Source: Lysobacterales bacterium
GTDB lineage: Bacteria > Pseudomonadota > Gammaproteobacteria > Xanthomonadales > SZUA-5
Assembly (NCBI GenBank): GCA_022844135.1
Contig: JALHMG010000037.1
Span: 1 to 54,992 of the forward strand
Direction of reading: 5' to 3'
Length of the DNA stretch: 54,992 nucleotides
The notes under the pieces are model-generated. The model did not search any database. It saw nothing but the letters and a program-made list of their open reading frames with translations, and was not told the DNA's origin. This document shows positions 1 through 54,992 of this stretch, piece after piece (position 1 is the stretch's first letter; each line of letters begins with the position of its first letter). The position numbers and the translations under genes are program-made.

Positions 1-92
1 TGGTTTTCGCTGGCAGTCACTGGATTCAACGATGGCGAAAAAGCTGAACCGTGACAATCACTTGCGACACTCCATGGTCTTTTCTGGAAGTC

Positions 93-103
93 CGTGGAAA
101 GTC
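93..103 (+). repeat. Direct repeat CGTGGAAAGTC, copy 1 (3' side of tRNA)
   Basis: CGTGGAAAGTC occurs here and again at 186-196, so the two copies bracket the tRNA-Gly gene almost exactly. The extended contexts also agree in part (CGTGGAAAGTCGAA here, CGTGGAAAGTCTAA there). It may be the trace of a tandem tRNA duplication or a processing or attachment sequence. No integrase is in the window. Confidence 0.5.
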
Positions 104-107
104 GAAG

Positions 108-181
108 TGGAGCGGGTGATGGGAATCGAACCCACGCTAGTAGCTTGGGAAGCTACAGTTCTACCATTGAACTACACCCGC
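108..181 (-). tRNA. tRNA-Gly (anticodon CCC)
   Basis: Read on the minus strand, the 74 bases fold as a complete cloverleaf. The acceptor stem GCGGGTG pairs with CACCCGC, followed by discriminator T and an encoded CCA. The anticodon stem GTAGC/GCTAC encloses the loop TTCCCAA, giving anticodon CCC, which reads the glycine codon GGG. The T arm carries GGTTCGATTCC. No other tRNA is adjacent. An 11-base direct repeat flanks it (see repeat entries). Confidence 0.95.
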
Positions 182-185
182 TTTG

Positions 186-196
186 CGTGGAAAGTC
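186..196 (+). repeat. Direct repeat CGTGGAAAGTC, copy 2 (5' side of tRNA)
   Basis: This is the second copy of the 11-base direct repeat at 93-103, lying just upstream of the tRNA-Gly 5' end and overlapping its candidate -10 box. Confidence 0.5.
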
Positions 197-222
197 TAAC
201 GGCTACCGCCGGACCGCCGCAA
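193..222 (-). promoter_or_regulatory. Possible promoter of tRNA-Gly
   Basis: On the minus strand a TTGCGG hexamer and a TAGACT hexamer are separated by 18 bases and end 11 bases before the tRNA 5' end. Each hexamer is only a partial match to sigma-70 boxes (3/6 and 4/6). The position is right for a tRNA promoter, but the match is weak. Confidence 0.3.
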
Positions 223-286
223 CGATGCGTCAGCTCGCGCATCCAGCCTATAGCGCGACGCACGGGCACGATGACAGACTCACGTG

Positions 287-3200
287 ATGGTCGCTCCCAC
301 CCGCTCGCGATGGCAACGCTGGAATCAATGGCTGCGAACCGGCTATGGGTCCGGCTGGCCGTTGACGATTGCGGGGCTGCTGGTGATCGGCGCGGGGTTC
401 GCGGTGGACTTTTGTCGCCAGATGGGCTTAGACCAGCGCCGCGAAACCGAGCGTTTGCAGCTCCTGGCGGACGCGCAGGCGGCGCGACTGGAGGTCCGCC
501 TCGCCGCGCTCAGTGCCGTGCTGGATCGATTCGAGCGCGCACTGAATGCCAATCCCAACGACGCGTTGGTGATTACGACTACCATCGCCGGCTTAAGCAC
601 GGAGATCCGTTCCGTTCTGGCGCTGGATGGCACCGGCAAAGTACTGGCAAGCAGTCGCGCCGAGCAAATGAATGCCAATCTTGGCAGCCATCCGCTGCTC
701 TGGGCGGCGCTGGCCGATGCCGGCACAGAAGCCAAATTGCTGGTGCACACGGCGCCGGCCGAGCTCGGTAGCTCTGGAATTGCGATTGCGCGTGCGCGGC
801 GCTCGCCGAGCGCCGATGTCGGCGTGCTGGTTCTGCATATCGACGAGTTGTATTTGGTCCCCGCCGTTACCGATATAGATCTGACACTCTCTGTCGATGG
901 TCGCCATCTGCTGCACACCGGCAACCTCGAGAATGCGCGAACCACGATTGAGCGACGGCTCGATCCGCAAGCGCCGACCTTGGAGCGGCCGCTGACGCTG
1001 ACGCTGCGAGCGGGCGGCGCCGACGCGCGCGCGGCATTGATTCGCTCGCCGGGTTTCGCTGCCGCGATGTGGCTGGCTGTGGCCTTACTGACGATCGTTG
1101 TCGCCGTGGTTTCTTCGCTGCGCCGCGCCGAACTGAAGCGTTTGCGCGGCCTCCATCAGCGCTTGCTGCAAGGCAACGACGAGGGCCTGGTGGGCATCGA
1201 TCTGGAGGGCCGAATACGCTTCGCCAATCCGGCCTTCAGTGCGCAAATCGGTCAGGCGCCCGGCGCGCTGCTGGGCGTCGATGTGCGCGAAATAGTGCAA
1301 TGGGATGACGTCGGCAATCACGACGCTATCGACAAGATCCTGAGCGGCGCCGAGGTACGACGCGAGGGCCTGGCGAGCGTTCGCGTCGGCGAGGAGCTAT
1401 TGCGCGTCGTGGTCAGCGCCGCTCGCGATGGCGGCGTCCTGTCCGGTGCGTTGCTGTCCTTCAGCGATCAGGTGCATGGACCGGCCAGCCCGCATCACGC
1501 GCCTGCCGAACGTTTGTATCGCGCCTTATTCGATCTCTCGCCGGACGGCGTGATCATTGTCGATCTCGATAGCGAGAAGCCGCTGGCATTCAATAACGCC
1601 GCGCTGCAGATGCTTGGCCAAAGCGCCGAGTCCTTGGCGGATATGCGCATACGCGATCTGGAAGTGGCGCCCTCGGAAACGATTCGACAGTTGGTGCGGG
1701 TGCTCGCGTCCGGGCGCGTCGAGTTCGAGACGCGTTATCGACGCGGCGCGGACGTGATCGATGTACAGGTGATCGCGCAGACGATCGAGTTCGCGGCGCG
1801 TCCGGCCTTGTACTGGATCGTCCGCGACGTAACCACCACACGCAAGGCGAGCAGCGAGCTTGCGTCCAACGAAGAGCTGTTGCGCACGCTGATCGATCGA
1901 CTGCCGCTGCCGTTGGCGGTGTTCGAAGGCCGCGAGTTGTCCCTGGTCAATGCGCGCATGCTGATCGATGTCGGCGCCGATGCGGCGCGTGCCAAGGACA
2001 TCGCCGGCCTGCTCGATGCGCTTGGCGCCACCGGTGCGATCCGCCTGCTGATCGAGCAGCGCTGGAGCCTGCTCGACGGCATCGACGCCGACTTGCATGA
2101 TCCTATCGAGATCCGCGCCAAAGGCGTTTTCGATTTGCATCTGGCGCGTGTGGGCACGCGCACGCTGCTGATGCTGGTCGACTTGAGCGAACGCGATCGC
2201 AGCGAACAAGGTCTTATCGAAGCGATGCAACTCGCCGAACGCGTCAACCGCGCGCGCAGCGAATTTCTCGCCAACATGAGCCACGAGATCCGCACGCCGA
2301 TGACCGCAATCCTCGGCTTGACGCATCTCTTGCAACGCAGCGCGTTAGCGACCACCCAGCGCGACTACACGCACAAAATCGACAGCGCAGCGCGCACCCT
2401 GCTGTCGATCCTGGACGATTTGCTCGACTACGCCAAACTCGAAACCGGCCGGCTGTCGATCGAACTGGCGCCCTTCAGTTTGCGCGCACTGCTGTCGGAG
2501 CTGGAAGTGGTGTTCCAGGATGCCGCTCGCGAGAAGCATCTTAAGCTGGCATTCGCTATCGATGCGCAAACGCGCGACGGCCTGCTCGGCGATGCTGCGC
2601 GCTTGCGCCAGGTGCTGTTGAATCTGATCGGCAACGCCATCAAATTCACCGATAACGGGCATGTGCGGGTCCACGTCGCGCCGGGACATGACGCCGAAAC
2701 GGTCGTCTTTGATGTCGAAGACAGCGGCATCGGGATCAGTCAGGAGCAGCAACAGCGCATATTCGAAGCCTTCTATCAGGGCGAGGGCTCGACGACCCGG
2801 CGCTTTGGCGGTACTGGCCTTGGTTTGCCGATCACGTATGCCTTGGTGCAATTGATGGGCGGCAAACTGGCGGTAAGAAGCGAGCCTCACGTCGGCAGCA
2901 TCTTTACCCTTGAGCTGCCGCTACAAAGCGCCAAAGCCCCGCTGCCCAATACCCGAACCGCACCGATCGCAGGCGTGCCGCGCCTGACCAATATGCGCAT
3001 CCTGCTGATCGAGGATCATCCGATCAATCGCCACGTTGTCAGCGAAATCCTTGGCGTGGAGGGCGCTCGGGTCATCTCAGCCGCGTTGGCTAAAGAGGGT
3101 CTGGCCATCCTCGACCGAGAGCCATTCGATGCGGTGCTGATGGACATCCAGATGCCGGAGATGGACGGCCACGAAGCCACACGCGTCATCCGCAAGCGCT

Positions 3201-4009
3201 TTAGCGCCGAGCAGTTGCCGGTTGTCGCGATGACCGCAAACGCAAGCGCAGAAGACCGTGCGCTCAGCCAGGCCTCGGGCATGAACGCGCACCTGGCAAA
3301 GCCGATCGACGTCAACGTACTGGTGGCGACGCTGCTCGCCCTCTCCGGCCGCAGCATGCCGCCGCCGCTGATCGACAACGCCACCACAGATCAGGGCGAG
3401 ACGCCGGTGCTGGACGCCGACAAAGCGCTGCGTCGACTCGGTGGAAACCGATCCCTGTATGCACAAATGGCGAGACTGTTCGGGCGCGAGCAAATCGAAA
3501 CGCCGACGCGCCTCTATGAGGCCATCGGCGCCGATCAAATCGAAGAGGCCATCGCGCAGGCGCACAAACTCAAGGGCGTAGCCGCCACACTCGGCGCCGA
3601 GGCGCTCGCAGAAAAAGCCAAACGACTGGAGCGCGCGCTGAGCAAGCGCAAGCCGGCTACCGAGATCCAACGGCTGCTGGCAGAGCTGCGCAGCGATTTC
3701 GCGGAGGCTGCCGATGCGCTGAAAGCGGCGGCTGATCGGCTGCAGCCGGAGGGCGCCGCGCGCACCGCGATTGCGTTGGCGGATTTCGATCGCGCCGAGT
3801 TCGAACGGACACTGGATAAACTGGTCCTGGCTCTCGTCGACAGCGATATGGCCGCGATGGACGTTTATGCCGAATTGTCCGAACTGGCGCCGGAACCCTT
3901 GATTGCTGCCTTGCAACCGGTTGAAGATGCGCTCAAGCGACTCGACTTCGCATTCGCTCTGGAGGGATGCCGCGGCGTCGAAGCGGCGTTGGAGAGAATT
4001 GGAGTATGA
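287..4009 (+). CDS. Hybrid sensor histidine kinase with receiver and Hpt domains
   Basis: This is a membrane-bound sensor kinase of about 1240 residues that carries a whole phosphorelay. A first membrane segment (about 24-43) and a second (about 258-279) enclose a roughly 210-residue periplasmic sensor. Three PAS-like regions follow at about 290-620. The HisKA box NMSHEIRTPM has its phospho-acceptor at His666. The ATPase domain shows NLIGNAIKFT, DSGIGIS and GGTGLGLPI. The receiver has ILLIEDHP and VLMDIQMPEMDG with acceptor Asp953, and the Hpt domain has AHKLKG with His1093. GTG at 284 directly precedes the chosen ATG; neither has a strong ribosome-binding site. The next gene is a REC-GGDEF protein on the same strand, a natural output partner. 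The signal sensed is unknown. Confidence 0.93.
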   Translation: MVAPTRSRWQRWNQWLRTGYGSGWPLTIAGLLVIGAGFAVDFCRQMGLDQRRETERLQLLADAQAARLEVRLAALSAVLDRFERALNANPNDALVITTTIAGLSTEIRSVLALDGTGKVLASSRAEQMNANLGSHPLLWAALADAGTEAKLLVHTAPAELGSSGIAIARARRSPSADVGVLVLHIDELYLVPAVTDIDLTLSVDGRHLLHTGNLENARTTIERRLDPQAPTLERPLTLTLRAGGADARAALIRSPGFAAAMWLAVALLTIVVAVVSSLRRAELKRLRGLHQRLLQGNDEGLVGIDLEGRIRFANPAFSAQIGQAPGALLGVDVREIVQWDDVGNHDAIDKILSGAEVRREGLASVRVGEELLRVVVSAARDGGVLSGALLSFSDQVHGPASPHHAPAERLYRALFDLSPDGVIIVDLDSEKPLAFNNAALQMLGQSAESLADMRIRDLEVAPSETIRQLVRVLASGRVEFETRYRRGADVIDVQVIAQTIEFAARPALYWIVRDVTTTRKASSELASNEELLRTLIDRLPLPLAVFEGRELSLVNARMLIDVGADAARAKDIAGLLDALGATGAIRLLIEQRWSLLDGIDADLHDPIEIRAKGVFDLHLARVGTRTLLMLVDLSERDRSEQGLIEAMQLAERVNRARSEFLANMSHEIRTPMTAILGLTHLLQRSALATTQRDYTHKIDSAARTLLSILDDLLDYAKLETGRLSIELAPFSLRALLSELEVVFQDAAREKHLKLAFAIDAQTRDGLLGDAARLRQVLLNLIGNAIKFTDNGHVRVHVAPGHDAETVVFDVEDSGIGISQEQQQRIFEAFYQGEGSTTRRFGGTGLGLPITYALVQLMGGKLAVRSEPHVGSIFTLELPLQSAKAPLPNTRTAPIAGVPRLTNMRILLIEDHPINRHVVSEILGVEGARVISAALAKEGLAILDREPFDAVLMDIQMPEMDGHEATRVIRKRFSAEQLPVVAMTANASAEDRALSQASGMNAHLAKPIDVNVLVATLLALSGRSMPPPLIDNATTDQGETPVLDADKALRRLGGNRSLYAQMARLFGREQIETPTRLYEAIGADQIEEAIAQAHKLKGVAATLGAEALAEKAKRLERALSKRKPATEIQRLLAELRSDFAEAADALKAAADRLQPEGAARTAIALADFDRAEFERTLDKLVLALVDSDMAAMDVYAELSELAPEPLIAALQPVEDALKRLDFAFALEGCRGVEAALERIGV

Positions 4010-4121
4010 AGCCCTGGATTTGGTTGTCGATGGGCGGCCTGCTTTGCGATCGCAAACGGCCACGATTGACATTTGAGGTTCGACTCTTGACGCTTGATGG
4101 TATCCACCAACAGCCACCGCC

Positions 4122-5033
4122 ATGACCGACAACCCGACTTCTGAGCGCTCCCGGATCCTGGTGGTGGACGATCAGCCCACCAATATCCAATCGCTGCATC
4201 AGATATTGAAGGCCGAATTCGAAGTGTCGATGGCGACTGATGGCGAATCGGCGCTGGCGTTATGCCAACGCCGTGCGCCGGATCTGGTGCTGCTCGACGT
4301 GATGATGCCCGGTCTCGATGGCTTCGAAGTCTGCGCGCGCTTGCGCAGCGATCCGGCGACGCGCGATGTACCGGTCATCTTCGTTACCGCCCGCGACGGC
4401 GTCGAGGACGAAACCAGGGGCCTGGAAGTGGGTGCGGTCGACTTCATCACCAAACCGGTGAATCCGCCGGTGGTGCTTGCGCGCGTACGCACTCATCTGG
4501 CGCTCAAGCGTCAGGCCGACATGCTGCGCTCGATGGCGTTCAACGACGGGCTCACTGGCGTGGCCAATCGTCGCTGGTTCGACGAGCGGCTGCAGGTGGA
4601 ATGGCTGCGCTGCCGCCGCAATAAGTTGCCGCTGTCGTTGATTCTGCTCGATCTCGATCACTTCAAGGCTTACAACGACTGCTATGGGCATCAGGCGGGG
4701 GACGATTGCCTGCGAGCAGTTGCCAGCGAGATGCGGCGACGCCTCGGGCGTCCGGCCGATCTGCTGGCACGTTACGGTGGCGAGGAATTCGTCTGCCTGC
4801 TGCCGGAGACCTCCATCGAGGGTGCGCGTGCCAAGGCAGACGAGCTGGGGAAAGCTGTGTTCGCCTTGTCCATCGCCAACGCGGGCGCAACGACAGCGCC
4901 CGTGGTGACCATCAGTCGCGGCGTCGCCTCGCTGCAACCCAGCGCCGAGGCCAAGGCCGTCGACTTGTTGCATATCGCCGATAACTTCCTCTACATGGCC
5001 AAACGCGCCGGGCGCAATCGGACCGAAGGATGA
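4122..5033 (+). CDS. Response regulator diguanylate cyclase (REC-GGDEF)
   Basis: The N-terminal receiver domain ([25 protein letters not shown]) has its phospho-acceptor at Asp59 and the conserved lysine in ITKPVNPP. The C-terminal GGDEF domain begins at [16 protein letters not shown] and has an intact GGEEF active site at residues 219-223. RPAD lies five residues before GGEEF and fits the RxxD inhibitory c-di-GMP site, so product inhibition is likely. The 303-residue architecture is REC-GGDEF like WspR, with one receiver rather than PleD's two. It should make c-di-GMP when phosphorylated, probably by the upstream hybrid kinase 112 bp away. Its stop codon overlaps the start of thiS (ATGA). 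Confidence 0.93.
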
Positions 5034-5239
5034 GCATGATTCATGTGCGACTGAACGGCCGCGACTTGAGCCTGCCTGCGGGCAGCACTGTATTGGACCT
5101 GCTACACGCCGAAGGCCTCGCCGATCGCCGCGTGGCGATCGAGTGCAACCGCGAAATTGTGCCCAAAAGCCAGCACGCCTCGCATCTACTCGGCGATGGC
5201 GATCAGCTTGAGCTTGTGCATGCGCTTGGCGGCGGCTGA
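5030..5239 (+). CDS. thiS: Sulfur carrier protein ThiS
   Basis: This is a 69-residue beta-grasp protein ending in GGG, the C-terminal Gly-Gly that is adenylated and thiocarboxylated to carry sulfur into the thiazole ring of thiamine. Family features include [29 protein letters not shown] and [14 protein letters not shown]. It starts inside the stop of the REC-GGDEF gene (ATGA), so translation is probably coupled; a second in-frame ATG lies at 5036. thiG usually follows thiS, but here the next gene is on the other strand. A MoaD-like role is less likely, given the ThiS-like tail and size. Confidence 0.88.
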
Positions 5240-5334
5240 CGCCCAAGATCGGATGGCAGTTGCGAAGCACACGGGTGAGGAGCTTTGAAGCTCGACACTC
5301 CCGTCTGCCTCTCGACGCCCGCCTGCTCTTGCTG

Positions 5335-5778
5335 CTAGCGCACTACTAACACCGGCACCTGTCCGTGCGTCAGCACCTTTTGTGTTTCGCTGCCGAGCAG
5401 CAATGCGGTCAAGCCGCCGCGGCCATGGGATGCCATGACGATCAAGTCGCAATGACGCTCCTTGGCGGTCCCGAGTATCAACTGATACGGATGGTTGTTG
5501 ATCGCGGCGCGGGTTTCGCAACTGATGCCCGCCGCAGCGCACGCCTCTCGCAGCGGCTTGAGCGCCATGTCGGCCTCCACCGCCGCCTGCTTCTCATACT
5601 CCTCGCGCGAGGGCATCGCGTAGGCCGGAAACATCGCATCGAGCGGCGGCAAATACTCGGGGGTTGCGAACACGCCGGTGATGCGCGCGTCGAGCGACTT
5701 GGCCAAACCAACAGCCGTAGTGATGGCCTTCAACGATCGCTCCGAGCCATCGGTTGGAACCAGCAAGTGCGTGTACAT
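5335..5778 (-). CDS. Universal stress protein (UspA family)
   Basis: This 147-residue single-domain Usp begins THLLVPTDGSERS and carries the ATP-binding signature near its end: MASHGRGG, then GSETQKVLTHGQVPVLVV. The G-2x-G-9x-G(S/T) pattern is present, so it is probably of the ATP-binding type. The start at 5778 was chosen because GGAG lies at the usual distance and the longer frame runs into the neighbouring gene. It is transcribed away from thiS and lies downstream of the hydroxylase gene on the same strand. Confidence 0.9.
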   Translation of the reverse strand: MYTHLLVPTDGSERSLKAITTAVGLAKSLDARITGVFATPEYLPPLDAMFPAYAMPSREEYEKQAAVEADMALKPLREACAAAGISCETRAAINNHPYQLILGTAKERHCDLIVMASHGRGGLTALLLGSETQKVLTHGQVPVLVVR

Positions 5779-5839
5779 GGCGAGACTCCGATCAGTGTGT
5801 GCATCCATCGTACGCCACCCGCGCGCCTTCGGGCTTGAT

Positions 5840-6691
5840 CTAACGCAATTTCTCGGGCTGCCAGCCCGGTTTGTGCCAGAGGTAACCGAGGGCTTGTGCA
5901 AGACTGCGGCTGCGCCAGACATCGCGCACCAGTTTGACCGCTTCGGCGAAGTGGACTTTGATCGGATTGGCCGACTCGATCTGCTCGGTGAGCCCGTACT
6001 GCACCGGCTCCTCCTCCCGCACATAGGTACCGAACAGCCGATCCCAGACCATCAGAATTGCGCCGTAGTTCTTGTCGAGATACTGCGGCTGCATCGCATG
6101 ATGCACACGGTGATTGGACGGCGTGTTGAGCCAGCCATCCAGGAGCGGCAGTTTGCCGATCAGCTCGGTGTGCAACCACTGTTGATACGCGATGATGACG
6201 CCAAGCGCGCCCAGGACCAGCAGCGGATCGATGCCGATGAGCACCAGCGGCAAATAGAACCAGGGCGAGATGAAGCCATCGACAAAAGAGACGCGCAGCC
6301 CGGTGGTCTGGTCGAAGTGCGGCGAGCTGTGATGCACCGAATGGGCGAGCGCCCAGTAGGTGCGGTTCTCGTGTGCGCAGCGATGGTCCCAGTAGTAGAG
6401 AAAATCGACCGCCAACAACGTAAGTGCCGCAGTCCAGGGCGTGGTAGGTATCGCCCACGGGGCGAGAGTCGCCGCGCCGCCGTATAGCGCGAGAATGAAC
6501 GACGCGACGAGGCCGCCCATCAACAGCGTCGGCAGCAACGGGCTGGCGCTGGCCAGCAGCTCCAGCCAGCGTCGCCGGTCGGCGCGCGTTTTGTACAGGC
6601 GCCATAACTCCAGCGGCAGCATCACGACGATGACCGCAGCGAACAGCGTCGCGGCCAGTTCCCACTCATTCGCTATCGCCAAGTCTTCCAT
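5840..6691 (-). CDS. Sterol desaturase / fatty acid hydroxylase family membrane protein
   Basis: This 283-residue integral membrane di-iron oxygenase has the family histidine boxes: DHRCAH (His103, His107), HSVHH (His117, His120, His121) and NHRVHH further on. About four hydrophobic segments surround them. The family hydroxylates or desaturates lipids or sterols; the substrate here cannot be told. The start at 6691 follows GGAGG. A longer frame to 6817 would run through the operator region and into the tetR coding sequence. It is divergent from the TetR gene and is its most likely target. Confidence 0.88.
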   Translation of the reverse strand: MEDLAIANEWELAATLFAAVIVVMLPLELWRLYKTRADRRRWLELLASASPLLPTLLMGGLVASFILALYGGAATLAPWAIPTTPWTAALTLLAVDFLYYWDHRCAHENRTYWALAHSVHHSSPHFDQTTGLRVSFVDGFISPWFYLPLVLIGIDPLLVLGALGVIIAYQQWLHTELIGKLPLLDGWLNTPSNHRVHHAMQPQYLDKNYGAILMVWDRLFGTYVREEEPVQYGLTEQIESANPIKVHFAEAVKLVRDVWRSRSLAQALGYLWHKPGWQPEKLR

Positions 6692-6724
6692 GCTTGCGTT
6701 CCTCCGGTTGCGCGTCGAGAATAC

Positions 6725-6741
6725 ATACCACCGGTACGTAT
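6725..6741. promoter_or_regulatory. TetR operator, copy 1
   Basis: ATACCACCGGTACGTAT is a 17-bp partly palindromic site (ATAC at the left, GTAT at the right, CCGGTACG core). It matches a second site at 6748-6764 at 15 of 17 positions. The two start 23 bp apart, about two helical turns, between the divergent hydroxylase and TetR genes. This is the typical arrangement of an autoregulating TetR repressor. Confidence 0.7.
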
Positions 6742-6747
6742 ACAAAC

Positions 6748-6764
6748 ATACCTGCGGTACGTAT
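6748..6764. promoter_or_regulatory. TetR operator, copy 2
   Basis: ATACCTGCGGTACGTAT repeats the site at 6725-6741, differing only at two central bases. It lies 18 bp before the TetR start codon and overlaps the zone where the regulator's own -10 box is expected. Confidence 0.7.
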
Positions 6765-6782
6765 GCAATAAAGGAGAGCTGA

Positions 6783-7355
6783 ATGCCGCGCACCAATGCC
6801 GAGATGAGCGAAACCACACGCAGGGAATTGCTGCAGCGCGCGCGCGCCGCGTTCGCCGAGCATGGCTATAGCGAAGCGCCGATCGAGACGGTGGTGCGGG
6901 CGGCCGGCATGACCAAAGGCGCGCTGTATCACCACTTCGGCAGCAAGCAGGGGCTGTTCGCGGCCGTGGTTCGCGATGTGGCTGAGGAGATCGCAACGAG
7001 CGTCGGCGCCAAGCTCAGCGGGGCGCCAACCAAAGCGAAGTTCTTGCGTGCCTGCGGCGACTATCTGCAGGCCACGCTGGCGCCCGATGTGCGCCGCATT
7101 TTGTTGATCGACGCACCGGCAGTGCTCGACCCCGCGGCTGCGCAACAGTTGGAGAACGAGATCGGCGTTGCGTTATTGCACACAGCGCTAAACGAGCTAA
7201 AGGGAGCCGGCGAGCTTGAGAGCAACGATATCGAGGCGCTGGCCCATGCACTGAATGGCGCCTTGAACGGCATCGCGTTGTGGGCCGCCCATCACGAGGC
7301 GCCGGCGACGGCGATTAGGCGCGGGTTGAAGGTGGTTGCAGCGTGGATGGCGTGA
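6783..7355 (+). CDS. TetR/AcrR family transcriptional regulator
   Basis: This 190-residue regulator has an N-terminal TetR helix-turn-helix at about residues 12-58: RRELLQRARAAFAEHGYSEA, then TVVRAAGMTKGALYHHFGSK. The C-terminal ligand-binding half contains IETVV-type helices and ends AIRRGLKVVAAWMA. AAAGGAG stands at a good distance before the ATG at 6783. It probably represses itself and the divergent sterol-desaturase-like gene through the two 17-bp operators in the spacer. The inducer is unknown but may be a lipophilic substrate of that enzyme. Confidence 0.92.
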   Translation: MPRTNAEMSETTRRELLQRARAAFAEHGYSEAPIETVVRAAGMTKGALYHHFGSKQGLFAAVVRDVAEEIATSVGAKLSGAPTKAKFLRACGDYLQATLAPDVRRILLIDAPAVLDPAAAQQLENEIGVALLHTALNELKGAGELESNDIEALAHALNGALNGIALWAAHHEAPATAIRRGLKVVAAWMA

Positions 7356-7390
7356 GGCCGCTCGCCAACCGGCACACCAGCTTGAGCCGA

Positions 7391-7415
7391 GAACCAGGAA
7401 CCGACAACCAAGGAC
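7391..7415 (+). repeat. Degenerate ACCAGGAACC-type repeat tract
   Basis: GAACCAGGAACCGACAACCA followed by AGGAC is a degenerate heptad-like tract lying between two convergent genes. The same theme recurs on the minus strand just before three unrelated start codons (10008-10023, 17252-17272, 38321-38348). Confidence 0.45.
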
Positions 7416-7421
7416 CGCACT

Positions 7422-7781
7422 TCAACCTATCGCCGGCCGCAGCTTGCCGCGCCGATGCCGCCACCATTGCACAATGCCGACCCAGCCGACCGCATAGGCG
7501 AGCGAAAATGGCAACCCAAGGAAGAACACAATACCCTTGGCCCAGGCATCTTCGTTGTACTGCGCCATCGCCTCTGGTGTGATCGCGTTGGCTGCGGCAT
7601 AGGCTAACCATTGCGCATCATTCCAACCCCAACCACTGAGCAGCATCCACCACCCGGTGGCGCCAACGATGACGGTCACCAGCGCATGCAGTGCGATCTT
7701 GCGCAAAGACGAAGTCGCCAGCGCCGCGATCGGCGCCAGCGGCCAGAACAGCAAGAACCAGGGATTCCAGCCGAAGTCCAT
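7422..7781 (-). CDS. Small membrane protein of unknown function
   Basis: I do not recognise this 119-residue protein. It starts MDFGWNPWFLLFWPLAPIAA and has three likely membrane segments: residues about 8-22, 30-50 (ALVTVIVGATGWWMLLSGW) and 85-105 (FLGLPFSLAYAVGWVGIVQW). It ends in a basic tail, WRHRRGKLRPAIG. It is tryptophan-rich and has no visible catalytic motif. It lies 33 bp downstream of the yqeY gene on the same strand, so it may be the last gene of an rpsU-yqeY transcript, where dnaG often stands in related genomes. Confidence 0.7.
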   Translation of the reverse strand: MDFGWNPWFLLFWPLAPIAALATSSLRKIALHALVTVIVGATGWWMLLSGWGWNDAQWLAYAAANAITPEAMAQYNEDAWAKGIVFFLGLPFSLAYAVGWVGIVQWWRHRRGKLRPAIG

Positions 7782-7814
7782 CTGCTCTTGTTCCTTTAAT
7801 GGTCAGGCGCCGGC

Positions 7815-8273
7815 TTAGCCGAGCCTGGCTTTCACGCGCGCACTAACCAGCTGCATGTCGGCGCGCCCAGCTGCTTTGGGCTTGATGGCAGCCATCACCT
7901 TGCCCATGTCTTTGGCGCTGCTTGCGCCAGTCTCGGCCATGACCTCGGCGACCAGAGCATCGATCTCAGGTTCGCTCATGCGCGTGGGCATGTAGATCTC
8001 GATGACCACAACCTCAGCCTTTTCTTTGGCAGCTAAGTCGTGACGGCCGGCAGCTTCGAACTGCGAAATCGAATCGCGACGTTGCTTCAGCATGCGCTCG
8101 AGCACGGCGAGTACCCCCGCGTCGTCGAGTTCCGGTCGATCCGATTCCGTTCGGCCATCGATTTCGGCCTGCTTGATCGCCGCCTGGATCAGTCGCAACG
8201 TCGCCAGGCGATCCTTCTCGCCCGCCTTCATCGCCGCCTTCACATCGTCCATCAATTTGACTTTGAGACTCAT
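7815..8273 (-). CDS. GatB/YqeY domain-containing protein
   Basis: This 152-residue protein is of the YqeY family, related to the C-terminal tRNA-binding tail domain of the GatB amidotransferase subunit. Typical features are MKAGEKDRLATLRLIQAAIK near the start, EIYMPTRMSEPEIDALV in the middle, and KDMGKVMAAIKPKAAGRAD close to the end. The start MSLKVKLMDDVK at 8273 fits the family; an upstream extension (MLVCLSF...) does not. It lies downstream of rpsU with a hairpin between them. rpsU-yqeY linkage is common in Gammaproteobacteria. The precise cellular role of the family is not established. Confidence 0.92.
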   Translation of the reverse strand: MSLKVKLMDDVKAAMKAGEKDRLATLRLIQAAIKQAEIDGRTESDRPELDDAGVLAVLERMLKQRRDSISQFEAAGRHDLAAKEKAEVVVIEIYMPTRMSEPEIDALVAEVMAETGASSAKDMGKVMAAIKPKAAGRADMQLVSARVKARLG

Positions 8274-8300
8274 CGCACAGCTCCAGAATGACAAACACAC

Positions 8301-8348
8301 GAGCACGAAAATGCCGCCAGCGGCTTACACCGCGGCGGCATCGTGCTC
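8301..8348. promoter_or_regulatory. Long stem-loop between rpsU and yqeY
   Basis: GAGCACG (8301-8307), AAA, ATGCCGCC (8311-8318), a 15-base loop, GGCGGCAT (8334-8341) and CGTGCTC (8342-8348) form a 15-bp stem with a three-base bulge. There is no T-run, so it is not a canonical terminator. It may attenuate, stabilise or be a processing site separating the abundant S21 message from the downstream genes. Confidence 0.6.
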
Positions 8349-8385
8349 ATATGAACGCCGCGGGACATACGCCCCGCGAGACGTA

Positions 8386-8601
8386 TCAATACATGCGTTG
8401 ACGCTTGGTCACGTCGCGCGAGACGCGGCGCTGGTTGCGCTTGACGGCGGCCGCCAGTTTGCGCTTACGCTCTTGCGTCGGCTTTTCGTAGAACTCGCGA
8501 CGACGCACTTCACTCAGAACGCCAGCCTTTTCGCAGCTGCGCTTGAAACGACGCAGGGCAAACTCGAACGGCTCATTCTCGCGGACTTTAACGTTGGGCA
8601 T
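8386..8601 (-). CDS. rpsU: 30S ribosomal protein bS21
   Basis: This 71-residue basic protein begins [20 protein letters not shown] and continues [20 protein letters not shown], ending in the arginine-rich [16 protein letters not shown]. This is the complete and very conserved bS21, which sits near the 3' end of 16S rRNA on the small subunit and helps initiation. GGAG precedes the start by eight bases. It heads the rpsU-yqeY unit. Confidence 0.98.
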
Positions 8602-8655
8602 GAAAACTCCGGGTTGGAACAATGGCGGGCATGCCACCAGATCAAAGAGCCGGCG

Positions 8656-8661
8656 ATCATA
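8656..8661 (-). promoter_or_regulatory. Possible -10 box for rpsU
   Basis: TATGAT on the minus strand, 54 bases before the rpsU start, matches the sigma-70 -10 consensus at five of six positions. No convincing -35 box is visible 16-18 bases upstream, so the promoter call is weak. Confidence 0.35.
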
Positions 8662-8836
8662 GCTTCGTTGATGGCCGGTTTGGAAGCCCTGCTCTCCGCC
8701 GGGACTTGAGTATTCGTTCAGTCATGGCGTCTTACGCGGCAACATGGGATGGTTGCAGTTCCCGCTCCCGTCGAATGCAGTCCATGCAGTCAACAAAGAA
8801 ATCAGGCTCCGTCATGGTCTCCAGGCGCCGCAGCGC

Positions 8837-9325
8837 ATGAGCGTTCAGGCGGTTGTTGCTGTGCTGCTGCGAGTGCTGGCGATTTTCCTGGCATGGCGAA
8901 CGATCACCATGTTGCCGGACCTGCTGACCGCCAACAGCCCCGCAGCCACACTCTGGATCGCATCGGCGGCACTGCTGAGCGGCATCGCGGCCGCGGGACT
9001 GCTGTGGTGGTTCAACGCCGATCTGGCCAAATTGCTGATGCGCGGCATTCGCGAGCAACCGCAATTCAGCATGAGCGGCGAGCAATTCGAAGTCGCGCTA
9101 TTCGCGATGGTCGGCCTGTGGATTTTTGTGCGCGGCATCATGGACAGCATGTGGTGGCTATCGTTCGCAATCTTCATCAAGGACCAGGGCCTGGATGTGG
9201 TGCTGACGGCCGAGCAGCAGGCGGACGTCGTGGTCACCCTTCTGGAACTGATCCTCGGCGCGCTGATCGCGCTGCAGGCGCGCGGCTTACGCGGCCTGCT
9301 GCAGCGCTTGCGCGAGCGCGCGTGA
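8837..9325 (+). CDS. Membrane protein of unknown function
   Basis: I do not recognise this protein. From the chosen ATG it is 162 residues with four likely membrane segments: about 3-25, 32-57 (ATLWIASAALLSGIAAAGLL), 80-110 (FEVALFAMVGLWIFVRGIMD) and 133-152 (VTLLELILGALIALQARGL). It ends in an arginine-rich tail. The start is uncertain: an in-frame ATG at 8744 adds 31 residues of non-hydrophobic sequence, and neither has a strong ribosome-binding site. It is convergent with the GST gene, with only two bases between the stops. Confidence 0.65.
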   Translation: MSVQAVVAVLLRVLAIFLAWRTITMLPDLLTANSPAATLWIASAALLSGIAAAGLLWWFNADLAKLLMRGIREQPQFSMSGEQFEVALFAMVGLWIFVRGIMDSMWWLSFAIFIKDQGLDVVLTAEQQADVVVTLLELILGALIALQARGLRGLLQRLRERA

Positions 9326-9327
9326 GC

Positions 9328-9999
9328 TTAGGTGTACAGCCTGTCGATGTTTGCGCGCGAGAAGCCGGTGGCCGGCTGCGCCAGCACCATCTGCTCCCAC
9401 GCCAGGAACGCCGCATCGGCCAACAGCGTATCGCAGTACGCCTGCGCGTCGGCGGATAACTCAATTCCGTAAGTCCGAAAGCGCGTGGCGACCGGGGTGA
9501 AAAAGGCGTCCGCCACAGTTCGCTGTCCGAATAGAAACGGACCCTCAGCAGCGTGTTTGCGATGACCGGCGAACAGCGCGTCGAGCCGGGCAATGTCGCG
9601 CACAGTATCCGCAGGCAAACCAAAAGCCTTGCAGCGACGGCGGATGTTCATCGACAAATCGCGGCGCACCGCGGCGAAACCCGAGTGCATCTCGGCCACC
9701 GCCGAACGCACCAGCGCGCGCGCCAGCGGGTCCTGCGGATACAGCGACGAGCCTGTTTCGCTGGCCCATTCGCTGATCGCCAGCGAATCGGCGATGACCG
9801 CCGCTCCAACACGCAGCGCCGGCACTTTGCCGGCCGGGTTGAACGCAAGAATTTCCGCGATCGCGTAGTCGCCATAACCGGGCTGATCGAGATTAACCTC
9901 GACCATGTCGAAATCGATACCTGCCCAGCGCAGCGCGATGTATGGACGGAGCGACCAGCTGGAATAGTTGATGTTGCCGACGTAAAGGATAGGTTTCAT
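9328..9999 (-). CDS. Glutathione S-transferase family protein
   Basis: This 223-residue two-domain GST has an N-terminal thioredoxin-like domain: NINYSSWSLRPYIALRWAGI with the probable active-site serine in SSWS, the cis-proline in GKVPAL, and DSLAISEWAS for the gamma-glutamyl binding turn. The all-helical C-terminal domain spans about 90-220. Such enzymes conjugate or isomerise electrophiles with glutathione in the cytosol; the substrate cannot be inferred. The start at 9999 was chosen from family length. The leader contains a degenerate CCAGGAACCAG tract. Confidence 0.9.
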   Translation of the reverse strand: MKPILYVGNINYSSWSLRPYIALRWAGIDFDMVEVNLDQPGYGDYAIAEILAFNPAGKVPALRVGAAVIADSLAISEWASETGSSLYPQDPLARALVRSAVAEMHSGFAAVRRDLSMNIRRRCKAFGLPADTVRDIARLDALFAGHRKHAAEGPFLFGQRTVADAFFTPVATRFRTYGIELSADAQAYCDTLLADAAFLAWEQMVLAQPATGFSRANIDRLYT

Positions 10000-10007
10000 G
10001 GTGACTG

Positions 10008-10023
10008 CTGGTTCCTGGTGGGG
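10008..10023 (-). repeat. Degenerate ACCAGGAACC repeat in the GST leader
   Basis: CCCCACCAGGAACCAG on the minus strand lies eight bases before the GST start codon. It belongs to the same degenerate family as the tracts at 7391, 17252 and 38321 and may supply a purine-rich AGGAA near the start. Confidence 0.4.
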
Positions 10024-10074
10024 ACATTGATCGTGGGTGCTACGTGACCGCGCCGCAGATCGCGCGTGCACGGC

Positions 10075-10731
10075 TCAAGTCGAATAAACGTAGGTGAGGA
10101 ACTGATCATCTCGCTTCCATCCGCTGCGCGCGTAAAGTCGCTGCGCAATGTCGTTGTCTTGCCCGGTTTGCAACATTAACCACGCCGCATCGGTGTCGCG
10201 GCCGTGCGCTACCGCTGCAGCCAGCAGGCTCTCTGCAATTCCCTTACCGCGCGCTTGCGGCGCGACGTAGAGATCATTCAGCAGCCACGCGCGACGCATC
10301 GATATCGACGAGTAGATGGGGTAGAGCTGCGTAAAGCCAACCAGGCTCCCGCCCTCGCATGCAAGCAAGATATGCGAATCGCCAGCGGCCACCCGGGCGC
10401 TCAAGAAGGCCAGCGCCGCTGCCTCATCGCTCGACTTTCCGTAAAACTGGCGGTAGCCGTCGAACAGTACCGACAAACCCGGCAAGTCGGAGGTGTCTGC
10501 AACTCTGATACGCAGTTCAAAGTCCATTTCGGTTGAGACCTCATCGACAGTGGTTCGAGGCCGACGAGTGGGCCGCAGGGCCAGCACGCCGCCACAGTTG
10601 GGACAAACACAAGCCAGCGCTCGCGCGCAGTCAGCGCAAAACGTGCACTCGTAGCTGCAAAGGTAGGCCACGCCATCATGCCGCAAAGCTGCCAGGCAAC
10701 GCAGGCAACTCTCATGCATCGCCAGACTCAC
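10075..10731 (-). CDS. Fusion of a DUF1272-like zinc-binding domain and a GNAT acetyltransferase
   Basis: The protein has 218 residues from GTG at 10731, or 214 from ATG at 10719. The N-terminal 55 residues are cysteine-rich: CLRC, then CSYECTFCADC and CVCPNCGG, very like the small DUF1272 proteins and probably binding zinc. The rest is a complete GNAT N-acetyltransferase with the acetyl-CoA loop VAPQARGKGIAESLL and the C-terminal LYARSGWKRDDQFLTY. The GTG start overlaps the stop of the upstream M1-like gene, so the two are probably translationally coupled. The two modules are usually separate proteins. The acceptor substrate is unknown. Confidence 0.85.
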   Translation of the reverse strand: MSLAMHESCLRCLAALRHDGVAYLCSYECTFCADCARALACVCPNCGGVLALRPTRRPRTTVDEVSTEMDFELRIRVADTSDLPGLSVLFDGYRQFYGKSSDEAAALAFLSARVAAGDSHILLACEGGSLVGFTQLYPIYSSISMRRAWLLNDLYVAPQARGKGIAESLLAAAVAHGRDTDAAWLMLQTGQDNDIAQRLYARSGWKRDDQFLTYVYST

Positions 10732-13199
10732 GGCGCCTCCAGCGCGGCCCGGAACTGCGCCTCCAATGCATCGAGCGCCTTGAGCGCGTTTGCGTCCTGG
10801 CGATAGCGATCGCGGACATCGGCGAACAGCGAACTGGCATCCGGATCCGCCAACGTCGCCAGCAACAGCAACTGATTAAAGACATCGCTGATGTCGTTTG
10901 CAATCAGCGCATGGCGCAGCCGCTCGGCAACGATCGGCGTTCCTTGTGCACCAGCATCCAGCGCAGCCAGGGTACGCGCTGCGCTAAGGCGGTAGTCCCA
11001 GACTGGCGTAGCCAGGGTCCATCGCGCCTGCGGATCGGCGTCCGTGAGCCAGCGCAGAGCGAACTCGATGGCGCGCGGGTCTTTCAACTCGGCCATGCCA
11101 TACAACGCGCTGATCAAACTCTGCTGCTTCCAGGATGGCCGCTCCGATAAACCGACCAGCGCGTCGAAAGCCCCGGGCGAGCCGCTTTGCCCAAGCGCAA
11201 TCGCCGCAGCATTGATCACGCGATCGCTGCCGTCGTCGAAGTAGCGCTGGTAGAGCGCGGCATGTTCGGGGTCGCGCGAGCGGCCCACGGTCAACAATGC
11301 GGCGTTGCGTACCCAGGCGCTGCTTGTCTGAACGATCCCCAGCAGCGCACGCTCGGTTTCTGCGCTGAATTCGATCGCCTCCGCAGACTTCGGACCGAGC
11401 AGCGCTCCTAACTGCAGCAAGGCCAGATAACGCACTCGCCAATAGTGGCCTTCGTGGCCGGCGATCTCGATCAACAAAGTCTCGACGTTGCTCTTCAGTT
11501 GTGAGTTCGATTGCGCGCGCTTGACGAGTTCTGCGCACGCGCGACGCCGGGCAACGACATCGCCAGTCCCGCGCGCCATCGCGAGCAGTTCAGTATCGTC
11601 TTGCTGGTAGTCGATGGTCTTGATCCAGGCGTCCTCGACGTCGACATTCACAAAACGCGGCGCGCTCGATTGCGGCCAGGCAACATCGAACGCCTTCTGC
11701 GCCGGCACTTCGATACGCTCGACACGACCATCGATCTCTATGTCCATCGACGCAGATACCAGCGTCTCCTGCCGCTGCTCGATGCGCAAATGCAAGCGCC
11801 GTGTGCCCGCGTCGTAGCGCTTCTCGACACGTAAATCCGGCTGACCGGTGGCGTACACCCATTGCGCAAAAAAAGGCTCCATGTCGCGACCGGATTCATC
11901 TTCGATGGCGTCGAGCAAATCCTGTGTGCGCACCGTCCGCCCTGCGTGTGAGGTCGCGAAACGCCGCAACACCCGGCGCCAGGTGGCATCGCCCAATTGA
12001 TCGCGGAGCAGATTCAACACCAGAGCGCCACGCAGATTCGGCGTGTTGCCGGCGCTGAACCCGTCGATCGCCGTCGCCGGCCTTACTGCTTCGCGAATCC
12101 CGTTCTGCCAGTCGCCCAGCACGGTCGCTTGATCCCAGTTGAAGTTCCACAATAGCCACTCGGCCCGGCCGTTCATGTGCTCGGTATAGAGCGCGTCCAG
12201 GTGTCGGGCGAACGCGCGCATCAGCCACACGTCGCGCGGATCGCGAACGGTCAAGTGGTTGCCGAACCATTGGTGCGCCAGCGACTCGGCTTGCAGTCCA
12301 TCCCACAGGTACAGGTAGTCGGCGTGCGTGCGTGCATCGTCGACCATGTTCTCCGACTGGATGGCGAGCCCAGGCAGCGCCATTCCCCAAGGCAGATCCT
12401 GGACGAAAACTTGCCGATACTCGGGCTGCGGAAATGGCAGTCCTGTGAGACCTTCGAAATAGCCGAGCATGTCATCGAATCGCTCAACGCTGGCACGCGT
12501 TGCCTCAACCTCATCGGGATAAGCGTAGTGCTTGATGCCGGCGCTGGAGGCGTCGATTGCAATGAAGTCGCCAACAACAAACCCGGCGCGATCGGCATGA
12601 ATCGCTGTCTGCGTTCGGTAAACGAATTCGCGCGTTTCGCCCCGCTCTGTGCTCGCCGATAGTTGCCCAATACTCAGCAGCTGCAGCGGCTTTTGGACGC
12701 GCGCCTTGAGCGTGAAGTCGAAGCGTTCGCTGGGCGCTTCGATCGTCGGATACCAGTGCCTGGCACTGCCGGGCTCGAACGAGGTCCACGCCTGCCATCG
12801 CTCGCGCGGCTCGCTGTGCGTGGGACCGAAGTAGCGTATGCCGATGCCGTTGCTGCCAGCGAGCGCGTTGGGGTCGCTTTCGTTGCGCCAGCTGCTGGCA
12901 TAGGAGACGACGATCGTTATCGGCCTCTCCGACACGGCGTGATGGACTTTGAGCTGTTTATCCGAAACCTCAAAACTCGCAGCGCGACCGTCTACGATCA
13001 CCTTGTCGACCTGAAGCCCCGCGGCATCGAGTTCGAACCAACTGGCTGCCTGCAAAGGCCTTGCATCCAGCGTTGCCGTGCCTGCGACTCGCTTCTCCCG
13101 CACATCGATATCGAGATCGAGCGCTGTCGACAAAATGTCGAGCTCACGCGACGATAGCGGCATCGCGAGCGGCGCGAGCAATAACAGTGCGTAGCGCAT
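10728..13199 (-). CDS. M1 aminopeptidase-like protein lacking the zinc site (probable pseudoenzyme)
   Basis: The 823 residues include a signal peptide (about 1-18), an M1-type N-terminal beta domain, a peptidase-like domain and C-terminal HEAT-like repeats (about 560-820). The fold match is plain from SLAHQWFGNHLTVRDPRDVW. However, the HEXXH motif reads E305-S-L-A-H309, so the first zinc ligand and the catalytic glutamate are lost. The third ligand, 19 residues on, is Arg328 (WLMRAF in place of WLNEGF). GAMEN is also degenerate (AIQSEN). Length and frame are intact, so this is probably a maintained non-catalytic binding protein, as TAF2 is among M1 relatives. It is coupled to the GNAT fusion and divergent from a GlxA regulator. 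Confidence 0.85.
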   Translation of the reverse strand: MRYALLLLAPLAMPLSSRELDILSTALDLDIDVREKRVAGTATLDARPLQAASWFELDAAGLQVDKVIVDGRAASFEVSDKQLKVHHAVSERPITIVVSYASSWRNESDPNALAGSNGIGIRYFGPTHSEPRERWQAWTSFEPGSARHWYPTIEAPSERFDFTLKARVQKPLQLLSIGQLSASTERGETREFVYRTQTAIHADRAGFVVGDFIAIDASSAGIKHYAYPDEVEATRASVERFDDMLGYFEGLTGLPFPQPEYRQVFVQDLPWGMALPGLAIQSENMVDDARTHADYLYLWDGLQAESLAHQWFGNHLTVRDPRDVWLMRAFARHLDALYTEHMNGRAEWLLWNFNWDQATVLGDWQNGIREAVRPATAIDGFSAGNTPNLRGALVLNLLRDQLGDATWRRVLRRFATSHAGRTVRTQDLLDAIEDESGRDMEPFFAQWVYATGQPDLRVEKRYDAGTRRLHLRIEQRQETLVSASMDIEIDGRVERIEVPAQKAFDVAWPQSSAPRFVNVDVEDAWIKTIDYQQDDTELLAMARGTGDVVARRRACAELVKRAQSNSQLKSNVETLLIEIAGHEGHYWRVRYLALLQLGALLGPKSAEAIEFSAETERALLGIVQTSSAWVRNAALLTVGRSRDPEHAALYQRYFDDGSDRVINAAAIALGQSGSPGAFDALVGLSERPSWKQQSLISALYGMAELKDPRAIEFALRWLTDADPQARWTLATPVWDYRLSAARTLAALDAGAQGTPIVAERLRHALIANDISDVFNQLLLLATLADPDASSLFADVRDRYRQDANALKALDALEAQFRAALEAP

Positions 13200-13258
13200 G
13201 GTTTCGGCTCTGAGCTGACGGAGAGCTCAGGCTAGCCGCGTGCGGACCGCTTCGGCAC

Positions 13259-13293
13259 TGGCGCAAAAGACATAGTATGGTAATTTTGCGCCA
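13259..13293. promoter_or_regulatory. Perfect 10-bp inverted repeat, candidate GlxA operator
   Basis: TGGCGCAAAA (13259-13268) and TTTTGCGCCA (13284-13293) are exact reverse complements with a 15-base AT-rich spacer. The site is midway between the divergent M1-like and GlxA-type genes and lies where both promoters are expected. That suits a dimeric AraC-type regulator acting on both genes. Confidence 0.6.
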
Positions 13294-13316
13294 TTCCACT
13301 CCGGCTCTGTATTCGC

Positions 13317-14294
13317 ATGCCACGCAAATCCTCGGGCGGCCCCCTGGTCATCCTCGCCTACCGCGATCTGCACGTGTTCGAATACTCGATCGCGGTGGAG
13401 GTGTTCGCGCTGCAACGTCCGAATCTCGGCGTCGATTGGTACGAGGTCGATATCGTGGCGGCCGAATCTGGGCGCATTTGCGGTATCGGTGGGGTGGAAA
13501 TCCGTCCAACGGCGCCGTTTGCGGCCATCGAGCGCGCCCGAACCATCGTCGCTCCGGGCTGGGCGACGATGGATCGCCCGCTACCGCCGCGACTAAAACG
13601 TGCGTTGCTTGCGGCGCACGGACGCGGCGCGCGGCTTCTGTCGATTTGCTCGGGCGCCTACGTGCTGGCGGAATGCGGCCTGCTCGATGGCCGCCGCGCG
13701 ACGACGCACTGGTTGTACAGCGCGCAATTCAGGGAGCGCTTTCCCAAGGTGAGTTTCGAGGAAGATGTGCTGTACGTCGACGCGGGGCAGATCATCACCA
13801 GCGCCGGTTCGGCGGCCGGCATCGATGCCTGTCTGCACCTGGTGCGCCGCGATTTCGGCGCCCAGGTGGCCAACAAGGTCGCGCGACGCATGGTCTGCGC
13901 GCCGCACCGCGAAGGCGGGCAAGCGCAATACGTGGAAACGCCGGTGCCGGATTCGACGAAAGGCCGGCGCTCGGTTTTTGATCGAGCACTTATGGAGACC
14001 AGGCAGCGCCTGCACGAAGTGTCCAGCGTTGCCGAACTGGCGCGCCGCGCATTGATGAGCGAACGTAGTTTCACGCGACGCTTCCAGCAGACGATGGGCA
14101 CTTCGCCCGGCGCGTGGCTGATGCGCGAGCGGATTGCCAGGGCGCGCGAGCTGCTGGAGTCGACCCAGCTCTCCATCGATGAAGTGAGTAGTCGTTGCGG
14201 CTACGAATCCACCGAGACCTTTCGCGTCGCGTTCAAGCGAATCGCTGGCGTCGCGCCGGGTGCATATCGCGGACGTTTTGGACTCTGCGCGTGA
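13317..14294 (+). CDS. GlxA-type transcriptional regulator (DJ-1/PfpI domain plus AraC helix-turn-helix)
   Basis: The 325 residues begin with a DJ-1/PfpI-like domain (about 10-190) with the nucleophile-elbow cysteine in LLSICSGAYVLAECG. The C-terminal AraC domain (about 225-320) contains LARRALMSERSFTRRFQQTM and VSSRCGYESTETFRVAFKRI. GlxA-family proteins usually control amine, choline, carnitine or amino-acid catabolism genes. The effector here is unknown, and the only neighbour that could be its target is the divergent M1-like/GNAT pair, across the inverted repeat at 13259-13293. Confidence 0.92.
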   Translation: MPRKSSGGPLVILAYRDLHVFEYSIAVEVFALQRPNLGVDWYEVDIVAAESGRICGIGGVEIRPTAPFAAIERARTIVAPGWATMDRPLPPRLKRALLAAHGRGARLLSICSGAYVLAECGLLDGRRATTHWLYSAQFRERFPKVSFEEDVLYVDAGQIITSAGSAAGIDACLHLVRRDFGAQVANKVARRMVCAPHREGGQAQYVETPVPDSTKGRRSVFDRALMETRQRLHEVSSVAELARRALMSERSFTRRFQQTMGTSPGAWLMRERIARARELLESTQLSIDEVSSRCGYESTETFRVAFKRIAGVAPGAYRGRFGLCA

Positions 14295-14330
14295 TCGCGC
14301 CGAACTCACAAGGCCGCGTTTAGGCTTTTT

Positions 14331-14400
14331 GGTGCGCGGACCCATGGTCCGCATGGCGTGGCTGCGAAACCGCGGAATGCGGACCATGGGTCCGCGTACC
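14331..14400. repeat. REP/REPIN-like inverted repeat
   Basis: Two 24-base arms (14331-14354 and 14377-14400) are reverse complements at 23 of 24 positions, with a 22-base loop. Each arm also contains the near-palindrome GGACCCATGGTCC. The element lies between convergent genes (the GlxA regulator and glk). It has no terminal T-run, so it is more like a doublet REP element than an intrinsic terminator, though it could end transcription from both sides. Confidence 0.75.
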
Positions 14401-14457
14401 ATGAAGCGGGCCCACCCGCTGCCAATGAACTCAACGTCATCGGCAGCCTGCACAAGA

Positions 14458-15432
14458 TCAACGAGCTGACTGCCGAACCACCATCGCTGCCCCCAGCAAG
14501 CCCGGCTGCGGATGGGTGATCACACGCACCGAGACGCCTTCGAGATATGCCGCGAATCTGCCCTTGGCCAGGAAGCGTTCGCGGAATGCGCTGGATTTCA
14601 GGAAGGGAATGAAGCGCGGAACGATGCCACCGGCGATCATTACAGTACGCGCGCCATGGATCAGGGCGGCATCGCCCGCCACGCTTCCGAGCACAGCGCA
14701 AAATCGCGCCAATGTGCGTCGCGCGTTGAGATCGTGGCCATCGAGCGCGGCCGCGACGATAACGGCCGGATCGCGCAACTTTTTGGCCCAGTCGTGCGGC
14801 ACCGCGGTCTCCTCGCCCGCGGCCAGCGCCGCATCGATGTGGCTCAGCCCCGCACCGCACAACAGGCGCTCATTCGAGGTGCGCCCAAAACGCGCATTCA
14901 ACCAGCGCGCGATGCGCCATTCCTCATCGCCCTGGGGCGCGAAGCTGACGTGACCGCCCTCAGTTTCGACCACGCGCCAGCCGCTGCTCGCCTCCCCAAC
15001 CAGCAGCGCGATGCCAAGACCTGTGCCCGGGCCCAGCACCGTCACGGGCCCCTGCGGCGGCAACTCGTCGCTGCCATGCAGCGTCATGACATCTTCGCTG
15101 CGCAAGCCGGGCACCGCATGCGCGACAGCACCAAAATCGTTGATCACGGTCAGCGCATCGAGCTTGAGGCTGCGCTGCAGCTCGGCTTGGGAGAACGACC
15201 AGGCGCGGTTAGTCAGTCGCACCTCATCGCCGGCCACCGGACAGGCGACCGCGATCGCTGCTTGCGTTGGCCGTGCGCCGACCAGCGCCAGATAGTGCTC
15301 GGCGGCATGCTGCAACGAGGCAAATTCAGCGGCGGGCAGCGAGCGCTGTTCGATCAACGCCGGTGCGCCGTCGCTCGGCGTCAACGCGAAGCGCGCATTG
15401 GTGCCGCCGATATCGGCGATCAGAGCCGTCAT
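14458..15432 (-). CDS. glk: Glucokinase
   Basis: This 324-residue ROK-unrelated, Glk-type glucokinase phosphorylates glucose with ATP to glucose-6-phosphate, feeding the Entner-Doudoroff genes beside it. The N-terminal phosphate loop is [13 protein letters not shown]. Further conserved segments are [29 protein letters not shown] and [11 protein letters not shown]. Its ATG overlaps the stop of edd (ATGA at 15429-15432), so it is the last gene of zwf-pgl-edd-glk. The stop is followed by the REP-like element. Confidence 0.95.
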
Positions 15433-17249
15433 GGCAGGCCCTCGATGCTGCCCAGGCCGGACCCGCCCTCCTCCGCACTGGTTGCGTGCTGCCGCATGAG
15501 CGCGAACAGCTCGCGACCGACGCCGTACTGATTGCCGGACACGTCAATGGTGGCGGGCGATCGGGTCGCCCACTCGCGCGCATCCACTTGCGCGTCCATC
15601 GTGCCGGTATCGCTGTCGATGAGGATCAGATCGCCGTCTCGCACTTTGGCAATGGCGCCGCCAGCGTAGGCTTCGGGCGACACATGGATGGCCGCCAGCA
15701 CTTTGCCGCTGGCGCCGGACATGCGGCCGTCCGTGAGCAGCGCGACGCGTTGGCCGCGATCTTGCAGCACGGCCAGCGTGGGGGTGAGCTTGTGCAGCTC
15801 GGGCATGCCGTTCGCGCGCGGGCCTTGGCCGCGAATCACAGCCACGAAATCGCCGGTCAACTCGCCCGCCTTAAACGCCACCAGCAACGCATCTTGCGAA
15901 TCGAACACGCGGGCCGGCGCGGCGATCTTGCGGTATCTCGGCGCCACGGCCGAAACTTTGACTACAGCGCGGCCGAGGTTGCCAGTGAGACATCGCAGGC
16001 CACCTTCGCTGTCGAAGGGATGCGCGACGCCGCGCAGCACCGAGTCGTCGAGACTGCGTTCGGGCGGCGCGCGCCAGCGCAACTGCAGACCATCCAGATA
16101 TGGCTCGTTGCCTTGCGCGCGCAAGTCGCCGCCGTGCACGCAACGAATGTTGTGCGCCAAACCCGCATCGAGCAATTCGCGAATCACCAGCCCCATGCCG
16201 CCAGCGGCGTGGAAGTGATTCACATCCGCGCTGCCATTGGGATAAATGCGCGTCAGCAGCGGCGTGACGCGCGACACCTCATCCAGATCGTCCCAATCGA
16301 TGAAAACACCGGCAGCGCGAGCAATCGCAACCAGATGAATGGCGTGATTGGTCGATCCACCCGTCGCGGCCAGTCCGACCATCGCATTCACGATCGCGCG
16401 CTCATCGACGATGGCACCAATCGGCGTGTACTCCTCGCCCAGATGCGAAATCGCGCAAGCGCGCGTCGTGGCCGCCACGGTCAACGCATCGCGCAGCGCC
16501 GTGCCGGGGTTGACGAATGCCGTGCCCGGCATATGCAGGCCCATCATCTCCAGCAGCATCTGATTGCTGTTGGCGGTGCCGTAAAAGGTGCAGGTGCCTG
16601 GACTGTGGTAACTCGCCGCCTCAGCATCGAGCAGTTCCTCGCGCGTCGCTTTGCCTTCCGCATATGCCTGGCGCACACGCGCCTTTTCGTTGTTCGGCAG
16701 CCCCGATGGCATTGGCCCTGCGGGCACGAAAACCACCGGCAAATGACCGAAGGCCAACGCGCCGATCAGCAGTCCCGGCACGATCTTGTCGCACACGCCA
16801 AGCAACAGCGCCGCATCGAACATTTCGTGCGAGAGCGCGATGCCGGTAGCCATGGCGATGGCATCGCGCGAATACAAACTCAGCTCCATCGAAGTGCGGC
16901 CTTGCGTCACGCCATCGCACATCGCCGGTACGCCGCCAGCGAACTGCGCCGTGCCCCCTGCGTTGCGGGCTGCCATCTTGATCAAAGCCGGATAGTTCTC
17001 CAGCGGCTGATGCGCGCTCAGCATGTCGTTGTAGGCACTGACGATGCCGATGTTCACGCCCCGATGTCCGCGCAACTGCGGCTTGTCGGCGCCGGCCGCT
17101 GCAAAGCCATGCGCAAGATTGCCGCAACTCAAGCGCTGCCGCGCCGGTCCGTCGAAACGCGCCGCGGCGATGCGCTGCAAGTACGCCTCGCGGGTGGTCC
17201 GCGAACGGGTGGCGATGCGGTCGGTGACGCGTTGGATGGTCGGGTTCAT
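15429..17249 (-). CDS. edd: Phosphogluconate dehydratase
   Basis: This 606-residue enzyme of the IlvD/Edd family converts 6-phosphogluconate to KDPG in the Entner-Doudoroff pathway. The iron-sulfur cluster cysteines lie in AMCDGVTQG and [13 protein letters not shown]. The C-terminal part has [20 protein letters not shown], typical of the active site. Length agrees with bacterial Edd (about 608). The start at 17249 ([12 protein letters not shown]) is the family start; the upstream extension is out of family. It overlaps glk by four bases. No eda (KDPG aldolase) is in the window. Confidence 0.97.
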
Positions 17250-17251
17250 TG

Positions 17252-17272
17252 TGGTTCTGGTTTCTGGGTTGG
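17252..17272 (-). repeat. Degenerate ACCAGGAACC-type repeat in the edd leader
   Basis: On the minus strand, AACCCAGAAACCAGAACCAC stands immediately upstream of the edd start. The 136-bp pgl-edd spacer also holds a 7-bp inverted repeat, CAGGCGC (17312-17318) with GCGCCTG (17339-17345). Confidence 0.4.
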
Positions 17273-17385
17273 TGTCGGTGGCAGGTTTTTCGAGTTTGTG
17301 GCGCAAGGTCTCAGGCGCGGTTGTGGGCGCGATTTATTGCGCCTGCGGTTCGATTTTGCGTCGACGGGCGTGATGAACGCCGCCG

Positions 17386-18060
17386 CTATGCAGACCACAC
17401 GACCTCCAGATTGGGGCAGTGCTCGATCAACGCTGCCACCGGCAAGCCGTTTGCGTACGCACGCTCCAGCGTCGCCCGTTTGTCCTCACCAGAGATCGCA
17501 AGAACGACGCGTCGCGAATTCAGCAAACGCGACAAACTGAGCGTGATGCGCGGAAACGGGCCGGCGCTGGGCATCGGCCTGGGAATGATCGCCAATGCTG
17601 CCTTGGGTTGCGCTGGATCGAGCGCACGCGTGAGGTTGTCGGCGCCCGGAAACAGCGAAGCGAAATGACCGTCGGCGCCCATACCGAGCAGGACCGCATC
17701 GAAGGGCTCAGGGTGCCGAGCAAGCGCTTCTTCGGCAGGTGTCGCGTCCACCACCCCGCCCGCCTCCGCGGGCGTCAACGTTACCCAGCGCAAGCCACGC
17801 GCGTCGGCGAACGCCGCTTTCGCGGCCGCCAGATTGCAGTCGGGATGGTGGTGCGGAACCCAGCGCTCATCGGTGGGCACCGCGAGGACGTTCGACCAGT
17901 CGCCGATGCGCTCGCTCAAGCGTCGAAACACCGGGGGCGAAGTACGTCCACCGGCCAATGCCAGCCACGCGGCGCCGCGTTCGGTTAAGGCAGCGCGCAT
18001 CGAGCATTCGAGTCGATCGGCAACGTCGGCGGCGAGGTCTGATGCGATGGTGAAGTTCAT
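17386..18060 (-). CDS. pgl: 6-phosphogluconolactonase
   Basis: This 224-residue NagB/Pgl-type lactonase hydrolyses 6-phosphogluconolactone between Zwf and Edd. Signatures are LALAGGRTSPPVFRRL, PTDERWVPHHHPDCN and LLGMGADGHFASLFPGAD; RITLSLSRLLNSR also follows family spacing. The start at 18060 (MNFTIASDLA) gives normal length. It lies 151 bp after zwf and 136 bp before edd on the same strand. Confidence 0.95.
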   Translation of the reverse strand: MNFTIASDLAADVADRLECSMRAALTERGAAWLALAGGRTSPPVFRRLSERIGDWSNVLAVPTDERWVPHHHPDCNLAAAKAAFADARGLRWVTLTPAEAGGVVDATPAEEALARHPEPFDAVLLGMGADGHFASLFPGADNLTRALDPAQPKAALAIIPRPMPSAGPFPRITLSLSRLLNSRRVVLAISGEDKRATLERAYANGLPVAALIEHCPNLEVVWSA

Positions 18061-18211
18061 GTTGCCTCGTGGGTCGCGCCCTGACGCGACGCTGTTGTGT
18101 GTTCCCGCCAGACTTGGCAAGGCGTCCGTCGTTGCCTATGCCCGCAGCCGGCCGAATGCTGCAAGGGGTCGCTAACCGCATTGCGCCATGGCGCCTTCCG
18201 CGAAAGGCCGG

Positions 18212-19669
18212 TCACTCCCGCCAGCTAAAACCGTTACGCTCGATCAAGCCTACGGCACTCGACGGTCCCCAGGTGCCAGCCGGATAGTTCCTCGGCGCCA
18301 GGCCAGCGTGCTTCCAGCCGGCGAAGATACCGTCGACCCATTGCCATGCGACTTCGGTCTCGTCGCGACGCACGAACAAGGTGCCGTTGCCCTCGAGCGC
18401 ATCCAGATACAGCCGTTCGTAAGCCAAGCGTTTGCGCACGGTTTCGAAGGTCTCATGCAAATCCAGATCGAGCGCGACCTGGGAGAACTTCAAACCCGAG
18501 CGATCGAGCCCTGGCGTTTTGCTCATCAACATCAGCGATATGCGTTCCTCCGGTTGCAACTGGATCACCAGTGCGTTCGGCTCGATCAGTGCCCCGCCGA
18601 ATATCGAATGAGGTACAGCGCGGAACTGCAGGTAAATCTCAGTGGCCCGCCGCGGCATGCGTTTGCCCGTGCGCAGATAAAACGGCACGCCCGACCAGCG
18701 CCAGTTGTCGATATGCGCGCGCAGGGCGACGAAGGTTTCGGTTTGGCTCTGGCGGCCCAACTCGTCGCGGTAGCCGGGCACGGCGACGCCATCGATGGCG
18801 CCAGCGGTGTATTGCCCAGCAACGCTGTGCGTGGCGACATCGTCGCTATCGATAGGTCGCAGACTGCGCAGCACCTTGATCTTTTCATTGCGAACTGCGG
18901 CCGGATCGAAGTTGCTCGGAGGCTCCATCGCGGTCAAGCACAGCAGTTGCAGCAAATGGTTCTGCAACATATCGCGCATAGCGCCGGACTCGTCGTAGTA
19001 GTCGCCGCGCCCCTCCACACCGACGGTCTCGGCCACCGTGATCTGCACTTGCGCGATATGCCGCGCATTCCACAACGGCTCGAACAATGCATTGCCGAAA
19101 CGCAACGCGAGAAGGTTCTGCACACCCTCTTTGCCAAGGTAATGGTCAACGCGAAAGATGCGATCCTCGTCGAAGATCTGGCCGACTCCCGTGTTGATCT
19201 CGATCGCGCTTGCCAGGTCATGACCGATCGGTTTCTCGAGCATCACGCGCGTACCGGCGCCGCTCAAACCCGCGGCGCCCAGCGCCGAGCAAATCGCGCT
19301 GTACCAGCGCGGCGCGGTGGACAAATGGAAGACCACATCGCCGGTGCGCAATTGCCGAATGGTCTGGCACAGCGCCGCAAGTTCATTGCTGTTGTCGAGG
19401 CCCGCAGCCTGATAGCGCAGACGCGCGCACAGCGCGTCGATGTGCGTCGCATCGCGCTCGCCTGCCGGCACGCGCCGCTCAATCGCCTCGCGCACGTACA
19501 GCGCGAAGCCTTCCTGATCGAGCGCCGTACGACCGGTGCCCAGGATCGTCAAATCTGCCGGAAGCAGGGCATCGCGCTGCAAACCATAGAGCGACGGCAA
19601 CAACATGCGCTGCGCGAGATCGCCGGTGACGCCGAAGATGACGAGCAGTTGAGCGTTGTTGGCGGTCAT
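18212..19669 (-). CDS. zwf: Glucose-6-phosphate 1-dehydrogenase
   Basis: This 485-residue enzyme oxidises glucose-6-phosphate to the lactone with NAD(P). The N-terminal Rossmann loop is VIFGVTGDLAQRMLLPSLY, with Gln where many homologues have Lys or Arg. The active-site block is FRVDHYLGKEGVQNLLALRF, with the catalytic histidine and lysine in DHYLGKE. VPFYLRTGKRMPRR and YERLYLDALEGN further confirm the family. It is the first gene of zwf-pgl-edd-glk. Confidence 0.97.
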   Translation of the reverse strand: MTANNAQLLVIFGVTGDLAQRMLLPSLYGLQRDALLPADLTILGTGRTALDQEGFALYVREAIERRVPAGERDATHIDALCARLRYQAAGLDNSNELAALCQTIRQLRTGDVVFHLSTAPRWYSAICSALGAAGLSGAGTRVMLEKPIGHDLASAIEINTGVGQIFDEDRIFRVDHYLGKEGVQNLLALRFGNALFEPLWNARHIAQVQITVAETVGVEGRGDYYDESGAMRDMLQNHLLQLLCLTAMEPPSNFDPAAVRNEKIKVLRSLRPIDSDDVATHSVAGQYTAGAIDGVAVPGYRDELGRQSQTETFVALRAHIDNWRWSGVPFYLRTGKRMPRRATEIYLQFRAVPHSIFGGALIEPNALVIQLQPEERISLMLMSKTPGLDRSGLKFSQVALDLDLHETFETVRKRLAYERLYLDALEGNGTLFVRRDETEVAWQWVDGIFAGWKHAGLAPRNYPAGTWGPSSAVGLIERNGFSWRE

Positions 19670-19738
19670 GGCCTGACGAGTGCGGGAAAACGTCGGGAGT
19701 ATCGCCTGCGGCGTCGCTGGTTCGTGCTGTATACGATT

Positions 19739-20491
19739 TCAGCGCACCGGGTACACGGAGCTCACATTGCAATCGCCGAGCCGCGTAATGGTCAGACTGG
19801 CAGTGTCCCCGATCGCGTCGCCGGCGAGAATGGTTCCAGTCAGCGAAGTGGTGATGTCGCCGTAAAAGCGCGCGACATCCCCTGGGTTTCCGCAGACCAG
19901 ATCCAGCCCCATGTTGGAAACCAGAGACATCTGCGGCTGACGCGATTCTGGACAGGCGTTGGCGAATTCGATCGCGTACTCCTTGAATCCACCGTGCCGC
20001 TTCGGGCGGGTGACGACCCGCAGCCCTTCGGTTGTGGTGTTCCAGCCGACGATCTGGCTGGGGCGCACGCAGTACTCGAAGGAGCCCAGAAACCCACGCG
20101 GACGCTCGGCTTTGGTTTCGATCGCCGGCAGCATCGCGCCAGCGGCGCGATCCAGCGCCCGCGCCATCCGGGAAAATGACTTCGCATCGACAGGGTGAAC
20201 CGCCGTGATCGCACAACGCTTCGATCCGGTCTCCACATATTCATCGCCGGAACCACAGGCCCAGCCACCGCGCGTGAGCAGCCGACCGTCGTTGACTGCC
20301 TGTGAGCAATCGGCGTCGGTATCAATCTGCGCATAGGCGCCAGGAGTCGATATCAGCAGGGCGCGGTCGTTGAGCGCTCGCACCGACTGCACGTTTCGAG
20401 CATCGATGCACTGTGCCTGGGGTGGCGTTCGCTCAACGGCAAGCGCCGATGCCGACGACAAACAAAAGGCCATCAAAAGTGTGCTTCGCAT
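19739..20491 (-). CDS. Secreted protein of unknown function
   Basis: I do not recognise the family. The 250-residue protein starts with a good signal peptide, MRSTLLMAFCLSSASALA, cleaved about residue 18. The mature part has eight or so cysteines (for example QCIDAR, DCSQAV, GWACGSGD, RCAITA, YCVRPSQI), fitting a disulfide-bonded periplasmic or exported protein, and ends DCNVSSVYPVR. The start at 20491 rather than 20551 is chosen because it begins the signal peptide. It lies 69 bp upstream of zwf on the same strand but looks functionally unrelated. Confidence 0.7.
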   Translation of the reverse strand: MRSTLLMAFCLSSASALAVERTPPQAQCIDARNVQSVRALNDRALLISTPGAYAQIDTDADCSQAVNDGRLLTRGGWACGSGDEYVETGSKRCAITAVHPVDAKSFSRMARALDRAAGAMLPAIETKAERPRGFLGSFEYCVRPSQIVGWNTTTEGLRVVTRPKRHGGFKEYAIEFANACPESRQPQMSLVSNMGLDLVCGNPGDVARFYGDITTSLTGTILAGDAIGDTASLTITRLGDCNVSSVYPVR

Positions 20492-20584
20492 GCGAACTCC
20501 TGGCGACGTTGAACTCGATCCAGGATGCCGAAAAATCCCCGCACCAGACAATCTGGAGCTTGCGTCATTCAGCGGCGCTTTTCG

Positions 20585-20770
20585 TCAAGCCCTCGCCCAC
20601 CAGAGCGCCACTAACCCAGTGAGCATCAGCCCGAGCCCCAACCAACGCACCTGGCGATCCTCAAGCTCGCTCAATTGTCGCAGCGCCTCGCGCCATTGGC
20701 CCGGCGCAAGGAACGGCAGGATGCCCTCGATCACCAGAACGAGTGCGAGAGCGGCCCAAAGATCGCTCAC
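20585..20770 (-). CDS. DUF2065 family small membrane protein
   Basis: This 61-residue protein has two membrane helices (LWAALALVLVIEGILPFLAP and VRWLGLGLMLTGLVALWWAR) with the conserved EGILPFLAPGQWREAL loop of DUF2065 (YjeT-like). Such genes normally follow hflC, as here: its ATG overlaps the hflC stop by four bases. Its role in the HflKC complex is not known. Confidence 0.88.
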   Translation of the reverse strand: MSDLWAALALVLVIEGILPFLAPGQWREALRQLSELEDRQVRWLGLGLMLTGLVALWWARA

Positions 20771-21630
20771 CGGTTCGAAGTATCTTTGTTGAAGTACTCG
20801 AAAAACTCGCTATTGGGATCGAGCACCAGCACATTGCCCTGCTTGTTGAAGCTCTGCCGGTATGCTTCGAGACTGCGATGGAACGCGTAGAACTCCGGAT
20901 CGCGTCCGTAGGCAGCGGCATAAATTTCGGCGGCCTTCGCATCGCCCTCGCCGCGAATGCGCTGCGCGTCGCGATCAGCTTCGGCCAGAATCACCTGCAC
21001 CTGGCGATCGGCGTCAGCCTGAAGTCGCTCGCCGGCCTCGGCACCTTTAGAGCGAAGCGCGTTGGCGACCTGCGTACGCTCCGAGCGCATGCGCTGGAAC
21101 ACCGAGTCGAGCACCGCGTCGGGCAAATCGATGCGCTTGATGCGCACATCCACCACTTCGATTCCGAGCGCTGCCGCCGACTCGTTCGACGCGCCACGCA
21201 GGTTTTCCATCATCTCGTCGCGTTGGTCGGCGACCACCTGCTGCAACGTGCGCTTGTTGAATTCATCGCGCAGGCGATCTTTGACGATCTGGCCGAGGGT
21301 TTGCTGCGCACGCAGCTCGTCGCCTCGCGTGGCGCTGTAGTAGTTGGTGACGTCCTTGATGCGCCACTTGACCACCGAATCGACCAGCACGTCTTTCTTC
21401 TCGCTGGTCAGAAAACGCTCGGGCTGCGTATCAAGCGAAAGGATGCGGCGATCGAATTTGATGATGTTGTTGTAGATCGGCACCTTGAAGTGCAGGCCTG
21501 GCTTAAAGTCGGTGCGCACGATTTCGCCTAGGCGAAACATCACTGCGTATTGATCTTCGCGCACCGTGAATACGCTGGCGCCGATCAATACCAGCAGGGC
21601 AACAACAATCGGCAGAATCAGGTTCTTCAT
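20767..21630 (-). CDS. hflC: HflC, SPFH-domain subunit of the HflKC complex
   Basis: This 287-residue protein has an N-terminal membrane anchor (LILPIVVALLVLIGASVFTV) followed by an SPFH/band-7 domain exposed to the periplasm (REDQYAVMFRLGEIV, PGLHFKVPIYNNI) and a coiled-coil region (about 180-240). HflKC forms a large membrane assembly around FtsH and modulates its proteolysis. It lies one base after the hflK stop and overlaps the DUF2065 gene. Confidence 0.96.
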   Translation of the reverse strand: MKNLILPIVVALLVLIGASVFTVREDQYAVMFRLGEIVRTDFKPGLHFKVPIYNNIIKFDRRILSLDTQPERFLTSEKKDVLVDSVVKWRIKDVTNYYSATRGDELRAQQTLGQIVKDRLRDEFNKRTLQQVVADQRDEMMENLRGASNESAAALGIEVVDVRIKRIDLPDAVLDSVFQRMRSERTQVANALRSKGAEAGERLQADADRQVQVILAEADRDAQRIRGEGDAKAAEIYAAAYGRDPEFYAFHRSLEAYRQSFNKQGNVLVLDPNSEFFEYFNKDTSNR

Positions 21631-21631
21631 G

Positions 21632-22699
21632 TCAGGGGGCCCCTCCAGGAGTCATCGCGGCGCCGCTGCGTTCCGGTGGCGGCGGCATGACCAGCTTGTC
21701 GAGCGGCAGATACAGCATGTTATTGCCCTGGTCGCCGTCGATCAGTACTTTCGGCGATTTAGACAGCACTTCCTGCATCGTCTCCAGATACAGCCGCTTC
21801 CGGGTCACTTCAGGTGCTGCCCGATACTGCTCCGCGAGCAGGTTGAAACGCTTGGCCTCACCGTCGGCGCGCGCGATCACCGATTCCTTGTAGCCCTCTG
21901 CCTCTGCGAGCACGCGGGCCTTGCGGCCGTTGGCTTTGGGCACCACATCAGCCGCATAAGCGCGTGCGTTGTTGATTGCGCGCTGCTCGTCTTCGCGCGC
22001 CTTGATGGCATCGTCGAACGCGTCTTTGACTTGCTCAGGCACCATCACGTCCTGGAAGTTCACGATCGAAACGTTGATGCCGGCCTCGTAACTGTCGAGC
22101 AGCCGCTGCATGATCGTGCGCGCTTCGCTGGTGAACTCCAGGCGATTACCGACCTGAACATCGTCGAGCGAACGCGACCCCACGACCTGACGCACCGCAG
22201 CTTCCGCGACATGCGCCAGCGTCTCTTCGACATTGCGCACCTTGAACAAGAAGTTGCTGGCATCGCTCACGGTGTATTGCACGGCGAAGTCGATGTTGAC
22301 CAGATTTTCGTCGCGCGTGAGCATCGCTACCTTGCTGCTCATCGATCGAACCTGGGTGACATCAACGCGCTCCACGCGCTCGAAAGGACGCGGCAGCGTG
22401 AATTTCAAGCCAGGATCGAGGATGCGATCGGCCTCGCCGAACTGCAGCACAACACCACGCTCGCGCTGATCGATGACATGCATCGAATCGAACAGCGCCC
22501 AGATCACGATGACGCCGCCGATGAGGATGCCGATGCCGCCCGTCGGCACGGGTTCGGCGCCTTGAGCATTGCCACCGCGACGCGAGTTGCCGCCGCCGAA
22601 CAGCCCGGAAAGCCGCTGCTTCATCTGCTTCAGCATTTCTTCCAGGTCGGGCGGGCCAGACGGATTGCGGCGTCCGCCGCCCGGTTCATTCCATGCCAT
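21632..22699 (-). CDS. hflK: HflK, SPFH-domain subunit of the HflKC complex
   Basis: The 355 residues start MAWNEPGGG with a glycine-rich cytosolic tail containing DLEEMLKQMKQRLSGLFGGG. A membrane segment follows (GIGILIGGVIVIWALFDSMH), then the SPFH domain (VIDQRERGVVLQFGEADRIL) and a coiled coil. HflK partners HflC in controlling FtsH. The start at 22699 is the family start; the frame extends artificially to 22762. hfq and hflX, often upstream, are not here; a GspF-like gene is divergent instead. Confidence 0.96.
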   Translation of the reverse strand: MAWNEPGGGRRNPSGPPDLEEMLKQMKQRLSGLFGGGNSRRGGNAQGAEPVPTGGIGILIGGVIVIWALFDSMHVIDQRERGVVLQFGEADRILDPGLKFTLPRPFERVERVDVTQVRSMSSKVAMLTRDENLVNIDFAVQYTVSDASNFLFKVRNVEETLAHVAEAAVRQVVGSRSLDDVQVGNRLEFTSEARTIMQRLLDSYEAGINVSIVNFQDVMVPEQVKDAFDDAIKAREDEQRAINNARAYAADVVPKANGRKARVLAEAEGYKESVIARADGEAKRFNLLAEQYRAAPEVTRKRLYLETMQEVLSKSPKVLIDGDQGNNMLYLPLDKLVMPPPPERSGAAMTPGGAP

Positions 22700-22891
22700 T
22701 GGGTTAAGCTCCTGAGCGAACGGCCGAGCCGCCCATCGAAAGGTCTTGCCGATATGCGGCAATGTTGCGGAAGATCAAGGGTCGGGAGGATAGCGGGTTG
22801 GAATTCTGGATGTGAGTTGCAATTTGCCTTCAACGCCCGTGACAACAATGTCAAAGGAACATGGCCGATCGGTCGATTTCGAGATAGCGCG

Positions 22892-23890
22892 ATGCCTTTG
22901 GAAGCCTTGCCAGCCGAGGTTCGCGCCCGGCTGTTCGATCAATGGTCGGTCCTCGATGCGGCCGGTGTGCCGCCGCTGCAGGCGCTTGCGCAGCTCGGTG
23001 TGCCCTCGCTGTATCGAATGCGTTTGTCGTCCACCGCAGCGCTGCTCGCCAAAGGCCAGCCGCTGGCGACAGCTGCGCTCAGCGCGCGATTGTTCACGCA
23101 ACTTGAAACCAAGGTGGTTGCCGCCGCCAGCAATGCCGGCAGCCTCGAACGAGCGTTCAAGCGCCTGGCCGATCGGGCGCGGCGGGAACACGCGCGCGGC
23201 GCGGCGCTTATCACACGGCTGGTGGTCCCGTTGGCGCTGCTCGCCGCAATGCTGTTGATCATTCCATTGCCGTCGTTGATCGGCGGCCAACTCGGCGCCG
23301 GGCGCTATCTGCTGCAGAGTGTTGGCGTACTGGGCATGATCGGAGCGGCCATACTCGTGCTGCTGCGCGCGCAGCGGCAGGCGGCGATGAGCGGAACGGA
23401 TCACCTGGCCGGTATCGACAGCGCGGTTCTCAGCATCCCGTGGCTCGGCCGCCTGATTCGCCGCGATCAGCTCCAACAATTCGCGGACACGTTGGCGCTG
23501 CTGCTGGCGGCGGGAATACCCTTGCAGAGCGCACTGCCTGATGCAGCCGATACCGTCCGTTGGCCGAGCGTGCGTGCGCTGCTCCTCCGTTGGCAATCGG
23601 CAATGATGGCTGGATCGACCTTGGCGCAAGCCGCCAGCGCACATCCGATCGCCGACGCCGAGCCCTTGCTGGCAGCGATAGCGGCGGGCGAAGGCGCCGG
23701 TTCGCTCGCCGAGTCTCTCGGCCACTACGCGACACTGGCGGCGCAGGATGTCGAGTCGGACAAGAAACTGCTCGCCGACTGGATACCGCGCATCGTCTAC
23801 CTGTTGATCGTGCTGGCCGTCGCCAGCAGCCTCATCGGCGCATTCGGATCATTGCCTGGCGGCATCGACGGCGCGGTCAATGGTGAATAG
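22892..23890 (+). CDS. Orphan type II secretion F-domain (GspF/PilC-like) protein
   Basis: The 332-residue inner-membrane protein has two T2SF domains (about 10-135 and 180-310) and three hydrophobic segments (about 108-128, 138-158 and 300-322). Family features are VVAAASNAGSLERAFKRLAD and QFADTLALLLAAGIPLQSAL, the second-domain helix, then AIAAGEGAGSLAESLGHYAT. GspF/PilC proteins are platform proteins of type II secretion or type IV pili. No ATPase, pilin or secretin gene is nearby, and the protein is shorter than the usual 400 residues. The last codons lie in an inverted repeat (see repeat entry). Confidence 0.82.
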   Translation: MPLEALPAEVRARLFDQWSVLDAAGVPPLQALAQLGVPSLYRMRLSSTAALLAKGQPLATAALSARLFTQLETKVVAAASNAGSLERAFKRLADRARREHARGAALITRLVVPLALLAAMLLIIPLPSLIGGQLGAGRYLLQSVGVLGMIGAAILVLLRAQRQAAMSGTDHLAGIDSAVLSIPWLGRLIRRDQLQQFADTLALLLAAGIPLQSALPDAADTVRWPSVRALLLRWQSAMMAGSTLAQAASAHPIADAEPLLAAIAAGEGAGSLAESLGHYATLAAQDVESDKKLLADWIPRIVYLLIVLAVASSLIGAFGSLPGGIDGAVNGE

Positions 23891-23993
23891 TCGATGGGAA
23901 AGCATACAGGGCGACGGATTGTTGCAGGGAAAGCGGCCGAATCGTTGCGGCGGGCAAAAGCCTTCCCATTGACCATTGACCATTCACTATTGA
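23875..23993. repeat. Imperfect inverted repeat of ATTGACC-type units before dinB
   Basis: The left copy (23875-23903) reads GGTCAATGGTGAATAG and continues to GATGGGAAAGC, covering the GspF-like stop codon. The right copy (23960-23993) has GCCTTCCCATTGACCATTGA and then CCATTCACTATTGA. They are imperfect reverse complements. The right copy has ATTGACC in tandem, and TTGACCATTG follows again at 24001. The copies may have spread as a short intergenic repeat. Confidence 0.55.
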
Positions 23994-24031
23994 CTGCTTT
24001 TTGACCATTGCCCAAGACGCTCAAAGCAGCC

Positions 24032-25093
24032 ATGCAGCGCAAGATCGTCCACATCGACATGGATGCCTTTTATGCCTCGGTGGAGCAGCGCGACGATCCG
24101 ACGCTGCGCGGCAAGCCGGTGGTGGTGGCGTGGCGCGGGGCGCGCAGCGTGGTGTGCGCGGCGAGCTATGAAGCGCGCACCTTCGGTGTGCGCTCGGCGA
24201 TGCCGGCGGTGCGCGCCGAACGCTTGTGCCCGGAGGCGATTTTCGTGCCCCCGGATTTTGTGCGCTATCGCGCCGTGTCGCAGCACGTCCGCGAGATTTT
24301 CGCGCGACACACCACGCTGATCGAACCGCTCTCGCTCGATGAAGCCTATCTCGATGTCACCGAAAACCTGCAGGCGTTGCCGAGCGCCACGGCGGTCGCG
24401 CGGTCGATCCGCGCGGCAATCCGCGACGAGTTGTCGCTGACCGCTTCGGCGGGCGTGGCGTACAACAAGTTCCTCGCCAAGATCGCGTCGGATTGGCGTA
24501 AACCCAACGGCCTGTTCGTGATTCGCCCAGAACAGGCCATCGACTTTCTAACGCCGCTGTCGGTGGGCCGACTACCCGGCGTCGGCAAAGTGATGGAAAA
24601 GCGTTTAATCGAGATAGGCGCAACGACGATCGGCGAGTTGCGCGCGATCGCACCGCTGGAGCTGATGCGCCGCTTTGGGCGTTGGGGTCAGCGCCTTCAT
24701 GAGCTGTCTTTCGGAGTCGACGAGCATCCGGTGTGCGCCGAGCGGCAAACCCAGTCGATCTCGGCAGAAGACACTTTCGCTAGCGATCTGACGCTGGTCG
24801 AGGTCAGGCCAATGATTGCACCGCTGGCCGCCAAGGTCTGGCGAGCAGCGATCAAAGAATCGCGCGTCGCGCGCACCGTGGTTTTGAAACTGAAGACGGC
24901 CGAGTTTCGGATTCTGACGCGCAGCGAAACGCCCGCGAGGGCGCCAGGGAGCGAGGGCGAACTGGCCGGTCTGGCGAACGCCCTCACGCTTCGCGTTGGC
25001 CTTCCCGAGCGAACCCGGTTTCGCCTCGTCGGCGTCGGCTTGAGCGGCTTCACCGATCACGACGCCGGGCCGCAGCTCGAGTTCGGTATTTGA
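24032..25093 (+). CDS. dinB: DNA polymerase IV
   Basis: This 353-residue Y-family translesion polymerase begins QRKIVHIDMDAFYASVEQRD with the metal ligand Asp9. The catalytic pair Asp103-Glu104 lies in PLSLDEAYLDVT, the same numbering as the E. coli enzyme. The helix-hairpin-helix motif is GRLPGVGKVMEKRLIEIGAT and the little-finger domain runs to the end. The C-terminus PQLEFGI resembles the beta-clamp binding tail (QLxLF/QxxLF type). The start at 24032 is preferred over a TTG at 24008. No LexA box is obvious upstream; the spacer holds ATTGACC repeats. Confidence 0.96.
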   Translation: MQRKIVHIDMDAFYASVEQRDDPTLRGKPVVVAWRGARSVVCAASYEARTFGVRSAMPAVRAERLCPEAIFVPPDFVRYRAVSQHVREIFARHTTLIEPLSLDEAYLDVTENLQALPSATAVARSIRAAIRDELSLTASAGVAYNKFLAKIASDWRKPNGLFVIRPEQAIDFLTPLSVGRLPGVGKVMEKRLIEIGATTIGELRAIAPLELMRRFGRWGQRLHELSFGVDEHPVCAERQTQSISAEDTFASDLTLVEVRPMIAPLAAKVWRAAIKESRVARTVVLKLKTAEFRILTRSETPARAPGSEGELAGLANALTLRVGLPERTRFRLVGVGLSGFTDHDAGPQLEFGI

Positions 25094-25200
25094 GATCCTG
25101 GTGCCTCGCAGAAGCGAGCTGATGGCAACCGACGCTCTCGAAAAGGCTGCTGTAGCGACGTCGACAAAGCCGATCGGCAATCCACATCGAAGGCACACGA

Positions 25201-27162
25201 TTAGTGCACGATCGCCGCCTCAGTTCCCATCCAGCGCAGGCAGTTACGGCCGCCCTGCTTGGCGCGATACAGAGCCTTATCGGCTGCAGCGTAGGCCGCC
25301 TCGGGAGAGCGCACAGGCAGATCATTGACGGTTGTGCCGCCAACGCAAACCGCGATGTCGACCGCGACACCTTGAATGCGGAACGGCGTGGCGTTGATGG
25401 CCACACGCATGCGCTCGGCGTGTTGGCGCGCCTGGGCAGCGGGCAGCAGCACCATGAATTCCTCGCCTCCCATACGAAACGTCTCGGCAATATCAGGCAG
25501 CCCTTCGCGCAAACGGCTCGCCAATTGCTGAAGCACCGCATCGCCCACCGGATGGCCGAAGCGATCGTTGATTTGCTTGAAGTGGTCGATGTCGATCAGC
25601 AACACCGCGAAGTCCTCATCGGCAGCCAGGCGCGCGCTGAGGCGCTCCATCGCCTGGCTACGATTTTTCAGTCCCGTGAGCCCATCGGTGACGCTGGCGA
25701 CCAGGAGCTTTGCGCTCTGTTCCCGCAACTGCTCGTTCGCGAGGCTCAATTGCGCCGCTTGCTCAAGAACAAGTCGATTCTGCTCGCTCAGCAGGCGATA
25801 CAGTCGCCGCGCGGTCGCATAGCGCCAGGCGAGCAGGATCAACGCGATCAGCACGCCGGCGGCAACCAGGTAAATCAGCTGTACACGGCGCTGCTCGGCG
25901 AGCAGATTGACCTCCGCCATGGCTTTTTCCTGCGCCAGCTCAGCATTGCGCGCGCGCTCCTCGTGCAGTTCGAAACGATTCAACGCCTCGCGCATGCGGC
26001 CGATGGCCTGGCTGCCGAGCAACTCGTCCCGCAATCGATAGTGGCTTAAGCCTGCCTCAGCCGCCAGCAGGCTCTCTCCGCGGTCGCGATAGAGCTTCTC
26101 GAGCGCCGCATGCACCTTCGCCAGGCGATGCCGATTGCCCTGTGTCTCATAGACAGTCCTGGCATCCGTGATCCGTTGCAGCGCCAAGTCCAGCAGGCCC
26201 TGCGCGTGCGCCAGTTCGCCGCGGCGAAACAGGATGTGCGCCATCAAAGCTTCGTGCTGGCCGGCGCGCGCATCGGCGTAGGCCGCGGTCAAAGTGCGAT
26301 CGGCAGCATCGAGCTGTCCCAAATTCAACTGCGCACGACCCACCTGCAAACGTGCCGAGGCGCGCTGGACGACCCCGCCCTGGCGCGTGGAGATTTCGAG
26401 AGCGCGCTCGGCCATCTTCAGCGCTTGTGGCGCATCGCTTTTGCCGAAATCGCTCAAGTACCCGGCGAATGCCCCAAGCACCACCGCGATGGAGCGCGGC
26501 TCGCCTTCAGTTTCCGCTTGCACCAGCGCTTCGGCATAACGTCGCCGCGCTTCATCGAAGATCTCCAGTTGCTCATACAACACGGCAATATTCAGCTGCG
26601 ATCGCCACATGCTCGGCGGCGGATCCAAGCGCCTTCGCATCGCCAGCGCACCCTGCTCGTGCGCCAGTGCCGTAAAGTAATCGCCCGCCTGCCTTTGAAC
26701 CCGCGACAAACGCGATTCGACATTCGCGGCGCGCCCCCAATCCTCCAAGCGCGCGTAGCCGGCGCTGGCCTCGTGAAGCCGTCGTATGGCAATGTCGCGC
26801 TCGCCGCGATCGCTGAGCAGCGTACCGACGCGTTCGGCTGCTTCGGCGGCATTAAACTGCAGCCCCTTGCGCTCGGCAATCGCCAGGCGCTCGCTCTCGA
26901 TCGTAAGCGCCAGATCGGGTTGATTGCGATCGACTGCCTGCGTCGCCTGCGTCGCCAGCGCTGCGAGCAAAGCGGCGGCGTCATCGCAGCTGCGCCGGGC
27001 TTGCAAATAGGTGTCCCATCCCGCCTTCCATTGCGGCTCAGGCGCGGCCGACGAACCGCCCGCGGCGCGCCCCAGTTCGTCGAGACGCGCCCGATCCGGG
27101 CACGCGATCAGGCCATCGCTACCCAGCATCAAAACAGCGATGATGTTGACGATTACGCGCAC
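25201..27162 (-). CDS. TPR-repeat diguanylate cyclase (GGDEF)
   Basis: The 653 residues begin with a short hydrophobic leader ending in LIAC, a possible lipobox. A long helical region (about 40-400) of TPR-like repeats contains ALKMAERALEI and LNLGQLDAADRTLTAAYADA. A coiled coil and one membrane segment follow (about 424-445, LIYLVAAGVLIALILLAWRY). The GGDEF domain (about 490-650) carries SVTDGLTGLKNRSQAMERL and an intact GGEEF at 565-569. No RxxD inhibitory site is present at the expected position. The sensor would face the periplasm. GTG at 27162 is chosen because it starts the leader and follows GGGGG. The frame runs further, to 27633, against the NTF2-like gene. Confidence 0.88.
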   Translation of the reverse strand: MRVIVNIIAVLMLGSDGLIACPDRARLDELGRAAGGSSAAPEPQWKAGWDTYLQARRSCDDAAALLAALATQATQAVDRNQPDLALTIESERLAIAERKGLQFNAAEAAERVGTLLSDRGERDIAIRRLHEASAGYARLEDWGRAANVESRLSRVQRQAGDYFTALAHEQGALAMRRRLDPPPSMWRSQLNIAVLYEQLEIFDEARRRYAEALVQAETEGEPRSIAVVLGAFAGYLSDFGKSDAPQALKMAERALEISTRQGGVVQRASARLQVGRAQLNLGQLDAADRTLTAAYADARAGQHEALMAHILFRRGELAHAQGLLDLALQRITDARTVYETQGNRHRLAKVHAALEKLYRDRGESLLAAEAGLSHYRLRDELLGSQAIGRMREALNRFELHEERARNAELAQEKAMAEVNLLAEQRRVQLIYLVAAGVLIALILLAWRYATARRLYRLLSEQNRLVLEQAAQLSLANEQLREQSAKLLVASVTDGLTGLKNRSQAMERLSARLAADEDFAVLLIDIDHFKQINDRFGHPVGDAVLQQLASRLREGLPDIAETFRMGGEEFMVLLPAAQARQHAERMRVAINATPFRIQGVAVDIAVCVGGTTVNDLPVRSPEAAYAAADKALYRAKQGGRNCLRWMGTEAAIVH

Positions 27163-27216
27163 GGTGCCCCCGGTTCGCCAATGCCACCCATCAAACCACA
27201 ATTCAAGCGCGACGAC

Positions 27217-27603
27217 ATGGAACAAAACTCGACCGAGGAACTGATCCGCAGGTTCTGGTCGCGGATGGCGAGCAATGATTTCGCCCACGCCGCGGAGCTG
27301 TTCGCACCCGAGTTCACGCTCGACTGGCCGCAGACCAACGAGCGTATTCGCGGTGCCGGCGCATTCGTGCGGATCAACAGCGACTATCCCGCGCAGGGCC
27401 CATGGACCTTTGAGGTCGTGGACGTGCTCGCTTTGCGCGAGCACGGCGTCAGCCGGGTCTACGTGAGCGACGGCGCGCGCCGCGACCTGGCGATCAGTTA
27501 CTTCCTGTGCGCCAACAGCGCCATCGTCCGCATCGTCGAATACTGGCCAGCGCCCACGTCGCCTGGGTCGGATCGGGCGCAATGGGTGGAACGGATCGAG
27601 TAG
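27217..27603 (+). CDS. NTF2/SnoaL-like fold protein
   Basis: This 128-residue single-domain protein begins TEELIRRFWSRMASNDFAHA and continues LFAPEFTLDWPQTNERIRGA, the typical N-terminal helices and first strand of SnoaL-like or NTF2-like proteins. The conserved strand AISYFLCANSAIVRIVEYW is near the end. The family includes hydrolases, isomerases and binding proteins, so no reaction can be assigned. An in-frame ATG at 27181 would add 12 residues. It diverges from the TPR-GGDEF gene with about 50 bp between the starts. Confidence 0.75.
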   Translation: MEQNSTEELIRRFWSRMASNDFAHAAELFAPEFTLDWPQTNERIRGAGAFVRINSDYPAQGPWTFEVVDVLALREHGVSRVYVSDGARRDLAISYFLCANSAIVRIVEYWPAPTSPGSDRAQWVERIE

Positions 27604-27659
27604 CGGTTGTAAGAATCTGCGGTGAGGGCTCACTATTCATGGGAGCAAAGCCCGCACTG

Positions 27660-27672
27660 GTGTGACCCACAC
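27660..27672. promoter_or_regulatory. Small inverted repeat upstream of the toxin-antitoxin pair
   Basis: GTGTG-ACC-CACAC, 42 bp before the antitoxin start, could be an operator for autoregulation by the antitoxin. GAAT-AAC-ATTC at about 27686-27696 is a second short candidate. Both are short, and support is weak. Confidence 0.25.
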
Positions 27673-27714
27673 ACGTGCTAACATGGAATAACATTCGTAA
27701 TCACGGAGCCAACC

Positions 27715-27942
27715 ATGGGCGAGTCTCTCACCATCCGTCAGATCGGCAATTCCAGTGGCGTCGTGTTCCCCAAGGAACTGCTCGACCGCCTCGGCCTTGA
27801 GCGCGGCGATCAGTTGTTCGTCAGCTATACCCCCGACGGCATTCACTTAAGCCCTTACGACGCCGAGTTTGCGCAACAGATGGAATTGGCGCGTAAGATC
27901 ATGAAGCGCGATCGGGCCATTCTTCGCGAGCTGGCGAAGTGA
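27715..27942 (+). CDS. AbrB/MazE-type antitoxin of a Doc toxin pair
   Basis: This 75-residue protein has an N-terminal swapped-hairpin DNA-binding domain, LTIRQIGNSSGVVFPKELLD then RLGLERGDQLFV. The helical C-terminus (FAQQMELARKIMKRDRAILR) would fold onto and neutralise the toxin. GGAG precedes the ATG. Its TGA overlaps the GTG start of the toxin gene. Antitoxins of this kind bind their own promoter as a complex with the toxin. Confidence 0.92.
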   Translation: MGESLTIRQIGNSSGVVFPKELLDRLGLERGDQLFVSYTPDGIHLSPYDAEFAQQMELARKIMKRDRAILRELAK

Positions 27943-28337
27943 ACAGCTGGATTTGGATCGGGCGCGCGGTAGCACTTGCCGTGCATGCCGAGCAGTTGCG
28001 CGAGCACGGCGGCGGCGAGGGCGTGCGCTCAATGGCGCTGCTGGAATCGGCACTCGCACGGCCACAACAGTTGGCGTCATACGGCAAGCCGGATGTCTTC
28101 GATCTCGCCGCCGCATACGCTTTCGGCGTGGCGCGCAATCACCCGTTTGTCGACGGCAATAAGCGCACCGCTTGGGTGCTGGCACGATTGTTCATCGCGC
28201 TGCACAACATCGAACTCAGATTCAGCGATGTTGAGGCAACGCAAACCATGCTCAACCTCGCTGCCGGCTTACTGGACGAGGCGGCTTTTTCGCAATGGCT
28301 ACGCGATAGGTCAGGTCAAGAAATGCCCCTCACCTGA
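27939..28337 (+). CDS. Doc/Fic-family toxin (death-on-curing type)
   Basis: The 132-residue toxin has the Doc signature HPFVDGNKR at residues 68-76. P1 Doc phosphorylates EF-Tu through this loop, stopping translation. A second conserved segment is GGEGVRSMALLESALARPQQ near the N-terminus. The start is GTG overlapping the antitoxin stop, so the pair is one translationally coupled unit. The motif is intact and the toxin should be active. Confidence 0.93.
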   Translation: MNSWIWIGRAVALAVHAEQLREHGGGEGVRSMALLESALARPQQLASYGKPDVFDLAAAYAFGVARNHPFVDGNKRTAWVLARLFIALHNIELRFSDVEATQTMLNLAAGLLDEAAFSQWLRDRSGQEMPLT

Positions 28338-28349
28338 CCAGCATCGACC

Positions 28350-30716
28350 TCACTCAAACCCATCGGCAAACAAGCGCTCCAGATCGACGACAAATGCGGT
28401 GCCTTCGAGCGGGTTGTCGATGGCTTCGCCGGGGGCGCCGGTGAGGACAGTGCCCTGGTCTAGCGCAACGCTGCGACCGACGCCGCTGCCGTCGATGGGC
28501 GCCGCACTGAGCAGACGCGATTCTTGAGTCCAGTTGCCGCCGGCACGTCGGAACAGGTACACCGCACCAGCGTTTTGATTGCCGGCGACGTCGACGCCAG
28601 TAGCGCCGAGCGCGATGCGGTCGCCGTCGATGGCCACCGCGATTCCGAGCGCATCGCCGGGCCGCGCACCGGCGGCCGTCAATGCGCTCTCCAAGGCGCC
28701 GGTGTTTGCCGAATACACGAAGGCAGCACCAGTGACGATCGGCGGCACGCCATCCTGGAAGGCTCCCGCGACAATGCGCTCGCCATCGGTGTCGACAGAA
28801 AAGCCGAAAGCGCTATTGGCGCTCGGTGCGGGCGCCGTGAGTGTGCGCACAAAAGCGCCGCTGCGCGAGTATTGATATGCCGCGCCAGAAAAATCGACAT
28901 CGCCTGGCGTGGCCGCCGGAGCGCCGACGACAACATGCTCGCCGAGCAACGCCACGCTCGCGCCGAAGGCTGCGCCGCTTTGCGCAACCGGTGCTGCCAG
29001 AGTTGCGCCTTCGGTCCAGACCCCGCCGCTGCGATGGAACAGGTGCGCACGACCGCTATTGCCGAACGCACCGCGCGCTCCAACGAGCGCCGTGTCGCCA
29101 TCGATGTCGACCGCGAATCCGAACAAGTGTCCCTCGTCGCCGAGCGCTGCGGTGAGCTTTCTCTCGAAGACGAAGCTGTTGCCCTGTCGCCTGAATACGT
29201 ATGCCGAGCCTTGATCGGAATTGTTGCCGATGACGTCCCAATAAGCGCCGACGATTAAGCGCTCAGCGTCCAGCGCCACCGCGATGCCGTAGCGCTCTTC
29301 GCTGATTTCATCCGGAGCGGGAATCGCACCGCCGTACCGCCATCCGCTTCCCACCCGACGGAACCAATGCACATTGCCGGCATCGGCGCCCGCCGCTGTG
29401 TCTTCAAGGTACGCTCCGACCACGGCTATATCGCCATGCACGGAAACCGACGTGCCATAGCGGTCGTACATCGCGCCATCCCCAGCGTCGATGCTGCGCA
29501 CCGCCTGCCACGACGCGCCGACCGGCGCGTACACGCGGGCATTGCCCTGTCCACGGTTGTTGCCGACCGTCGCCTGATCGCTGCCAGCAATGAGTTCATC
29601 GCCAACAAAACCGAGCGCGATACCGAAGCGATCGGCGGTACCGCCATTGGCAACATCGATGCGCGTGGGTGTCCCGAGCGCAGTGCCGGCGCGCGAGTAC
29701 GCATATACCGCGCCATCGCCACCGAGCGCTGCGAATGCACCGATCGCCAGACGGGTTGGATTCACGGCCACCGAACTGCCAAAACGCATGCCCGGCGTGC
29801 CGTCTTGGGCCACCACCGTAGTCGCCAGATTCCAGGCGCTGCCATCGAAGCTGAGCAGCAGCGCACGACCGTTATCGCTTCCCGGCGCGCCGACGACTGC
29901 CACGTTGTCGAGCATCGCGATCGCGAAGCCGAGTTCGGTACTGGACGCCGCGCCGATCGCCAGTCGAGATGGCACGCTGAACTGGCTGCCGTTCCAACTT
30001 GCGCCATAAATCGCTCCGCCGCCGGCCTGCGGGGCGCCGATCAGCAATTGCGAACCATTAAAGGCCAGAGCGTGGCCGAACGAAAACTCGCCCGCGCCGG
30101 GCTCGGGCGTCAGCACCTGTTGCCGCGCAAAGCCAGCCGCGCCACGAACGTAAACTTCCACACGGCCGCTTCCAGCGCGCGGAACGCCCACCGCCAGCAC
30201 GTTTCCCGACCCGGCGAGCGCAAAACCATAGCGCTCATCGATCTGCGGAGAGGCGGCCCTGAGTATCTGGCGTTCAACGGCGCCTTCGTTATTGAACGAA
30301 AAAATCTTGACGAGGCCCGCTTCGAGCACCGAATCAACTTCCGCCCGCGGGATGCCGACCGCGATCTGGGTGCCCAGAAACGCCATCGCCGCGCCGGTGT
30401 TGTCGCCATTGCCCACCAAAGGGCCGTTGATCAACTTGGCGATGCGGCTATAGCTGCCGGCTGGGTCGCGACGGTACAAGAGGACCGAGCCGGTCTCGAT
30501 GCCGTTGGCCACGCCCGGCACCACCAGCGTATCGCTGGGGGCGCCGACCGCCAGCCACTCGCCGCTGGTCGCCAGCGCAAAACCGAAGCTGTCGCCCGAG
30601 GCGCCATCGCCAGTCACTGGCGTTGGCAGGCGCGCGCTCAGCTCGATGTCCGCCGCATGTACCTGCGATACGGCCGCTAGCAATAATGTGAAGCCTAGAA
30701 CCCGAGAGAAGTACAT
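28350..30716 (-). CDS. Secreted FG-GAP beta-propeller protein with C-terminal FADGFE tail
   Basis: The 788 residues have a signal peptide, YFSRVLGFTLLLAAVSQVHA. About fourteen FG-GAP-like repeats follow of the form FGxAxAxxGDxxxVGAP, for example SFGFALATSGEWLAVGAP, FGFAVDIDGDTALVGAR and LGIAVAIDGDRIALGAT, enough for two seven-bladed propellers. It ends LERLFADGFE. Most repeats lack the DxDGxxD calcium loop of integrin types. Function is unknown; extracellular binding or structure is plausible. The start codon overlaps that of the divergent GNAT gene (CATG at 30714-30717). ATG at 30722 is an alternative, and no strong ribosome-binding site is visible for either. Confidence 0.88.
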   Translation of the reverse strand: MYFSRVLGFTLLLAAVSQVHAADIELSARLPTPVTGDGASGDSFGFALATSGEWLAVGAPSDTLVVPGVANGIETGSVLLYRRDPAGSYSRIAKLINGPLVGNGDNTGAAMAFLGTQIAVGIPRAEVDSVLEAGLVKIFSFNNEGAVERQILRAASPQIDERYGFALAGSGNVLAVGVPRAGSGRVEVYVRGAAGFARQQVLTPEPGAGEFSFGHALAFNGSQLLIGAPQAGGGAIYGASWNGSQFSVPSRLAIGAASSTELGFAIAMLDNVAVVGAPGSDNGRALLLSFDGSAWNLATTVVAQDGTPGMRFGSSVAVNPTRLAIGAFAALGGDGAVYAYSRAGTALGTPTRIDVANGGTADRFGIALGFVGDELIAGSDQATVGNNRGQGNARVYAPVGASWQAVRSIDAGDGAMYDRYGTSVSVHGDIAVVGAYLEDTAAGADAGNVHWFRRVGSGWRYGGAIPAPDEISEERYGIAVALDAERLIVGAYWDVIGNNSDQGSAYVFRRQGNSFVFERKLTAALGDEGHLFGFAVDIDGDTALVGARGAFGNSGRAHLFHRSGGVWTEGATLAAPVAQSGAAFGASVALLGEHVVVGAPAATPGDVDFSGAAYQYSRSGAFVRTLTAPAPSANSAFGFSVDTDGERIVAGAFQDGVPPIVTGAAFVYSANTGALESALTAAGARPGDALGIAVAIDGDRIALGATGVDVAGNQNAGAVYLFRRAGGNWTQESRLLSAAPIDGSGVGRSVALDQGTVLTGAPGEAIDNPLEGTAFVVDLERLFADGFE

Positions 30717-31191
30717 GCTCATTCGCGAAATCGAGACCCAAGACAATACGGCGATGGCGCGGATCATTCGCCAAGTGATGCCAGAGTTCGGTGCACAAGG
30801 CCCCGGTTTTGCGATCAACGATCCGGAAGTCGATCACATGGCGCAAGCCTACGCGATTGCGCGTCATCGGTATTTCGTCGTGGAAGAGAATGGCACGGTG
30901 CAGGGCGGTGCGGGTATTGCGCCGCTGACTGGCCTTGAGACTACGCATTGCGAGCTGCGCAAGATGTACTTCCTGCCGAGCCTGCGCGGTCGCGGCATCG
31001 GCAGCGCCATGATGGAGCGCTGCCTCGCATTTGCCCGCGAGGCGGGTTACGCGCAGTGCTACCTGGAAACGCTGACCGGCATGGACGAGGCACAGGCGCT
31101 GTATCGGCGCTTCGGGTTCCAGCCCATTCCCGGCGCGCTCGGCGCCACCGGGCATTTTGGTTGCAATCGGTTTTTTCTGTTGGCGTTGTAG
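30715..31191 (+). CDS. GNAT family N-acetyltransferase
   Basis: This 158-residue acetyltransferase begins MLIREIETQDNTAMARIIRQ and has the acetyl-CoA-binding motif MYFLPSLRGRGIGSAMMERC (R/QxxGxG/A is RGRGIG). The end ALYRRFGFQPIPG is the usual C-terminal helix and strand. GAGAGAAG stands well placed before the ATG at 30715. That ATG shares two bases with the start codon of the divergent FG-GAP gene, so each gene's promoter must lie within the other's coding sequence. The acceptor substrate is unknown. Confidence 0.92.
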   Translation: MLIREIETQDNTAMARIIRQVMPEFGAQGPGFAINDPEVDHMAQAYAIARHRYFVVEENGTVQGGAGIAPLTGLETTHCELRKMYFLPSLRGRGIGSAMMERCLAFAREAGYAQCYLETLTGMDEAQALYRRFGFQPIPGALGATGHFGCNRFFLLAL

Positions 31192-31364
31192 CCCGGCCTT
31201 GGAGACTGCCGGCTAGCCCGCATATTTCATGAGGTCGATGACAGCCATCCGAACGTGGTGGAAGATCTGGAAGCGCTGGCGGCACTCGAGCCCGCTACGG
31301 CTTTGCCATCGTCGCGCAACAGCGATTGATCCCTGCCCGATCGCTGAAAAGATAACGTCGCAGT

Positions 31365-31600
31365 AGACGCGGGCCTCGTCGCCGTAGAGAACGCCAAGAT
31401 CAATGTCCACCTGGTCAGGCGCAATGACAAAGCCGAAATCGCAGGCGTCAAATACGAACGGCTCACCGCCGTACTTGCCAACGCATTGCAGGCACTCGCC
31501 TCGCGCGACAGGTCCCGCCGGAGGGGCGATCGCTTTCTCGGGCTTCGCTATCGATCCGTCAAGCAGCGCAATCTGCATCGCTCGCTGCAGGTCGGCGCGT
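31365..31600 (+). pseudogene. Remnant resembling the C-terminus of a tail-fibre/S74 chaperone protein
   Basis: The plus frame reads AVDAGLVAVENAKINVHLVR, then GVKYERLTAVLANALQALAS, before running into arginine-rich sequence and a stop near 31602. YERLTAVL followed by an amphipathic helix is the kind of ending seen in intramolecular chaperone (Peptidase_S74) proteins. No start codon or upstream domain is present in frame. The homology is from pattern memory only. Confidence 0.4.
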
Positions 31601-31644
31601 GAGCAACTGATCCCTGCCCCCGTCCAAATCCGATAGACCCAGTA

Positions 31645-31735
31645 CGAGTTGCGTAGTGGGTTTCATCGCCCGGCGACGCCGAGCAGCCCGCCGCCCCACC
31701 CGCTGTTCGCGGACGTATTCGAGGGCTGAGCGATG
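31645..31735 (+). pseudogene. Remnant of a secreted protein C-terminus with a degenerate FADGFE tail
   Basis: A short frame after a stop at 31638 reads QYELRSGFHRPATPSSPPPH, then PLFADVFEG and a stop. The Ser/Pro-rich linker and LFADVFEG closely resemble the LFADGFE ending of the nearby FG-GAP protein, with Gly replaced by Val. It has no start or body, so it is likely the tail of a lost gene lying before the S74 fragment. Confidence 0.4.
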
Positions 31736-31984
31736 GGCCCGATAGCGGAAGACTCCAAAGCTAACTTCGGTCTCGGCGGCGATGGCAAGTCGATCAGCAC
31801 CGTCGACGCCGATGGTGTCGCACTTGCCGCGATCCAGGGCTTGAACCAGAAGCTCGAGTTTGCGAACACCGAGAACGCTGCCCTGCGCGCCCAATCGGCC
31901 GAAATGGGCGCCCGGCTTGAGCGCCTCAATGCGCTGCTGATTGAACGCACCCATGAGGCGCGCCGAGATGCACCTTCTCAATGA
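31733..31984 (+). pseudogene. Fragment of a tail-fibre domain protein (S74 intramolecular chaperone)
   Basis: The 83-residue frame reads MGPIAEDSKANFGLGGDGKS, then ISTVDADGVALAAIQGLNQK, then a coiled coil of LRAQSAEMGARLERLNALL type. This is the usual end of chaperone-of-endosialidase (Peptidase_S74) proteins: GPMAQDF, then TVDADGVALAAIQGL, then a coiled coil. The body that the chaperone would trim from is missing, so I call it a degenerate gene end rather than an active small protein. Confidence 0.6.
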
Positions 31985-32198
31985 AGTTTGGCGGCAACCA
32001 GTAGCGCTTGGCGCGCAATTGGCGCCACTGTTATTGATCCACACTCCTCAAGCTGCGAGCGCGATGTCGCAACTGAGCTTGCTGAGTATTTGCCCGGAGT
32101 CATCGTCCAGCGTGCTGAACCCATCCATGCATGGGATCTCCAGCGAGCGCCTTGCGCGATACACTGCTTAGCAAGCGAATCTCGCCTTTGGACCAAGC

Positions 32199-33365
32199 AT
32201 GCGCGCGACTCATCTTTTGTGGGCTTGTGCACTCGCCGCTGCAGCGCTGTTGAAGAGCGGATTTGCGTTCGCGACCTGGTCGATTACAGTGATCGACGAA
32301 GACACTGGCGAGGTGGTGGTGGCGGCGGCTACCTGCGTTACCAATTTCGACTTGCTGCGGGCTGCTGGGGTGATTCGGGTGGGTAGCGGCGGCGGCGTTG
32401 CGCAGGCAGCGGTGGACTCCAGCGGCGCGCGTCGCCAACTGATCGCCAATGCACTGAGCAGTGGCGCGACGGCTGTCGATATCGCCAACCAGTTGGCTGC
32501 GTTGAGCGGCGCGGGGTCGGCCCAACACACACTGGTCGCGCTCGGTCTGGTGGCCGACAGTGCGGTCCATTCAGGAAGCAATGTGCTGCGCGACGCTCCA
32601 ACGCGCTTTGGCCAAGTCGGCGAGTTGCACTATGCGATCGCGGGGAACGTCCTCGCAAACAATATGATCGCGATGCTGGCCGAGAATCGCCTGGCGCAAT
32701 CTGCCGGGCCCTTGGTCTCGCGCGTTCAGCAGGCGATGCGCGTTGCGCGCGATGCCGGCGGCGATGCGCGCTGCTCTTGCACCAGTTGGAATAGCGCAAC
32801 CGGTTGCCAGGGACTGATTCCCAACTTCGCCAAGGCAGCGCATATCGGATTCTTGCTTGCGACACGCGTCGGCGATATCGACGACCCTCTGTGCAACAGC
32901 GCCGGGTGCGCCGACGGCGACTACTGGTTGCGTATCAACATCGCCAACCAGAGCGCGGCGGCCGTCGATCCGGTGTTGCAGATCGACGCGGGTTTGGCCA
33001 GCGCACTCGATGGGCTCCGCGGACGCGCCGACGCGATCGCATCGGGCGTCGAGTTTGTTGGTCCACCGTGGGCGCTGTTGCTGACCCCGCGCGATGTATT
33101 CGGCGACGCGGTATCACTTCCGGCAGGTGCGGTTCGCGTTATCGCAGTTGACTCCAGCTTGCAGCCAGCAACACCGGTGAGTCTCGCCGATGGACGAATT
33201 CGCGTTGCACTCGATGGCGATGACGGCGGCAACGAGCAACGATTTCGCGTTGAGCTGGACGCGCCTGCGCTGCGCATCGTACTGCCACCCAAACGCACTT
33301 CTCTGGCGCTTGCGGTGTTTGCCAGTGGATTCGAGTCTTCGAAATCTCTGGCAACTGCCCATTGA
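32199..33365 (+). CDS. Secreted DUF1028-like protein
   Basis: This 388-residue protein has a signal peptide (RATHLLWACALAAAALLKSG, cleaved near FAFA). The N-terminal half then resembles DUF1028, an Ntn-hydrolase-like family: ATWSITVIDEDTGEVVVAAA, TCVTNF, GVAQAAVDSSGARRQLIANA and LHYAIAGNVLANNMIAMLAE. The C-terminal half (about 245-370) is an unassigned beta-rich region. It ends AVFASGFESSKSLATAH, so a GFE tail like that of its neighbours is followed by nine extra residues, perhaps through loss of an earlier stop. No function is established for the family. Confidence 0.75.
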   Translation: MRATHLLWACALAAAALLKSGFAFATWSITVIDEDTGEVVVAAATCVTNFDLLRAAGVIRVGSGGGVAQAAVDSSGARRQLIANALSSGATAVDIANQLAALSGAGSAQHTLVALGLVADSAVHSGSNVLRDAPTRFGQVGELHYAIAGNVLANNMIAMLAENRLAQSAGPLVSRVQQAMRVARDAGGDARCSCTSWNSATGCQGLIPNFAKAAHIGFLLATRVGDIDDPLCNSAGCADGDYWLRINIANQSAAAVDPVLQIDAGLASALDGLRGRADAIASGVEFVGPPWALLLTPRDVFGDAVSLPAGAVRVIAVDSSLQPATPVSLADGRIRVALDGDDGGNEQRFRVELDAPALRIVLPPKRTSLALAVFASGFESSKSLATAH

Positions 33366-33563
33366 CTTGATCGGCGCTCGACAACGGGCTGCCTCATCAC
33401 ACAGCGAGTCGGGCCGGTGGATCGGACGTCGCACCAGGACCGCCAGACCGATGGCGCTCAGTGGACACGGCGTCAGGCCATGGCGCAAGTCACGCGCGTG
33501 GCGTCCTGGCGGTTACTTGATCGATACCGGGTATGTCAGGTTGACATCTAAACGGAGCCGATC

Positions 33564-34282
33564 ATGACCTACCATCGCGCCGCAGCCAGTGCGCTGCTGT
33601 TGTTGCTCGCCGGGAGCTCGGCGCCGGCGGCAGCTTGGTGCTGGATCAAGACACCGCCGGCGTGCCCGGCGCCAACGAAACCGACGACGAGTTTGGTTCA
33701 TCGCTGGCGGCTGGCGATTTCGATGGCGACGGTGGCGACGATCTGGCGATTGGAGTACCTCTGGAAGATATCGGCAGCGGATTCCAGGACGGCATGGTGA
33801 TTATTGCCTACGGCGACCCCAACGGCGTGAATCGACTCGACCGCTTCATCGCCATTGACCTCGTCGACGCTGGTCTCGCAACCGGTGGCACCTCCGGCGC
33901 CGACAGTTTCGGTCAGGGCCTGGCCACCGGCGACTTTAACGGCGATGGCTTCGCCGATCTGGCCGTGGGCGCACCGGGTGGCCCGTCGGGTCTAGGCGGC
34001 ATCGAAAGCGGCGCGGTGGTGGTGTTCTACGGTGCCGCGAGCGGATTGAGCGCCGCGCGCAGGCAGCTCTGGCATATGGACATTGCCGGCGTGGCCGGCG
34101 CCGCGCGCGCGGGCGATCTGTTTGGCAGTGCGTTGACGAATGGCGACTTCAACGACGATCGCGTCAGCGATTTGCTGATCGGTATTCCGCGTCGCGACTC
34201 GACCGGCTTGAGCGACAACATCGGCGGCGTGCTGGTGCTCTACGGCAGCTTACCGACTTTGCTGATCAATGGCTTCGAATGA
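33564..34282 (+). pseudogene. Frameshifted secreted FG-GAP repeat protein
   Basis: A signal peptide, MTYHRAAASALLLLLAGSSA followed by PAAA, begins at 33564 after GGAG. Around 33630-33640 the coding signal moves to another frame. That frame reads LVLDQDTAGVPGANETDDEF and carries three calcium-loop FG-GAP repeats (DFDGDGGDDLAIGVP, DFNGDGFADLAVGAP, DFNDDRVSDLLIGIP), ending LLINGFE at 34282. The signal peptide and the body thus lie in different frames, one indel apart. This is either a real inactivating mutation or a sequencing error. The intact form would be a secreted integrin-like propeller. Confidence 0.75.
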
Positions 34283-34439
34283 TCGCGGCGAACTTGGCTC
34301 GGGTATGCACGATCGAGCTGACCCGAAAATGAAAACACCAGCCTGCTCGAAATCATGCTACGGCCATGATCGCTTGCTCGTGCCGCCAACTCGAATCAGC
34401 CCTGAGTCGGACATTCCTTCAGAAGACGCTTAACACCGG

Positions 34440-35345
34440 TCACTCGTCGATAATGTAGTGCGGCACAAAGCAACTGCTGTTGCGCGTAATCGGCGATGCG
34501 TCTTCGCGAATTCCGATGCCGGCGGCGTCATCGCCGATGATCCAGGCGCCGACAACCGGATATCGGCCGTCGAAGCATGGCAATGGCGCCAGGGTCTGCC
34601 AGATGCAGTCGCCCACGTATGGACCGCCGCTTTGGTCCAACGCGCCGCGATCATCGAGCAGCGCGATATTTGCGCCTTCGCGCGAGTATCTGGGCTTGCG
34701 TGCGACAGGGCGACCGAGCGTATCGGCGAACGCCGCCGGCAGCAGATTCGGATGTCCACGATTGCGCTCCCAGAGCAGCGGCAGCATCGCCTTGCTGCTC
34801 AGCAGCAGCTTCCACGGGGGCTCTATGAAACGCGTCCGTACGCCGGGCAACCACTGCGCAAACTGGTCTTGCCACATCCATTCCCACGGGTACAACTTGA
34901 ACAGGCATTCGATCGGCGCACCGCCATCATCGACAAAGGTGGATTGCCGATGTGCATAGCCGATGTCGGCCAGCGCCAATCCGCGTATTTCCATCCCCGC
35001 TTGCTGAGCGAGGTCCATCAGATAGCGCACGGTGGCGCTGTCTTCGTCGTGATCTGGATCGGCGGCGAAATGTACGCGCGCACCGCGCGGCAGAATCTGC
35101 TGCCATCGAGCCAACGATCGCTCGTGCAGCGAATTGAACTGATCGGCCTGAGGTTGTACGTCGGTCAACCAGAACCACTGTGCAACGCTGGCTTCAACCA
35201 GACCGGTTGGCGTGTCGGCGTTGTACTCCAGCAACTGCGGCGCACCCTGCCCGTCCCAGCTGAAGTCGAACCGCCCGTAGAGCGAAGGATCGCCGCGGCG
35301 CCAAGATGTCTCGATCAATTCGTCGATTCCGCCAGAGCGCGGCGA
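34440..35345 (-). pseudogene. 5'-truncated glutathionylspermidine synthase family gene
   Basis: The frame gives about 300 residues matching the C-terminal three quarters of this ATP-grasp family. SWRRGDPSLYGRFDFSWDGQ, LLEYNADTPTGLVEASVAQW, PPWKLLLSSKAMLPLLWERN and SREGANIALL are all present, and it ends GIGIREDASPITRNSSCFVP. Homologues are about 385 residues. Roughly the first 90 residues and a proper ATG are missing; the first possible start is a TTG near 35318. The 130 bp towards ilvN hold no in-frame match. The family ligates glutathione or other peptides to amines. Confidence 0.75.
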
Positions 35346-35479
35346 TTGCGATTGCGCTACATCGCACTCCCAGCCGATTTAGAGCTACGCAATGAACTGG
35401 CCTTGATTTTGGCGCACGAGCCGCCGATCTGGCGCGCTGAGATGGCGCAGTGGCTGATCGGGCGCTTCATTGCCCCACC

Positions 35480-36022
35480 TTAGGTCGCTTCCGCTCCGCG
35501 CCCGATCGCCACGACGCCAGTGCGCGATAACTCGACCAGGCCGATGGGAATCATCATCTCGACAAATGCGTCGATCTTCACCGGCGTGCCGGTCAATTCG
35601 AAGACAAAACTCTGTGGCGAAATGTCGATGACGCGAGCCCTAAAGACCTCGGCCAGGCGTAGTGCTTCGGCACGTTGATCGCCGGTCGCGGCGATTTTCA
35701 CCAGCGCCATCTCACGCTCCAGGCCCGGCTTGTCCACGGCCAGATCGACGACGCGATGTACCGGAATCAGGCGCATCAATTGCGCTTTGATCTGATCGAT
35801 CACGTGCGGGGTGCCGGAGGTGACCACGGTGATGCGCGAGGTGTGCTTCTGATGATCGGTTTCGGCAACTGTCAGCGATTCGATATTGTAGCCGCGACCT
35901 GAGAACAAGCCCACGACACGCGCCAAAGCGCCGACCTCGTTGTCGACAGTGATCGAAAGCGTTGCGCGGGTGACGCGGGTTTTGTCGTCGACAAGGAAAT
36001 AGGCGGAGGCGGGTTGGGTCAT
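35480..36022 (-). CDS. ilvN: Acetolactate synthase small (regulatory) subunit
   Basis: This 180-residue protein has an N-terminal ACT domain (TLSITVDNEVGALARVVGLF, SGRGYNIESLTVAETDH) and a C-terminal domain with FELTGTPVKIDAFVEMMIPI. It binds branched-chain amino acids and gives valine feedback to the large subunit. It is on the same strand as the catalytic subunit, but 546 bp separate them, occupied by a lipoprotein gene; normally the two are adjacent. The start at 36022 was chosen for family length. Confidence 0.95.
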   Translation of the reverse strand: MTQPASAYFLVDDKTRVTRATLSITVDNEVGALARVVGLFSGRGYNIESLTVAETDHQKHTSRITVVTSGTPHVIDQIKAQLMRLIPVHRVVDLAVDKPGLEREMALVKIAATGDQRAEALRLAEVFRARVIDISPQSFVFELTGTPVKIDAFVEMMIPIGLVELSRTGVVAIGRGAEAT

Positions 36023-36050
36023 TGGAGTACCGAATCTGGTTTGGCGGCCA

Positions 36051-36572
36051 TTAGCCTTGGGGAACAAGCGACGCAACACCGGTGGCGTCGTCGATGCGAA
36101 TGAGCAGCATTGAGTCTGGTTGCAGCGAGCGATTCATTGCGGAATACAGCCAGTACGGCGCTTCTCCAGTGCGGCAATGCGCTTGGAGAAATGGCTCGTA
36201 GAAGTCTGCCCAGCGGATTGGGTGGTCTGCGGCAAAGCGTTCGGCGATTCTCTGGGCTCGATCTGCGGTCAACGCCAGCGGCGCGACGCAGGGGGCGGTG
36301 ACATGATCGGCTCGCCCTGAAGCAGCGTCGATCACAACCAGTTCGGAGTCGTCAAAGCTTCCGCTCGGGCCATACGTTCCAGCGATCCAGACACCACGGT
36401 TTCCTTCGCAGCGAAATCTCGGCTCCATTTTGCGATCGAGATAGCGCGCAGGGTCGGGACTGCTCTCTTTGACGGTGGCACGAAAGATCGCACGAGCTTC
36501 GTCAGCATCGATCTTTGGCTCGCCACAGCCGGCAGCAGCGGCCAACAGCGTAGCGAGCACTGCCCAACTCAT
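36051..36572 (-). CDS. Predicted lipoprotein of unknown function between ilvB and ilvN
   Basis: The 173 residues start SWAVLATLLAAAAGCGEPKI, a lipoprotein signal with the lipobox AAGC at about residues 13-16. The mature part holds several cysteines and tryptophans (RFRCEGNRGVWIAGTYGPSG, ITAPC-like, QAHCRTGEAPYWLYSAM) and ends IDDATGVASLVPQG. I do not recognise a family. Its ATG overlaps the ilvB stop (ATGA) and its stop is 28 bp before ilvN, so it is embedded in the acetolactate synthase operon, which is unusual for a cell-envelope protein. Confidence 0.75.
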   Translation of the reverse strand: MSWAVLATLLAAAAGCGEPKIDADEARAIFRATVKESSPDPARYLDRKMEPRFRCEGNRGVWIAGTYGPSGSFDDSELVVIDAASGRADHVTAPCVAPLALTADRAQRIAERFAADHPIRWADFYEPFLQAHCRTGEAPYWLYSAMNRSLQPDSMLLIRIDDATGVASLVPQG

Positions 36573-38320
36573 ACCAACATCTTCCCCGCCTCCGACACGC
36601 CCGCGTGCACCGCATCGGGCAGGATCATTTCGTCGTGTGCAGCGCCAGAAGGGATCATCGGGTAACAGTTTTCGAGCTTATCGACGACGCAGTCGAAGAT
36701 CACGGGCCCATCAAAGTCGATCATTTCCTGGATCGCCGTATCTAGTTCGCCCGCCCTGATCGCGCGGATGCCTTTTGCGCCATAGGCTTCTGCGAGCTTG
36801 ACGAAGTCAGGCAACGCCTCGGAGTACGAGTGCGCATAGCGGCCGCCATGCAGCAGCTGCTGCCACTGGCGCACCATGCCCATGTATTCGTTGTTCAAGA
36901 TGAATATCTTGATTGGCAGGCGGTACTGAACCGCGGTCGACAGCTCTTGCATGGTCATCAGCACCGAGGCTTCGCCGGCGATGTCGATGACCAGCGCATC
37001 ACGATGCGCGGTTTGTACGCCCACGGCCGCCGGAATACCGTACCCCATGGTGCCCAGGCCGCCGCTGGTCATCCAGCGATTGGGTTCTTCGAAGTGGTAG
37101 TGCTGAGCGGCCCACATTTGATGTTGGCCGACTTCGGTGGTGATATAGGTCTTGCGATGTTTGGTGAGCTGGTACAGGCGCTCAACGGCGTATTGCGGCT
37201 TGATGGTGTCGCCATCCTGGCGATAAGCCAGCGAGCGACGCGCACGCCACGCATCGACTTGCGCCCACCAGGCGGTCAGCGTGGCCACATCGGGCTTTTG
37301 CGGCAGCGACTTCCAAGCCTCGATCATCGCTTCGAGCACATGCGCGCAGTCGCCCACGATCGGCACTTCGACGCGCACGGTCTTGTTGATCGACGAGGGA
37401 TCAATGTCGACATGGATTTTCTTCGAACCGGGCGAGAAGGCATCGAGTCGGCCGGTGACGCGATCGTCGAAGCGCGCGCCTATGTTGATCATCACATCGC
37501 AGCGGTTCATCGCCAGATTGGCCTCGTAGGTGCCGTGCATGCCAAGCATGCCCAACCACTGCCGATCGCTCGCCGGATAGGCGCCCAAGCCCATCAGCGT
37601 TGAGGTGATCGGGAAGCCGGTCAGCCGCACCAGCTCGCGCAGCAGTTTCGAGGCCTTGGTGCCCGAATTGATCACGCCGCCGCCGGTGTAGAACACCGGG
37701 CGTCGGGCGTTCGCCATCAACGCCACCGCTTGTTCGATGCGCTGCGCATCGCCTTCTACGCGCGGGCGGTAGGTGCGATGCACAATGTTGCTCTTGGTCT
37801 GATATTCGCCGCGCTTGAACTGCACATCTTTGGGAATGTCGACCACAACCGGGCCGGGGCGTCCGGTGGAAGCGATGTAAAACGCATCGTGCAACACGCG
37901 TGCGAGCTCGTTGACATCGCGCACCAGGAAGTTGTGTTTCGTGCAAGCGCGCGTGATGCCGACGGTATCGCACTCCTGAAACGCATCGGTGCCGATAAGA
38001 TGCGTCGGCACCTGTCCGGTGATCGCGACCAGAGGAATCGAATCCATCATCGCATCGGCCAGACCCGTGACCGCGTTGGTCGCGCCAGGTCCGCTGGTGA
38101 CCAGTAACACGCCGACCTTGCCCGTTGAGCGCGCGTAGCCTTCGGCCGCGTGCGCTGCACCTTGCTCATGGCGCACCAGTACATGCTCGATGCTCTCTTG
38201 CTGGAACAGCGCATCGTAAATCGGCAGTACCGCGCCACCGGGGTAACCGAAAATGTGCTCGACGCCCTGATCTTGCAGTGCACGGACGACGATTTGGGCA
38301 CCGGTGAGTTGATCTAACAT
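36569..38320 (-). CDS. ilvB: Acetolactate synthase large (catalytic) subunit
   Basis: This 583-residue thiamine-diphosphate enzyme makes acetolactate or acetohydroxybutyrate, the first step to branched-chain amino acids. The catalytic glutamate is in VLVRHEQGAAHAAEGYARST. The FAD and central domain shows PVFYTGGGVINSG and GARFDDRVTGRLDAF. The cofactor segment reads IDIAGEASVLMTMQELSTAV, then LNNEYMGMVRQWQ; GEAS replaces the commoner GDGS, a variant I recall from alphaproteobacterial enzymes. The start at 38320 (MLDQLTGAQ) is preceded by a CCAGGAATCAGGAACC leader. It is first in the ilvB-lipoprotein-ilvN unit. Confidence 0.96.
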   Translation of the reverse strand: MLDQLTGAQIVVRALQDQGVEHIFGYPGGAVLPIYDALFQQESIEHVLVRHEQGAAHAAEGYARSTGKVGVLLVTSGPGATNAVTGLADAMMDSIPLVAITGQVPTHLIGTDAFQECDTVGITRACTKHNFLVRDVNELARVLHDAFYIASTGRPGPVVVDIPKDVQFKRGEYQTKSNIVHRTYRPRVEGDAQRIEQAVALMANARRPVFYTGGGVINSGTKASKLLRELVRLTGFPITSTLMGLGAYPASDRQWLGMLGMHGTYEANLAMNRCDVMINIGARFDDRVTGRLDAFSPGSKKIHVDIDPSSINKTVRVEVPIVGDCAHVLEAMIEAWKSLPQKPDVATLTAWWAQVDAWRARRSLAYRQDGDTIKPQYAVERLYQLTKHRKTYITTEVGQHQMWAAQHYHFEEPNRWMTSGGLGTMGYGIPAAVGVQTAHRDALVIDIAGEASVLMTMQELSTAVQYRLPIKIFILNNEYMGMVRQWQQLLHGGRYAHSYSEALPDFVKLAEAYGAKGIRAIRAGELDTAIQEMIDFDGPVIFDCVVDKLENCYPMIPSGAAHDEMILPDAVHAGVSEAGKMLV

Positions 38321-38348
38321 GGTTCCTGATTCCTGGTTCTTGGTTTGG
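38321..38348 (-). repeat. Degenerate ACCAGGAACC-type repeat in the ilvB leader
   Basis: On the minus strand AACCAAGAACCAGGAATCAG and then GAACC run directly into the ilvB ATG. This is the longest copy of the degenerate repeat, with AGGAA occurring twice within 16 bases of the start, so it may double as the ribosome-binding region. Confidence 0.5.
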
Positions 38349-38419
38349 CTACAGCGTTGCGGTTCGGCTGCCAGACCAGGGATTCGACCTGGCTCGCCTT
38401 CAACCAACATCCAACAACC

Positions 38420-39790
38420 CTATTGGCGTTTCCTGACAATCAACATCGCCAACTCCATCGCTTGCTCGTAGTTCAAGCGTGGATCGACGGTGGAGCGATA
38501 GGCCCGCTGGAGATCGTCTTCGTTTAGATCGCGCGCGCCACCCAAACACTCAGTGACGTTCTCGCCGGTCAACTCCAGGTGCGCGCCGCCGAGGCGCGAC
38601 CCATGGGCAGCGTGGATGTCAAAAGAGTGTTCAAGCTCACTGCGAATGTTCTCGAACCGCCGCGTCTTGATACCGCTCTGCGTCGATTCGGTATTGCCAT
38701 GCATCGGATCGCAGCACCACAACACGCGCTTACCGTGCGCTTTGACGGCTTCGATCAAGCGCGGCAAGTGCTCTGCAACCTTGTTCGCGCCGAGGCGATG
38801 AATGAGTGTCAGGCGACCCGGTTCGTTTTCGGGATTGAGTACGTCGATCAATCGCAGCAGGTGATCGTTAGTCACGCTCGGGGAAATCTTGACGCCGATC
38901 GGGTTGCGAATGCCGCGACAGTACTCGACGTGCGCCTCGTCGAGGGCCGCTGTGCGCATGCCGATCCATGGAAAATGCGTCGACAGATTGAAGTGCCCCC
39001 ACTGGCGCGGCACCTTGCGCGTCAGCGCTTGTTCGTAGTGCAGTACCAGGGCTTCGTGCGAGGTGAAGAAGTCCACGCGCCGCAAACTGCCCATCGGTGC
39101 TCCGCCGATGCTCTCCATAAAGCGCACGGCATCGCCAATCGAACGCACCATCTCGCGATACTCGGCCTCGTGCGGCGAGTGCTTGACCCAATCCAGGTCC
39201 CAGTATTCGGGGTGATGCAGGTCGGCGAACCCGCCATCAATCAACGCGCGCACAAAATTCATCGTCAACGCGGAGCGGCAATGACCTTCGAGCAAACGTT
39301 GCGGGTCGGGAATGCGCGCCTGCGGCGTGAATTCCGGCGCGTTAACCAGATCGCCGCGATAGCTTGGCAGCGTCACGCCGTCTTTCGTTTCCAGATCAGC
39401 CGAACGCGGCTTCGCGTACTGACCTGCGAAGCGACCGATACGCACGATCGGTTGCTTCAAGCCGTGCACCAATACCAGACTCATCTGCAACAGTACTTTG
39501 AGCCGATTGGCGATATGCGGGCTGGTGCAATCGGCGAAGTTCTCGGCGCAGTCGCCTCCCTGCAGCAAGAAGCGTTTGCCGTCAGCGGCGTCGGCCAGTT
39601 CTTGCTTGAGCTGCAGGATCTCCCAGCTGGTCACCAAAGGCGGCAAGCCCGACAATTGCTGCAGCGTGTCTTGAAGTTTCGCCGGATCCGGATAGTTGGG
39701 CTGCTGCGCCGCAACACGCTTCTGCCACGATGTCGGCGCCCAGTCGGCCGGTTCATTGACAAGTTGCAGATGGCGGTCCTGGCGTTGCAT
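38420..39790 (-). CDS. 3-deoxy-7-phosphoheptulonate synthase, class II
   Basis: This 456-residue class II (plant-type) DAHP synthase condenses PEP and erythrose-4-phosphate, the first step of the shikimate pathway. Signatures are FLLQGGDCAENFADC, RIGRFAGQYAKPRS, NPIGVKISPSVTNDHLLRLI and VLWCCDPMHGNTE, with the metal-binding cysteine in GGDCAE and the histidine in DPMHGN. The start at 39790 gives the usual length. The frame extends further upstream without family sequence, and no strong ribosome-binding site is seen. Confidence 0.95.
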   Translation of the reverse strand: MQRQDRHLQLVNEPADWAPTSWQKRVAAQQPNYPDPAKLQDTLQQLSGLPPLVTSWEILQLKQELADAADGKRFLLQGGDCAENFADCTSPHIANRLKVLLQMSLVLVHGLKQPIVRIGRFAGQYAKPRSADLETKDGVTLPSYRGDLVNAPEFTPQARIPDPQRLLEGHCRSALTMNFVRALIDGGFADLHHPEYWDLDWVKHSPHEAEYREMVRSIGDAVRFMESIGGAPMGSLRRVDFFTSHEALVLHYEQALTRKVPRQWGHFNLSTHFPWIGMRTAALDEAHVEYCRGIRNPIGVKISPSVTNDHLLRLIDVLNPENEPGRLTLIHRLGANKVAEHLPRLIEAVKAHGKRVLWCCDPMHGNTESTQSGIKTRRFENIRSELEHSFDIHAAHGSRLGGAHLELTGENVTECLGGARDLNEDDLQRAYRSTVDPRLNYEQAMELAMLIVRKRQ

Positions 39791-40048
39791 GGCGGCAAAC
39801 TTCACGGCGTTCAGCCAAAGGTCACGGGACGTTCGACTGTAGACGAGGATTCTAGGTACTGCAATGCACAAGAGGGAGTTCGGTTTTGGCGAGATTTGAA
39901 TCTGTCGCCGAAATCGCTGTGCCCTCATCGCGCATGACCCAGTGCCCACGGCGTGCGCCGCGAAGAGCTGGGACATTGCGTCGAGCGCCGGGCCGTTGTT
40001 GCGATTTCGCGCTATCGCCAGAGGGCCCTCGGTTACTGCTGACTTTCG

Positions 40049-40564
40049 CTACTTCACGCGAGCAAACGCGCTGTACACCATCAAGGTGCCCATGATCGCA
40101 AACCAGATGAATACCCACGCCGGCATGCTCAAACCCAGAAAGGTCCAGTCGACTTTCGCGCAATCGCCTTTTGCCTCAAGTACGCGCGCAAGCATGTCGC
40201 CAATCTTGATCGAACCTAATTGCACGCCCTGCACCAGGACATCAAGCGGAGGAGCGCAAGTGCCCATCAGGTCCGGCGGCTGCAGTTGCTGACGAACATG
40301 CCAGCCTGAAAGCCCGGCACCGGTGGCAGTGAGCACGAGTGCGCCACCGCCGTAAACCTTCCAGCCCCAGCCTTTAGGTCCGTGGATCGCAGCGATCAGC
40401 GCCCAGAGCACAACTGCGAACATGGCTATGCGCTGAAACATGCACAACGGACAAGGTTCCAGACCCAAGACATATTGCGAGTAGTAGGCGTAGCCCAACA
40501 GAGCAATGCCGCATGCGGCGATCGCAGCAAACACGGCCCGGGGCGATTTCAAGTATCTCAACAT
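40049..40564 (-). CDS. dsbB: Disulfide bond formation protein B
   Basis: This 171-residue inner-membrane protein has four membrane segments. The first redox pair is Cys38-Pro-Leu-Cys41 in LEPCPLCMFQRIAMF. The second pair lies in MGTCAPP and KGDCAKVDWTFLGLSMPAW, matching the DsbB quinone-reductase architecture that reoxidises DsbA. GGAGAAGG precedes the ATG at 40564; the frame starts earlier at 40585. It lies just past the terminator of the ribosomal operon, on the same strand. Confidence 0.96.
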   Translation of the reverse strand: MLRYLKSPRAVFAAIAACGIALLGYAYYSQYVLGLEPCPLCMFQRIAMFAVVLWALIAAIHGPKGWGWKVYGGGALVLTATGAGLSGWHVRQQLQPPDLMGTCAPPLDVLVQGVQLGSIKIGDMLARVLEAKGDCAKVDWTFLGLSMPAWVFIWFAIMGTLMVYSAFARVK

Positions 40565-40585
40565 GTCCTTCTCCGTTGAAAACAA

Positions 40586-40611
40586 AAAAGCCGCGACGAG
40601 CGCGGCTTTCT
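40586..40611 (-). terminator. Intrinsic terminator of the ribosomal protein operon
   Basis: On the minus strand AAAGCCGCG-CTCGT-CGCGGC is followed by TTTTTTG. The six-base GCCGCG/CGCGGC stem is extended by flanking A-T pairs, then comes a T-run, a canonical rho-independent terminator 22 bases past the rplQ stop. Confidence 0.9.
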
Positions 40612-40632
40612 GCTTGACGCGATAACCGGGGG

Positions 40633-41016
40633 TTACTCGGCTGCGGCGACCGCGGCGCGCGGGCGGTCCACCAGCTCGACATAAGCCATCGGCGCGTTAT
40701 CGCCATCGCGAAACCCGCACTTGAGGATGCGCAAGTAACCACCCGGACGGGTGCGATAGCGCGGCCCCAGCTCGACGAAGAGCTTACCAACGATCGACTT
40801 GTCGCGCAGTCGCGAAAAGGCCAAACGACGGTTCGCAACGCCATCCTGTTTCGCGAGTGTAAGCAACGGCTCAGCAAAGCGCCGAAGTTCCTTTGCTTTC
40901 GGCAAAGTGGTCTTGATCAACTCGTGCTGGAACAGCGAGTTGGTCATGTTGCGAAACATCGATTGGCGATGTGCACTGGTGCGCGCGAACGCGCGGCCGG
41001 AATTACGATGACGCAT
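40633..41016 (-). CDS. rplQ: 50S ribosomal protein bL17
   Basis: This 127-residue protein starts [20 protein letters not shown] and has [20 protein letters not shown] at its end, typical of bL17, which lies near the peptide exit tunnel. The start at 41016 is the family start. It is the last gene of the alpha operon, 81 bp after rpoA, and is followed by the operon terminator. Confidence 0.98.
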
Positions 41017-41097
41017 GACAAATATCCTCAATAACGCTATTGCATCCCGGCCTCGAAGGCGCCGGACGCCATGCCCGGCATGGGATGTGAATGGTCT

Positions 41098-42093
41098 TTA
41101 GCCGCCAAACCCGCTGGTAGCCAAGCCCGGCGGCGGCCAATTCTCAAGTTTCATGCCGAGCGACAGACCGCGCGCGGCGAGTACATCCTTGATCTCGGTC
41201 AGCGACTTCTTGCCGAGATTGGGTGTCTTGAGAAGTTCAACTTCAGTGCGCTGGATCAAGTCGCCGATGTAGTAGATGCTCTCGGCCTTGAGGCAGTTAG
41301 CCGACCGTACGGTCAATTCCAGATCATCGATCGGTCGCAACAGCACCGGATCGACTTCCGAGCGACCGGCAGCAGGGCGTTCGGCCTCGCGGCGCGTCAC
41401 ATCAACGAACGCTCCCAGCTGGTCAACCAGGATACCCGCAGCATGCTTGACTGCATCAACCGCATCGACGGTTCCGTCGGTTTCGACATCCAACACCAGC
41501 TTGTCGAGGTTGGTACGCTGCTCGACGCGCGCGCTGTCGACCGAATAGGACACCTTGCGCACTGGCGAGTAAGTCGCATCGATCTGCAAACGGCCAATAG
41601 GACGCGCCTCATCCTCCGGAAGGCGCCGACTGCTGGCCGGCTCGTAACCGACACCCTTGGCAACCTTCAGCCGCATCGAAACCGAAACGTCCTTGGTTAG
41701 AGTGCAAATCACCAGATCAGGATTGACGATTTCGACGTTATGGTCTGTCGTGATGTCGCCTGCTGTCAGTGGCCCCCGACCCTTGCGCGAAACATGCACC
41801 GTCGTCTGCTCGACGTTATGCAGGCGCACCGCTACGTCTTTGAGATTCAACAGAATTTCAACGACGTCTTCCTGGACGCCTTCGACAGTGCTGTACTCAT
41901 GCAGTACGCCGTCGATCTCAACCTCGGTAATCGCCGCGCCGGGAATTGACGACAGCAATACACGCCGAAGCGCGTTGCCGAGTGTGTGGCCGAATCCGCG
42001 CTCCAGTGGTTCGAGTACAACACGGGCGCGCTTGTCGCCACCGCTCTCGACCACCAAGTTGTGCGGACGCAGCAAATTCGTTGCAGACGCCAT
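41098..42093 (-). CDS. rpoA: RNA polymerase alpha subunit
   Basis: The 331 residues include the assembly domain ([40 protein letters not shown]), a linker and the C-terminal domain ([20 protein letters not shown], then [20 protein letters not shown]) that contacts UP elements and activators. Length is near the 329 of E. coli. It lies between rpsD and rplQ as usual, with an 18-bp gap to rpsD. Confidence 0.99.
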
Positions 42094-42111
42094 TGACAGA
42101 CCTCGCCTTGA

Positions 42112-42738
42112 TTACTTCGAATACAACTCGACGATCAGATTTTCGTTGATCTCGGCGGACAAGTCGCTGCGCTCGGGCAACTGCTTGAACATGCCTTGAC
42201 CCTTGCCAGCATCGATCTCAAGCCAGTTAGGGGCGAGATCCATGTCGGCACTGATCGTCAGTGCTTCCTTGACGCGCAACTGCTCCTTCGCACGCTCAGC
42301 AAGCGCGACTACATCGCCCACTTTCAGTTGGTACGACGGCAGATTGATCGACTTGCCATTGACCATGACGCCGCGATGGGCAACGATCTGACGAGCCTGC
42401 GCTCGGGTGACCGCAAAACCCAGGCGATAAACAATGTTGTCCAGTCGCGACTCAAGCAATTGAAGCAGGTTTTCGCCGGTAGCGCCCTTACGGCGACTGG
42501 CCTCCGCGTAATAGCGACGGAACTGACGTTCGAGAACGCCATACATACGCTTGACTTTTTGCTTCTCGCGCAACTGCGTCGAGTAGTCCGAGTTCTTTGC
42601 CTTCTTGGCGGCGCCATGCTGACCGGGCTTTTGCTCCAGCTTGCATTTCTTGTCGAGCGGCCGTGCCGGGCTCTTCAGGAAAAGATCGGTGCCTTCGCGA
42701 CGCGCGAGTTTGCAGGTTGGGCCGAGATAACGAGCCAT
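42112..42738 (-). CDS. rpsD: 30S ribosomal protein uS4
   Basis: This 208-residue protein begins [20 protein letters not shown] and has the S4 RNA-binding domain in the C-terminal half ([40 protein letters not shown]). It binds the 5' domain of 16S rRNA. In E. coli uS4 also represses the alpha operon at the rpsM leader, so the 108-bp spacer at 43553-43660 is its expected target here. The short type lacks a zinc motif. Confidence 0.98.
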
Positions 42739-42759
42739 GATTAAAATCCTTCCTTGGAA

Positions 42760-43158
42760 TTACACGCGACGACGCTTCGGCGGACGACAGCCGTTATGCG
42801 GAATCGGCGTTACGTCGAGGATATTGGTGACCTTTAGACCGAGCGCGTTGAGTGCGCGGACCGCCGACTCGCGCCCTGGACCGGGGCCCTTGATGCGCAC
42901 CTCAAGCGTCTTGACGCCGTACTCGACAGCGACTTTGCCGGCTTTCTCTGCAGCAACCTGCGCTGCAAACGGCGTGCTCTTTCGCGAACCGCGGAAACCT
43001 GCGCCGCCCGACGTAGCCCAGCTCAATGCATTGCCTTGGCGATCGGTGATCGTGATCACCGTGTTATTGAACGACGCTTGCACGTGCGCAATACCGTCAG
43101 AGACGGAGCGCTTGATTTTTTTCTTGACCTTACCCGCGGCTGCGGCCGGCTTGCTCAT
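42760..43158 (-). CDS. rpsK: 30S ribosomal protein uS11
   Basis: This 132-residue protein has the signatures [40 protein letters not shown] and the basic end [16 protein letters not shown]. The uS11 platform protein contacts the Shine-Dalgarno helix region. It lies between rpsM and rpsD in the alpha operon. The N-terminus is lysine- and alanine-rich ([20 protein letters not shown]), as in many relatives. Confidence 0.98.
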
Positions 43159-43195
43159 GTTCGAATCCTGGTTCTAATGCTGATCCCGCGAGGGC

Positions 43196-43552
43196 TTACT
43201 TCTTGATCTGCTTGCGCGGTCCCTTGCGGGTGCGGGCATTGGTGCGCGTCCGCTGACCGCGCATTGGCAACCCCTTACGGTGGCGCAAACCGCGGTAGCA
43301 GCCGAGGTCGATAAGGCGCTTAACGCTCATCGCCACTTCACGACGCAAGTCGCCTTCGACTGTCAGTTTGCCGATTTCGGCGCGCAAGCGCTCAACCTCG
43401 GCCTCTGACAGGCTCTTCACCTTCGTCGCCGGATTGACACCTGCGCTAGCGCAAACCTTTCGGGCGCTGCTACGGCCGACGCCGTAAATGCTGGTCAAGC
43501 CAATCCAGGCGTGCTTGTTGACCGGAAGGTTCACTCCCGCAATACGGGCCAT
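43196..43552 (-). CDS. rpsM: 30S ribosomal protein uS13
   Basis: This 118-residue protein begins [20 protein letters not shown] with the helix-turn region [20 protein letters not shown]. The basic C-terminal tail is [16 protein letters not shown], which reaches the tRNA sites. The ATG at 43552 follows AGGAG; an ATG at 43558 is also possible. It opens the alpha operon (rpsM-rpsK-rpsD-rpoA-rplQ). Confidence 0.98.
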
Positions 43553-43615
43553 GCTCAACTCCTAAGCAAACTCGGCGACTCTTCAGAACCGCCTATGGTA
43601 ACAGGTCAAATTCGA

Positions 43616-43649
43616 TCTCGCACGTAGAAGGGTCGCTTCGAGTGCGAGA
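43616..43649 (-). promoter_or_regulatory. Stem-loop in the secY-rpsM spacer (alpha operon leader)
   Basis: TCTCGCAC (43616-43623) pairs with GTGCGAGA (43642-43649) across an 18-base loop, in the 108-bp spacer between secY and rpsM. In E. coli this place holds rpmJ and the uS4-binding leader. The stem may be part of an S4 regulatory fold or a partial terminator. No bL36 reading frame fits here. Confidence 0.45.
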
Positions 43650-43660
43650 CCTGTACAGCT

Positions 43661-44998
43661 CTACTTCAGTAATGCGCCGCCGCGACCAACATTTTTCAGG
43701 TTTGCCTTCTTCAGCAAACTGTCGTACTGGTGCGACATCAGATGGGCCTGAACTTGCGCCATGAAATCCATCACGACGACAACCACAATCAGCAGTGAGG
43801 TTCCGCCGAAGTAGAACGGGACGCTGAAATAGATGCGCATGATCTCAGGAAGCAAACACACTGCCACCAGATACAGCGCGCCTACCGCCGTCAAGCGGGT
43901 CAGCACTCCATCAATGTAGTCCGCAGTCGCCTTGCCTGGTCGAATCCCAGGGATCAGGGCGCCCGACTTCTTTAGATTGTCCGCCGTCTCTTGCGCGTTG
44001 AACACCAGCGCGGTGTAGAAAAACGCGAAGAAGAAAATCAAACCGCCGTACAGCAACATGTGAAGCGGCTGTTCAGGACCGAGCATTGCGGCAATACGCT
44101 GGAGCCAACGCGCCTCTTCGCCGCTGCCGAACCAAGTCGCAGCAGTGGCCGGAAACAGGATCAAGCTGGAGGCGAAGATCGGCGGAATAACGCCCGACAT
44201 ATTCAGCTTCAACGGCAAATGCGAAGCCTGGTTGGAGTAGCCCTGACGCCCAGCCATGCGCCTGGCGTAGTTGACGGTGATGCGGCGTTGAGCGCGCTCA
44301 AAGAATACGACAAACGCGGTGACGCCAACGACAATGGCGATGACCAACACGATCGTCAGGAACGCAATCTGACCGGTACTTGCCAACTCGCCCGTCGAGA
44401 CGATCGCACCCGGGAACCCGGCGACAATACCGGCAAATATGAGCAGAGATATGCCGTTACCAATACCCCGCTCGGTGACCTGTTCGCCCAGCCACATCAA
44501 GTACATCGTTCCCGCTGTTAAGCTAATGACGGCAGTGACGATGAACCCGACGCCCGGTGTAATCACCACATTTCCGCCTTGTTGCTGCAGGGCAAAAGCA
44601 ACACCAAACGCCTGAAATATCGCCAAGCCCAAGGTGCCCCAGCGCGTATACAAATTCAGCGTGCGCCGCCCGGCCTCCCCTTCCTTGCGAAGGGCCTGCA
44701 ACGATGGCACCGCAGTCGCGAGAATCTGCACAATAATCGATGCGGAAATGTAGGGCATGACGCCCAGCGCGAGCACCGAGAAACGTTCGAGCGCGCCGCC
44801 CGAGAACATGTTGAATACATCGATGATGGTTCCCTTTTGGGAATTCATCAGCTCAAGCATTTGTTCAGGATTTACACCCGGAACCGGAATAAAACTACCG
44901 GCTCGGAACACGATAATCGCGCCGAGCACGAACAACAGGCGCTGGCGCAGCTCGCTGAGCTTCCCAGTTCCAGACGCAGTTGGCGTGGGCTTGGCCAA
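43661..44998 (-). CDS. secY: Protein translocase subunit SecY
   Basis: The 445 residues have ten membrane segments. Family stretches are [20 protein letters not shown] near the start, [37 protein letters not shown] and [20 protein letters not shown] with the ribosome-contacting loop, and the C-terminal [20 protein letters not shown]. It forms the protein-conducting channel with SecE and SecG. It is the last gene of the spc operon, five bases after rplO. Confidence 0.99.
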
Positions 44999-45003
44999 GT
45001 TGG

Positions 45004-45441
45004 TTACTCCACCGATCCGCCAGCGGCTTCAATCGCAGCTTTGGCGCCAGCCGTACAAACGACACCTTGTCCGATCTTCAGCGCGCGATTCACTTCGCCT
45101 TGCTTAACGATGCGTGCCTTCTTGGTACCTGCGGGAATCAAATACGCCGCACGGAGCGTTTCGAGATCCACCGCATCGCCTTCAACTTTCGCAAGGCTGT
45201 ACAGCAGCACTTCTGAGGTTTCGGCAGCCAGTTTCGAGCGAAAGCCAACCTTCGGCAGGCGACGCTGAAGCGGCATCTGGCCGCCCTCGAAACCTGGCTT
45301 CACTTTGCCTTTGCCGGTGCGGGCATACTGGCCCTTGTGACCTCGACCGCAGGTCTTGCCCAGAGTAGACCCAATCCCGCGGCCAACCCGACGCGCCTCT
45401 CGCTTACTGCCTTCAGCGGGCTTGATGGAATTCAATTTCAT
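45004..45441 (-). CDS. rplO: 50S ribosomal protein uL15
   Basis: This 145-residue protein has the glycine- and basic-rich N-terminus [20 protein letters not shown] then [40 protein letters not shown] follows, and the C-terminal domain ends [14 protein letters not shown]. It is an assembly protein of the large subunit. It stands between rpmD and secY. Confidence 0.98.
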
Positions 45442-45464
45442 AACCTTCTCCAGTCCGCGCGCTG

Positions 45465-45650
45465 TTAGCCGTCGACGCGAACGAGGTAATTCACTTTGTT
45501 GATCAAGCCACGGACGCTCCGGCTGTCCTTCAGCTCGACCGTTTGGTGCAGCTTCCTCAGGCCCAGTCCCTTAACGCACAAGCGATGGCGCTCGGGCGTG
45601 CTGTTCGGGCTCTTGACCAGCGTTACTTTGATCATGCCATCACTGCTCAT
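45465..45650 (-). CDS. rpmD: 50S ribosomal protein uL30
   Basis: This 61-residue protein reads [20 protein letters not shown] then [20 protein letters not shown] and ends VNYLVRVDG, a normal bacterial uL30. The start at 45650 follows GGGGAAG and makes it overlap the rpsE stop by 11 bases; ATG at 45635 is possible but too short for the family. Confidence 0.96.
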
Positions 45651-46155
45651 CGGACTTCCCCGTCAGTTCCTCAAGACGCTTGCCACGCTTGGCGGCATAG
45701 TCTCCGGGCGACGCCATATTCGCGAGCCCTTTGATCGTCGCGCGTACCAGATTGATCGGGTTGCGTGAGCCGAACGCCTTAGCAAGAACGTTCTGAACAC
45801 CAACCACCTCGAAGACCGCGCGCATCGCGCCTCCGGCAATAACACCCGTACCATCTGAGGCTGGTTGCATAAAGACCTTGGCAGCGCCGTGCGAACCGTT
45901 CGTGGCGTACCACAATGTGCCACCGTTCAAGCTCACGCGTACCATGCTGCGGCGTGCACGGTCCATAGCTTTCGCTATCGCGGCCGGCACTTCGCGCGCC
46001 TTGCCATAGCCAATGCCAACTTTGCCGTTGCCATCGCCCACGACGGTCAAAGCCGTGAAACCGAACTGGCGGCCACCCTTGACTACCTTGGCCACGCGGT
46101 TGACGGCGACCAACTTCTCTAACAGGCCATCAGAACTTTCGTTGTCGTTGCTCAT
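45640..46155 (-). CDS. rpsE: 30S ribosomal protein uS5
   Basis: This 171-residue protein has the double-stranded RNA-binding N-domain [20 protein letters not shown] and [20 protein letters not shown], then the C-domain with [20 protein letters not shown] and [20 protein letters not shown]. uS5 helps translational accuracy at the decoding side. It overlaps rpmD. Confidence 0.98.
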
Positions 46156-46191
46156 GAATCTCGATTCCGTTCAGGCGCCAGGCGCTTTGGA

Positions 46192-46554
46192 TTAAAACTT
46201 GAGGCCAGCTTCGCGAGCTGCGTCTGCGAGCGCCTGGATGCGCCCGTGGTATTTGAAACCGGAGCGATCAAACGCCACCGCCGTTACGCCACTCGCCAGT
46301 GCCTTGGCGGCAACAGCACGCCCCACTGCCGCAGCGGCCGCTTTGTTTTTGGTGCCAGTCAAACCACTACTGACCGACTCCTGCGTCGTTGAGGCCGCAG
46401 CCAGCACGTTCGAACCGTTGGGCGCTAACACTTGCGCGTAAATGTGCTGTCCCGAACGGTGAACGGTCAGCCGCGGAACCTGGAGCTCCCGAATCCGATG
46501 CCGTGTCGCTTGCGCACGGCGCAAACGAGCTTCTTTCTTGTCTACCTTGGCCAT
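46192..46554 (-). CDS. rplR: 50S ribosomal protein uL18
   Basis: This 120-residue protein reads [20 protein letters not shown], then [20 protein letters not shown], ending [20 protein letters not shown] and EAGLKF. It binds 5S rRNA together with uL5. It is separated from rplF upstream by an unusual 203-bp spacer. Confidence 0.98.
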
Positions 46555-46757
46555 GACGTAATGTCCTCAGCGCCTAAATCAATAATTCTGGTACTTCTCA
46601 CATTCCGCACGAATCGTTCATGCAGATAGAGTTCGCTTTTTGGGCCACCTTGGTAAGGTGGCCATTCAACGCGCAGCGAGAACCTTGTTTTCGCTCCGCA
46701 GGCCAGACCTGCTTCGTAGCGACCAGAGCTTCCGTTGGAAACCAGTGGTCGGATGAA
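46555..46757. promoter_or_regulatory. 203-bp structured spacer between rplF and rplR
   Basis: No gene fits in this spacer inside an otherwise tight operon. It holds a perfect 9-bp hairpin, GGCCACCTT-GGT-AAGGTGGCC (46643-46663). A second stem has CGACCA (46720-46725) with TGGTCG (46746-46751) and an inner TTCC-GTT-GGAA. On the transcribed strand the first hairpin is followed by an A-run, not a T-run, so it is not a standard terminator. It may be an RNA control or processing element, or an inserted small repeat. Confidence 0.6.
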
Positions 46758-47285
46758 TTAAGCCTTCTTCGCTTCCTTCAGAGTGATCTTTTCACCGCTG
46801 TAGCGCACGCCCTTACCTTTGTAAGGTTCCGGCGGACGGAACGCCCGGATCTTTGCAGCAACTTGACCGACGGATTGCTTGTCTGCACCCTTAATCAAGA
46901 TTTCCGTCTGAGTCGGCGTTTCGATGCTCACGCCAGTCGGAACCTTGAACAACACCGGGTGAGAAAAACCCAGAGTCAGATTCAAATCCTTACCTTGCAT
47001 CGCTGCACGGTACCCGACGCCCACCAGCTCCAACTTACGCTCATAGCCTTGAGTGACACCGATCACGCAGTTGGCGAGCAGTGCGCGCAAGGTGCCGCCC
47101 ATCGCGTCCAACGCAGGATCGGAACTGCTGATCTGTACCGTCGAACCATCCACCTTCAGTTCGACACCGGCCGGTTGCACCAACGACAGCGAGCCCTTGG
47201 GGCCTTTGACAGAGATTGCGCCGTCCTTGCTCGTCAGCTCCACGCCTTTCGGCAGAGCGATCGGTTTTTTGGCTACACGTGACAT
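46758..47285 (-). CDS. rplF: 50S ribosomal protein uL6
   Basis: This 175-residue protein begins [20 protein letters not shown]. The second domain has [20 protein letters not shown] and the C-terminal signature [17 protein letters not shown]. uL6 lies near the factor-binding site. The start at 47285 is the family start; the longer frame to 47360 runs into the rpsH coding end. Confidence 0.98.
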
Positions 47286-47304
47286 GACAAATCCTTTGTA
47301 TCGA

Positions 47305-47703
47305 TTAAGCGACGAGGCAGACGACTTCGCCGCCAAGTCCTTCCGCGCGAGCCTTGGCATCGGTCATCAGACCCTTGGAGGTCGAGACGATGGCGAGACC
47401 CAAACCATTCAGGACCTTCGGCAGAGCATCCTTGCCGCGGTACTTACGAAGCCCGGGGCGGCTGATGCGCTCCAGCTTCTCGATCACTGGCTTACCTTGG
47501 AAGTACTTCAACTTCAAGCTCAGCGTGCGCTTGCCCGGGCCGACTTCGGCGACCACGACGTCATCGACGTAACCCTCTTCTTTCAACAGCTGCGCTATAG
47601 CTAGTTTGACCTTCGAGGCCGGCAACTGCACGGACGGCTTCGCCATCGCTTGCGCGTTGCGAATGCGCGTCAACATGTCTGCAATTGGATCGGTCATGCT
47701 CAT
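47305..47703 (-). CDS. rpsH: 30S ribosomal protein uS8
   Basis: This 132-residue protein begins [20 protein letters not shown] and has the C-terminal [20 protein letters not shown] then GGEVVCLVA. uS8 binds 16S rRNA helix 21 and in E. coli represses the spc operon at rplE. A 172-bp spacer, long for this cluster, separates it from rpsN. Confidence 0.98.
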
Positions 47704-47875
47704 GGCGTTTGCCTTTACCTCAGTTCTTGATAAAGCGACCCGACATCAAGTCGCGTACTAAAACGTTTCCCGGCCAGGGTTCCACTCCAATCGCAGCGTG
47801 AACGTTGTTCTGGCTGCAAGGTAGACACCACATTACCCGGCTGAAAGTCTCCGCAGGAAACTTTATTCCAAACAA
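47704..47875. other. 172-bp spacer between rpsN and rpsH
   Basis: This spacer has no reading frame with ribosomal protein features and no clear terminator. It is one of two long interruptions in the spc part of the cluster (the other is 46555-46757) and could host regulatory RNA structure. I see no specific motif. Confidence 0.4.
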
Positions 47876-48181
47876 CTACCAGCTGGCCTTGCGCAAGCCC
47901 GGAACGTCGCCGCGCATCGTGGCCTCGCGCAGCTTGTTGCGACCCAAACCGAACTTGCGGTACACACCGCGCGGACGGCCCGATAGTGCGCAGCGATTAC
48001 GCTGGCGGCTGGGGCTTGAATCGCGCGGCAGCTTCTGCAACTTTGCCTGCGCTTCCATCTTTTCTTCATAACTAGCCGTCGGGCTAGCAATGACTTTCTT
48101 ATATTCGATCCGCTTCGCGCCGTGGCGCTTGGCCAGCTTCGCACGCTTGACCTCGCGGTTCACCATAGAGGTTTTAGCCAT
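47876..48181 (-). CDS. rpsN: 30S ribosomal protein uS14
   Basis: This 101-residue protein has no CxxC zinc knuckles, so it is the zinc-independent long form. It reads [20 protein letters not shown] near the start and ends [20 protein letters not shown] then [16 protein letters not shown]. It sits in the 30S head near uS3 and uS10. Confidence 0.98.
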
Positions 48182-48198
48182 CGTCGAGAGTCCTGATA

Positions 48199-48735
48199 TC
48201 AGTTGCGGAATGGGAAACCAAAGGTTTCGAGAAGCGCACGTGCGTCTTTATCGCTCGCCGCGGTCGTCGTGATGCAAATGTCCATACCACGCAACGCGTC
48301 GACCTGATCGAAGTCGATTTCAGGAAAAATGATCTGTTCCTTGATACCGAAGTTGTAGTTGCCGCGACCGTCAAAAGCGCGACCCGACAAACCGCGGAAG
48401 TCGCGGACGCGCGGCAACGCGACGTTGATCAAGCGGTCGAGGAATTCGTACATCCGCTCGCGACGCAGTGTGACCTTGCAACCGATCGGCCAGCCATCGC
48501 GAATCTTGAACGTCGCCACAGACTTCTTGGCCAGAGTCGCGATCGGCTTCTGGCCGGCGATCTTGGTCATGTCGTCAAGCGCATTCTCAAGAATCTTCTT
48601 GTTGCCGACCGACTCGCCCACGCCCATGTTAAGCGTGATCTTGGTCAGGCGCGGCACCTGCATCGGGTTCTGGTAGCCGAGTTTCGCCATCAGTGCGGGC
48701 ACATTCTGGCGGTAATGGTCTTGCAATCTGGTCAC
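48199..48735 (-). CDS. rplE: 50S ribosomal protein uL5
   Basis: This 178-residue protein has [20 protein letters not shown] near the start, then RPIATLA-like [20 protein letters not shown] and [20 protein letters not shown]. uL5 binds 5S rRNA and contacts the P-site tRNA. It lies between rplX and rpsN. The E. coli uS8 repressor site overlaps this gene's start. Confidence 0.98.
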
Positions 48736-48747
48736 GGCAAAAGTCCT

Positions 48748-49080
48748 TTAAACGATGTCGACCACTTCGCCGGTTGAGCGGTACACGCGTACCTTACGCT
48801 CAATGCCAGCGTCGTTCTTGATCGTTTTGAAGCTCACCTTGTCGCCCTTTTGGGTCTTTGGGTTGAGCAACATCACATTGGAAGCGTCGATCGGTGCCTC
48901 GCGCTCGATGATTCCGCCCGGCTGGTTGGCCTGCGCATTAGCGCGCGTGTGGCGTTTGATGACGTTGACATTTTCGACAAACACTCGACCTTCATCGGTG
49001 ACGCGCGTAACGGCGCCCTTGCGGCCTTTGTCTTTGCCAGTGATGACCACGACCTGGTCACCTTTACGAATGCGGTTCAT
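48748..49080 (-). CDS. rplX: 50S ribosomal protein uL24
   Basis: This 110-residue protein has the KOW motif at the N-terminus, [20 protein letters not shown], followed by [20 protein letters not shown] and [20 protein letters not shown]. It is an early assembly initiator protein of the 50S. It is spaced 12 bp from its neighbours. Confidence 0.98.
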
Positions 49081-49092
49081 GGCCTTCGATCC

Positions 49093-49461
49093 TTACAGTA
49101 CTTCCGGCGCCAGCGACACGATCTTCATGAACTTCTCGGAGCGCAGTTCGCGCGTCACGGGTCCGAAGATGCGCGTGCCAATCGGCTCGAGCTTGTTGTT
49201 GAGCAACACCGCGGCATTACCATCAAACCGAACCAGCGAGCCGTCCGGCCGACGTACGCCCTTGCGCGTCCGCACGACCACGGCGTCGTACACCTCGCCT
49301 TTCTTGACCTTGCCACGCGGAATCGCGTCGCGGACCGAGACTTTAATGACATCGCCGATGTGCGCGTAGCGGCGCTTGCTGCCGCCCAGCACCTTGATGC
49401 ACATCAATTCCTTGGCACCGCTATTGTCGGCCGCAGCCAACGTGCTCTGCATCTGAATCAT
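49093..49461 (-). CDS. rplN: 50S ribosomal protein uL14
   Basis: This 122-residue protein begins [20 protein letters not shown] and ends [11 protein letters not shown]-type sequence: [20 protein letters not shown] then IVSLAPEVL. uL14 forms part of the intersubunit bridge and binds RsfS. The length is exactly that usual for the family. It opens the spc operon block. Confidence 0.99.
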
Positions 49462-49473
49462 GACGCGCTCCTA

Positions 49474-49746
49474 TTATTCGCCCGACCGGCGCACGATCTC
49501 GGTGACCGTGTAGCTTTTGGTCTTCGACAAGGGACGGCAGGACACGATGGTCACGGTGTCGCCTTGTTTGGCACCGATTTCGTCGTGCGCATGGAACTTG
49601 GTGGACCGCCGGATGTACTTGCCGTAAACGCCGTGGCGCACCTGACGTTCAACCAGCACGGTCACTGTCTTCTGCATCTTGTCACTGACGACGACCCCCA
49701 CCAGCGGACGCGCTTTCTTGGTCGCGGCTTGCTGCACTTCGCTCAT
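49474..49746 (-). CDS. rpsQ: 30S ribosomal protein uS17
   Basis: This 90-residue protein has the OB-fold signatures [20 protein letters not shown] and [20 protein letters not shown], with [20 protein letters not shown] near the end. It binds the 5' domain of 16S rRNA. It is the last gene of the S10 block, three bases after rpmC. Confidence 0.98.
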
Positions 49747-49749
49747 GGC

Positions 49750-49944
49750 TTAGCCCTTCCTCTGCATTTCCGCGAGGACGGTCTTCACCCGCGCCACGTC
49801 GCGGCGTGCGCGTTTGGTCATATGCGGCTTGGCCGGTTGGCCCTGCGCGCGCTGCATGCGCAGATTGAACTGCTCACGACGCAACTCCAGAAGCTGTTCT
49901 GACAGCTCGGCTGCGGTTTTCTTTCGAAGATCACTCGCGTTCAT
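49750..49944 (-). CDS. rpmC: 50S ribosomal protein uL29
   Basis: This 64-residue helical protein begins [20 protein letters not shown] and has REQFNLRMQRAQGQPAKPHM, then ARVKTVLAEMQRKG. It sits at the exit tunnel near the trigger-factor site. ATG at 49944 shares bases with the rplP stop (TGATG); a GTG at 49947 adds one residue. Confidence 0.97.
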   Translation of the reverse strand: MNASDLRKKTAAELSEQLLELRREQFNLRMQRAQGQPAKPHMTKRARRDVARVKTVLAEMQRKG

Positions 49945-50357
49945 CACATCACCGACCGCGTAACAAAAGTGGTTTTGACGGACAGCTTGGCCGCGGCCAG
50001 CGCGAATGCCTCACGCGCCTGCTCCTCGGTGACGCCTTCCATTTCGTAAATCATGCGGCCCGGTTGGATCTGCGCAACGTAGTACTCGACGTTGCCTTTG
50101 CCGGCGCCCATGCGGACTTCGATCGGCTTCTTGCTGATCGGCTTGTCCGGAAACACACGAATCCACAATTTCCCGCCGCGCTTGACGAAGCGCGAAATCG
50201 TTCGACGTGCGGATTCGATTTGCCGAGCAGTCAGGCGCCCGTGCTCCACGGCCTTGAGACCGTAGTTGCCAAAGCTTACCGCGTTGGCGACATGGCAGAG
50301 ACCGCCATTGCGCCCCTTGAACTGCTTGCGATACTTGGTGCGTGAAGGTTGCAACAT
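49944..50357 (-). CDS. rplP: 50S ribosomal protein uL16
   Basis: This 137-residue protein begins [20 protein letters not shown] and has [40 protein letters not shown] and [20 protein letters not shown]. The arginine in the PSRTKYRK-to-GRMIYE fold is the site modified by RNA oxygenases in some species. It lies between rpsC and rpmC. Confidence 0.98.
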
Positions 50358-50369
50358 GTCGAATGCTCC

Positions 50370-51050
50370 TTACTTCGCCGCCGGCCGTTGTTCGGCCTTA
50401 GCGTCGGCTTGCGGCGCGTACAGATCGAACACGTCGCCACGGTAGATCCAAACCTTCACGCCGATGATTCCGTACGTGGTCTTCGCCTCGGCGAACCCAT
50501 AGTCGATGTCGGCGCGCAGCGTGTGCAGTGGGACGCGTCCTTCGCGATACCACTCCGAACGCGCGATTTCAGCGCCGTTCAAACGACCCGAAATGTGCAC
50601 CTTCACACCGAGCGCGCCAAGGCGCATGGCGTTCTGAACGGCGCGCTTCATCGCGCGGCGGAACATAATGCGGCGTTCGAGCTGCTGGGTGATGGACTCG
50701 GCCACCAATTGCGAATCGAGTTCCGGCTTGCGAATTTCTGAGACATTGACGTGCGTAGGAACGCCCATCAGCTCAGAAACGTCGCGGCGCAGCTTCTCGA
50801 TATCTTCGCCCTTCTTTCCGATCACCACACCCGGGCGTGCCGAGAAAATCGTGACTCGGGCGGTTTTAGCCGGGCGCTCGATCTGGATGCGACTGATCCC
50901 AGCCTGGCTCAAGCGCGTGCGCAGGTACTCGCGCGCCTTAAGATCGGCAATGAGATATCCGGCAAATTCTTTGCGGCCGGCATACCACTTGGAGTTCCAC
51001 TCGCGCGAAATGCCGAGACGGATGCCGACTGGATTGACTTTGTGACCCAT
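50370..51050 (-). CDS. rpsC: 30S ribosomal protein uS3
   Basis: This 226-residue protein begins [20 protein letters not shown]. It has the KH domain, [20 protein letters not shown] and [20 protein letters not shown], and the C-terminal domain [20 protein letters not shown]. uS3 forms part of the mRNA entry helicase. Confidence 0.99.
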
Positions 51051-51061
51051 GAATAGACCCT

Positions 51062-51403
51062 TTAGCTCGCGCGACCGTCGCCGACGACCACGGTAATGTG
51101 GCTCGTGCGCTTGATGATTCGATTGCCGCGGCCTTTGGCGCGGGCGTGCATCCGCTTCAGTTGCGGACCTTCGTCAACGAATATCTTTGTTACCTTCAGC
51201 TCGTCAACGTCGGCGCCATTGTTGTTCTCGGCATTGGACACCGCCGAGAGCAGAACCTTGCGAACGATACCAGCGGCCTTTTTCGGACTGAACTGCAGAA
51301 GTTGCTCAGCAGGTCCCACCGACAGACCGCGAACCTGGTCTGCCACCAGACGCACCTTTTGCGCCGAGATTCGCGCGGTACGCAGAATTGCACGCGTTTC
51401 CAT
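51062..51403 (-). CDS. rplV: 50S ribosomal protein uL22
   Basis: This 113-residue protein begins [20 protein letters not shown] and ends with the tunnel hairpin segment [20 protein letters not shown] then [12 protein letters not shown]. Macrolide-resistance changes usually fall in that hairpin; nothing odd is seen here. It is two bases from rpsS. Confidence 0.98.
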
Positions 51404-51405
51404 GG

Positions 51406-51681
51406 TTACTTCCCTGCCTTCTTGTCACCGGAGTGACCTTTGAACGTGCGCGTCGGCGCGAACTCGCCGAGCTTATGCCCGACCATGTTCTCGTTGACGA
51501 TAACCGGTACGTGCAGTCGGCCGTTGTGCACGGCGATGGTCAGACCAACCATTTCCGGCAAAATCATCGAGCGACGTGACCAGGTTTTGATCGGCTTCTT
51601 GCTATTGCTGGCAGCAGCCGCCTCTACCTTCTTCAGAAGGTGCAAGTCGGCGAACGGGCCTTTTTTCAGTGAACGTGCCAT
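51406..51681 (-). CDS. rpsS: 30S ribosomal protein uS19
   Basis: This 91-residue protein begins [20 protein letters not shown] and has the C-terminal [20 protein letters not shown] then [12 protein letters not shown]. It is in the 30S head with uS13. Confidence 0.99.
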
Positions 51682-51696
51682 TTCCCTAACCTTCCA

Positions 51697-52524
51697 TTAG
51701 CCGTTGCGACGGCGAACGATGAACACGTTCGTGCGCTTGTTCTTGCGAGTCTTGTAGCCCTTGGCCGGCGTGCCCCACGGGCTGACCGGATGCGGATTGC
51801 CTTGACCCGAACGACCCTCGCCACCACCGTGCGGATGGTCGACCGGATTCATCGCCGCGCCGCGGACGGTCGGGCGGATACCGCGCCAACGTTTCGCGCC
51901 GGCCTTGCCGAGGTTCTCGAGATTGTGTTCGGAGTTCGATACCTCGCCCACGCAAGCGCGGCAATCGGCCGGCACCTTGCGCATTTCACCCGAACGCAGT
52001 CGCAACGTGGCATAGCCTTGCTCGCGCGCCACCAACTGAGCCGAGCTGCCAGCGGAACGCGCTAGCTGGGCACCCTTGCCGGGCTTCATTTCAACGCAAT
52101 GAACTGTCGAACCGATCGGCATGTTGCGAAGAGGCAGGCAATTGCCGTTCTTGATCGGCGCATCGCGGCCCGATAGCAGCGCGTCGCCCGCCTTGATGCC
52201 CTTCGGCGCGATGATATAGCGACGTTCGCCGTCCACATACAGCAGCAGCGCGATGTGCGCGGTGCGGTTCGGATCGTACTCGACCCGTTCGACAGTAGCG
52301 GCGATGCCGTCCTTGTCGCGCTTGAAATCGATCATTCGGTAATGCTGACGCGAACCACCGCCGCGGTGACGCGTAGTGATACGACCATGGTGATTACGAC
52401 CACCGGTCTTGTCTTGTGGCTCGGTCAGCGGCTTGAACGGACCGCCCTTGTGCAGATCCGGGTGGACGACGCGAATTACAGCGCGGCGACCGGCGGATGT
52501 GGGCTTAACTTTTTGCAATGGCAT
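51697..52524 (-). CDS. rplB: 50S ribosomal protein uL2
   Basis: This 275-residue protein begins [20 protein letters not shown]. It has [20 protein letters not shown] and the peptidyl-transferase-adjacent end [20 protein letters not shown] then [12 protein letters not shown]. The conserved histidine in [12 protein letters not shown] is present. Confidence 0.99.
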
Positions 52525-52538
52525 CGCTCAATCTCCGC

Positions 52539-52835
52539 TTAGGGCTGCGCGCCAAACTGGATGGACTGGCCTTCGGCCAGCGTCACATACGCCTTGCGCC
52601 AATCGCTGCGCTTGCCGGCGCGACCACGAAAACCTTTGGTCTTGCCCTTGACGTTCAATACCTGCACGCCCGTGACTTTGACATTGAAAAGCGACTCAAC
52701 GGCGCCTTTTACATCAGCCTTGGTGGCGGTGGTGGCGACTTGAAACACGTACTGGTTATGGTCCGCCTGGATGCGTGCGGTCTTTTCGGAAATCCGCGGC
52801 GCGATCAGCACATTCAACAGTCTTTCGGTGCTCAT
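52539..52835 (-). CDS. rplW: 50S ribosomal protein uL23
   Basis: This 98-residue protein begins [20 protein letters not shown] and ends [20 protein letters not shown] then QSIQFGAQP. It is the docking site for trigger factor and SRP. The ATG at 52835 overlaps the rplD stop by four bases. Confidence 0.97.
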
Positions 52836-53431
52836 GCCAGCCACTCCTCAATCTTTTTCACCGCGGCCACCGTCAGCACGACATTGTCGGCATCAACCAG
52901 CGACACCGGATCCATGCCGTGCACATCGACGACATCTACACCGACGATGTTGCGCGAGGCCAGATAAACCTTCTCGCCGACCTCATCGGAAACGATCAAT
53001 CCCTTCTTGACACCAATCTCGCCGAGCTTGGCAACGAAGGACTTGGTCTTGGCTTCCGCCAAGTCGAAGGAACCGACGACGGTCAAACGATCTTGACGAA
53101 GCAGCTCCGACAGAATCGCCTGCATCGCGCCGCGATACATCTTGCGGTTGACCTTTTGCGCGAAGCTGCGCGGACGCGCGGCGAAAGTGACGCCACCGCC
53201 GACAAAGATCGGAGCGCGATAGTCGCCGTGGCGAGCGCCGCCGCCCTTTTGCTTCTTGAACTTCTTGGTAGTGCCCGACAGATCCGAGCGCGATTTCTGG
53301 CGCTTGGTCCCTGCGCGACCGGCATTGCGATACGCGGTCACCACCTGGTGGACAAGGGCCTCACTGTAGGGACGGTTGAATATCGTCTCAGAGACCGCAA
53401 CTGGGCTCGCGCCCGAAACATTCAATTCCAT
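52832..53431 (-). CDS. rplD: 50S ribosomal protein uL4
   Basis: This 199-residue protein has [20 protein letters not shown] and [20 protein letters not shown], the loop reaching the tunnel. The C-terminal domain has [20 protein letters not shown]. In E. coli uL4 represses the S10 operon through the rpsJ leader; the long leader at 54412-54700 is a candidate target here. Confidence 0.98.
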
Positions 53432-53443
53432 GGCATCGATCCT

Positions 53444-54085
53444 TTAGCGCGACTTGGACGCCGGACGCACGATCACATCGCCGCCGGGCGCACCCGGGAT
53501 GGCGCCGCGAACGAGCAGCAGATTACGTTCAGCGTCGACACGCACGACTTTCAGGTTCTGCACCGTCTCATTGGCGTTACCCATGTGACCGGCCATCTTC
53601 TTACCCTTGAATACGCGGCCCGGCGTCTGGCGCTGACCGATAGAACCCGGAGCGCGATGGCTCAACGAGTTACCGTGGGTTGCGTCGCCCATTGTGAAGT
53701 TCCAGCGCTTGATCGTGCCCGCGAAACCTTTGCCGCGCGTCACGCCAGCCACATCAACGATCTGGCCTTCGCTGAAGATGTCTGCCTTGATTTCGGCACC
53801 GGGCTCGAACTTGCCGACATCGCTGTCGTTCAAACGGAATTCCCAGAAACCGCGACCCGGACCGGTCTTGGCTTTTGCAAACACGCCTGCGGCGGGCTTG
53901 CTCACCAGCGCCGGACGGCGCGTGCCGGTGGTCACTTGAATGGCGTTGTAGCCGTCGTTGTCGACGGTCTTGACTTGGGTGACGCGGTTGGCCTCAACCT
54001 CGATCACCGACACCGGCACCGATTCACCGTTTTCGGTGAAGATGCGGGTCATTCCGGCCTTGCGGCCCACTACTCCGATGCTCAC
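53444..54085 (-). CDS. rplC: 50S ribosomal protein uL3
   Basis: This 213-residue protein begins [20 protein letters not shown]. It has [20 protein letters not shown] then [20 protein letters not shown], the loop with the glutamine that PrmB methylates in E. coli, and [20 protein letters not shown]. It is an early 50S assembly protein. Confidence 0.99.
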
Positions 54086-54096
54086 GCGCGCCCCCC

Positions 54097-54411
54097 TCAG
54101 TACAGCTTGATCTGAACGTCGACGCCCGCCGCCAGGTCGAGCTTCATCAGCGCGTCCACGGTCTTGTCGTTGGGGTCGACGATGTCCATCACGCGCTTGT
54201 GCGTCCGCGTCTCGTACTGGTCGCGAGCGTCTTTATCGACGTGCGGCGAGACGAGCACGGTGTAGCGCTCGATCTTGGTCGGAAGAGGGATAGGACCACG
54301 GACTTGAGCGCCAGTGCGCTTCGCGGTCTCAACAATTTCGCTGGCGGATCGGTCGATCAAACGATGATCGAACGCCTTCAGCCGAATTCGAATTCGCTGT
54401 TGCTGTGCCAT
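54097..54411 (-). CDS. rpsJ: 30S ribosomal protein uS10
   Basis: This 104-residue protein reads [20 protein letters not shown], then [20 protein letters not shown] and [20 protein letters not shown]. It is also the antitermination factor NusE. GGAGAGAAATG gives the start at 54411; upstream frame sequence is not family-like. It is the first gene of the S10 operon. Confidence 0.99.
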
Positions 54412-54683
54412 TTCTCTCTCCGTAGCGGTGTTCACGCCGTGCGTCTCGCACGTTCGCCACATCCATGAGCTTGCGCCCCACCGCCGATGTTTTAATTGAG
54501 CAATCGATTACGTGGCTATTTCAGGACGCTTGTGCTTCCGCCCCTGCTCGCTTGCCGTGGAACTCCTGTTCGCGCCGGCTTGCGAAGACAACGCCTAGCG
54601 TTGCCTGCCTCTGCAATCTGATTGCCCCGATCCTTATCTCGCCCCACCGGCTGAGCCGTTGGAACCGCTTCAAAGGGCCGCGA

Positions 54684-54712
54684 AATCTACGCTGCGGCCA
54701 TTTCCTTTTCAA
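54684..54712 (-). promoter_or_regulatory. Candidate sigma-70 promoter of the S10 operon
   Basis: On the minus strand TTGAAA (54707-54712) and TAGATT (54684-54689) are separated by exactly 17 bases. The matches to consensus are about 5/6 and 4/6. It lies about 275 bases upstream of the rpsJ start and downstream of tuf, giving a long leader. Confidence 0.55.
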
Positions 54713-54826
54713 CTACTTTTTGCGCTTGTTTAGGGCGCGTTCAAATCTCAGAGTGGGCTTCGTTCAGCTTAGGCCACGTTAATGGCCGTCTAAACGTTGC
54801 CTGATCAGCCGACTCAATGGTCGGTG

Positions 54827-54856
54827 GACGGCGGCAGGTAGCACACCTGGCCGCCG
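54827..54856 (-). terminator. Hairpin after tuf, possible terminator or attenuator
   Basis: GGCGGC-AGGT-AGCAC-ACCT-GGCCGCC forms a strong GC-rich stem 16-45 bases after the tuf stop. There is no T-run behind it on the transcribed strand, so termination would have to be partial or Rho-assisted. Much tuf transcription may read on into rpsJ. Confidence 0.5.
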
Positions 54857-54871
54857 CTTTCCGCCCGTTTC

Positions 54872-54992
54872 TTACTCGATGACCTTGGCAACCACGCCGG
54901 CGCCGACGGTACGGCCGCCTTCGCGAATCGCGAAGCGCAAACCTTCTTCCATCGCGATCGGCTGGATCAACGAGACAACCATTTTGATGTTG
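54872..54992 (-). CDS. tuf: Elongation factor Tu, C-terminal end (partial)
   Basis: Only the last 40 codons are inside the window. They read [20 protein letters not shown], then [18 protein letters not shown] and TAA, the invariant end of EF-Tu domain 3. It precedes rpsJ, as usual for one of the tuf copies (the fusA-tuf-S10 arrangement). EF-Tu is also the target of Doc toxins like the one at 27939. Confidence 0.98.

Follow-up and report, generated by a model that had tools for sequence, protein, structure and literature searches.

Genes with the tail in the window

Why should unrelated exported proteins encoded within 6 kb of a Lysobacterales genome end in the same short sequence, F-x-x-G-F-E? 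The proteins in question are encoded in a stretch of 54,992 nucleotides (the window). The exact terminal tag is found in an exported FG-GAP_2 repeat protein (ORF 28350–30767, minus strand; Pfam FG-GAP_2, E = 7.7e-78, 11 stretches), whose C-terminus reads ...VDLERLFADGFE-stop; the tag ERLFADGFE with the stop codon occupies 28350–28379 of the minus strand (core match, 28350–28370). An exported DUF1028-like protein (32199–33365, plus strand; Pfam DUF1028, E = 2.8e-11) carries a near-terminal tag, FASGFE (33318–33335, plus strand), followed by nine residues (SSKSLATAH) and the stop. In a frameshifted FG-GAP gene (33564–34282, plus strand), the signal-peptide-like start, from 33564, is in a different frame from the body (33635–34282; FG-GAP, E = 1.2e-23), which ends TLLINGFE; this variant tag, LINGFE plus stop (34262–34282, plus strand), has L instead of F as the first motif residue. 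These three endings are as given in a preliminary description of the locus.

That description also listed a remnant ending LFADVFEG, at coordinates (31709–31735) that are slightly off. The frame translated from 31637 (31637–31729, plus strand) reads ...YELRSGFHRPATPSSPPPHPLFADVFEG-stop, with the LFADVFEG part at about 31703–31729. Its end matches, by eye, that of a paralogue elsewhere in the source genome (L038:6055-6342; ...YELRAGFHRPAMSAQLPDPLFAKAFEG), and the next frame (31733–31984, plus strand) forms one BLAST group with proteins of ~670–745 aa (at L050, L053 and L133) that adjoin small tail proteins at other loci. By these comparisons, the frame from 31637 is a true C-terminal remnant of a small tail protein, followed by a C-terminal remnant of its larger partner, the end of which we take to be intramolecular-chaperone-like. 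Structure prediction for the small tail family from an alignment of four sequences was uninformative (mean pLDDT 52.8).

A protein-level motif on exported proteins

The 5.34 Mb source genome has 58 exact F-x-x-G-F-E-stop endings versus two for the reversed control, and they are spread over 36 of 75 contigs. The clustering of tail genes in the window is therefore incidental, and the observation made there holds on a far larger scale than first reported. The tails define a nine-residue consensus, [DE]-x-[LVI]-F-[AR]-[ND]-G-F-E (the GFE tag), and the free positions are constrained: position −9 is D/E in 36 of the 58, −7 is L/V/I/M in 52, −5 is A/R in 48 and −4 is N/D in 51. Codon use at the fixed positions of the 58 tails follows genome usage, so selection acts on the protein, and the GFE tag is a genuine protein-level motif. 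As originally proposed, the tag is without a helix and basic cluster of the kind seen in sortase-type signals (PEP-, IPTL-, GlyGly- and LPXTG-type); these features follow it in none of the 58 C-termini of the source genome. No NCBIfam model matched the tail in a scan of three window proteins, and a literature search yielded, among the matches listed, no description of the tail and no paper with five of the hexamers.

The 52 carriers of at least 80 residues (BLAST grouping left out the other 6 of the 58, which are below 80 aa) fall into 29 BLAST groups, so that, as first supposed, the tail is common to unrelated exported proteins rather than present only among direct paralogues. A Pfam scan of 43 carriers (4 of 47 called tail genes were dropped, three below 150 aa and one truncated) found 38 families, including S8 and M28 peptidases, CotH, Endonuclease I and FG-GAP proteins. 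Signal peptides, claimed for the intact carriers and recognized by eye in both intact genes of the window, were called genome-wide by a crude rule in place of a published predictor, with genes below 80 aa or open at a locus edge dropped; they were found in 41 of 50 tail proteins versus 99 of 284 other genes (p = 5e-10). Judged by eye, the carriers are mostly without further membrane helices, two (L115 and L044) looking membrane-anchored at the N-terminus, and the tag is mostly not on lipoproteins. In 44 source-genome loci, the recurrent neighbors without tails, named from sequence only, include kinase-like proteins, sigma-like regulators and the ~670–745 aa partner, and no dedicated peptidase adjoining tail genes was found among the neighbors. 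Overall, the tag resembles a label, so far undescribed, by which proteins leaving the cell are addressed or attached and, we infer, marks a sorting, secretion or processing route.

Co-occurrence with type II secretion genes

As far as sampled, the motif is confined to one order, in which 63 of 258 genomes have at least three tails (hereafter, tail-rich). One of the tags (L279) is from Pseudofulvimonas gallinarii DSM 21944. The counts for tail controls, GspG, the exosortase profile and XrtH given below took only genomes at least 90% complete. Phylogenetic profiling for a specific peptidase or transporter, suggested in the preliminary description, was applied to chosen candidates; among these, it pointed to no dedicated new peptidase, and both exosortase H (XrtH) and a second type II secretion pseudopilin set co-occur with the tail.

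GspG is found in 251 of the 258 genomes of the order. The source genome has a type II operon (L165) and an extra set (L164), and its carriers show two properties expected of type II cargo: they are exported proteins that mostly have a signal peptide and, by eye, no other membrane helix, and the genome encodes type II secretion. High-scoring GspG was discarded as a marker and replaced by GspK because other type II systems in f2 genomes score as high. Such GspG (E < 1e-42) occurs in 26 genomes of the f2 family, only two of which have tails; the presence of just any second type II system therefore does not suffice.

The alternative GspGHIJK pseudopilin set mostly adjoins bioA/rsmE-like genes. With a cut-off chosen after the scores were seen, and with five genomes added by hand (G054, G429, G449, G469 (split genes) and G513 (E = 1.7e-58, just under the cut)), GspK of this set was found in 61 of the 63 tail-rich genomes, or 60 of 63 without the additions. 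Among the 172 genomes without it, only two have at least three tails: G457, with eight tails (three of the eight loci were read, all in frames of at least 181 residues), and G038, with 14 tails in an assembly of 420 contigs. Conversely, 25 genomes have the GspK set and fewer than three tails, 21 of them in f10. At genus level, the association of the GspGHIJK set with tails has p = 1.5e-13. In the two large families f2 and f12, where 2 of 83 and 10 of 80 genomes, respectively, have at least three tails, all 12 tail-rich genomes have the set, which occurs in only 2 of the 151 others. The f8 genera divide into one with set and tails, one with the set only, one with tails only and nine with neither. 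Among genomes with XrtH, at least three tails are found in 61 of 84 with the GspGHIJK set versus 2 of 24 without.

No exact tag was labeled beside the GspGHIJK set in 47 loci, as seen with our own, imperfect gene calls. Separately, in G011, an end reading VFANSFE lies ~4 kb from the set. The idea that an orphan GspGHIJK set without GspLMN is the tail-specific partner was rejected, since LMN is retained in tail-rich genomes (G002, G012, G022 and G477) and the complete set also occurs in f10 genomes that are free of tails.

Possible roles of the tag

On proteins already exported by Sec, the tag most likely serves as an exposed handle for recognition by an envelope component, and the folded carrier would thereby cross the outer membrane or be retained at the surface. 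Among the routes, type II secretion is the best candidate, with GspGHIJK as its alternative pseudopilin set. The reading that we prefer, with somewhat less than even confidence, is that the motif serves docking or anchoring once Sec export is complete, probably in conjunction with type II secretion; that the tag is a sorting signal and that type II secretion reads it are both inferred. More specifically, the tip formed by GspGHIJK might capture folded tagged periplasmic proteins and bring them to the surface in Lysobacterales, in which case this portable nine-residue motif, usable at either protein end, would be the first linear label read by a type II pseudopilus; in this full form, the proposal is doubtful. 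The partner links of the tag are links of co-occurrence only, among lineages that are not independent, and tails, GspGHIJK set and XrtH may be ancestral genes that were lost together.

The tag was first described as a C-terminal tail, and this part of the description needs changing. It usually forms the last nine residues, but copies are also found near mature N-termini and inside proteins, and strict C-terminal recognition was dropped for this reason. These positions, together with two tandem tags at L099, suit a portable binding or modification site, and the motif could thus bind a dedicated putative receptor, periplasmic or on the cell surface, serving adhesion, glycan or protein docking, or residue modification, without itself being an export signal. 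Against such a receptor, none was found among the chosen candidates, and 70 of 84 matches to one pattern are either terminal or no more than 18 residues short of the C-terminus (one of the motif searches left out codons starting with T after the tag), an excess that fits the original emphasis on C-termini. We regard this explanation as possible, and improbable on balance.

Still less probable, in our estimate, is that XrtH or a partner recognizes or processes the motif despite the missing helix, even though XrtH (TIGR04177) is present in all 63 tail-rich genomes, including the two without the GspK set, and none of 150 XrtH-negative genomes has two or more tails. By this measure, XrtH fits tail presence slightly better than the GspK set does. 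As a stand-in for XrtH, the general exosortase profile PF09721 was not sensitive enough (63 genomes at E 1e-6 versus 108 for XrtH). Moreover, the domain preceding an IPTL-type end in one source-genome protein is related to that preceding the GFE tag at L103 (35% identity over 88 residues). However, 45 of the 108 XrtH genomes have fewer than three tails (f8, 21 of 24; f10, 21 of 25), and XrtH has targets of its own, the helix-bearing IPTL-CTERM proteins; a family named midcut-by-XrtH (NF033207) is in NCBIfam. Exosortase signals consist of a motif, a helix and a basic cluster. One such end, with helix and basic residues, is present in the source genome (L052:5942-7204), whereas the GFE-tagged C-termini (58 source-genome tails) lack the IPTL signature and helix, and the tag can be near the N-terminus. 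BLAST linked none of 125 tail proteins to four f10 proteins that have IPTL-like ends, and in 20 genomes no exact tag was labeled in the called genes of 7–10 kb around XrtH (again our own, imperfect calls).

A functionless relic spread by gene-end recombination or paralogy would account for the 6 of 58 tails that end frames shorter than 80 residues, the stretch VELIGEVVDG that precedes the tag at L026 and is shared with L027, the decayed copy in the window and the 23 of 52 longer carriers that could be regarded as surplus members of their BLAST groups. The genome-like codons at fixed positions and the constrained free positions make it very unlikely, as do homologs in other genomes, in which the tag is retained although the linker before it differs (L009 versus L277 and L278, a comparison biased in that all were found by the tag). 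A chance or composition artefact, for which the 47 matches scattered over 45 of the 364 genomes from other orders might speak, is refuted by the counts to near certainty, since the 30 of those matches that were read all end frames of 4–60 residues and reversed controls in tail-rich genomes number only 0–3.

The preferred reading, a motif used after Sec export with type II secretion, bears on how this system chooses its cargo. Cargo recruitment has been termed elusive and, for one substrate, assigned to a composite of flexible loops (PMC7949064). If the reading is true, a compact motif on dozens of unrelated exported proteins, co-distributed with one pseudopilin set, would open cargo choice to tests by short peptides and reporter fusions. 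Were something else to read it, the tag would still represent an undescribed protein-labeling route across much of a bacterial order and would offer an entry point to proteins for which only domains such as FG-GAP or DUF11 are known.

Comparison with known systems

As in sortase-type systems, the carriers of the GFE tag have N-terminal signal peptides (by the crude rule), are largely unrelated apart from the tail and are many per genome. Sorting without a membrane helix is known from the type IX secretion C-terminal domain, which is found on many unrelated exported proteins; that domain is folded, has about 70–80 residues and belongs to another phylum, whereas the GFE tag has nine residues. 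The lipoprotein export signal of Bacteroidota is likewise linear and very short, lies in the mature protein and decides surface exposure. In contrast to the GFE tag, which in most cases is C-terminal and on proteins other than lipoproteins, it adjoins the lipidated N-terminal cysteine. The IPTL-CTERM/XrtH system is linked to the tag by the presence of XrtH in every tail-rich genome and by the one domain shared before either end, and is set apart by the helix and basic residues of IPTL-type ends such as that at L052.

The GlyGly-CTERM/rhombosortase system resembles the GFE tag in having a short C-terminal signal that is found, in species with type II secretion, on several unrelated signal-peptide proteins of a genome (PMC3237569, PMC13393428). 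GlyGly-CTERM is C-terminal, comprises a motif, a transmembrane helix and a basic cluster and is cut by a rhomboid protease, whereas the GFE tag has neither helix nor basic cluster and can be near-N-terminal or internal. GFE tags are also more numerous, with 58 in the source genome versus up to thirteen GlyGly-CTERM proteins per genome (PMC3237569). MYXO-CTERM/myxosortase is, like the GFE tag, particular to a lineage and carried by dozens of proteins in each genome, and it differs in its invariant cysteine, helix and arginine-rich end (PMC11980579). As a precedent for the route proposed here, the surface localization of MYXO-CTERM proteins, like that of GlyGly-CTERM proteins, goes through type II secretion, by which both cross the outer membrane (PMC13393428; PMC11980579).

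Tagged genes and a remnant in the window

Between positions 28350 and 34282 of the window, the ending proposed for its clustered secreted proteins is indeed present on three genes, one as the variant LINGFE, and a fourth copy survives as a remnant. The FG-GAP protein (28350–30767, minus strand) ends in ERLFADGFE-stop, as read from the sequence, and the DUF1028 protein (32199–33365) carries FASGFE nine residues ahead of its stop. The third gene ends in LINGFE, with its signal-peptide-like start and FG-GAP body in different frames. The remnant (31637–31729) matches the end of a paralogue (L038:6055–6342, ending LFAKAFEG) and is therefore a decayed copy rather than a chance resemblance. An NCBIfam scan of the three window proteins found no model covering the tail. 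A recurrent gene pair, comprising a small (90–103 aa) repeat-bearing tail protein beside a protein of ~670–745 aa with a chaperone-like coiled end, was observed at L050:819–3363, L053:7487–9815 and L133:7529–10011, with a decayed copy at 31637–31984 of the window.

Placement and constraint of the GFE tag

The 5.34 Mb genome contains 58 copies of the exact tail, F-x-x-G-F-E-stop, and two matches to the reversed pattern; all 58 C-termini were read, and six lie on frames under 80 residues. A stricter pattern, with an RRY codon (N, D, S or G) ahead of the glycine, gave 53 terminal matches, as well as 31 non-terminal ones (control, 5), a count restricted to next codons starting with A, C or G. Seventeen of the 31 fall at most 18 residues from the protein end, and four lie 95–111 residues from it, after DUF11-like stretches (L145, L146, L151 and L153). 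Three follow shortly after an apparent signal peptide (L135, L156 and L161), five are deep in long frames, apparently in linkers as judged by eye (L136, L138, L143, L148 and L162), one has 75 residues beyond it (L144), and the frame of the last (L158) looks like chance. The tag is therefore strongly end-loving and not strictly terminal: the C-terminal position claimed in the preliminary description stands as a strong preference, to which near-N-terminal and internal copies must be added. The extra ends of L146, L151 and L153 are alike (SGSFVLP..ALR.ALD) and perhaps represent a C-terminal domain without a name. One C-terminus in a compared genome (L099, G014) bears two tandem tags, FQDGFEGARTGVVFADGFE.

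Twenty stretches of the genome chosen by hand, 400 kb in total, were read as well; they are not a fair sample because they contain none of the 58 exact matches. Of 38 soluble exported proteins (at least 150 aa, crude rule), one carries a tag one residue short of its C-terminus; a further gene, failing the crude export rule, has its tag three residues short of the C-terminus, and one variant end, PLMADGFETRP, was seen.

Positions left free in the search are constrained in the 58 tails: 36 have D or E at −9, 52 have L, V, I or M at −7, 48 have A or R at −5, and 51 have N or D at −4, giving the GFE tag [DE]-x-[LVI]-F-[AR]-[ND]-G-F-E; no clear residue preference was found further upstream. Since codon choice for F, G and E in the tails is similar to usage in the genome, these constraints point to selection at the level of the protein rather than the DNA or RNA. 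This genome encodes four paralogues of a small tail protein; two do not end in the exact motif, all four keep the D, both F residues and the E, and the G is changed in a single case.

Carriers of the tag

With the tail removed, the 52 carriers of at least 80 aa fall into 29 BLAST groups, the largest with nine and seven members. Pfam assigned 38 families among 43 carriers, and the 25 of these listed include FG-GAP, Sortilin-Vps10, beta helix, DUF11, DUF4394, subtilase, M28 peptidase, Endonuclease I, CotH, Big, PKD and fn3. The enrichment of signal peptides that had been proposed as a check is evident by a crude rule, at 41 of 50 tail proteins versus 99 of 284 other genes (p 5e-10). Near GFE-tagged genes we observed twelve kinase-like proteins, named from reading the sequence and forming one BLAST group (L037:6282–9000, L040:5452–8313, L046:1045–4069, L130:6827–10387 and others); a sigma-factor-like gene adjoins three of them.

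Taxonomic distribution

At least one match was present in 52 of 61 genomes (this genome and 60 relatives), with a range of 0 to 66. A draw of 369 genomes across the class included 364 from other orders; 45 of these had matches, 47 in all and never more than three per genome, and every one of the 30 matches that were read (L054–L083) ends a frame of 4–60 residues. Sixty loci within the order were also read; five are short or doubtful (L091, L092, L101, L227 and L229) and the others end long frames. Scanning one genome per species across 84,980 species for G-L-F-A-N-G-F-E-stop returned 14 stretches. Thirteen, with frames of at least 115 residues, are in records named Lysobacterales, Rhodanobacteraceae, Thermomonas or Pseudofulvimonas gallinarii DSM 21944; the fourteenth ends a 15-residue frame in Raineya orbicola. 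Pseudofulvimonas is placed in Lysobacterales, which is the same order as Xanthomonadales and also includes Thermomonas. The window is inferred to come from this order as well.

Co-occurrence with a second type II set and exosortase H

Tail counts were compared with chosen candidate gene families only, in 258 genomes of the order that were at least 90% complete. Type II secretion in general fails to explain the pattern, because almost all genomes (251 of 258) have a GspG, and the high-scoring form of this family is found in 26 genomes of family f2, only two of which have three or more tails. A second, GspGHIJK-type gene set (the GspK set) was scored by profile A1, built from six sequences, at E below 1e-60, a cut-off picked once scores were known, with five genomes added by hand. 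It is present in 61 of the 63 genomes with three or more tails (60 without the hand-added genomes), and two of the 172 genomes lacking it are tail-rich (family-stratified chi-square 101; the genomes share ancestry, so that none of these co-occurrence figures comes from independent lineages). Exosortase H (XrtH, TIGR04177) is present in all 63, and two or more tails occur in none of the 150 XrtH-negative genomes; a broader exosortase profile, PF09721 (E 1e-6), tracked the tails less well, at 31 of 63. Three or more tails were found in 61 of 84 genomes with both genes, 2 of 24 with XrtH only, 0 of 2 with the GspK set only and 0 of 148 with neither. Across 81 genera, the counts for both, gene only, tails only and neither were 25, 7, 1 and 48 for the GspK set (p 1.5e-13) and 26, 17, 0 and 38 for XrtH (p 5.8e-10). 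Exceptions are G457, with eight tails and no GspK set, and family f10, in which 21 of 25 genomes combine both genes with fewer than three tails. Losses in f2, f12 and genome G026 of f9 perhaps amount to three or more concordant events. G026 (100% complete, two contigs) differs from the rest of f9 in having no GspG match at 1e-20, no XrtH and no tails by the stricter pattern.

Type II and exosortase loci

Judged by the position and size of its genes and by BLAST comparison with other loci, the main type II operon of this genome (L165) reads as GspC-E-F-G-H-I-J-K-L-M-N-D, the GspG assignment resting on a separate search result; such an operon is known as Xps. An exported protein (361–539 aa where seen) stands at one end of this operon in six genomes (L165:2–1084 here; homologues in L167, L169, L171, L173 and L178); the L165 copy had no Pfam match, and the protein is possibly a dedicated cargo or accessory. 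The extra set lies at L164:10037–12949 (Pfam T2SSG 4e-40, T2SSJ 3e-23, T2SSK_1st 6e-31; GspI uncalled). Whether or not GspLMN accompanies it, this set sits with putative bioA- or rsmE-like genes in 34 of the 47 loci inspected.

XrtH is encoded at C30:17618–18088, among neighbours read as housekeeping genes. IPTL-like ends are attributed to XrtH, and one protein of this genome (L052:5942–7204) has such a tail (VPTL, helix, arginine); one of its domains shares 35% identity over 88 residues with a domain ahead of a GFE tag in L103. Four f10 proteins with IPTL-like ends gave no BLAST match of that sort to any of 125 tail proteins. In f10, proteins at L205, L207, L208 and L176 combine weak multihaem-cytochrome matches with IPTL-like helix-and-arginine ends and share stretches with the second type II set; two have weak matches to midcut-by-XrtH.

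A possible route and known systems

No prior description of the GFE ending was found among the matches listed in open-licence PubMed Central text. By analogy with GlyGly-CTERM and MYXO-CTERM proteins, we favour a role for the tag as a post-Sec docking or anchoring motif on a route using type II secretion. The reader of the tag may be the pseudopilus, an XrtH-linked factor or some other receptor. GlyGly-CTERM and MYXO-CTERM proteins are described as reaching the surface through type II secretion (PMC13393428; PMC11980579; PMC3237569). Those proteins have a helix, whereas the GFE tag has none, so the cut-and-anchor mechanism of those systems does not apply to it as such.
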